DNA of 32,901 bases, from NCBI GenBank assembly GCA_937942475.1, contig CALDEP010000493.1:1-32901 (forward strand). Reading direction: 5' to 3'. This document shows, one piece after another, positions 1 to 32,901 of this stretch (its first letter is position 1; the number at the start of each line of letters is the position of its first letter). The position numbers and the translations under genes were made by a program. Source of the DNA: an uncultured Aureispira sp. GTDB taxonomy: Bacteria > Bacteroidota > Bacteroidia > Chitinophagales > Saprospiraceae. The notes beneath the pieces are model-generated. The model was not told where the DNA came from, searched no databases, and worked only from the letters and a program-made list of their open reading frames with translations.

Positions 1-1370
1 TCATTCTTTCCCATTTCGAGAATAAACACAGGACGATTAAAGGATTTTGTGTCGTATTTTTCAGTCGTTGGATTCCATACGGCTTCCTGTTGTCTTTCTG
101 ATAAGCGATAACAAGCATCCTTGTTATCCCATGCCATGACAAATGGACAAACTAAATCATTGGTTACAAAAACAACTTGCTGTATACTTCTTTTTTTCAA
201 ACCTTCGTTCAACAAATCCAAATCCTCTTGCTCTCCTTCAAAACAAATAGTAGTTGGGACCACTGCATAATCCAATATCTCCCCCCAAAAAACAGTTTCT
301 CTAGAAGCAACTCTCATTCTGATTTCACTATCAACCAAGCCAATCGAGTTTACTTGCCCAACACCCAGAACTTTATCAGAATCTTTGGTCTCGTAAATAT
401 TAAAATTGATCGCTCGGCTAATATCTAATGGAAAACCCGTTTGAGCACCAAAATCTACTCTAAAAGAATTTGTTTTCTCTGATTTACCAATTCTAAATCT
501 TGTGCTTTTTGTTAAGCTCTTTTCCCCTGTAAGGAACACATTATTGGCATTAAACAAACCATAAGCCTCCAATTGAGGGGTTTGCTTTTCATGTTTCTGA
601 GAAATTTCCGAAAACACTTGAGTATATACCTGAAAATAAGACAGGGATTCATTCTCTTTTAATACTGATAATAAGGATTGTGTAAACCATCCACCATCTT
701 TGGTTTCTCTAGCCAATTCCTTCTCACTACAAGCAGACATCAGTAAATGCCTTGACATTGGAATTTCAGAAATTTCACCCCCATTTTGTGCTGCTAAATC
801 GGTATAATAAGTTTGATGTTCTGTTAAGGTAGAATCATAAAGGTAATCCGATAAAGCTCTAACTTGATTACCACTCCCCGTCATTCTAGTTCTTGTATCA
901 GAATCTCTTGTCACAGAACCAGAGTGACAACTATCTATTAATAAGACAACTTCTGCATTATTCCGAGCCACATAATTCAATAATACCGCTATTTCTTTAT
1001 CCGCTAAATCAAACTGATTATCAACACGGCTATCATGACAAACTAAACCTTCTTCTCGCTCATCTGGATCAAATTTAAAAAAAGCTTCATTGGTTTTGCC
1101 CCAAGAACCATGTCCTGAATAATAAAACAAGACGATATCGCCTTCTTGAGCGGCTCCAAGATGTTGCTCAAAAGATTTGATAATATTCGCTCTTGTTGCA
1201 TCTTCATCTTTAAGAACCTCTACCTCCTTTTCAAATCCATTGTAGTTAGATTGGATGTACTCTTGCACATCTCCTAAATCTTTTTGAGTTCCGTCTAAGT
1301 TAGAAATATTAGGACTTAGGTATTTGTTAATACCAACTAATAAAGCGTAGATTTTTTTTACTGCCATCAT
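1..1370 (-). CDS. Caspase-like (peptidase C14) protein, 3' end cut off by window edge
   Basis: Reading the minus strand from the ATG at 1370 gives 456 codons without a stop, so the gene continues past the left edge. The N-terminal half is a caspase p20-type domain: a first strand KIYALLVGINKY, the catalytic His motif YYSGHGSWG (H87) and the catalytic Cys motif LLIDSCHSGS (C148), then the typical SACSEKELA segment near residue 210. The remaining visible part, from about residue 250 on, is not a domain I recognise. There is no signal peptide, so it should act in the cytoplasm as a caspase or metacaspase-like cysteine peptidase. Such proteins in bacteria are linked to programmed cell death or defence, but the substrate cannot be told here. 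A second ATG follows directly at 1367. Family assignment is firm; the role is not. Confidence 0.9.
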   Translation of the reverse strand, partial: MMAVKKIYALLVGINKYLSPNISNLDGTQKDLGDVQEYIQSNYNGFEKEVEVLKDEDATRANIIKSFEQHLGAAQEGDIVLFYYSGHGSWGKTNEAFFKFDPDEREEGLVCHDSRVDNQFDLADKEIAVLLNYVARNNAEVVLLIDSCHSGSVTRDSDTRTRMTGSGNQVRALSDYLYDSTLTEHQTYYTDLAAQNGGEISEIPMSRHLLMSACSEKELARETKDGGWFTQSLLSVLKENESLSYFQVYTQVFSEISQKHEKQTPQLEAYGLFNANNVFLTGEKSLTKSTRFRIGKSEKTNSFRVDFGAQTGFPLDISRAINFNIYETKDSDKVLGVGQVNSIGLVDSEIRMRVASRETVFWGEILDYAVVPTTICFEGEQEDLDLLNEGLKKRSIQQVVFVTNDLVCPFVMAWDNKDACYRLSERQQEAVWNPTTEKYDTKSFNRPVFILEMGKN

Positions 1371-1550
1371 GTTTTTTATTTCTTTTATTTGGGTAATAGT
1401 TTACGTTCTCTAAATAGTGTTTTCAATGAAAGTAGAACAGGTTTAATATTTGTGTGTATCCCTTTAGTCTGCTATTCATTTTTCATAAATTACTACAATA
1501 TAATACATCTCGTCACATATACACTACAAAAATTAAATAAAAACACCCTG

Positions 1551-1558
1551 CAAATATA
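1551..1558 (-). promoter_or_regulatory. Possible Bacteroidota -7 box for the caspase gene
   Basis: On the minus strand this reads TATATTTG, an exact match to the Bacteroidota -7 consensus TAnnTTTG. It lies about 180 bases upstream of the caspase start. The nearest upstream TTTG (minus strand of 1572-1575) is only 13 bases away, shorter than the usual spacing, so the promoter is weakly supported. Confidence 0.25.
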
Positions 1559-1691
1559 GAGTCACAAAAAACAAATGTTTTTTTCATTAAAATTCAAACT
1601 TCTTATAGCTTTCTCTTAATCACAGAAGTTGTTTAGAATGAACGATTTTTAATAATATTTTCTTTAGAACTAAGTCTAACATTCTTAAAAA

Positions 1692-1795
1692 GGGCATCGC
1701 CCTGACACCATCTCTAAGGGCATCGCCCTGACACCATCTCTAAGGGCATCGCCCTGACACCATCTCTAAGGGCACCGCCCTGACACCACTTCTAA
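1692..1795. repeat. Four tandem copies of a 26-bp hairpin-forming repeat
   Basis: Units start at 1692, 1718, 1744 and 1770. The first three are identical and begin GGGCATCGCCCTGACACC; the fourth has GGGCACCGCCC and a slightly changed tail. GGGC and GCCC can pair, so each unit makes a small hairpin followed by TGACACC. The units follow each other without spacers. A sister unit with a different stem lies just downstream at 1808, and single copies recur around 10250. Confidence 0.9.
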
Positions 1796-1807
1796 AAAAA
1801 GGAAAAA

Positions 1808-1826
1808 GGAGCATCGCTCCGACACC
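1808..1826. repeat. Hairpin repeat, GGAGC-stem variant
   Basis: GGAGCATCGCTCC followed by GACACC. It keeps the loop and the GACACC tail of the neighbouring tandem units but has both stem sides changed together (GGGC/GCCC to GGAGC/GCTCC), which preserves pairing. An identical copy occurs at 10296-10314. Confidence 0.85.
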
Positions 1827-2147
1827 ATTTGTCAGAGAAACAAAATCATCGAAATACAAAATGACACCTCTCTTCTCTTCTTATCTTGATAACCTGTGAA
1901 TGGGACGAAGCTATGCTCCTATTTCAACTAAGGCGCATTGTCTTTCAATAAATCACTCAACAGCATACTAAAAAACAGGATACACATTTAATGATTACTT
2001 AATTCTAAACAACTTCACAATAACCCATTACAATCATACATTTTCAAATTAAAATTTCAGCAAAAAGGTAAAAGATCCTAAATATTTTGTCTAATCTTGC
2101 AGCACTAAAACAGCTATTTTACAACCGTCTCAATTATTGCTATTCGC
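1827..2147. other. Intergenic stretch upstream of the EamA gene
   Basis: No gene is supported here. It holds another relative of the dispersed repeat, GGGACGAAGCTATGCTCC at 1902-1919, which is roughly the reverse complement of the GGAGCATCGC unit, and an AT-rich leader in front of the transporter gene. No clear promoter pair was found. Confidence 0.5.
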
Positions 2148-3089
2148 ATGAACAAGAAATTAATTTTAGCGCATATTGCTATGTTCTTTGTTGCCTTGAT
2201 TTACGCTGCCAATTTCACGATTGCCAAACCTGTCATGTCAGGCACAACACCTTATGTTCAACCTTTTGGTTTTATTATGATGCGTGTTTTGGCAGCAACT
2301 AGTTTATTTTGGATGACACATTTCTTTTTTGTGAGAGAAAGCATTGATCGAAAAGATATTTGGCGGTTTGCTATTTGTGGTGTTTGTGGCGTTGCAGGCA
2401 ATCAATTGTGCTTTTTTTATGGGCTTAATTTGACCACGCCTATTAATGGCGCTTTGATTATGTTAACCACGCCTATTTTAGTGCTGCTGCTTTCCATGCT
2501 CGTTTTCAAAGAAAAACTAACGGGTCTGAAAGGTGGAGGTATCGTCTTGGGTTTATCTGGCGCCACCTTGCTTATTTTAAATAATGGTGCAGCCATTCCC
2601 GATGCGCCCAACCCAATGTTAGGTAATATTTTTATTGGTATCAATGCTGCTTTTTATGCTATTTATTTAGTTTTAGTAAAGCCCTTGATGTCCAAATACT
2701 CTCCTATTACCACCCTGAAATGGGTCTTTCTCTTTGGGACCATTTATGTATTCCCTTTTGGATGGAATCAGATGATGGAAGTTGATTTTCAAGCCTTACC
2801 CACCTCTATTATTTGGAGCATTGGTTTTGTCTTGTTTTTTGTCACCTATTTGGCTTACCTACTCAATGGATCTGCCCTGTCTGTTGTAAAAGCATCCGTT
2901 TCGAGTACCTACATTTATTTACAGCCTTTGTTAGCTAGTATCATAGCCGTTGCGGCAGGAAAAGATAAAATTACATTTATGATGTTCTTAGCTGGAATTC
3001 TAATTTTCGCAGGGGTCTTTTTAGTTTCTAAACGACCTAAAAACGAAGCGAATGAAGCCTTAAAAGCCACCACAAATGAAGCTAATTAA
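2148..3089 (+). CDS. EamA/DMT-family transporter
   Basis: This 313-residue protein is almost entirely hydrophobic, with about ten membrane helices arranged as two EamA repeats (roughly residues 9-146 and 155-293). That is the normal size and layout of the drug/metabolite transporter superfamily in the inner membrane. Typical traits are the N-terminal helix with AANFTIAKPV, the GLNLTTPINGALIMLTTP segment at the end of the first repeat, and a short charged C-terminal tail after helix ten. The substrate cannot be predicted; members export amino acids, nucleosides or other metabolites. The acyltransferase gene starts 32 bases downstream on the same strand, so the two are probably co-transcribed. 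Confidence 0.9.
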   Translation: MNKKLILAHIAMFFVALIYAANFTIAKPVMSGTTPYVQPFGFIMMRVLAATSLFWMTHFFFVRESIDRKDIWRFAICGVCGVAGNQLCFFYGLNLTTPINGALIMLTTPILVLLLSMLVFKEKLTGLKGGGIVLGLSGATLLILNNGAAIPDAPNPMLGNIFIGINAAFYAIYLVLVKPLMSKYSPITTLKWVFLFGTIYVFPFGWNQMMEVDFQALPTSIIWSIGFVLFFVTYLAYLLNGSALSVVKASVSSTYIYLQPLLASIIAVAAGKDKITFMMFLAGILIFAGVFLVSKRPKNEANEALKATTNEAN

Positions 3090-3121
3090 GCCCTCACTTA
3101 GTCGAAAAACAAAGCCCATAA

Positions 3122-4117
3122 ATGCTTGCACCAAAGACCTATTTGCCTGTTATCAATAGCCTTCGTGGATTGGCTGCCACCGCTATATGCTTCTATCATT
3201 TTGTATTAAGTACCGCCAATTATGTAGAAGCGGTCTGGGTAAGAACTCTTTTTTATTATGCTCAATATGGCGTTCCTTTATTTTTTGTCATCTCTGGAAT
3301 TGTATTGCCTTTAGCGATGTTCAAAAAGGAGTACCAACTCAAGCATTGGTCTACTTTTATGCTCAAACGATTGGTGCGATTAGAGCCGCCTTACTTATTT
3401 TCCTTGCTATTAGCAAGTGCTTATTTGATCTTTCAAACCTATCGGCATTCTGGTGTTGTAGCGTTTTCTGGTGTTAATTTTTTGTTGCATTTAGGCTATT
3501 TAATTCCATTTGTAGAGGGGCAAGAATGGATCAATCCTATTTATTGGTCTTTGGCAGTTGAGTTTCAATTTTATTTATTTCTAAGTCTTGCTTTTATTGG
3601 ATTCAAACAGGCTTTATTCAGTCGTCGATTGTTGATGTATAGTTTAGTATTGGGCGCCTCTTTTATTAGTAATGAAAAAGCCTTGATTTTCCGTTGGTTG
3701 CCGCTATTTTTGGTTGGAATTATTTATGTATTACAACAATATAAAATCATTTCTTTTAAGGAATATGCCCTGGTTACTTTGCTCTCTTTTGGCTTGATTT
3801 ATTATCATCTAGATTTGCCTAATTTATGTGTGGCAATTTTCACCTTGAGTATGGTGCATTATTTTCCCAATTACAATCCTAAATACAGCAATTGGCTAGG
3901 AAAAATATCTTATTCCTTGTATTTAATTCACTTGATTATTGGACAAGCTTTGGTCAATTTTTTATCCCATATTTATCGACTTCCCTACCAAAAATTCATC
4001 GTTATTCTTCTAGGATATGCCCTCAGTGTTTTCGCTGCTTGGATACTCTACAAATGGATAGAACGCCCTAGCAAACAGCTTAGTTCTAAGTTTAAATACC
4101 CCACGAATAAATCGTAA
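3122..4117 (+). CDS. Acyltransferase-3 family membrane protein
   Basis: This 331-residue protein with about ten membrane helices belongs to the OafA/acyltransferase-3 family, which O-acylates surface sugars or lipids. Family motifs are visible: INSLRGLAA with R15, the proposed catalytic histidine in ICFYHF (H26), the arginine-rich motif KRLVRLEPPY (R83, R86), and the YWSLAVEFQFYLF helix around residue 145. It is a stand-alone membrane domain with no periplasmic SGNH domain. It follows the EamA transporter by 32 bases and ends before a hairpin at 4148. The acceptor is unknown; surface polysaccharide or lipopolysaccharide modification is the family's usual role. Confidence 0.9.
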   Translation: MLAPKTYLPVINSLRGLAATAICFYHFVLSTANYVEAVWVRTLFYYAQYGVPLFFVISGIVLPLAMFKKEYQLKHWSTFMLKRLVRLEPPYLFSLLLASAYLIFQTYRHSGVVAFSGVNFLLHLGYLIPFVEGQEWINPIYWSLAVEFQFYLFLSLAFIGFKQALFSRRLLMYSLVLGASFISNEKALIFRWLPLFLVGIIYVLQQYKIISFKEYALVTLLSFGLIYYHLDLPNLCVAIFTLSMVHYFPNYNPKYSNWLGKISYSLYLIHLIIGQALVNFLSHIYRLPYQKFIVILLGYALSVFAAWILYKWIERPSKQLSSKFKYPTNKS

Positions 4118-4147
4118 AAATCAACACGAATTATTAATAAACGAAAA

Positions 4148-4183
4148 TAATAATTCATTTTTTTTTTCCTTGAAATGAATTAT
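4148..4183 (+). terminator. Hairpin after the acyltransferase gene
   Basis: An 11-bp perfect stem (AATAATTCATT at 4148-4158 with AATGAATTATT at 4173-4183) encloses a T-rich loop and is followed by TTCTAATTTTT. It fits a weak AT-only terminator for the EamA/acyltransferase unit. Confidence 0.5.
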
Positions 4184-4287
4184 TTTCTAATTTTTAGAGT
4201 TTAACCTCTCGAATCAATGAGTAACCCACCAATTCATCTTACTCATTATTATCAAAAAAAAAGAACCCTTAAAATTAATCCTATATC

Positions 4288-5037
4288 ATGGCAAATAAAT
4301 TACATGAATTGCTTGCCCTAGAGCAAGACCGAAAAAATAAAGGAAACCAAGCAATTGGCGAGACCAAAAAATTATTTGAAAAGAAAGCCCCTCATTTTGA
4401 CGGCATGACCAAGCGTTATGTTTCTATGGAGGAAAATTCAGAGCAAATTCCTGACGAGCGCAAAGAAATTGTCACAACAGTCAAAGCAAGTTTGGAAGAA
4501 GCCATTGAATTGATTTCAAAAGGAATTGATGCTCATCTTTCTAAAGAAGAAACCAATGCTTCTGGTGTCGCACGTGCGGAATTAGTCGTTGGAGATACTA
4601 AATTAGGTACTTTCTCTGCAACTTCATTATTAGCATTAGAAAGTCATTTAAATAAACTAAAAGACCTTTATGCTCAAATTCCTATTTTGGAAACAACCAA
4701 AAAATGGCAATTAGATACGCAACAAGGCATCTATAGAACAGAAGAAGAAGTAAAATTCCGTTCTGTCAAACGTCCAAAAGTAATTGTTAAGTACGAAGCG
4801 ACAAAAGAGCATCCTGCCCAAACAGAATTACTATACTTGGATTTTCAAGTGGGAAAATACGAAACCGTCTATACGTCTGGACGCATCCCTTTGGCACAAA
4901 AAAATGAAATGGTACAACGCGTGAATCAGCTTTTGGAAGCAACGAAAGTCGCTCGTTCAAAAGCCAATAACGTAGACGTTAAAAACATTAAATTGGCTAA
5001 AAAAGTATTTGAATTTATCCATAAGGATATCTTATAA
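4288..5037 (+). CDS. Uncharacterised soluble protein of the 'KLHELLA' type
   Basis: The product is a 249-residue, charged, apparently cytoplasmic protein without signal peptide or membrane helix. It begins MANKLHELLALEQD and carries YEATKEHPAQ in its last third and FEFIHKDIL at the end. From memory, these signatures belong to a widespread bacterial and phage family of about 240 residues without known function (I think it is catalogued as a DUF, possibly DUF7873). I also recall relatives lying near RNA-repair genes, but I cannot verify either point. The length is normal for that family. Immediately downstream, on the same strand, is a cluster of tRNA-like sequences ending in a terminator. A functional link between protein and RNA is inference only. 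Confidence 0.75.
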   Translation: MANKLHELLALEQDRKNKGNQAIGETKKLFEKKAPHFDGMTKRYVSMEENSEQIPDERKEIVTTVKASLEEAIELISKGIDAHLSKEETNASGVARAELVVGDTKLGTFSATSLLALESHLNKLKDLYAQIPILETTKKWQLDTQQGIYRTEEEVKFRSVKRPKVIVKYEATKEHPAQTELLYLDFQVGKYETVYTSGRIPLAQKNEMVQRVNQLLEATKVARSKANNVDVKNIKLAKKVFEFIHKDIL

Positions 5038-5063
5038 TTTGAAAATCAAGTCATTTTCAAATT
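5036..5063 (+). terminator. AT-rich hairpin overlapping the stop of the KLHELLA gene
   Basis: An 11-bp stem, AATTTGAAAAT (5036-5046) with ATTTTCAAATT (5053-5063), and a 6-base loop. There is no real T-run after it, so termination may be partial and the tRNA-like region could be read from the same promoter. Confidence 0.45.
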
Positions 5064-5084
5064 AAATTTAATCAAGGCATTGAC

Positions 5085-5099
5085 CGCCGCTTTGCGGCG
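5085..5099 (+). other. Short GC-rich hairpin at the head of the tRNA-like region
   Basis: CGCCGC, TTT, GCGGCG makes a 6-bp stem with a 3-base loop, conspicuous in AT-rich surroundings. The following 5100-5265 holds further pairing options (for example AATCATG near 5151 with CATGATT near 5175, and CAGAGC near 5109 with GCTCTG near 5205) but no canonical tRNA fold I could complete. It may be the start of a structured RNA. Confidence 0.4.
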
Positions 5100-5265
5100 T
5101 AGCAATAACAGAGCTAGCCTCAGCTTTAGATGAATTGTTATTACAATCGAAATCATGTGATTCAGACAATGGTTCATGATTCGGTTAATCAGTTTTAGTC
5201 TTTCGCTCTGCAGCTTTATAGTTTAACACTTTCTTTTGAAGTTATATCTCTTCAAAGCCTAGTGC

Positions 5266-5293
5266 ACAAGTTCGATTCTTGTCTGTTCCACCA
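5266..5293 (+). tRNA. tRNA-like 3' piece: T-arm, acceptor strand and CCA
   Basis: A perfect T-arm is present: stem ACAAG/CTTGT around loop TTCGATT. It is followed by the acceptor strand CTGTTCC, discriminator A and encoded CCA. The matching 5' acceptor strand (GGAACAG or similar) is not found at tRNA distance upstream. The sequence before it contains only a degenerate possible D region and a hairpin, CTTTTGAAG with CTTCAAAG (about 5233-5258). So this is either a decayed tRNA or the 3' part of a rearranged one. The 5' strand that fits it, GGAACGG, lies 60 bases downstream at 5353. Confidence 0.6.
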
Positions 5294-5352
5294 ATGAATT
5301 TCATACAAAACAATTTGTTTTTGTGTTTCATTCATCTTCAAAAAACTTAATA

Positions 5353-5427
5353 GGAACGGTAGCTCAGTGGCAGAGCAAGGGTTTCTGTTCATAAAGGAGA
5401 ATAATAGTCCTAAGAATTTCAGGTTCG
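5353..5427 (+). tRNA. tRNA-like 5' piece: acceptor strand and D-arm
   Basis: GGAACGG, TA, then a perfect D-arm (GCTC, AGTGGCA, GAGC) at 5353-5376 is a textbook tRNA 5' end. What follows is not: AGGGT (5378-5382) can only pair with GTCCT (5407-5411) around an oversized 24-base loop. The sequence then reaches a T-arm left half, CAGGTTCG (5420-5427), which runs straight into the next tRNA-like unit without a right half. GGAACGG pairs over all seven positions (one G-T) with the CTGTTCC of the upstream 3' piece, giving a reversed order of halves. Confidence 0.5.
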
Positions 5428-5508
5428 CTCTCGTGGCCAAATTGGTAAAGGCGTTTGTCTGAAGAACAAATTAGAAATAGATTACAGGTTCGAGTCCTGT
5501 CTAGAGCA
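5427..5508 (+). tRNA. Nearly complete tRNA-like sequence, anticodon loop GAA
   Basis: The acceptor strands GCTCTCG and CTAGAGC pair with one mismatch. The D-arm is GCC/GGC with a Leu-like loop containing TTGGT. The anticodon arm TTTGT/ACAAA encloses CTGAAGA, so the anticodon would be GAA (Phe). A 13-base variable region follows, then a perfect T-arm ACAGG/CCTGT around TTCGAGT. CCA is not encoded. A D-arm and variable region of class II (Leu/Tyr-like) type combined with a Phe anticodon is odd, and the first base overlaps the preceding unit. It may be a degenerate or repurposed tRNA instead of a working tRNA-Phe. Confidence 0.5.
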
Positions 5509-5547
5509 TGGCAGTCGCAAGGTAAGAGCGGCTGCCACCTTTTTTTT
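5509..5547 (+). terminator. Strong intrinsic terminator ending the tRNA-like region
   Basis: TGGCAGTCGC (5509-5518) pairs with GCGGCTGCCA (5528-5537) over 10 bp with one G-T, around a 9-base loop, followed by CC and eight T. It starts directly after the tRNA-like unit. The stem itself looks somewhat tRNA-derived (GCAAGGTAAGAGC), but the terminator reading is simpler. Confidence 0.8.
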
Positions 5548-5769
5548 GGGGCCTAGTTATAGTACATTATACCATTAAAAGGATTATTCTATTCCTCAGC
5601 TTAGTAGGCTTTTGTTTGTTTTATCAGAACAAAAGAACTATATTAGAGTTAAATAAATATTTAACGTTCAGTGTGTCCCCACTTTTCTTTAAAAAAAGTC
5701 CCTAAAAATAGAACTTAAATTCTCCTGAACATGCTTATATAGCTGTTTTAATTCTATTAGTTGTACATT

Positions 5770-6186
5770 ATGAATCAATCCTCTTATACTAGTAAACTGG
5801 TATTTACAAGTCTCCTTTGCTTATTTCTTAGCCATTTTTGTCTAGCTCAAGTCAGCAAAAAAACTTATCAGACAATTATAGCCAACAATACAGAAATTGT
5901 TCGGATTGATGTAGGGGACGCTAAATTAGAATTAAAGGAAACCAAAGGAACTCGAATTTTGGTTGAAACAGCGATCAAATTATCTGTCCCCAATGAAGCG
6001 CTCTTAGATTTTGTTATTAAGAATGGGCGTTACAAACTTATACAAACAAAAGACGAATCCACTCGTACCTTGTACTTAGAAGTAAAAAAAGATAAAAATA
6101 TTATTTTGGTAAAGGGAAAAACCTGTGCAGAAAGTGTCGTTTACACTATTTATGTTCCTCCAGCCATAAAAGTGATCAAAGAGTAA
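5770..6186 (+). CDS. Small secreted protein of unknown function
   Basis: I place the start at the ATG at 5770, since the longer reading begins with TTG. The product is 138 residues. Residues 1 to about 26 form a signal peptide (hydrophobic core LVFTSLLCLFLSHFCLAQ). The mature part is beta-strand-like, with alternating stretches such as EIVRIDVGDAKLELKETKG and a TLYLEVKKD strand. It recalls the beginning of adhesin-like DUF4097 repeats, but I cannot assign it firmly. It is convergent with the membrane protein gene, only 18 bases away. It is probably periplasmic or surface-exposed. Confidence 0.7.
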   Translation: MNQSSYTSKLVFTSLLCLFLSHFCLAQVSKKTYQTIIANNTEIVRIDVGDAKLELKETKGTRILVETAIKLSVPNEALLDFVIKNGRYKLIQTKDESTRTLYLEVKKDKNIILVKGKTCAESVVYTIYVPPAIKVIKE

Positions 6187-6204
6187 GGACATTTTGACCA
6201 GCCT

Positions 6205-6807
6205 CTAATCTTTCTCATAAAAATTCGTTCTCCGACGTTCCACTTCTAGGAAAAAATTCTTTCGATTCCGCAAGAAAAACCCAAAGCTAATTGCCATTAA
6301 AGTAAGCCCTAATAAAGCCCATTTGCCTAAGCTTATAAAATTGACCAAATACACAACATTTGGCAATCGCTCAGGGAAATTAATCAATAAGATGGCAATG
6401 TGTGTATTTTCTATATAATCTGTCAAAATAACCAACAATGGCAACAGAATAAATAGTCTATATTTTGTTTTTTGGAATAAGAACACTAAGATTAAACTTA
6501 TAAAAGCTCCATACAATAAAGGAAATAGGCTGTCCAAAATCAAGGTACTTAGCACACAAATTGTTCGTCCATTTTCACCATAAGCATTGATCTGTTGATA
6601 CGCTTCTTCAGCAGAGTAATTAAGCATGGTATCCAATAACTGTATGCTGACACCAGCTCCATCAATAGCTTGACCAACTCCAATAACAAGTGCTGCTATA
6701 GCCATTCCTATGGCACAAATACAGGTTCCTACAAACAATATCCAAAGATTTCTTTTACTGTAACTTCGTACAATAAAATCGATCAACATCTCAATTTTAA
6801 ATTTCAT
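6205..6807 (-). CDS. Uncharacterised four-helix integral membrane protein
   Basis: This 200-residue protein has about four predicted membrane segments, near residues 20-45, 85-110, 118-135 and 150-172, and a short basic C-terminal tail. A soluble loop containing NYSAEEAYQQINAYGENGR sits between the first two. No catalytic motif is visible and I do not recognise a named family. It starts 9 bases after the pdxH stop codon on the same strand, so it is almost certainly in an operon with pdxH, although nothing suggests a role in vitamin B6 metabolism. Confidence 0.75.
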   Translation of the reverse strand: MKFKIEMLIDFIVRSYSKRNLWILFVGTCICAIGMAIAALVIGVGQAIDGAGVSIQLLDTMLNYSAEEAYQQINAYGENGRTICVLSTLILDSLFPLLYGAFISLILVFLFQKTKYRLFILLPLLVILTDYIENTHIAILLINFPERLPNVVYLVNFISLGKWALLGLTLMAISFGFFLRNRKNFFLEVERRRTNFYEKD

Positions 6808-6816
6808 GAAAACGAA

Positions 6817-7479
6817 TTATGGTGCTAAACGTTCTATGGTCCATTTGATAGGATCCAAGTCTACTAAAGTGTACAATAACCGATCGTGTAGGCGACTACT
6901 TCTACCTTGCCAAAACTCTATTTTATAGGGTTTTACGATATAACCGCCCCAGTGTGGTGGTTTAGGCAGTTTATCCTCCTCAGCATATTTTTCTACTAAT
7001 TGAGCTACATTCTTTTCCAATAAATTTCGATCGTTCAAAATTTGACTTTGAGGAGAAGCCCAAGCTCCAATTTGACTTCCTTTGGGACGGCTTTGAAAAT
7101 ATTCAGTCGATTGCGCTTCCGTTAATGGATAAGCCGTGCCCTGTATTCGAACCTGTCGTTGCAGTGCCTCCCAAAAGAAGACCAAAGATACATTAGGATT
7201 TTCTTTTAATTCTTGCCCTTTATTACTTTCATAATTGGTGTAAAAACGAAAACCTTCTTCGCTCACCCCTTTCAGTAAAACAATTCGAGCAGAAGGCACA
7301 CCTTCCTTGGTTGCTGTTGCCAAGGTCATGACATTAGGCTCCCCTGCTTTGGCAGCGTGTGCGTCCTTAAACCATTTTTGGAATTGACGGATGGGAGATT
7401 CAAAAACATCCGACTCCTCTAAAATAGCTAAATTATAATCTTCTCTTAAATTTTCTATCTCAATTTTATTTTCGTCCAT
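6817..7479 (-). CDS. pdxH: Pyridoxamine 5'-phosphate oxidase
   Basis: The enzyme oxidises pyridoxine or pyridoxamine 5'-phosphate to pyridoxal 5'-phosphate using FMN and O2 in the cytoplasm. At 220 residues it has normal length. Family features are in order: the PIRQFQKWF helix near residue 29, the FMN-binding PSARIVLLKG and FYTNYESNKG segments (about residues 62-88), RPKGSQIGAWAS near 130, the substrate-contacting RSSRLHDRL motif near 194, and the terminal WTIERLAP. It is the first gene of a two-gene unit with the downstream membrane protein. The 363-base gap before it contains a long inverted repeat. Confidence 0.97.
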   Translation of the reverse strand: MDENKIEIENLREDYNLAILEESDVFESPIRQFQKWFKDAHAAKAGEPNVMTLATATKEGVPSARIVLLKGVSEEGFRFYTNYESNKGQELKENPNVSLVFFWEALQRQVRIQGTAYPLTEAQSTEYFQSRPKGSQIGAWASPQSQILNDRNLLEKNVAQLVEKYAEEDKLPKPPHWGGYIVKPYKIEFWQGRSSRLHDRLLYTLVDLDPIKWTIERLAP

Positions 7480-7551
7480 CTTATTTTAATCTATTCACAA
7501 ATCCGTTTATTTTGCTAGTTTCTAGTCTTCTATACTTTGTGTAGAAATCGT

Positions 7552-7620
7552 ATTAGATTAATTATTAGCCAGATGACTTTCATGCACCCAAAGCACTAAT
7601 TAGCTAATAATCAATCTAAT
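7552..7620. repeat. Long imperfect inverted repeat between pdxH and the DUF4476 gene
   Basis: Arms 7552-7569 and 7603-7620 are 18 bases each with a single mismatch (ATTAGATTAATTATTAGC against ATTAGATTGATTATTAGC) around a 33-base loop. It lies upstream of pdxH and downstream of the DUF4476 gene, so it could be a palindromic element or regulatory RNA. There is no T-run, so a terminator role is unlikely. The rest of the 7480-7842 gap holds only the terminator at 7771. Confidence 0.7.
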
Positions 7621-7770
7621 GCAAGATGTGTTTTTATGTTTTTTGCAAAAAAACTAAAAACTCCACGAAGTATTAATTCTTACAATATTACAAAAAAAAT
7701 AGGGTACAAAGTTCTAAATCGATGGGAATAATTGAAGCTAGTACAAAACGGAAGCATTCTGTGCCAAAAA

Positions 7771-7803
7771 AAATGAGGGACTACTTTTAGTAGCCCCCCA
7801 TTT
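7771..7803 (-). terminator. Intrinsic terminator of the DUF4476 gene
   Basis: On the minus strand, 15-base arms (7803-7789 and 7785-7771) pair with two mismatches around a 3-base loop and are followed by a run of T. It lies 40 bases after the stop codon of the DUF4476 gene. Confidence 0.85.
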
Positions 7804-7842
7804 CATATTTCTCTATTGCTCTATTTCTCTAAACAGGAAACC

Positions 7843-9315
7843 TTATTTTGTTTTTTCCTTAATAAAACGATCTAACGTATATTTACTAGTACTTTTATTC
7901 AGCGAATCACGCACGATTTCGTAATCTTCAGGATTCAAGGTTTTGGTATACGCATATTGAGCAAACTCTAGGCGAGTTTCTTCCAATTCAAACAACTCAT
8001 TAATTTGCTTTACTTGCATGGCACTCACCTTAGAACGATCAACAATTGTCTTTGCACGCTCGAATCGGTGACTTTCCAAAGCCAAGCCTTTCAACTTCTT
8101 TTTCAAGGCTTCAAAGTCTTCTGAAGACAACTCACTTGGTCCCGTTGCCAACGTATTTTCGGTAGCAGCCTTGTCTATATTTTTAATATAATCTTGCAAC
8201 AACTTATGATTATCCTTTTCTAAAGCTTCTACAACAAGCCCATAATTATCTTGATCTACGGTCTTAGGATAGGCGTGTTTCGCATATTTAAACCGATTTT
8301 CCTCAAACAAAAAGATTTCTACAATTACTTTTACTTGTTCTGTTGATAAGTTATTTTTATCTGTCATCGCCTTCGCTTCTTCCAATTTTTTAGCATCTGA
8401 AGTTTGACTAATAATTTTAGTTTTAGCGTTGATAAAATTACCATTAGACATCGCTGTTGGAGCAGTTGTGGTGCTTACTACTGTAGTCGTGGTATTGGTA
8501 TTGGTTGGTGTCATTTCTGTTATAACAACCTCTTCCTCCACTTCATATTCCTGTACTGGTTTGTTCTTCAAGAAAGCCGTTATTGTTTCCTTACTTTTAG
8601 AATGTCTTAAACCTTCTTTGACAACATCGTAATTTGCCTGATCGTAGGTTTTGTCGTAGGCATGTTTCGCATACTCTAATTTGGAGCTTTCAAAGCTCAA
8701 CAAATCCAAAAGCTCTTTTACTTGACTAGATAACAAATAGTTAGCATCACTAATTTGTTTTACTCGACGCAATTTAGCGCTTTCAAAAGACTCTTCACTA
8801 ACGGCTCTTTTCGCTGCATTAAAAGATGGATCGTCCATTGGACTTGGACCTGTTCTAACTTTTACGGTAGTCGATGTTGTTTCGACCAATTCTTCTGTTA
8901 CTATGGTAACCTCTTCTTCCACTACAAGCTCTTTTTCGGCTACTTTTGGTACAACAGGAAGTGCTCGTTTAGACAAAAAATTCTTTAAATCCTCTTTAGA
9001 AGTACTCAAGCGAAACAAAGCTATTAAATCAGGAAAATTTTCAGCATCCAATGTCGTAGAATAAGCATATTTAGCATACGCTAGCTTATTACCTTCCAAA
9101 GAAAAGCCTTTTAGAATGGCTTCAATTTGACCAACCTGTAAATACTGTGCATCTGATAATTCTTTGGCTTTTATCAAGCGTTTGCTATCAAAGGATTGTC
9201 CTTCAATTGCTGCACGATGTACTTCAAATTCCGCCTCAGACAATGGCGTTGCATTCTGTGCAAACAATCCAATAAAAGGAAGGATTAAAAATAGAAACGT
9301 AATACTTATTTTCAT
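7843..9315 (-). CDS. Secreted protein with four DUF4476-like repeats
   Basis: The 490-residue product begins with a signal peptide (residues 1-20, ending LFAQ). It then carries four related helical repeats of about 90 residues, at roughly 25-114, 156-250, 285-380 and 392-488. Each shows the pattern 'F...K..I...SFDS.RL..AK...D.....SSQV..I...F.FE..RLEYAKHAY.KT.D..NY..V...L....SK..L..F', which is the DUF4476 family. Linkers are Thr/Glu/Val-rich and low in complexity. Most DUF4476 proteins carry one copy at their C-terminus, so four copies with nothing else is notable. The function is unknown; it is probably periplasmic or exported. A clear terminator follows the gene. Confidence 0.85.
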   Translation of the reverse strand: MKISITFLFLILPFIGLFAQNATPLSEAEFEVHRAAIEGQSFDSKRLIKAKELSDAQYLQVGQIEAILKGFSLEGNKLAYAKYAYSTTLDAENFPDLIALFRLSTSKEDLKNFLSKRALPVVPKVAEKELVVEEEVTIVTEELVETTSTTVKVRTGPSPMDDPSFNAAKRAVSEESFESAKLRRVKQISDANYLLSSQVKELLDLLSFESSKLEYAKHAYDKTYDQANYDVVKEGLRHSKSKETITAFLKNKPVQEYEVEEEVVITEMTPTNTNTTTTVVSTTTAPTAMSNGNFINAKTKIISQTSDAKKLEEAKAMTDKNNLSTEQVKVIVEIFLFEENRFKYAKHAYPKTVDQDNYGLVVEALEKDNHKLLQDYIKNIDKAATENTLATGPSELSSEDFEALKKKLKGLALESHRFERAKTIVDRSKVSAMQVKQINELFELEETRLEFAQYAYTKTLNPEDYEIVRDSLNKSTSKYTLDRFIKEKTK

Positions 9316-9420
9316 AGCTGTTTATTTATAGCTTGTTTTGATTTTTTAACATCTTACAGGTATACTAAAAACATTCCAAATCCTTGAATAAGAAGGCTAC
9401 AGGGTAAGAAGCAAATAAAA

Positions 9421-9451
9421 AAAGCGATAAAAACTAGGTTTTTATCGCTTT
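9421..9451. terminator. Bidirectional intrinsic terminator after trxA
   Basis: A 14-bp perfect stem (AAAGCGATAAAAAC with GTTTTTATCGCTTT) and a 3-base loop, with A-rich sequence on one side and T-rich on the other. It serves trxA on the minus strand. Confidence 0.9.
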
Positions 9452-9476
9452 TGTATTTTTTCAACGCATCAAACGT

Positions 9477-9797
9477 TTATGCTAAATGCTTGTTTATTTT
9501 AGCTTGTAAAGCAGGCTTAGTAATTGCGCCTACATGTTTTTCAACTACTTCACCATCTTTTAAGATCAAAATAGTAGGAATTGAACGGATGCTATATTGC
9601 ATTGCTAGTTCTTGATTTGCATCAACATCTACTTTCCCGATCAAAGCTGATCCAGCATACTCATCTGCTAATTCTTCAATGATTGGAGCAATAGCTCTAC
9701 ATGGGCCACACCATTGTGCCCAAAAGTCAACTACTGTTACACTTCCTGAATTTAATACTTTATCTTCGAAGTTGCTATCTGTGAATTCGAGTGCCAT
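9477..9797 (-). CDS. trxA: Thioredoxin
   Basis: This is a 106-residue classical thioredoxin, the cytoplasmic dithiol reductant for ribonucleotide reductase, peroxiredoxins and other targets. The redox motif WCGPCR (Cys30, Cys33), the preceding VVDFWA strand, the buried Asp24, the cis-proline segment SIRSIPT (about residue 74) and the final GAITKPALQ are all present. Length is exactly that of the family. It stands alone, followed by a strong bidirectional terminator at 9421. Confidence 0.98.
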   Translation of the reverse strand: MALEFTDSNFEDKVLNSGSVTVVDFWAQWCGPCRAIAPIIEELADEYAGSALIGKVDVDANQELAMQYSIRSIPTILILKDGEVVEKHVGAITKPALQAKINKHLA

Positions 9798-10489
9798 TTT
9801 AAAAGTTTTTTGTATTTTCTAAGTCCTCTTTTTAAATCTAAAGATTAGCTCTAAAAGTAAGGACTTGGAATCGAATATATTAATCAATGTTCATAACAAC
9901 GAATGTAGATATAATGTTGCAATCTACCAAAAGAATACCCTGATTTTTGCACCTACTTTGCAACAAGACTACTATAAAACATTCATTATCAAAACAAAAG
10001 AAATCAAATCCATTTTAGCAAAGAATATCAAATAATTATTTCTTTTTATTTTTTTATAATTTTGTGCCGTAATAAACGCCCTTCAACGTTCAGCGAAATT
10101 CTCATAAGTTGCAAATTCCCAATTCACTTGGGAGTTCTATCAACGAACGTAGAGAGGAACGTAATGAAAAAAAGGGGACGAAGCGATGCTTCTTATTTCT
10201 ATTCTGATGATTATACTTCAAATGGTTTTGGAGCGAATGCTCCTAAAAAGGGCATCGCCCTGTTACTATTTGTAACCAATAACCAAAAGTTAAAAGGAGC
10301 ATCGCTCCGACACCTTTTAGCCCAATAAAATACCAACCTTATCTCTCAAATACCCTAAAAAAAGAGGTTCAAAATGCTATTTCTTAAATCAAATTGACCA
10401 TTTCTTATAAAAAGAACGCTTTTTTATCGACTTTTGCAGAGCTTTAAACAGAAGTTTTTTTAGGTCGGTTCAAAATAGAAGTATATTCG
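9798..10489. other. Intergenic region with copies of the dispersed hairpin repeats
   Basis: No credible gene is seen. An open frame at 10062-10328 simply reads through repeat units. Contents from left to right: AT-rich trxA leader; a T-rich stretch to about 10060; GGGACGAAGCGATGCTTC at 10175-10192; GGAGCGAATGCTCC at 10230-10243; GGGCATCGCCC at 10250-10260; and GGAGCATCGCTCC with the GACACC tail at 10296-10314. These match the units at 1692-1826 and 1902. The promoters of trxA and the flavoprotein gene must lie here, but none is clear. Confidence 0.7.
10250..10314. repeat. Second locus of the GGGCATCGCCC / GGAGCATCGCTCC repeats
   Basis: It holds one GGGCATCGCCCTG unit (10250-10262) and one GGAGCATCGCTCC plus GACACC unit (10296-10314), identical in the core to those at 1692 and 1808. 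Between them is a further small hairpin, GTTAC-TATTT-GTAAC. Confidence 0.85.
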
Positions 10490-11707
10490 ATGAAGGTTGC
10501 TATTATAGGAGGAGGCGCAGCAGGTTTTTTTGCTGCCATTGCTGCCAAAGAAAATTATCCCAATGCGCAGGTTACTATTTTGGAAAAATCCAGAAAATTA
10601 CTTTCAAAAGTAAAAGTATCTGGTGGTGGGCGTTGTAATGTCACGAATGGCTGTACTTCTATCAAAGAATTGGTCAAAGCCTATCCCAGAGGGAATAAAG
10701 CCTTAAAAAAAGCCTTTCAGGTTTTTAATACCCAGCATACTATGGACTGGTTTGAGTCTAGAGATGTTCCTTTATTGATACAAGAAGATGGTTGTGTTTT
10801 TCCTGTTTCTCAAGATTCTCAATCTATCATTGATTGTTTTTTAGAGGAAGTACGTCGCTTGGGCATTCAAATTGAAGTAGGAAATGGCGTAAAAACAATT
10901 GTACCTGTCGAAAATGGCATAGAACTGACCTTGGGCAAAGGCGATTTAGAACCTAGAAGATTTGACAAGGTTATTGTAGCAACAGGGGGTTCGCCCAAAT
11001 TGCAGGGATTAGAATGGCTGGCTACTTTGGGGCACAAAATTGAGCTGCCCGTCCCTTCTTTATTCACCTTCAATATGCCCAAGGAATCCATTACAGCTCT
11101 CATGGGAATTGTGGTCGAACAAACCAAAACCAGTATTCAAGGCACCAAACTCAAATCAGATGGTCCACTGTTAATCACACATTGGGGCATGAGTGGTCCT
11201 TCTATTCTCAAATTATCTGCCTTTGGGGCACGTCTATTGAGCGAATGTGGTTATTCCTTCAATGTACAAGTCAATTGGGTCAATGAATTAAACAATGCCC
11301 TTGTCACTGAAAAGATAATAGAAATTATCGAAGCGCATCCCAATAAATTACTCACCAACTATCGCCCTTACTTACTTCCAGAACGCCTTTGGCATTATTT
11401 ATTAGAAAAAAGTGAACTACCCGTCAATAAAAAATGGTCGGAATTAGGAAAAAAAGGCTTGCATAAATTAGTTGCTCTATTGACCAATGACACCTATGCT
11501 GTTCACGGAAAAACGACCTTTAAAGAAGAGTTTGTCACCTGTGGAGGCGTTAGTTTAGAGAGCATTCAAACCAAAACAATGGAAAGTAAAGTTTGCCCCA
11601 ATCTTTATTTTGCAGGCGAGGTCATGGATATTGATGGCATTACTGGTGGTTATAATTTCCAAGCCGCTTGGACAACCGCTTTTATTGCTGGTAAATTACT
11701 ATCCTAA
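10490..11707 (+). CDS. HI0933/BaiN-type FAD-dependent oxidoreductase
   Basis: This 405-residue flavoprotein has an N-terminal Rossmann FAD site, AIIGGGAAGFFAA (G7, G9, G12) with the acidic residue ending the second strand (E32), and the family hallmark KVSGGGRCNVTN (residues 42-53). The middle VIVATGGSP segment and the C-terminal CPNLYFAGEVMDIDGITGGYN complete the HI0933-like fold. Proteins of this family are cytoplasmic, with a few members tied to bile acid or other reductions, and the reaction here is unknown. Length is typical. It is a single-gene unit; no neighbour hints at the substrate. Confidence 0.93.
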   Translation: MKVAIIGGGAAGFFAAIAAKENYPNAQVTILEKSRKLLSKVKVSGGGRCNVTNGCTSIKELVKAYPRGNKALKKAFQVFNTQHTMDWFESRDVPLLIQEDGCVFPVSQDSQSIIDCFLEEVRRLGIQIEVGNGVKTIVPVENGIELTLGKGDLEPRRFDKVIVATGGSPKLQGLEWLATLGHKIELPVPSLFTFNMPKESITALMGIVVEQTKTSIQGTKLKSDGPLLITHWGMSGPSILKLSAFGARLLSECGYSFNVQVNWVNELNNALVTEKIIEIIEAHPNKLLTNYRPYLLPERLWHYLLEKSELPVNKKWSELGKKGLHKLVALLTNDTYAVHGKTTFKEEFVTCGGVSLESIQTKTMESKVCPNLYFAGEVMDIDGITGGYNFQAAWTTAFIAGKLLS

Positions 11708-12010
11708 AAAAACTTAGGAAGGAGAGACTTGCATTGGATTGAATTGATTACCAGCCTTTTAACACGCTGACCACTAAAAGAACATCTAGTTGATAATCAA
11801 ACCACTACGACTTCTACACGAAGCAGAGCAAATATAAGGATAGAAAAAAAAAGTTCTTATTTTCTGTCTTTTTTTAATTAAAATCCCATCCTAATACAAA
11901 AAAACTACGTACTTTCAGACCATCAAATAGTAAGACGTACCCTTGATAAATTTCAGAGAAAATAAAACGCTATCAATCAACCGTGTTCAACAGACCACAA
12001 AAAGTAAACA
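11708..12010. other. Intergenic gap without recognised features
   Basis: AT-rich, with homopolymer runs around 11845-11880. I see no gene, strong hairpin or clear promoter. It must contain the start signals of the Na/Pi-cotransporter gene. Confidence 0.4.
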
Positions 12011-13705
12011 ATGGATTTCAACTTTGGAAATGTTCTTAATATCATAGGATCTTTAGCCTTTTTCATTTACGGCATGAAGATGATGAGCGACGGTATTCAA
12101 CGTGCCGCAGGTTCACAACTTAGAAATATTTTAAGAACCATGACCCAGAATCGGTTTTTGGGTGTATTTACAGGATTTTTAATTACACTACTCATACAAT
12201 CCTCCTCTGCCACGACCGTCATGACGGTAAGTTTTGTAAATGCAGGCTTATTGTCTTTAACAGAATCCGCTGGAGTAATGATTGGAGCCAATATTGGTAC
12301 CACTATTACAGGTTGGATTGTTTCTGTTCTTGGATTCAAAGTCAAACTGTCCGCTTATTCCATTCCTTTGTTTGCTTTTGGCGTTCCGATGGTTTTTATA
12401 GGGAAAGGGAAAATGAAGTATTGGGGGCAATTTATTATTGGTTTTGCCATCTTATTCTTGGGTTTAAGTGAATTAAAAAGCTCTGTACCCGATTTAAAAG
12501 GAAACCCTGAAGCACTTGAATTCTTGGCTCAATATACACAATGGGGCATTTTATCTAGAATTTTGTTTGTTGTAATAGGCACCTTATTGACCATTGTTGT
12601 GCAATCTTCTAGTGCTTCTATGGCAATTACCTTGACGCTTTGTGCCAATGGTTTATTGCCCTTTGATGTTGCTGCGGCAATGATATTGGGGGAAAATATA
12701 GGAACGACCATTACCGCAGAACTAGCCGCTTTGATTGGCAACACCTCTGCCCGGCGTTCGGCTAGGATTCACTCCTTGTTTAATACCTTAGGCGTCACTT
12801 GGATGGTCATTGTATTGCCTTGGTTTTTACCCGTTTTGTCGGACACCATGCAAGGTTTATTTCCTTCCTTTTTTGGAGATCCTTATCTAGATGCGGCAGC
12901 TATTCCATTGTCTTTAGCGGCTTTCCATACAGCTTTTAATACGATTAATGTTTGTTTGATTTTACCTTTTGTGCCTCTATTAGTTCGTGCGGCTACTTAT
13001 ACCGTTAAAGATACAGACAGCGATGATACTGAAAAATTGCAGTTTATCACCAATGCACATTTAACTCCAGAGTTAAATACAGATGCTGTACAAAAAGAAA
13101 CCGCCCATTTTGGTCATGTGACGGGTAGAATGAATGGTTTCCTAAAAACTTCTTTGAATGCGCCTAATAGTAAGGAAAAAGACGAAGCGATCAAAAAACT
13201 CTTTAAATACGAAGAGATTTCGGATATGATGGAGATTGAAATTACAGAGTATATTACCAATCTGACAGACAAAGAAATCACTTCTGATACTTCCACTCGT
13301 TTAAGGAGTTATATGAATATTGCCAACGATTTGGAACGTATTGCTGATATTTATTTCCAAATTGCCAAAACATTGGAACAAAAAAGAGAAGACCGCATTC
13401 CGCTCTTACCAGAACAACGTGAAGGTTTAAATAAAATGTTGGAATTAATCGACAGAGCCTTCCATGAAATGAATACTAATTTGGCTGTTGCAGATTATAA
13501 TAGCGTAGACAAAACGGCTGCTCGTCATTTAGAAGACGTTATTAATGCACTTAGAGATCAGTTGCGTTCTGACAATCTAGATCGTTTGGGCAAGCCTGAT
13601 TATAAGGTTAAATCGGCTATGATTTATAACAATTTATTCTCTTCTTTGGAGCGGATTGGCGATCATATTATTAATGTAACAGAATCTGTTGTTGGAGAAA
13701 TTTAA
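12011..13705 (+). CDS. Na/Pi-cotransporter family protein with PhoU-like domain
   Basis: The 564-residue protein combines an N-terminal membrane part (about residues 8-340) with a cytoplasmic helical PhoU-like part (about 370-560). The membrane part contains the two inverted-repeat signatures of the NptA/SLC34 family, QSSSATT (Q63) and QSSSASM (Q198), each followed by a GANIGTT or GENIGTT motif. The tail shows PhoU-type ANDLERIADI and SLERIGDHIINV motifs. It should import phosphate with sodium, or export it, across the inner membrane, and the tail probably regulates it. Length and order match the bacterial family (YjbB/NptA-like). A hairpin follows at 13728. Confidence 0.93.
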   Translation: MDFNFGNVLNIIGSLAFFIYGMKMMSDGIQRAAGSQLRNILRTMTQNRFLGVFTGFLITLLIQSSSATTVMTVSFVNAGLLSLTESAGVMIGANIGTTITGWIVSVLGFKVKLSAYSIPLFAFGVPMVFIGKGKMKYWGQFIIGFAILFLGLSELKSSVPDLKGNPEALEFLAQYTQWGILSRILFVVIGTLLTIVVQSSSASMAITLTLCANGLLPFDVAAAMILGENIGTTITAELAALIGNTSARRSARIHSLFNTLGVTWMVIVLPWFLPVLSDTMQGLFPSFFGDPYLDAAAIPLSLAAFHTAFNTINVCLILPFVPLLVRAATYTVKDTDSDDTEKLQFITNAHLTPELNTDAVQKETAHFGHVTGRMNGFLKTSLNAPNSKEKDEAIKKLFKYEEISDMMEIEITEYITNLTDKEITSDTSTRLRSYMNIANDLERIADIYFQIAKTLEQKREDRIPLLPEQREGLNKMLELIDRAFHEMNTNLAVADYNSVDKTAARHLEDVINALRDQLRSDNLDRLGKPDYKVKSAMIYNNLFSSLERIGDHIINVTESVVGEI

Positions 13706-13727
13706 GAATTTCTCAAGTTGATAATTT

Positions 13728-13770
13728 GAAGATTTGAAGGGGACCTCGCAGAAGTCTTCTTCAAATCTTC
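13728..13770 (+). terminator. Hairpin after the Na/Pi-cotransporter gene
   Basis: A 12-bp perfect stem, GAAGATTTGAAG (13728-13739) with CTTCAAATCTTC (13759-13770), around a 19-base loop. T-rich sequence follows (TTAGTTTAGGG) but no true T-run, so termination may be modest. Confidence 0.6.
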
Positions 13771-13834
13771 TTAGTTTAGGGATACATGAAACATGGTTAC
13801 AAGTTGTTTTTTTATTTTTTTGATAATTAATACT

Positions 13835-14049
13835 GGTTCTTTTGTAAATCGTGTGGAGTGTAAAACATAGGCTATCTTTTAACAGTTATGAATTCGGATA
13901 TAAGTTTTAAGTAGAAAGTCGTAAGTCGTTTATTATCAAAATAAAACTTACGACTTTCTACTTAAAACTTACGACCTATACTGTCTAATAGAAAAATGGT
14001 TTAACTTATTACCACACGATTTACTGCGTGAGAAGTTTGTCAAAGAACG
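13835..14049. mobile_element. MITE-like palindromic element, copy A
   Basis: This 215-bp element is bounded by inverted ends beginning (G/C)GTTCTTT. It is flanked on both sides by the same 8 bases, TTAATACT (13827-13834 and 14050-14057), a target-site duplication. The left end reads GTTCTTTTGTAAATCGTGTGG; the right end carries the same sequence with about 15 extra bases. The centre is a 26-bp perfect inverted repeat (13901-13926 with 13946-13971). It has no coding capacity. Copy B lies at 18657-18855. It probably moves with a transposase encoded elsewhere. Confidence 0.85.
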
Positions 14050-14129
14050 TTAATACTTAAGTCAAAGGCATTAAAATTGCTATTTTACACGTTAAAAACA
14101 TAAATATTAATCGAATAGACTTCAAAACC

Positions 14130-15254
14130 ATGAACAAGATTTCTTTCCTTAGTTTTTTCCTCTTTTTTGCCATGAACCTCTTTGGACAGGAGAATAGTCC
14201 AATTGGTTTCATGAAAACAGCAGATGGATTGTTGTATTTTGACAATACTTCAGGCGTGCATTATACCTTTGAAATTCCTGGCGAAAGTGTTACGAAAGCA
14301 GATATGCCTGGGGCGGTTATAATTGATGAAGAATTTGTGCAAATTATGAAACACAGATACGATCCCACAGCGCTTGGAAATCCACAAAACTTAGAGGATG
14401 AAAAGAAGATCTTAGCCTTCTATAAAAACTATGAATTGGACTATCTTCAAGACGAAATGTTCAAAGAAAAAGTAGCATCTGGTGAAGAAACGTTTGTCAA
14501 TAGCAAAGGAAAACGTTTTATGTTATGGTATTATAAAATTCCTGAAAGTGCCTTGGAAGGAATAGAAGAAAAAGATTTGGTCAATGTCACTCAATACCAA
14601 TTGTTCTTGAATAACGTGAGTAATAATTATGTAACAAGCATTAGTGTCAATTCTTACGCAGGCGATACTTTGGTAAATAAAATTCAGGACCTAAAAAAGT
14701 TGGCAGATAGTTACTGTATCTATGGAGGAAAAATCAACCTTGAAGCTTTGTCCTATAAAATTGAAGCAACTGCCGATGGCGATGGCGTTGAATATGGATT
14801 TGCAGACAAAGGCTTTAAATTTCGGGTTCCAAATTGGCTTAATATCTTAGATATTGGAGCAGGAGATTCTTTTATGGGATCACTTCCCGATATTGATAAT
14901 ATCCAAAACGTTATTTCAGTAGAATGGTATAACAAAAAAACATTGAAGCGAACACAGAAAATAAAGACATTCAATGATTTTAATAAGAAGAATATTACTC
15001 AGAAAAAGATAGGTGACAAAGTGGGTAATGCCACTGTCATTTTGAATCAAAAACTGGAAAGTCCCGCAAATTGCAATGGAGCTTGTTTTAAACTACAAAT
15101 GCAAGTAAGAAATTCCATTTATCATACTCAAGTTTTAACCTTTGAATCAAAAAAGAGCTATATTTTAATGCGTTTTGTTGCCACTCCAGAGACTTATGCC
15201 TTAAATGTCAAGAAATTTGAAGCGTTTATAAAAGGATTGGAGATAACGGATTGA
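14130..15254 (+). CDS. Secreted protein of unknown function
   Basis: This 374-residue protein has a clear signal peptide (residues 1-20, core FLSFFLFFAMNLFGQ) and no further membrane segment. The mature part is mixed, with acidic and Lys-rich helices and beta stretches; four Cys are visible (about 195 and, as SPANCNGACFKLQ, 313-318). The CNGAC pair could be a redox or structural disulfide, but no known family is recognised. It is likely periplasmic. The start ATG at 14130 follows MITE copy A by 80 bases, so the element may influence its expression. A 19-bp terminator stem follows the gene. Confidence 0.75.
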   Translation: MNKISFLSFFLFFAMNLFGQENSPIGFMKTADGLLYFDNTSGVHYTFEIPGESVTKADMPGAVIIDEEFVQIMKHRYDPTALGNPQNLEDEKKILAFYKNYELDYLQDEMFKEKVASGEETFVNSKGKRFMLWYYKIPESALEGIEEKDLVNVTQYQLFLNNVSNNYVTSISVNSYAGDTLVNKIQDLKKLADSYCIYGGKINLEALSYKIEATADGDGVEYGFADKGFKFRVPNWLNILDIGAGDSFMGSLPDIDNIQNVISVEWYNKKTLKRTQKIKTFNDFNKKNITQKKIGDKVGNATVILNQKLESPANCNGACFKLQMQVRNSIYHTQVLTFESKKSYILMRFVATPETYALNVKKFEAFIKGLEITD

Positions 15255-15269
15255 TAGAAAATCAATCCC

Positions 15270-15312
15270 TTGAATGCCTTGTCAAAATTTATTATTTTGA
15301 CAAGGCATTCAA
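15270..15312. terminator. Strong hairpin terminator
   Basis: A 19-bp perfect stem (15270-15288 with 15294-15312) and a 5-base loop, 15 bases after the stop of the secreted-protein gene. A smaller hairpin, GGATTGAT/ATCAATCC at 15248-15268, overlaps the stop codon. Confidence 0.9.
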
Positions 15313-15324
15313 AAATTAACAGCA

Positions 15325-15544
15325 TAGTAAGTTGATGTAACAAAAGTTATGAATAATAAAATATAAATGCTCTTGTAGTGTAAGCCTGCTTCGTACCTCG
15401 CAGAGACAGCCCTAGTTTAAAGACTGGTTGTCTCTGCGAGGTACGAAGCAGGCTTATCCTGTATTTACTTTGGAGCTTACACTCTATTTACTTCAAAGCT
15501 TATTCTATTTAAAATTTATGTTACACTGTAGTAAGTTGGTGTAA
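15325..15544. repeat. Palindromic element bracketed by a 16-bp direct repeat
   Basis: TAGTAAGTTGATGTAA (15325-15340) recurs as TAGTAAGTTGGTGTAA (15529-15544). Between them lies a 28-bp perfect inverted repeat, 15381-15408 with 15429-15456, whose arms begin TAAGCCTGCTTCGTACC, around a 20-base loop. The inner borders are loosely inverted as well (TGTAACAAAAGTT on the left; the right end reads TGTAACATAAATTTT on the minus strand). It sits between convergent genes. It could be a small mobile palindromic element, but the borders are less exact than in the MITE copies. Confidence 0.7.
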
Positions 15545-15561
15545 ATAAATAATCTTCAACC

Positions 15562-16392
15562 TCAATCCCTCCCCTTCAAAACAACAACCTCCTCCCCTTT
15601 CAACCAAGCCTCGACCAAGTCTGCATTCGTTGTAATTGGAACCAAAACAAAATTAGAAAAGCCCGTCAAAATATCAGAATCATTGGCATAATCAATCTCC
15701 ACTTGACCGCTTTTTCCATAGCTAGATTGAATAAAATAGCACTCTTGTTCTCGATAATAAATATAGCCCACGTGGCTATGTCCCAAACCAATAAAGTACA
15801 AACCCTCTTTACAATTCTTTTGAACTTCAGGGACAAAACCTTCAAAGCCCCCCGTTAAATCAATAGCGATAGGCGCCCCTTGTATTGCCAAACTTCGAGC
15901 TTCGGAAACAGGTCCTTGCTGTGCCAAACGATAGCGATTTAGATTAAACCCCACGTGTAATAAGGTGGTGGAAACAAAGTAGCTACAGCCAATTTCACCT
16001 TGATTGGGAATGGCAGAATAGCCATCAAAAGACCAAGTTGTTCCATACCAATGTGGAAATAAAGCATTGACTAATTGTTCTGTAATGTAAAGCCCTGCAC
16101 GTCTTCGAATTTTATCTTTTTCTTTGGTATTTTTTGCTGCTTTATAAGCGGCTTGCAAGCTCTTTTGCTTGGAGCGAATCGCTTGTTTTGTCGTGGTATA
16201 AGAAGGCGATTTCTTTAGTTTTGGAATCGGCAAATCGGTACTATCCTGCAAAACATAGGCTTGGTAAGTTGTTTTCCATTTTAGTTTAAATGGAGCATCA
16301 AGCGGCTGTTGTTGCAAATCGTAGACAAAGGTTCCTAAAGGAAATAAGGATAAAACTAGAGCAAGAAAGAGGTTCATTTTTGATAAGGTCAA
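15562..16392 (-). CDS. Putative secreted NlpC/P60-like cysteine peptidase or amidase
   Basis: The 276-residue product starts with a hydrophobic segment (MNLFLALVLSLFPLGTFVYD), either a signal peptide or an anchor; the ATG at 16377 is an alternative start. A Lys/Ala-rich helical stretch follows (residues 60-100). The second half shows GEIGCSYFVST with C136 at a helix start, GLGHSHVGYIYY with H205/H207, and a following FIQSSYGKSG strand. A Cys at a helix start, then His in an HVG(I/Y) strand, is the pattern of papain-like NlpC/P60 and related amidase folds. That assignment is inference from the motif pattern alone. The gene follows the RarA-C-like gene on the same strand after about 100 bases. 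Confidence 0.7.
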   Translation of the reverse strand: MTLSKMNLFLALVLSLFPLGTFVYDLQQQPLDAPFKLKWKTTYQAYVLQDSTDLPIPKLKKSPSYTTTKQAIRSKQKSLQAAYKAAKNTKEKDKIRRRAGLYITEQLVNALFPHWYGTTWSFDGYSAIPNQGEIGCSYFVSTTLLHVGFNLNRYRLAQQGPVSEARSLAIQGAPIAIDLTGGFEGFVPEVQKNCKEGLYFIGLGHSHVGYIYYREQECYFIQSSYGKSGQVEIDYANDSDILTGFSNFVLVPITTNADLVEAWLKGEEVVVLKGRD

Positions 16393-16494
16393 GTGATGTA
16401 ATACACTCTAAACGACAAAATGTGTTATTAGTTACTTTCAAGATCTCCCAAACGTCCAAAAAGGCTTTTTTTGATCACCTTTAGCCAACTTATT

Positions 16495-17808
16495 TTATTT
16501 CCAAAGCACTTGTTGTTGAATCCAAATCGGGCGCATCTTCTCAAAGATAAAAAAGCCGCTACAAGCTTGATAATCGTACTTCTTTTCCAAACTTAAAAAA
16601 TAGCGCTCCACTCCTTTTACATAAGGGTCCTCCCCTTTCCAATCCAAAGGAACATTTTTCAGCAAAGCACCTTCTTTGAAAAAATGACTCATTCTAGAAT
16701 GTTGCCCCGACTGTACAAAGTCTGCAAAGGTCTTGTAAGCGCCATGAGATTTAGCAATTTCTGCTGCGTTCCATTGATAGGTAGAAATCCGTTTCTTTTG
16801 CGCTTCTGTATGCAAATCTGCAATATTATGTGGTGCGTATTTAGCTAATTTTCCTCGATCGGTGTGCTTGTCTATCGCATAATCAGGAATTGAAAGTTGT
16901 CGTCGCTCCAATAGATCCGAGGCCTTATTATCATAAAGCGCTTGAAAAGCAAGTGGAATTTCGTCTATCGAAGGAATCAAGATCTTTTCATAACTTAATC
17001 GCTCTTGATTACAATACAACAAAACAGCAAAAGACAACATCAAATTGGGAGAACCTACCTTTCCCAAATACAGTTGAAATAAGATTTTTAATAGCGAAGA
17101 TAATTCTGTGGCTTCTTTTGCCAGTTCAAATAAAATGTACCAACTAAAAACAGCCATTTTTTTGCTCCACTTGCTGTCTATTTTCAAAGGTTTATGGAGT
17201 CCCAAATATTGCAACAACCAAGGCAAACGCTTTGTTTCTTCGGTCGATAGATTAATAATATTACAAAAATAATACGCATTTGTCGCATCTCCTTCCTCCA
17301 AACAAACCACCAATTGCAACAAAGCAGCTTCCACGTCTACTTCTTTCGCTTCTGCCTGTTCAAATAAATTAACACTAAACAAGTGCTGAATTTTTTCTTG
17401 CCAATCTTTATTGGCTTGCTTTTTTTTCCAAGTTTCAGTTGGTTTGGCTTGAAAATAATTGTAGAGCAATAAATTATCTACCACTCTATTTTTAGGCGCT
17501 TCTGATAAGGCATAAACAAGACGAATTGTAAGTTCTCTTGCTAAAACAGGATTCGTCGCATGTGCCTTGGTCCATTGTTCGTACAATGGGAAAATATCTA
17601 GGGCTAAAAAAGGCGCTGCTAGACCAATATCTTCTGCAATAATCGTCCACAAACGACTATAAAGAATGTGCTTGAAGCCTTGATTTAACTCTCCTGCCCA
17701 AAACAAGGCTTGCTGGGTATCACAACGTCGAATACTCTTTTGTAAGGCAGAAACAACGTCGTCAAATTTATATAAATTGGTGGTATGTAAATGTGCTGGC
17801 ATTTGCAC
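16495..17808 (-). CDS. Protein with stand-alone RarA/MgsA C-terminal-like domain
   Basis: The 437-residue protein opens with a segment (about residues 14-70) reading DVVSALQKSIRRCDTQQALF, then ILYSRLWTIIAEDIGLAAP. This strongly resembles the C-terminal clamp-loader-type domain of the replication-restart ATPase RarA/MgsA, but the AAA+ ATPase part that normally precedes it (Walker A and B) is entirely absent. The rest is helical, with a later DKHTDRGK and SRMSHFFKEGALLKN region (about 315-390) that I recall from phage and large-virus homologues. It is cytoplasmic and might act at stalled replication forks, but that is inference. The promoter should lie in the 301-base gap shared with the divergent nuclease gene. 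Confidence 0.75.
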   Translation of the reverse strand: MQMPAHLHTTNLYKFDDVVSALQKSIRRCDTQQALFWAGELNQGFKHILYSRLWTIIAEDIGLAAPFLALDIFPLYEQWTKAHATNPVLARELTIRLVYALSEAPKNRVVDNLLLYNYFQAKPTETWKKKQANKDWQEKIQHLFSVNLFEQAEAKEVDVEAALLQLVVCLEEGDATNAYYFCNIINLSTEETKRLPWLLQYLGLHKPLKIDSKWSKKMAVFSWYILFELAKEATELSSLLKILFQLYLGKVGSPNLMLSFAVLLYCNQERLSYEKILIPSIDEIPLAFQALYDNKASDLLERRQLSIPDYAIDKHTDRGKLAKYAPHNIADLHTEAQKKRISTYQWNAAEIAKSHGAYKTFADFVQSGQHSRMSHFFKEGALLKNVPLDWKGEDPYVKGVERYFLSLEKKYDYQACSGFFIFEKMRPIWIQQQVLWK

Positions 17809-18109
17809 AAGATAAGAATAGGTTCTTTATTAAAAAAATTCCTAGAATATCTTTATCTTTTGGAACTTTTTAAGGTATAAATACTGTTAAAAGTAAACAC
17901 CTAAACCTCTTAAATTCAATCGTTTTAATAAAAAATGGGGCATTTTTTTGTCAATTAACACTAAAAAGAACATTTTTTCAAAAAACAGGGAACTATCTAT
18001 AACCAATAGGTATTGAACGAATTAGACTTATACGAGCAAAGGTTTTTATTGTAATAATTCTTAAATCAAATCCATCAAATAATCAACTCTTTGCTCAAGC
18101 AAGTATAAC
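17809..18109. other. Divergent promoter region
   Basis: AT-rich gap between the minus-strand RarA-C-like gene and the plus-strand nuclease gene. It must hold both promoters, but I found no convincing -33/-7 pair and no strong hairpin. Confidence 0.4.
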
Positions 18110-18592
18110 ATGATTCTAAGTTTCGAGGAAATAGCCAACTGGCAAGTATTTGAAGATTTAGTTGCCGCCTATTTTAAATACATACAGGAAGATAGTAGCA
18201 ACAACATCACTGAAGTACGGGTAGAACCTTCGGGCGAAGGAACAGATGGTGGTCGTGACATACTCGTTACTTTTCGAGTTTCGGATTCTATTGACATTTT
18301 TGAGCGTAAGTGGGTGATTCAATGTAAGTTTTACACCAATTCGCTGTCCAAGAGAGACCTTGCTACGGTTAATATTCCGAGTTTGATTCATGAATATGGT
18401 GCCGATGGTTATTTGTTGGTCTGTAAGAATGGCGTTACTTCTAATGTGAGTAATATGTTTGAAAATTTCCGACGCAAATGTCGTTTAAAATATACCTACG
18501 AAATTTGGACTGGATCTGATTTTTTACGTAGAATTCGTCTGAATGATGAAATTTTGGCAGAGTTTTTTCCTGCTTATTATAAAAGCTTATAA
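18110..18592 (+). CDS. Mrr-like PD-(D/E)XK restriction endonuclease domain protein
   Basis: This small 160-residue protein consists only of a restriction-endonuclease fold. The motifs are an N-terminal helix with FEDLVAAYF (E15), then GEGTDGGRDI with the catalytic Asp at D50, and WVIQCKFY with the Q71-x-K73 pair, followed by a helix and the strand GYLLVCKNG. This is the order seen in Mrr-type type IV enzymes, which cut modified DNA, but the usual winged-helix recognition domain is missing. It may be a minimal defence nuclease or need a partner. MITE copy B and then a TIR-like gene follow on the same strand. Confidence 0.85.
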   Translation: MILSFEEIANWQVFEDLVAAYFKYIQEDSSNNITEVRVEPSGEGTDGGRDILVTFRVSDSIDIFERKWVIQCKFYTNSLSKRDLATVNIPSLIHEYGADGYLLVCKNGVTSNVSNMFENFRRKCRLKYTYEIWTGSDFLRRIRLNDEILAEFFPAYYKSL

Positions 18593-18656
18593 AAAAAAGT
18601 TTGTTTTTGAGAAACAATTTCATTCTCTATGACGTAGCATTAAGGCTAAACATTTT

Positions 18657-18855
18657 CGTTCTTTGACAAATCGTGTGATAAGATTCTAAACGGCACCTTT
18701 ATTAAACTATATGAGTCCTAAGTTTTAAGTAGAAAGTTGTCTATTTTATTTTAATAATAAATGGCTTACGACTTTCTATTTAGAACTTATATCTTGATTC
18801 ATTACTAAATAGAGTAACCTATATTTTAAAACTGTACACGATTTGTCAAAGAACC
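18657..18855. mobile_element. MITE-like palindromic element, copy B
   Basis: This 199-bp element has 19-bp perfect terminal inverted repeats, GTTCTTTGACAAATCGTGT (18658-18676 with 18836-18854). It is flanked on both sides by AACATTTT (18649-18656 and 18856-18863), an 8-bp target-site duplication. Its centre repeats the AAGTTTTAAGTAGAAAGT arms of copy A in a more decayed form. It has no coding capacity. It separates the nuclease gene from the TIR-like gene. Confidence 0.88.
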
Positions 18856-18911
18856 AACATTTTTTTAAGAATAAGCTTTAAAAAAAATATTTCCGAATAA
18901 AAATAAAGTAC

Positions 18912-19394
18912 ATGAAAGCCTATATTTCTCCATCCGTACCAGATGACGAACAAAATATATTGAGTGCGCTCTCTAAAAGAATTAGCAGAAATGGCATTAC
19001 GCCAACATCTGGTTACCATAAATTTGGACAAAATAATAGCGAACTTGCTTTTTACGAGATTAGTAAAGCCAATCTTTTCATTGGTGTTATTATGGGCAAT
19101 AGTTCTGAAATGGAGCGCGTATATAATGAATGGCAATTTGCCTTAAAATCAGAAACGCCTGCGCTGTTATTAATTGAAGATACTGTTGATACGCATGGCT
19201 TTCCATTGATTAAGAAAGACCCTGATGTCATCCGCTTTAACAGATCCTCTAAAATGAATTTGAATAAAACCATTCAAATGGTGCGCGCCAAAAGCGATGC
19301 AGCAAGCAATCGAGTTGAAAATGCTCCTTTTGTGAGAGAAGCTGCCTGGTTTATTGGTGGTCCTGTTGCCATTACACTTCTTAATATTCTGTAA
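18912..19394 (+). CDS. TIR-like domain protein with C-terminal membrane helix
   Basis: The 160-residue protein starts KAYISPSVPDDEQNILSALSK, continues with the segment ELAFYEISKANLFIGVI (about 44-60) and SSEMERVYNEWQFALK (about 64-79, E73 as a possible catalytic Glu), then the strand PALLLIEDT. This alternation of strands and helices fits a TIR-like or nucleoside deoxyribosyltransferase-like fold, both of which can bind or cleave nucleotides such as NAD. The last 17 residues (AAWFIGGPVAITLLNIL) form a membrane helix. Its position after an Mrr-like nuclease suggests a defence role. This is fold-level inference, not a firm family call. Confidence 0.6.
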   Translation: MKAYISPSVPDDEQNILSALSKRISRNGITPTSGYHKFGQNNSELAFYEISKANLFIGVIMGNSSEMERVYNEWQFALKSETPALLLIEDTVDTHGFPLIKKDPDVIRFNRSSKMNLNKTIQMVRAKSDAASNRVENAPFVREAAWFIGGPVAITLLNIL

Positions 19395-19425
19395 TCCTAG
19401 TCTTAATCTACTAGGATTACAGAAT
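19386..19425. terminator. Terminator overlapping the end of the TIR-like gene
   Basis: A 16-bp perfect stem (ATTCTGTAATCCTAGT with ACTAGGATTACAGAAT) around 8 bases, followed by CCTATTTTAT. The stop codon lies inside the left arm. Downstream, 19426-19747 holds two more small hairpins (19471-19499 and 19508-19523) and an AT-rich leader, but no gene. Confidence 0.8.
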
Positions 19426-19747
19426 CCTATTTTATCGCTTCTAAATTAGCTTCTAAAACTAAAATCCCCCCTATTTCTTTCTCTCTAAACAAGAAATAGC
19501 CAAAGCCTGTCGTTATTACGACAATGACTGTACTTCTCTAGTTTCTAGCATCATTTTTGCTTATTATAAAACACAGTACAACACAATATTTCCAAGAAAA
19601 AAAACAAATTCGATAGATTGTTTGTATATTAAAATTTATAGGCTCATTTTTGAAATAAAGTTATTTTGAATTGACTCTTTTACAATACTCTAGAATTGAC
19701 ATTTGATTCTACAACAATCTATAAAACCTCCTAAAGAATATAAGCTT

Positions 19748-21157
19748 ATGCGCATTCAATTGGCTTTTACCCTGTTACTATCACTCCTAAGTACCTCCTT
19801 ATTTGCTCAAGAAAAAGGTTGTGTGGAAGGAAACTGTGAAAACGGTTGGGGTATTTATGAATATTATGTTGGAGATGTTTATCAAGGGCGTTATGAAGGA
19901 AATTTCCTAGAAGCGGTTCGTACAGGTAAAGGAAAGTTCATTTATGCGAATGGAGATAAATATGAAGGCAATTGGGCGGATGGAAAGCCAAATGGTTTAG
20001 GTGCTCGTATTGCGAAAAATGGAAAGATGAAAGTCGGAACCTGGCAAGATGGAAAATTAATAGCCCGCCAAAAAGAAGAAATTAGCAGAGATTGTTTAGT
20101 TGGTAATTGTAAAGAAGGGTACGGCAAATCAAAAGATAGTCGTGGCGATGTTTACAATGGAGAATTTTCCAAAGGCGAGTACAGTGGATTTGGCGAAATG
20201 CGTTATAATAATGGAGATCGCTACAAAGGTATTTGGGAAAATGGATTGCAACATGGTCAAGGTTCTTATTACTTTAATAATGGTCATGTTAACACGGGGA
20301 GATTTGCAAATGGCGAATACACGCATAATAAAATGAAAATTTGGGCAGTTGTTGTTGGTGTGGCAGATTATCAGCATTTTCAAAAGCTAAGTTATACCAC
20401 TAGAGATGCACAACGTGTTTATGCCTTTTTTAGAAGTATAGAAGGTGGTGCTGTTCCTGAGGATCAAATCGAGCTTTTATTAGACAAAGATGCGACCGCA
20501 TTTAATATTATGAATACAGCTGCTGACCTTTATGAGCAAGCAGATAGTAATGATTTAATTATTTTCTACTTTGCAGGACATGGAAAAAATGGGGCGTTCC
20601 TACCCTACGATTATGATGGAGCGAACTCTAATTTACTTTATCATGGTTTGGTGAATTCTTTACTAAAAGACAGCCCTGCAAAATATAAGCTTTGTGCTGT
20701 TGATGCTTGTCACTCTGGAAGTTTTGATATGAATACCGTTATTTCTTATCAAGATTATTTAGAAAATTACAATACAGAAGGAGAAGCGATGGGAAATCCA
20801 TTGGCAAAAACTCGCTCTAGTAAAAATGTTCGGGAACGAATCAAAGACTACTACAAGAGTTTTGATGGTGTCAAGGGTGGTTTAGCTGTTATTATGTCTT
20901 CTGCCTCAGAAGAAATATCTTTAGAAGCCAACAAATTGCAACAAGGTGTCTTCAGTTATTACTTTATACAAGCCATGAAAGGCGCTGCCAACAAAGCTGA
21001 TGATCTTGGAAAAAAGGATAATGTAATTGATGTTCAAGAGTTGTATAAATTCATCTCAAAAAATGTTCGCAACTTCACTTATGGTTTCCAACATCCATTG
21101 ATTTATGGCGAATATGATCAACATATGCCTGTCGGCTTATTAAAACGCAAACAATAA
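19748..21157 (+). CDS. Exported MORN-repeat protein with caspase-like domain
   Basis: I start the gene at the ATG at 19748, directly before a good signal peptide (MRIQLAFTLLLSLLSTSLFAQ); a longer TTG reading at 19703 would bury it. The 469-residue product has MORN repeats between about residues 25 and 205, with units of the type GDKYEGNWADGKPNGLG and GDRYKGIWENGLQHGQG. A caspase p20 domain (about 210-400) follows, with the catalytic His in FYFAGHGKNG (H278) and Cys in AVDACHSGS (C321). The remainder holds the small-subunit-like part. It is predicted to act outside the cytoplasm, unlike the caspase at 1-1370. MORN units may bind membrane or partners. Function and target are unknown. Confidence 0.92.
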   Translation: MRIQLAFTLLLSLLSTSLFAQEKGCVEGNCENGWGIYEYYVGDVYQGRYEGNFLEAVRTGKGKFIYANGDKYEGNWADGKPNGLGARIAKNGKMKVGTWQDGKLIARQKEEISRDCLVGNCKEGYGKSKDSRGDVYNGEFSKGEYSGFGEMRYNNGDRYKGIWENGLQHGQGSYYFNNGHVNTGRFANGEYTHNKMKIWAVVVGVADYQHFQKLSYTTRDAQRVYAFFRSIEGGAVPEDQIELLLDKDATAFNIMNTAADLYEQADSNDLIIFYFAGHGKNGAFLPYDYDGANSNLLYHGLVNSLLKDSPAKYKLCAVDACHSGSFDMNTVISYQDYLENYNTEGEAMGNPLAKTRSSKNVRERIKDYYKSFDGVKGGLAVIMSSASEEISLEANKLQQGVFSYYFIQAMKGAANKADDLGKKDNVIDVQELYKFISKNVRNFTYGFQHPLIYGEYDQHMPVGLLKRKQ

Positions 21158-21186
21158 TCAAAGCTTAAATTTGCTGAATTTATAAA

Positions 21187-21222
21187 AGAAGCCTCTTTAT
21201 TCCTAGGAATAAAGAGGCTTCT
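21187..21222. terminator. Strong terminator after the MORN-caspase gene
   Basis: A 17-bp perfect stem (21187-21203 with 21206-21222) with a 2-base centre, followed by T-rich sequence. The rest of the gap to 21484 is AT-rich and holds no feature I can support. Confidence 0.9.
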
Positions 21223-21484
21223 ATATACTCCCTCTTTTCTTTCTTTTTTAGTATTTTTTTTTGTATACTTACAATACTAAATACTCCATTATATAGTTTT
21301 TTAACATTTTATCAGTTCTGCCCTTTTATAAACTTGTTTCAGATCATTTACATTTGATGAGCAAATGGGCTATTTTGCATTGATGTCAAATGGTAAGTTT
21401 TTCTTTGACAACGTTATCCATGTTAAAAGTGTTTGACTGACTTTTGTTAGAAAATATTTGAAAACAATTAAATTGAAACTAATT

Positions 21485-22042
21485 ATGTCAATTCTAATCG
21501 AAAGAGCTTCTTCTGAGGTTAGAGCCAAGTTCTTTCACAAGAACCGGTTTGCTCTAGCTCGACTCTTAGATGATTTAGCTGAACCAGCTAAAAAACCTAA
21601 GCGGAAAAAGAAGTCAGAAACGAAAGCGAAGGTAAAGGCAAAACCTAAAGCAAAGGCGAAAGCCAAAGCGAAGGAAAAACCTAAAGCCAAAGCTAAAGAG
21701 AAGGCTAAGCCTAAAGCAAAGCCAAAAGAAACTCCAAAAATCGAAGAAAAAAAACCTAGTACGGAAGAACTTGTAGTGGATACAATCGCAGAAGTTGTTG
21801 TACAAGAGGTTCCTTCTACAGATGCTCCGGCACCTACAGATACGCCTAATGATTTAACAGAAATCAATGGTTTAGGTACAAAGATGGTTGGAAGTCTTAA
21901 CTCTGTAGGGATTACTACATTTGAGCAATTAGCCAATTTAACTAAAAAGGAGATTGCTAAATTAGGTAAATCTATTAGAGGGTTTGCTGCTGCTTACGAA
22001 AGAAAAGATTTCAAAAAGCAAGCACAAGAACTTAACAAGTAA
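21485..22042 (+). CDS. Histone-H1-like Lys/Ala-rich protein with helix-hairpin-helix C-terminus
   Basis: The ATG at 21485 gives 185 residues. A short N-terminal part (MSILIERASSE) is followed by a long tract built from repeated KAKAK and KAKPK units (about residues 33-92), strongly basic and like bacterial histone-H1-type proteins. An acidic, Pro/Thr-rich linker (95-125) comes next. The end (about 125-175) reads LTEINGLGTKMVGSLNSVGI with ANLTKKEIAKL, a helix-hairpin-helix fold that usually contacts DNA. It is probably nucleoid-associated and cytoplasmic. The repeated tract could vary in length between strains. A terminator follows the stop codon closely. Confidence 0.82.
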   Translation: MSILIERASSEVRAKFFHKNRFALARLLDDLAEPAKKPKRKKKSETKAKVKAKPKAKAKAKAKEKPKAKAKEKAKPKAKPKETPKIEEKKPSTEELVVDTIAEVVVQEVPSTDAPAPTDTPNDLTEINGLGTKMVGSLNSVGITTFEQLANLTKKEIAKLGKSIRGFAAAYERKDFKKQAQELNK

Positions 22043-22063
22043 GCTCTAAAGAAATACAATTAA

Positions 22064-22099
22064 GGTAATGTCATTGGGCTTGACATTACCTTTTTTTTT
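22064..22099 (+). terminator. Intrinsic terminator of the H1-like gene
   Basis: GGTAATGTCA (22064-22073) pairs perfectly with TGACATTACC (22081-22090), followed by nine T. The ATG inside its left arm at 22068 is in frame with the KDO transferase gene but is unlikely to be the real start. Confidence 0.93.
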
Positions 22100-22136
22100 G
22101 TTTATAACGCTCTATTCTTATACTCTTGCTACTCTA

Positions 22137-23381
22137 ATGTCTAAATTTCTATACACCATTGCTGTTTTTACTTACACCTTGTTCATTCATTTGGCGGCTC
22201 TAATGGGCAATCAAAAAGCTCAAAAATGGAAACATGGTCGTCAAGATATTTTCAAGAAACTAAGCAAGGCTTTTGCTAATAATTCAGCTCCTGTACTTTG
22301 GATACATTGTGCTTCTTTGGGCGAATTTGAACAAGGTCGTCCTGTTATAGAAGCTCTAAAATCAAAAAACAAGCACCTAAAAGTACTCTTAACCTTCTTC
22401 TCTCCTTCTGGCTATGAGGTGCGCCAAAACTACATCCACGCAGATTGGGTGTTCTATCTTCCTGCTGATTCTAAAAAGAATGCGGCTCGATTTATTTCCA
22501 TCGTCAAGCCTCAACAAGTCATTTTTGTTAAGTATGAATTTTGGTATTATTACCTAAGCACTTTGCAAGCGCAAAAAATTCCTACTTATTTAATTTCAGC
22601 CGTTTTTCGCTCTAATCAAGTATTTTTTAAATGGTATGGTGGTCTTTTTCGTAACATGTTATTTTGTTTTGAGGCTATTTTTGTGCAAAATAAAACGTCG
22701 TTTGCCTTGATCCAACAGCTCAATTATTCAGCCCTTCATTTGGCTGGCGACACTCGCTTAGATCGAGTGTTACAAGTAAAAAATCAAGTACAAAAAATTC
22801 CAATTTTAGATGCCTTCTGTACCAGTACTTACACGATCGTAGCAGGAAGTTCTTGGTTACCCGACGAGGCTATTTTAGCCGATGTCTTCAAAGCCTTTCC
22901 CAAAAGTAAATTAATTATTGCCCCCCATCAAATTGATGAAAAGCATTTACAGGAGATCGAAAAAACCTTTGATTTCACAAGTACCATTCGATATTCCAAG
23001 GCTCTAGAGACCAACTCCTTGTCAAGTATTTCTGTTTTGTTAATTGATAATATTGGAATGCTCAATTCTATTTATGCTTATGCAAATGCTGCTTATATTG
23101 GAGGTGGATTTGGTGCTGGGATACACAATATTCTAGAAGCAGCTGTTTTTGAGATTCCTGTCTTTTTTGGTCCCAATCATCATAAATTTCAAGAAGCAAG
23201 CGATTTAATTGCCGAAGGAGTTGCCTTTGAGATCAACCACTCTCAAGAGATTATCAAACAAATTCAAACCTTTCAAGAAACAGAAATGGCTGCTGTTGTA
23301 CAACAAAATGCCCATTTATATTTTCAAAAGCACCGTGGAGCAAGTTCGATGATTACAGAACATTTAAAGCTAAAAAATTAG
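22137..23381 (+). CDS. waaA: 3-deoxy-D-manno-octulosonic acid (KDO) transferase
   Basis: The enzyme transfers KDO from CMP-KDO to lipid A precursor at the inner face of the cytoplasmic membrane, the first step of lipopolysaccharide core synthesis. I use the ATG at 22137 (414 residues), since the upstream in-frame ATG at 22068 lies in a terminator stem. A single N-terminal anchor helix (residues 4-23) is followed by WIHCASLGEFEQGRPVI with the catalytic Glu (E63), then a GT-B fold. The second half contains the IAGSSWLPDE motif and the nucleotide-binding AYIGGGFGAGIHNILEAA and PVFFGPNH segments. Length and order are typical. It is a single-gene unit. Confidence 0.95.
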   Translation: MSKFLYTIAVFTYTLFIHLAALMGNQKAQKWKHGRQDIFKKLSKAFANNSAPVLWIHCASLGEFEQGRPVIEALKSKNKHLKVLLTFFSPSGYEVRQNYIHADWVFYLPADSKKNAARFISIVKPQQVIFVKYEFWYYYLSTLQAQKIPTYLISAVFRSNQVFFKWYGGLFRNMLFCFEAIFVQNKTSFALIQQLNYSALHLAGDTRLDRVLQVKNQVQKIPILDAFCTSTYTIVAGSSWLPDEAILADVFKAFPKSKLIIAPHQIDEKHLQEIEKTFDFTSTIRYSKALETNSLSSISVLLIDNIGMLNSIYAYANAAYIGGGFGAGIHNILEAAVFEIPVFFGPNHHKFQEASDLIAEGVAFEINHSQEIIKQIQTFQETEMAAVVQQNAHLYFQKHRGASSMITEHLKLKN

Positions 23382-23544
23382 TAAAAACAATAGAATTATA
23401 CCCTTGCTAATTTCCATCAAACCAATATAAAGCCTACATTTGCTCCCAAATACAACAGGAAAAACACCTCTATATCATACTAATCTTAGATCAAGATTCG
23501 TTACTATACAACGATTCTAATTCTATAGAAAAACACAACCTACT

Positions 23545-24111
23545 ATGTCATTAAAACATCTGTTTGCAGCTTGTCTTTTGACCGCTTTAACGAGTGCTTG
23601 CACCGTTTCTAAGTCAAAACCTAGCACAAAACCATCGAGTACTTCTAGTAGTTCTGCGGTTACAAAGTTTACCATTTCAGGACCCTCTAATGCCGTTGCT
23701 TATGTAGAGCAATATAAAAAAATTGCCGTCTCAGAAAGTGTCCGCACAGGCATTCCTGCCAGTATTAAATTAGCACAAGGAATTTTAGAATCCGGTTATG
23801 GCAGTAGTCCTTTGGCGAAGAAATCCAACAATCATTTTGGAATTAAGTGTGGTAGTGGTTGGAGTGGTAAAAGCATTCAGTACAAAGGAAGTTGCTATCG
23901 AGTATTCAAAAATGGAAGTGATGCTTACAAAGAGCATTCTTATTTCTTGGTAAAGAGTAGCCGCTACAAAGATTTGTTTAAACTAAAACGCAACGATTAC
24001 AAAGGTTGGGCAAAAGGATTGCGAAAAGCTGGTTATGCTACCAATCCTAAATATCCTACTATTTTAATTGAATTGATCGAACGTTATAAACTGTATAATT
24101 ACGATAAATAG
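23545..24111 (+). CDS. Glucosaminidase (GH73-like) lipoprotein
   Basis: This 188-residue peptidoglycan hydrolase cleaves glycan strands next to N-acetylglucosamine. A lipoprotein signal is visible: LTSAC with the lipobox Cys at position 19, followed by a Ser/Thr/Lys-rich tether (20-45). The catalytic domain (about 50-188) contains SIKLAQGILESGYGSS with the catalytic Glu E82, SNNHFGIKC, and the YKEHSYFLVKSSRYKDLF and AKGLRKAGYATNPKYP segments typical of the GH73 family. It should be anchored in the outer membrane or periplasm and act in wall growth or division. A palindromic hairpin separates it from the convergent peptidase gene. Confidence 0.93.
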   Translation: MSLKHLFAACLLTALTSACTVSKSKPSTKPSSTSSSSAVTKFTISGPSNAVAYVEQYKKIAVSESVRTGIPASIKLAQGILESGYGSSPLAKKSNNHFGIKCGSGWSGKSIQYKGSCYRVFKNGSDAYKEHSYFLVKSSRYKDLFKLKRNDYKGWAKGLRKAGYATNPKYPTILIELIERYKLYNYDK

Positions 24112-24187
24112 GAGGGCTTTTCGTCCTCTAACAAGTGATATAAGTAGGTAGTCTTAATTAATCGACACATTTCTGAAAGGCTATTTT

Positions 24188-24254
24188 TATATCGCTTCGT
24201 TTTTTAGACTAAATAGCAAATAAATAGCTATTTGTCTAAAAGCGAAGCGATATA
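24188..24254. terminator. Long palindrome between convergent genes
   Basis: TATATCGCTTCG (24188-24199) pairs with CGAAGCGATATA (24243-24254). Inside, TTAGAC and AAATAGC pair with AGCTATTT and GTCTAA, giving a nearly continuous stem of about 27 bp. It probably terminates the glucosaminidase gene and the S9 peptidase gene from both sides, or it is a palindromic element. Confidence 0.65.
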
Positions 24255-24331
24255 ACGTCTAAAATTTAATATCTCAAACTAGGTGAAAAAACACTTAAAT
24301 TCTAACTTCTGTACGAATTCTTAGAAGCACT

Positions 24332-26716
24332 CTATTTCAAATATTTCTCCAGCCAAGTATCCTGTTCCCACAATAAATGCAAAACAGATTCTTTGGCACT
24401 GTAGCCATGACTTTCTTTGGGCAACATGACCAATCTAGCGGTGGCACCCAAGCCTTTCAAAGCATTAAAATAACGCTCTGATTGCAAAGGATAGGTTCCC
24501 GAATTATTATCTGCTTCTCCGTGAATTAACAACATAGGCGTTTTCATGGTATGGGCATGCATAAAAGGAGACATCGCATTGTAAACCTCTGGGGCTTCCC
24601 AATAATTCCGTTCTTCACTCTGAAAACCGAAAGGCGTTAAGGTTCGATTGTAAGCACCACTACGAGCAATTCCTGCTGCAAATAAATCACAATGAGACAG
24701 TAAATTGGCCGTCATAAAGGCGCCATAAGAATGTCCTCCAACGGCAACACGCTTGCGATCAATATAGCCCAAAGCATCCACGGCATCAATCGCCGCTTTC
24801 GCATTGGCAACCAATTGTGTTCTAAAAGTATCGTTGGGCTCTTCTTTTCCTGTTCCCACGATCGGAAAAGAGGCATCGTCTAAGACCACATAACCACGAG
24901 TGACCCAATAAACCATTGAACCATAGTAAGGATATATAAATTCATTCGAGTTCGTCGTGACCTGTCCTGCGCTGTTGTTGTCTTTAAATTCTCTAGGATA
25001 AGCCCACATAATTAGAGGCTTTTTCTCTAGTTTTGTTTTATCATAATTGATGGGCAAATAAAGGGTTCCCGAAAGCTCTACGCCATCTTCTCTTTGGTAT
25101 TTTATAACCTCTTTATGTACGCTTTGAATGCTCTTAAATGGATTTTCAAAAGTAGTAATTTGTGTTAAAGCCTCTTCCTTAAAAATATTACGAATAAAGT
25201 AATTCGGATATTCTATAGGCGATTCTACCCGAACAATGAAGTCGCCTTTTTCCAAATCAATTGGAAAATAAATTGCTTCCAATTTATCGGTATAAGTAGA
25301 TTGATACAATCGCTTAGTCGTATTGGTTTCCAAATTAAATTGATCGACAAAAGGAAATTGTCCTTCTTTAGAGTGCCCCTCTCCAACCAAAAACAAAGCG
25401 TTCTCTTGAATCGTCAATACCGAACGATTCAATTCGTTTTTCTGGGTCAAAAAAGCACCAGGATCGCTGTATTTATCTTGATAATTACGATCAAAAATAA
25501 GAGTAGGTTCTTCCGAAATATCAGATGGATTAAATTGGTATACTTTGGTATTTCTAGTATTCCACCAATAATCATGGGCAATAGCAAAGCTATCTGTCCC
25601 CCATTCTATCGAATCAAAACGGTTGATTGTTTTTAGAATTAATTGAGGTTTGGCATCAAAAGGTGCTGCCCATTCATAAATTGCATCTCGAAATGGCACC
25701 TCGATTCCTGCATCTCCTTCATCCAAGGCTTCTGCCCAGATCAAACTAGCAGCATGATCGCTCCGCCATTGCAACATTCTTCGTCCTTTCCGTACCGACA
25801 TAAATCCCTTGGGAATATCCTCGGTCAAAGGCACTTCGTTAATTACCTTTACAAAGCTACCCTCTTTGGTATATAAGGTGCTAAGGTGTGGAAACCTTGA
25901 GTAAGGAACTAAATAAGAGAAAGGCGGCTGCATGGTCATTACTTGTACATATTCGCCATTGGGCGCAACCAAACAAGAACGATACATACCTGCATCTTCT
26001 AGCCATTTTTCACGCTGTCCATCCAAGTTCACCTTATGCAATTCAGAAGTTGTTAAGGCTTCAAAATTATGCTCATCATTTCTATTTTTTAATAAATCTT
26101 GATAGGTTCTATTTTGCGCCTTTGAGCCATCACTAACCGATATCGTTGGTCCTGTTGGAACTGCCGTTGCAGTATTGATCAAATCAACTCTCTGTGCGGG
26201 TAATAATTTCACCAACAAGGCTTTACTATCCTCAAACCAGGTAATTGGATTGCCCAAATTTGCATTCGCCTGCGCAGGAGTCAAAGCAGTTGCTTTAGCC
26301 GTTTCCATATCCAACACCCAAATTTCTACCCCGACCAAAGTCGTGTTCGTAAAGGCTAATTTAGTTTGACAAGGCGACCAAATAAAGTTGGCCAATCTAG
26401 GTTCCTCAGGCAAGCCACTTACTTGCGTTAATGCTTCGGCTTTTAATAACTTTACTTGTAAATTATTATAATAAATCGTACGACTCCCTATATTGGTAAC
26501 AGGATTAACACGCAAACCACCTAGACGCAATTCCTCTTCAGAAAGTGCCGCAATGGTCTGATAACTATCTCTGTAGATAAATAGCATGTACTTTCCCTTT
26601 CGATCCATTTGTACAAAAGGAGCACGAGGAACGTCCACTAAATCCAAAATTTCTTTAGGTGGCTTTTGGTAGCTCAAATTATCTTCTTCTATCCTATTAG
26701 GAGTCATTAAATCCAT
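24332..26716 (-). CDS. S9-family prolyl oligopeptidase-like serine peptidase (glutamyl-peptidase type)
   Basis: This 794-residue protein has a beta-propeller-like front part (about 1-540) and an alpha/beta-hydrolase catalytic part (about 560-794). The catalytic triad is visible: Ser in GGHSYGAFM (S663), Asp in IHGEADNNSG (D736), His in PKESHGYSA (H770). The N-terminal PPKEILDLVDVPRAP is typical of the S9D glutamyl-peptidase branch known from bacteria and plant plastids. No signal peptide is seen at this start, so the enzyme may be cytoplasmic, although many relatives are exported. The SUFU-domain gene lies 43 bases upstream on the same strand, probably in one unit. Confidence 0.92.
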   Translation of the reverse strand: MDLMTPNRIEEDNLSYQKPPKEILDLVDVPRAPFVQMDRKGKYMLFIYRDSYQTIAALSEEELRLGGLRVNPVTNIGSRTIYYNNLQVKLLKAEALTQVSGLPEEPRLANFIWSPCQTKLAFTNTTLVGVEIWVLDMETAKATALTPAQANANLGNPITWFEDSKALLVKLLPAQRVDLINTATAVPTGPTISVSDGSKAQNRTYQDLLKNRNDEHNFEALTTSELHKVNLDGQREKWLEDAGMYRSCLVAPNGEYVQVMTMQPPFSYLVPYSRFPHLSTLYTKEGSFVKVINEVPLTEDIPKGFMSVRKGRRMLQWRSDHAASLIWAEALDEGDAGIEVPFRDAIYEWAAPFDAKPQLILKTINRFDSIEWGTDSFAIAHDYWWNTRNTKVYQFNPSDISEEPTLIFDRNYQDKYSDPGAFLTQKNELNRSVLTIQENALFLVGEGHSKEGQFPFVDQFNLETNTTKRLYQSTYTDKLEAIYFPIDLEKGDFIVRVESPIEYPNYFIRNIFKEEALTQITTFENPFKSIQSVHKEVIKYQREDGVELSGTLYLPINYDKTKLEKKPLIMWAYPREFKDNNSAGQVTTNSNEFIYPYYGSMVYWVTRGYVVLDDASFPIVGTGKEEPNDTFRTQLVANAKAAIDAVDALGYIDRKRVAVGGHSYGAFMTANLLSHCDLFAAGIARSGAYNRTLTPFGFQSEERNYWEAPEVYNAMSPFMHAHTMKTPMLLIHGEADNNSGTYPLQSERYFNALKGLGATARLVMLPKESHGYSAKESVLHLLWEQDTWLEKYLK

Positions 26717-26759
26717 CTATGTTGTCTTTTTTGTCTGTCTATTGTCTTTGATAAGTCTT

Positions 26760-27410
26760 CTACTTACGATCCAAATCTGTAATTAGCAATGGATTATCTT
26801 TTCTTAACGTATTTGCCAATGCTTCCACTTCTTCTATGGTTGGATTAGCCATTAAAATGGCTAGTTCTTTAGCTGTAATGCCCACTATTTGCAGAAAAAT
26901 TACATTCCCGTGTGGCGTTTCTATGGTACCCAACTCTGGATCTTGGACAAAAATTAGCCCAACAATCTCGGTATCTGTATCCAGTCGAATCGGTTCATTA
27001 ATGGGTACAAAGTGATTTTCTTCAAACCAATTTTCCGTTTCAAAAACATAACGAGCTAAATTATTCAACACCTCTATTGCCCAAAATGGATCGCCTTCAT
27101 CTTCGGCAAAAGGCTTTAGACGAAACGTAAATTCAAAGCCCCATTTACTAAAATCACCACCGACGATCTCTTCGTCATAATACAATTCTGACATGCCATA
27201 AGTCGTCATGTGATAATGCGGCTCTTGTGCTTCCGAATCAAAGATGCTGATGCCATCCAAAGGATCTGTTCCTCCAGTTATATAAGGTACTTCTGCCGCA
27301 TAATGTCGAGGCTCTGTTTTCCCGTAAATCGTTTCTAACTTTTGATCTAAGAAAAACCAACCTACTGCTTCTTCTTCAGTAAACCGACTTGCGTATTCTT
27401 CTTTTGTCAT
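26760..27410 (-). CDS. Suppressor-of-fused (SUFU) domain protein
   Basis: The 216-residue acidic, soluble protein shows the SUFU-family pattern: PHYHMTTYGMSELYY followed by GFEFTFRLKP (about residues 65-100), AIEVLNNLARYVF (about 110-123), then the INEPIRL strand and GNVIFLQIVGITAKEL (about 165-180). Bacterial SUFU proteins are often immunity or interaction proteins of polymorphic toxin systems, but no toxin gene is adjacent. It is upstream of, and on the same strand as, the S9 peptidase (43-base gap), so the two are likely co-transcribed, and the first may modulate the second. That relation is inference. Confidence 0.9.
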   Translation of the reverse strand: MTKEEYASRFTEEEAVGWFFLDQKLETIYGKTEPRHYAAEVPYITGGTDPLDGISIFDSEAQEPHYHMTTYGMSELYYDEEIVGGDFSKWGFEFTFRLKPFAEDEGDPFWAIEVLNNLARYVFETENWFEENHFVPINEPIRLDTDTEIVGLIFVQDPELGTIETPHGNVIFLQIVGITAKELAILMANPTIEEVEALANTLRKDNPLLITDLDRK

Positions 27411-27921
27411 TCTATTTTTGTTATTTGTATTTCCTTTCTATTTCAATAAAAATAAAAAAAGTCCCTTCAATTAAGAACTGAAAGGACTAAATATCTTTTT
27501 TCAAAAATTAAACCATTACCTCTTTGAGACAATATCTAAAATTTTAGGTTTGTTGTACCAATTCTAAGGAATGAGAAAGAAATAAAGTGAACAAGTGTTG
27601 TTAAATATTTTTGAGGATGAAAATTTAAAAAAATGAGTAGTGTAACGGGTTACACGTCCGATTTTTTTGAAATTTTCAGACCAAAAAGATGACGCAAAAC
27701 GTTCATTTTATTTTTTGAACGTTCCTGATACACTGTAACATAAATTTTCAGCATTTATTTTTTATTAAAAATAAAATCTTTATCGATTTTAATATACAAT
27801 AAAAATCCATAATATTTTATAAACTATCAAAATCAAGGATTAAATTGATTCATAATTTGAAAACTTCGAAAAATTGATAGATGTTACTACTATAAATCTA
27901 CTTTTCTATAAACAAAAAAAA
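27411..27921. other. Intergenic gap upstream of the SUFU gene
   Basis: Strongly AT-rich with no gene. It includes a short palindrome GTGTAAC-GG-GTTACAC near 27637-27652, followed by T-rich sequence, and ACACTGTAACATAAATTTT near 27728-27746. Apart from one base the latter matches the minus strand of the right border of the palindromic element at 15325-15544. No clear promoter was identified. Confidence 0.5.
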
Positions 27922-27945
27922 CTGCCAGAAAATTAATTCTGGCAG
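27922..27945 (-). terminator. Intrinsic terminator of the LamG/T9SS gene
   Basis: CTGCCAGAA pairs with TTCTGGCAG around 6 bases; on the minus strand it is followed by eight T. A second tiny palindrome, CTGAATCT-CA-AGATTCAG at 27951-27968, precedes it on the transcript. Confidence 0.88.
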
Positions 27946-28027
27946 AATAACTGAATCTCAAGATTCAGGTCCATTTCAAAGGTCACTACGCTCCGAAAAT
28001 GGGGAACAAAATTACACAGACTTTACC

Positions 28028-31000
28028 TTAATCATCCATCTTAATGAACTTATGTAGGAGGCGATCCCCATTGTCCATTTCTATAGATAATAAATAAATC
28101 GAAGGAATTAATCCTTGTATTTCATCTAATTGTATCACTTGATAAGCTTCTAAAGAAACCTGTTGAGTAGTAATAATTTGTCCATTAGAATTGATAATTT
28201 GTATCCTTGCCATTTCTACTTCTATTGGCAAGTTATCAAAACGTATGTTTATATAATCCTGCGCTGGATTCGGATAAATATTTACATCAATAGGAGCTCG
28301 TTTTATTCCATCTACTGCTCTAATTCCAGAATAAGTCGTTGTTCCATCAAAGTCAATTTGCTTTAATCTATAATAACTTACGCCTTCATAGCTGTTTTCA
28401 TCTTCCTCTTGATAATATGTCGTAGAAGCAGTTGTTCCGTGACCATCTACCCATCCAATGGCTTTGAATCCATCTTCTAGGTCCAACATACGTTCGATAT
28501 AAAAGCCTTTATTGTTAATTTCTGTCGCTGTAGTCCAGCGAATGTCTACCTGATCCACGGTTTGTCTTTCCACCTTAAATGCCATCAACTCGATGGGCAA
28601 AGCAGGGATACCTCCAACAAATGTAGAGCTATTAGACGTTAAAGCAAACTGGCTAAAATCGCTTATATTATTAAGACTTACATGGTTATCTCCTACTCCA
28701 AGCCCAAGGGCACTTGCTGGCAGATCCAACCAATCAATTACTTCATACGCTCTAGAGCCTCGTTTATGAATTTGATGATTTGCATTTACTGTATTTGCAA
28801 TGGCTCCATCTGCAAACTTAAACTTTGCAGTAGCGTTGAGACCTGCATTTATGCCATAATTATCAACCACCCAATAGACTCCAGGATTATTGACCATTAT
28901 ATTTGTAGATTCATTGTGTGGTAATTCTGTTATTATTTTGGTAACAACGACTTCATCATTTGGCATAAGACCTGAGAACATTAATTCCAAATCGGTATTC
29001 ACGAAGGTGTAATTGCCTGCTGCACTAATAACTTGTGTACTAGAAAAACCTTTGCCTACCGCCACTTCTGAATTGCTATAAACGCCACCAAAAGAAGTTC
29101 CATGATTTCCCAAGACCTCTTTCACGCCATTAGCTGTTCCTGCAACCGCGTCTGTATCAAATTGATAATAAGCAACTAAATTATCATCACCACTCACTAA
29201 ATGTCTGCTTTCTAAGCTAAGGTGCATTCGCTCCCGAATTTCTTGTTGTGTACGAACATCTTTCCAAATACGAACTTCATCTATTTTTCCTTTAAAATAA
29301 TCTCCTTTACTTCCGTTATCCCACTCTTGGCCAATACTCCATTGATTATTAGCAGCAAAGGTAGTAACAGAACCTCCTTTTGAATCTAAAAGAACACCAT
29401 CCAGATAAACCCTATGCGTAGAATTATCATGTGTAAAAGCAACATGATGCCAGCCTGTCCCTCTAAGATCAGGGCTTCCATAAGTATCTGTTGCTCCATC
29501 ATATGTTCTCAAACGACCAGCATCTAAATAGAATAAGATCACATTACCTCCACCAGAAGTATTTACACAAACAATTCGATCTGCTCCTGCTTGTGTTGCA
29601 TCCGCATTAATCCATCCTTCAAAGGTGAATTCTGTTGCTCCAGCAATAGATCCTGCGACAGCATCAATAATAACATGATCAGAGGTTCCATTTAGAGTCA
29701 ACATTTGACCACGAACTTCAGAAAACAAGGCTCCTAATGCAACTCCTTCAATTCCAAAAGTGTACAAAGATTCATTACAATCTGAATTTGAGATTTCAAT
29801 CGTAGCTGTTTTCTGTCCTACAAGAGCAGCAGGGTTAAATTCTACTACAAAAGTAGTACTTGCTCCAGCATTTAAAAGAGCTGTAGGCATCGAAGTAATG
29901 GAGAAATCAGAAGCATTTATACCTGACAAAGTAACGCCTGTAATGTCTAAGGATGTATTTCCTGTATTCTTAATTGTAAATACTTTACTAATAGGGCTTG
30001 CTCCTATTTCCATGTCTCCATAATTAGTTCCATCTATCACCTGTGGCAAAAGATCCCCATCTGGAATAAGAGTACTATTGCCTTCAACAGCTATTTCTGG
30101 CTGAGTTGCAGGCTGTGGATTAACGGTCCAAATTTCTGTAATTTCAAGATAATCTCGCTTTAAAACCAAGGTAAAATTATCTGTTGCTGTTAATTCAATA
30201 TCAATTCTATTCGCAGAAGAAAAAGCAGTTCCTAAGTTTGTACTACTCCATTCTTTTGTATACCAATCTGCACTATTAAAATTAGGAATTTGTTCAAAAT
30301 TTGTATTGACTAATAAGCCTTCCGTTGTTGCCGTTCCATCGTTATTATTACTACTATAATCTAGTAAAGAGATATTTGCTGTATTACAAATTGACAAACA
30401 AGGATAATAGGCGACCAAATTAGCATAGTTAGGATGTGTATTTTTAATAACTGCTTGCATTCCCAAGTCAATATCTGTAGCAGATAAGACCGTATTCCAA
30501 ATAGAAATTTCTGTCATTTCTCCTGTATAAAAATCACTAGCAGTTCCATTGTCAAACTCTTGTCCTAATGAAAACTGACTTGTTGCAATTGAATTTTGTC
30601 CGTTGACATAGGTCATTACTTCATTTCCATCTATATAAATTTTCGTTTCTCCCGTTGCATTATCATAAGTATATCCGACATAATGCCATTGCCCGTCTGT
30701 AACTGCAACCCCCGAACTCTGCGTTGTCCCTCCATCATATATTTGAAGTTCTTGATTGGTACCAATTTGTAAGTTGGCTACGTTTCCTCCTCCCGAAGTA
30801 TTAATACCCAACAACACTTGATTATTCCCAGCAACAGGAACAGCTTGTTTCATCCACATAAAAGCAGAACGATCGCTATTTGCTAAGGAAGCAGCTACAG
30901 GATTTATATTGATGTAATTGCTTCCGCTAAAAGCGGCATAGGATACATAATTCGTGACGGCTTCTTGCCGTAAGGTATCATCTGTACATAGACTCGTATC

Positions 31001-31744
31001 GGGCAAGACGTCTTGCGCTAATACTGTATAATTACTTTGTATCGTAATAAAGGTAATGGAGTCTAATCCTCCTGGAGCGACACCCAATGCAGTATCTTGA
31101 TAGGTTCCTGTGGTACTATAAGTCTGGCCACTTGGAGCGATGTAAGCACTTCCATCACAATAAGTTTCATTAACACTACCACAAATTGCATTGGTAGGGC
31201 AAGCTGGCGCATAACGAAAGGTTAGGGTATTCTGATTACCAATTCCTAAATTATTTTGCTGATTTTGATTCAGTACTAAGATGTAATATTCCCCTGCTGG
31301 AACATATTGTGAAGCACTAGATGGGTGGGTATAACCGCCACTTGGTGGCCAATATCCTCTTCCGAGTTGCATACTATCTCTAAAGCCACAAAAATTCCCT
31401 GGTTCTCCTGGGAAATAAGTTAAATCACTCCATGTTGTTGGATTAGGTACATTGGCTGTATAGGCAAGCATTGTTTGTGTAAATGGGGTGAAATTATCAA
31501 GATCTACTCGGATAGAACCAGGCAAGGGAGTTACTACTTTATAAACTAAAACCGAACAACAAGGAATTGTGTTACAAGTTCCAACCATACCTATTGCAGT
31601 ACCACCTCCAGTACTACTAAAATTAGTTTCTACGTAAGGAAAAGTGTTTACTAAAGTTGCATTTGCTACATCCACATTGGTTTGTGCTTGGGCTTGAATG
31701 CTTAATAGTAGCAGTAATAGAAGTGTTGTGTATATTTTGCTCAT
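28028..31744 (-). CDS. Large secreted LamG-domain protein with T9SS sorting domain
   Basis: The ATG at 31744 gives 1238 residues beginning with a clean signal peptide (MSKIYTTLLLLLLLSIQAQAQ); a longer reading from 31810 adds 22 residues ahead of it. After a Gly/Asn-rich head come a LamG/concanavalin-like domain (about 270-430), a choice-of-anchor D-type domain (about 540-660, GDMEIGASPISKVFTIKNTG), a second LamG domain (about 690-860) and a linker. The last 80 residues are the type IX secretion sorting domain (DVNIYPNPAQDYINI through LLHKFIKMDD). It should be exported through T9SS and fixed at the cell surface, probably binding carbohydrate or acting in adhesion. Terminator and promoter candidates flank it. 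Confidence 0.93.
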   Translation of the reverse strand: MSKIYTTLLLLLLLSIQAQAQTNVDVANATLVNTFPYVETNFSSTGGGTAIGMVGTCNTIPCCSVLVYKVVTPLPGSIRVDLDNFTPFTQTMLAYTANVPNPTTWSDLTYFPGEPGNFCGFRDSMQLGRGYWPPSGGYTHPSSASQYVPAGEYYILVLNQNQQNNLGIGNQNTLTFRYAPACPTNAICGSVNETYCDGSAYIAPSGQTYSTTGTYQDTALGVAPGGLDSITFITIQSNYTVLAQDVLPDTSLCTDDTLRQEAVTNYVSYAAFSGSNYININPVAASLANSDRSAFMWMKQAVPVAGNNQVLLGINTSGGGNVANLQIGTNQELQIYDGGTTQSSGVAVTDGQWHYVGYTYDNATGETKIYIDGNEVMTYVNGQNSIATSQFSLGQEFDNGTASDFYTGEMTEISIWNTVLSATDIDLGMQAVIKNTHPNYANLVAYYPCLSICNTANISLLDYSSNNNDGTATTEGLLVNTNFEQIPNFNSADWYTKEWSSTNLGTAFSSANRIDIELTATDNFTLVLKRDYLEITEIWTVNPQPATQPEIAVEGNSTLIPDGDLLPQVIDGTNYGDMEIGASPISKVFTIKNTGNTSLDITGVTLSGINASDFSITSMPTALLNAGASTTFVVEFNPAALVGQKTATIEISNSDCNESLYTFGIEGVALGALFSEVRGQMLTLNGTSDHVIIDAVAGSIAGATEFTFEGWINADATQAGADRIVCVNTSGGGNVILFYLDAGRLRTYDGATDTYGSPDLRGTGWHHVAFTHDNSTHRVYLDGVLLDSKGGSVTTFAANNQWSIGQEWDNGSKGDYFKGKIDEVRIWKDVRTQQEIRERMHLSLESRHLVSGDDNLVAYYQFDTDAVAGTANGVKEVLGNHGTSFGGVYSNSEVAVGKGFSSTQVISAAGNYTFVNTDLELMFSGLMPNDEVVVTKIITELPHNESTNIMVNNPGVYWVVDNYGINAGLNATAKFKFADGAIANTVNANHQIHKRGSRAYEVIDWLDLPASALGLGVGDNHVSLNNISDFSQFALTSNSSTFVGGIPALPIELMAFKVERQTVDQVDIRWTTATEINNKGFYIERMLDLEDGFKAIGWVDGHGTTASTTYYQEEDENSYEGVSYYRLKQIDFDGTTTYSGIRAVDGIKRAPIDVNIYPNPAQDYINIRFDNLPIEVEMARIQIINSNGQIITTQQVSLEAYQVIQLDEIQGLIPSIYLLSIEMDNGDRLLHKFIKMDD

Positions 31745-31779
31745 TATAATATTATTTAGTGATGAATAATTTATTACCA

Positions 31780-31810
31780 CTAAAGTAGAGCATCCTAAAA
31801 CCCAAAACAA
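31780..31810 (-). promoter_or_regulatory. Candidate promoter of the LamG/T9SS gene
   Basis: On the minus strand, TTG (31810-31808) is followed after 20 bases by TACTTTAG (31787-31780), seven of eight positions matching the Bacteroidota -7 consensus TAnnTTTG. The start codon would lie some 30 bases after the predicted transcription start. It rests on sequence resemblance only. Confidence 0.35.
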
Positions 31811-31815
31811 TTTAA

Positions 31816-31846
31816 TGTTCTGAAAGGCAGTTTTCTTGTTCTGAAA
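31816..31846. promoter_or_regulatory. Direct repeat TGTTCTGAAA, 21 bp apart
   Basis: TGTTCTGAAA at 31816-31825 recurs exactly at 31837-31846, a spacing of two helical turns, just upstream of the candidate promoter of the LamG gene. This is the geometry of a binding site for a dimeric or tandem regulator. The regulator is unknown. Confidence 0.35.
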
Positions 31847-31988
31847 CCATTTTTTTATAACAAAACAAGCCTTATTTTATACTTTTAAGCAAGTAGGTTG
31901 TTATCGTATTTCTCATTTTAAAAAAAAGCTAATAATGGAAACTTCATGCTCTAAAAAACGTATACTTGTATTAAATAAATACTGAAAG

Positions 31989-32834
31989 ATGACTTTGAAA
32001 GATAAATATATAAACCCTCTTACTGATTTTGGTTTTAAAAAACTCTTTGGAATTGAGCCCAATAAAGAATTATTAATTGATTTTCTAAATCAGCTATTAC
32101 CTGCTGTTCATCAAATTAAGAACCTTACTTATACTAAAAATGAACACCTTGGAGGAAGTGAATATGAAAGAAAAGCGATTTTTGATTTGTATTGTGAAAG
32201 CCAATCAGGGGAAAAATTCATTGTAGAAGTTCAAAAAGCGAAACAAAATTTTTTCAAAGATAGAAGTGTCTATTATTCTACCTTTCCTATTCAAGAGCAA
32301 GCTAAAAAAGGGGATTGGGATTTTGAATTATCCGCAGTTTATACCATTGGTATTTTAGATTTTGTATTTGACGATCACAAAGACCAAAGCGAAATCTTAC
32401 ATACGGTAAAACTAAAAGATCAAAATGGAAATCTCTTTTACAACAAGCTTACTTATATCTATTTAGAACTGCCTAAATTCACAAAATCGGATACAGAGCT
32501 TCAAACAAGATTTGACAAATGGATGTACGTTTTTAGACATTTAGCCAAGCTTCAAAACCGTCCTGATATTTTACAGGAAAGAGTCTTTGAAAAACTATTT
32601 GAAATTGCAGAAATTGCTAAATTTACCCCTAAAGAAAAAGAGCAATATGAAGAAAGCTTAAAGTACTATCGTGATTTAAAGAATGTCGTCGACTCTTCCA
32701 AAGAAGAAGGAATAATTGAAGGGATCATTGAAGGAAAAATTGAAGTTGCAAAAGAGATGAAAACGGATGGAATTTCAATCGAAAAAATTTCTAAATATAC
32801 AGGGCTCTCCATAGAAGAAATCCAAGATTTATAA
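31989..32834 (+). CDS. Rpn-family PD-(D/E)XK nuclease (transposase-like)
   Basis: This 281-residue protein of the Rpn/'PD-(D/E)XK nuclease family transposase' group begins YINPLTDFGFKKLFG, the family hallmark. Catalytic residues fit: Asp in AIFDLYCES (D66) and Glu/Gln in FIVEVQK (E80, Q82), followed by the RSVYYSTFPIQEQAKKG helix. The C-terminal part is helical and ends in short repeats EGIIEGIIEGKIE with a terminal helix-turn-helix-like segment, as usual in this family. Such proteins are DNA endonucleases that promote recombination, some act in phage defence, and the repeated tail can vary in number. The gene is divergent from the LamG gene. Confidence 0.92.
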   Translation: MTLKDKYINPLTDFGFKKLFGIEPNKELLIDFLNQLLPAVHQIKNLTYTKNEHLGGSEYERKAIFDLYCESQSGEKFIVEVQKAKQNFFKDRSVYYSTFPIQEQAKKGDWDFELSAVYTIGILDFVFDDHKDQSEILHTVKLKDQNGNLFYNKLTYIYLELPKFTKSDTELQTRFDKWMYVFRHLAKLQNRPDILQERVFEKLFEIAEIAKFTPKEKEQYEESLKYYRDLKNVVDSSKEEGIIEGIIEGKIEVAKEMKTDGISIEKISKYTGLSIEEIQDL

Positions 32835-32901
32835 AACGTGACCGAGAGATCACAAAAGAACATATTCTCTATATAATACATTCATAATAATAACAAGCTA
32901 A
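32835..32901. other. Window end, no feature seen
   Basis: Sequence after the Rpn gene; a small inverted motif (GTGACCGAGAGATCAC) close to the stop codon might act as a terminator, but support is weak. Confidence 0.3.

What the first reader, a model, noticed from the sequence alone, without database searches (positions are those of the whole stretch)
5266..5547. Rearranged, tRNA-derived mosaic: a 3' half placed before its matching 5' half
A complete T-arm plus acceptor strand CTGTTCC and encoded CCA (5266-5293) has no partner upstream. The strand that fits it, GGAACGG, sits 60 bases downstream (5353-5359) attached to a perfect D-arm. That is the order of a circularly permuted tRNA gene, which is not expected in bacteria. 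The 5' piece then lacks a normal anticodon arm and stops in the middle of a T-arm, and the next tRNA-like unit begins inside it. Decay of an ordinary tRNA cluster by recombination is the simpler alternative. A further possibility is a tRNA-mimicking RNA.
Basis: partly seen in the sequence, partly recalled or inferred. Interest (0 to 1): 0.75.

Follow-up and report, generated by a model that had tools for sequence, protein, structure and literature searches.

The report
Phage-linked RNA mimicking a permuted tRNA
The odd tRNA fragments are one conserved non-coding RNA whose core is a tRNA written in rearranged order, made next to a protein of unknown function; relatives occur in over 150 viral sequences, and in the bacterial ones the RNA usually carries a three-letter word that matches the tRNA made with it.

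Summary
In detail: a T-arm, acceptor strand and CCA precede their matching 5' acceptor strand and D-arm. It is not tRNA decay. The ~460 nt block is conserved in three congeners, with a compensatory acceptor change, and lies 3' of a DUF7873 (PF25283) gene. A covariance model scores 63-72 bits in the 6 of 60 genomes that carry DUF7873 and at most 60.5 in the other 54; of 12 further DUF7873 genomes without the RNA seen beside the gene, 10 carry it elsewhere. Of 174 IMG/VR DUF7873 loci, 160 have a permuted tRNA-like unit within 1 kb downstream (antisense 2; other side of the gene 16). In the bacterial RNAs a triplet at the anticodon-equivalent place is complementary to the anticodon of the following tRNA in 28 of 31 loci (11 codons; two offsets allowed); 19 of the 28 have a stop at the third codon. 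Viral loci lack this match (0 of 33). The module resembles YrlA Y RNA, a known permuted tRNA mimic, but no Ro60 gene was found in 20 genomes. Architecture and covariation are shown; the complex with DUF7873 is inferred from co-occurrence; function (tmRNA-like device or tRNA decoy) is open.

The parts
4288..5037 (+). DUF7873 (PF25283) gene, 249 aa; presumed protein partner of the RNA
   Evidence: Pfam E 7.1e-79; present in the same 6 of 60 genomes as the RNA
5109..5210 (+). 5' domain: CAGAG 5109-5113 may pair with CUCUG 5206-5210; holds ARNYUN-type hexamers (AGCCUC AGCUUU 5116-5127; AGUUUU AGUCUU 5191-5202) and the UUUCGCUC motif
   Evidence: matching versions in homologues read by eye (UGGAG/CUCCA, AAGAGC/GCUCUU, AGGAG/CUCCU); hexamer periodicity; pairing seen in the L093 fold, not in the window fold
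5247..5252 (+). proposed upstream strand of a helix below the tRNA mimic; pairs with 5395-5400
   Evidence: UCUCUU/AGGAGA here, UUUCCU/AGGAAA in G008, one two-sided difference; a long helix at this place in the L093 fold; not in the window minimum-energy fold
5257..5260 (+). anticodon-stem-like 3' strand GCCU; pairs with GGGU 5379-5382 (two G.U pairs here)
   Evidence: 4-bp stem test over registers: best register 9 of 17 Bacteroidota units (permuted maximum 6) and, one base shifted, 39 of 76 one-unit viral units (permuted maximum 8)
5266..5282 (+). T-arm of the permuted tRNA-like unit
5283..5293 (+). acceptor 3' strand CUGUUCC, then A and encoded CCA
   Evidence: CCA encoded in 67 of 103 one-unit loci, in 40 (first unit) and 28 (second unit) of 83 two-unit loci
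5290..5352 (+). variable loop joining the two acceptor strands (63 nt here; 4-249 nt in the loci); A 5290 and CCA are its first bases
5353..5376 (+). acceptor 5' strand GGAACGG (5353-5359), UA, D-arm GCUC..GAGC (5362-5376)
   Evidence: model R1 66.7 bits over 5257-5385
5379..5382 (+). anticodon-stem-like 5' strand GGGU
5383..5394 (+). UUC UGU UCA UAA: first triplet is complementary to anticodon GAA of the tRNA below; in-frame stop at codon 4 (codon 3 in 19 of 28 matched loci)
5395..5400 (+). proposed downstream strand of the helix with 5247-5252
5427..5508 (+). tRNA(-like) unit, Phe anticodon GAA at 5461-5463, 13-nt variable region, no encoded CCA
   Evidence: ARAGORN and Rfam RF00005 58.2 bits; two other tRNA-Phe(GAA) genes elsewhere in the genome (L001, L019)
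5509..5547 (+). 3' hairpin (5509-5518 with 5528-5537), loop AAGGUAAGA, then T8: intrinsic-terminator-like end of the RNA
   Evidence: sequence; folds; similar AAGG-type loops in homologues, read by eye

Best explanation
It is a ~460 nt structured non-coding RNA that belongs with the DUF7873 protein, probably as a ribonucleoprotein shared between phages and bacteria. Shown: its core is a circularly permuted tRNA mimic (T-arm, acceptor stem closed by a loop, D-arm, top of an anticodon stem). Predicted by folding in relatives: the mimic sits on a long helix. Shown in the Bacteroidota version: the strand that leaves the anticodon-like stem carries a triplet complementary to the anticodon of a tRNA in the same locus, mostly followed by one more codon and a stop. 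Inferred, and the mechanism I commit to: the RNA offers a tRNA shape joined directly to a mini message (sense codon, codon, stop), with its own tRNA docked on or reading the first codon, and DUF7873 holds this assembly; it then acts at the ribosome in the way tmRNA does (tRNA mimic plus short message), to release or redirect ribosomes. In viral members without the codon match the shared part is the tRNA mimicry alone.
For: Conservation and compensatory change; covariation over 33 units; tRNA tertiary-contact letters that the finder did not demand: G53 0.98, C61 0.98, Y48 0.97 of 259 units, and A14 0.97, which the finder only favoured in scoring; a unit 3' of DUF7873 in 17 of 28 loci of the GTDB-plus-window set, 13 of 14 phage/actinomycete records and 160 of 174 IMG/VR loci; co-occurrence 6 of 6 against 0 of 54 above 61 bits; RNA at another locus in 10 of 12 further DUF7873 genomes; triplet-anticodon match 15 of 16 at +6, 0 of 100000 label permutations, and 12 of 14 at +6 or +9 in loci found afterwards by the model, 28 of 31 in all, 11 different codons; stop at codon 3 in 19 of 28, at codon 2 in 0; fold z -5.2 for L093, -3.6 for L101, -2.2 for the window.
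Against: No expression or binding data. Viral one-unit loci show no triplet match (0 of 33 at +6, 0 of 33 at +9), so the mini-message reading rests on the bacterial set. Acceptor sequences and N73 vary widely and G3.U70 is at most 0.02 of units, so charging by one synthetase is unlikely; CCA is not encoded in 36 of 103 one-unit loci. L089, L324@1145 and L329 fail the triplet test; L085, L090, L099, L325, L330 and L337 match but have no stop within the first four codons. The matches are not all independent. Ordinary cell tRNAs could read these codons, so a dedicated tRNA argues as well for docking in cis as for translation. No such RNA was found in DUF7873 genomes G457 and G460, and 14 of 174 IMG/VR loci lack a unit. 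The window's minimum-energy fold lacks the D-arm and the long helix. DUF7873 has no fold match.
Confidence: 0.4

Rival explanations
1. tRNA decoy: the RNP displays tRNA-shaped units (permuted mimic plus an extra tRNA) to soak up or block tRNA-cleaving or tRNA-modifying enzymes, protecting phage or host tRNAs. The triplet pairing only holds the second tRNA in place.
For: tRNA genes are annotated within 2-3 kb of DUF7873 in 8 of 11 phage records looked at, and ARAGORN finds at least one tRNA in 101 of 183 IMG/VR loci, the unit's own tRNA included. [quoted passage not shown] At +6, 15 matches are exact and none is a wobble match.
Against: Does not explain the stop at codon 3 in 19 of 28 matched loci nor the encoded CCA in 67 of 103 one-unit loci.
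Confidence: 0.3
2. Scaffold RNA like a Y RNA: the permuted tRNA-like module tethers an effector (as Y RNA does for Ro60 and PNPase) to DUF7873, which takes the place of Ro60.
For: Same module topology as YrlA; Rfam YrlA gives sub-threshold hits to L093 (31.8 bits) and L101 (32.9).
Against: No YrlA hit in the window even at E 10; no TROVE gene in 20 genomes; the extra tRNA, triplet match and stop are not Y RNA features that I know of.
Confidence: 0.2
3. A true circularly permuted tRNA gene: the halves are excised and ligated at the anticodon side into a working tRNA, with RNase P and tRNase Z opening the acceptor loop.
For: Correct gene order, 7-bp acceptor, CCA often encoded, tRNA-like stems at normal geometry.
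Against: Bacteria are not known to have the BHB splicing route (recalled); no U33-anticodon-R37 loop seen by eye on the strands; a long helix continues below the stem in L093; T1 or A1 in 0.16 of units and varied N73.
Confidence: 0.04
4. Relic of a decayed or recombined tRNA cluster.
For: The neighbouring tRNA looks tRNA-derived and several phage loci lie in tRNA clusters.
Against: Two-sided changes in all seven acceptor pairs, wide conservation, antisense and shuffle controls near zero.
Confidence: 0.01

Closest known systems
YrlA (Y RNA-like, Rfam RF02553) with Ro60/Rsr
   Same: Circularly permuted tRNA-like module with the acceptor end closed by a loop (closure recalled; permuted superposition PMC11472068, passages); sub-threshold Rfam similarity; my model R1 also finds Y RNA-like units (L335, beside a TROVE gene)
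   Different: Partner is DUF7873, not TROVE; second tRNA or second permuted unit; triplet-anticodon match and stop in the bacterial set; ARNYUN repeats; CCA often encoded
Two-piece (circularly permuted) tmRNA
   Same: Gene order acceptor piece, spacer, coding piece; tRNA-like domain joined to a short message with a stop
   Different: Full D-stem; no G3.U70; mostly two sense codons instead of a tag; canonical tmRNA present in the same genome; below Rfam thresholds
Circularly permuted tRNA genes of algae and archaea
   Same: 3' half before 5' half
   Different: No closed anticodon loop; the strands continue into further domains
T-box riboswitch stem I
   Same: A codon in an internal loop pairs with a tRNA anticodon (T-box features recalled)
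   Different: Own tRNA in cis, at the 3' side of its gene or alone rather than in a synthetase leader; no Rfam T-box hit
GOLLD and ROOL phage-associated large RNAs
   Same: Large structured RNAs near phage tRNA genes (recalled)
   Different: No Rfam match at gathering score in the loci scanned

Membership tests
YrlA / Y RNA | Circularly permuted tRNA-like module | tested here: met
   published superposition PMC11472068 (passages)
YrlA / Y RNA | Reaches the Rfam RF02553 gathering score (69) | tested here: not met
   window none at E<=10; L093 31.8, L101 32.9 bits. Weak test: a Y RNA-like unit beside TROVE in G460 also stays below it at 47.9
YrlA / Y RNA | Ro60/Rsr (TROVE) gene in the genome or beside it | tested here: not met
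   0 of 20 genomes including the window's own, which is 88.5% complete
YrlA / Y RNA | Ro-binding stem at the RNA ends | not tested
   motif only recalled
tmRNA (two-piece) | Permuted order with tRNA-like acceptor domain and T-arm | tested here: met
tmRNA (two-piece) | G3.U70 alanine identity pair | tested here: not met
   window A3-U70; G.U at pair 3 in 0.02 of 259 units
tmRNA (two-piece) | Tag reading frame with resume codon | tested here: inconclusive
   two sense codons, the matched one included, before the stop in 19 of 28; viral loci were tested for the codon match only (0 of 33)
tmRNA (two-piece) | SmpB binding | not testable with these tools
   -
Circularly permuted tRNA gene | Junction that yields a closed anticodon loop (BHB splice) | tested here: inconclusive
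   no U33-N3-R37 pattern seen by eye on the strands; splicing not testable
DUF7873-associated RNA (this class) | Permuted unit within 1 kb 3' of a DUF7873 gene or elsewhere in the same genome | tested here: met
tRNA pseudogene cluster | No selection on pairing | tested here: not met

The most novel reading that the evidence does not exclude
A second, SmpB-independent ribosome-rescue system spread by phages: a DUF7873 RNP whose permuted tRNA mimic sits on the ribosome next to a built-in sense codon and stop, and brings its own tRNA to read that codon.
Probability: 0.2. Interest if true: 0.97.

Novelty: new variant of a known kind. Interest (0 to 1): 0.86.

Why it matters
An RNA class that Rfam does not list at its own thresholds, with a tRNA mimic made by circular permutation, stands beside one protein family of unknown function and no known fold in 160 of 174 viral loci examined, and that protein family was found in several hundred viral contigs. 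The codon-anticodon covariation inside a single RNA locus is a direct handle on its mechanism, and it gives tRNA-rich phages and several bacteria a translation-facing or tRNA-protecting RNP that can be tested at once.

Tried and rejected
Rejected: divergent tmRNA (a normal tmRNA exists at G000:C137; no G3.U70). YrlA membership (no TROVE; Rfam score far below threshold, though that test is weak). Relation of DUF7873 to Cas7: several Cascade chains appear in the Foldseek list but at E 0.1-0.8 and TM about 0.1, so not used. A coding reading of the ARNYUN hexamers (alternating K/R/S and L/F) was considered by eye; I saw no common start codon and could not decide between peptide, self-pairing repeat and protein-binding repeat. 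General anticodon-loop pairing in viral RNAs was not above permuted loops in the linker (8 of 24 against mean 5.5; 4 of 15 against 2.9); two-unit loci gave 10 of 15 against 7.2 in the 5' region, reached by 29 of 300 permutations. blastn among 40 genomes gave only short weak matches beyond three congeners; of 395 genomes of the phylum only the window's own had DUF7873.

Rows dropped: L100 (DUF7873 gene cut short and running into the RNA's 3' part; it shows AUG ACG UGA, ARAGORN anticodon CATC) is in no count; L088 and 9 of 183 IMG/VR loci had under 500 nt downstream; L283 and L285 repeat contigs already listed and were left out; L117 and L273 are one contig counted twice. In one search units with no tRNA within 150 nt (L328, L334 cut by the contig end, L335, L336, L339) or overlapping an ordinary tRNA (L331) were not used in the triplet count. 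G461 was accepted at 56.9 bits, and the call between this RNA and YrlA-like units was made by eye. Near-identical loci (three Aureispira, L093-L095, the UGG loci in L322-L324) are counted separately in 31. L099 counts as a match only under the looser rule for 4-letter anticodons.

Full report
What is in the sequence. A T-arm (5266-5282), acceptor strand CTGTTCC (5283-5289), A and CCA (5290-5293) come before GGAACGG (5353-5359) and a D-arm (5362-5376). ARAGORN and Rfam at its gathering score report only a tRNA with anticodon GAA at 5427-5508. blastn finds one copy in its genome; other matches are short with E 0.017 or more.

It is conserved, not decaying. Three congeners hold the block: G001 83% over 1-723 of the query, G004 and G008 86% over 32-513. 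In G004 and G008, which are alike, the acceptor strands read GGAGCGG and CTGCTCC, a two-sided change against the window.

The protein beside it. The upstream gene is DUF7873. Of 60 genomes (the window's own and 59 relatives) 6 have DUF7873. A covariance model of the permuted unit (R1, built from the 33 units of A7) scores 63-72 bits in exactly these 6; the best of the other 54 is 60.5 bits, a YrlA-like RNA in G002. The model also hits neighbouring ordinary tRNAs at lower scores (L307-L309, 56-57 bits), so I used scores above about 61 bits, or loci checked by eye.

More relatives. A scan of GTDB contigs gave 29 DUF7873 loci, titled as Bacteroidota groups except one titled only 'bacterium'. Of 28 loci with at least 500 nt downstream (27 of them plus the window), 17 have a permuted unit. 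In the 12 genomes without one seen beside the gene, R1 led to such RNAs at other places in 10 (G451-G456, G458, G459 cut by a contig end, G461 at 56.9 bits, G462), not in G457 (ordinary tRNAs) or G460 (YrlA-like units only). Five of them hold two.

Phages. tblastn found DUF7873 in 73 phage records and 4 actinomycete replicons. I read 11 phage and 3 actinomycete regions: 8 of the 11 phage regions have annotated tRNA genes within 2-3 kb, and 13 of the 14 have one or two permuted units in the stretch after the gene, which is mostly unannotated; Microcoleus phage L110 has none. IMG/VR scans listed 326, 264 and 27 encoding loci, possibly overlapping, of which 80, 80 and 27 were kept. Of 174 with at least 500 nt downstream, 160 have a unit; antisense 2 of 174, mononucleotide shuffles 0.6%, the other side of the gene 16 of 174, which tandem ordinary tRNAs can produce. 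One-unit loci number 103, with 79 different acceptor 5' strands and CCA encoded in 67; two-unit loci 83, with CCA in 40 first and 28 second units.

It is a tRNA shape. Over 259 units, G53 and C61 are 0.98, pyrimidine 48 is 0.97 and purine 15 is 0.99, none of them demanded by the finder; A14 is 0.97, which the finder favoured. A 4-bp anticodon-like stem is present above permuted partners in each of four groups. The structure count gives 97.3% paired cells and 154 two-sided changes against 43 shuffled; the D-stem is the weakest helix at 90.9%. In L093 the mimic caps a long helix and the whole folds better than shuffles (z -5.2). The window is weaker (z -2.2); its minimum-energy fold has the T-arm, acceptor stem and 3' hairpin but not the D-arm, the long helix or the tRNA cloverleaf.

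A triplet that matches its own tRNA. In the bacterial set the triplet six bases after the D-stem is the exact complement of the anticodon of the next tRNA in 15 of 16 loci; no label permutation of 100000 reached this, the highest gave 12. The prediction was then tried on 14 loci found afterwards: 8 match at +6, 4 at +9, 2 do not. The +9 offset was allowed only after seeing these. In all 28 of 31 match, with codons GGC, AUG, GUG, UUC, UGG, CUG, GGG, AGG, GAC, CUC and AGC. tRNA bodies 75-79% alike carry different anticodons, each with its own codon (L097 against L092 and L094; L338 against L337). A stop stands at codon 3 in 19 of 28, at codon 2 in none, at codon 4 in 5; six have no stop in the first four codons. 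The window reads UUC UGU UCA UAA. Viral one-unit loci do not show the match: 0 of 33 at +6 and at +9.

A third regular feature. With the permuted units masked, the AG dinucleotide recurs at 6-nt spacing 2.2-2.4 times the expected rate in all three groups, against 1.0-1.1 upstream; tandem ARNYUN of four or more copies occurs in 36 of 186 loci against 0 of 186 upstream. It may be a repeat read by DUF7873; this is a guess.

The protein. The AlphaFold2 model (pLDDT 80.2, pTM 0.70) has no match at E 0.001 in PDB or BFVD; no PDB sequence match up to E 5; no PADLOC match for three members.

Mechanism. Steps shown: permuted mimic, linkage to DUF7873, triplet-anticodon complementarity, early stop in most of the bacterial set. 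Steps inferred: a DUF7873 RNP, docking of the tRNA, action at the ribosome. The tmRNA-like reading explains triplet, stop and mimic together; the decoy reading fits the phage context and the proposal made for YrlA (PMC7790460, passages). The calls made here cannot separate them.

Known or new. YrlA is the nearest relative by shape (PMC11472068, passages); permuted two-piece tmRNA by gene order (PMC3985003, passages; PMC3978253, passages). DUF7873 returned no paper. Searches on permuted tRNA and bacteria (11 of 12 shown), Y RNA, tRNA mimic and YrlA (20 of 21 shown), permuted tRNA with phage (25 of 178 shown), GOLLD with tRNA (8), circularly permuted with bacteriophage (9) and tRNA mimic with bacteriophage (12 of 165 shown) listed none whose title or abstract start describes this RNA. 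The library holds open-licence papers only.

Noticed in passing
L001 7197-11685 (G000:C238): An array of 24 tRNA genes on one contig of the window's genome, apart from the scattered tRNA genes; it looks like a mobile-element tRNA array.
   Followed up: no
L339 about 600-690 (G002:C2): A YrlA-like permuted tRNA RNA (38.3 bits) in a congener in which neither DUF7873 nor TROVE was found; its two 7-nt acceptor strands are joined by only six bases.
   Followed up: partly
L335 and L319 (G460:C228): Y RNA-like units (47.9 and 34.5 bits) directly before a TROVE gene in a genome that also has DUF7873.
   Followed up: partly
control genome Deinobacterium chartae: The only one of 14 control genomes with DUF7873 is also the only one with TROVE; its loci were not looked at.
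   Followed up: no
L100 3001-3450: A DUF7873 gene broken after about 80 codons and continuing as the 3' part of its RNA (AUG ACG UGA, tRNA, hairpin): a deletion or an assembly join.
   Followed up: no
window 5519-5527; L093, L196, L101: The loop of the 3' hairpin often shows an AAGG/AGGNUA-type motif in the bacterial RNAs and many viral ones, and CGGAUAUG in actinophages, more than a plain terminator needs (by eye).
   Followed up: no
L101, L103, L105, L106, L112, L113: Two-unit RNAs share (U/C)U(A/C)U(C/U)GCUC between the units, and five of these six share CUUAAA(C/U)G(U/C) after the second; L113 has a variant (by eye).
   Followed up: no
L322, L323, L324, L099: Partner tRNAs with 8-nt anticodon loops; in four of five the triplet match lies one codon further on, at +9.
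   Followed up: partly
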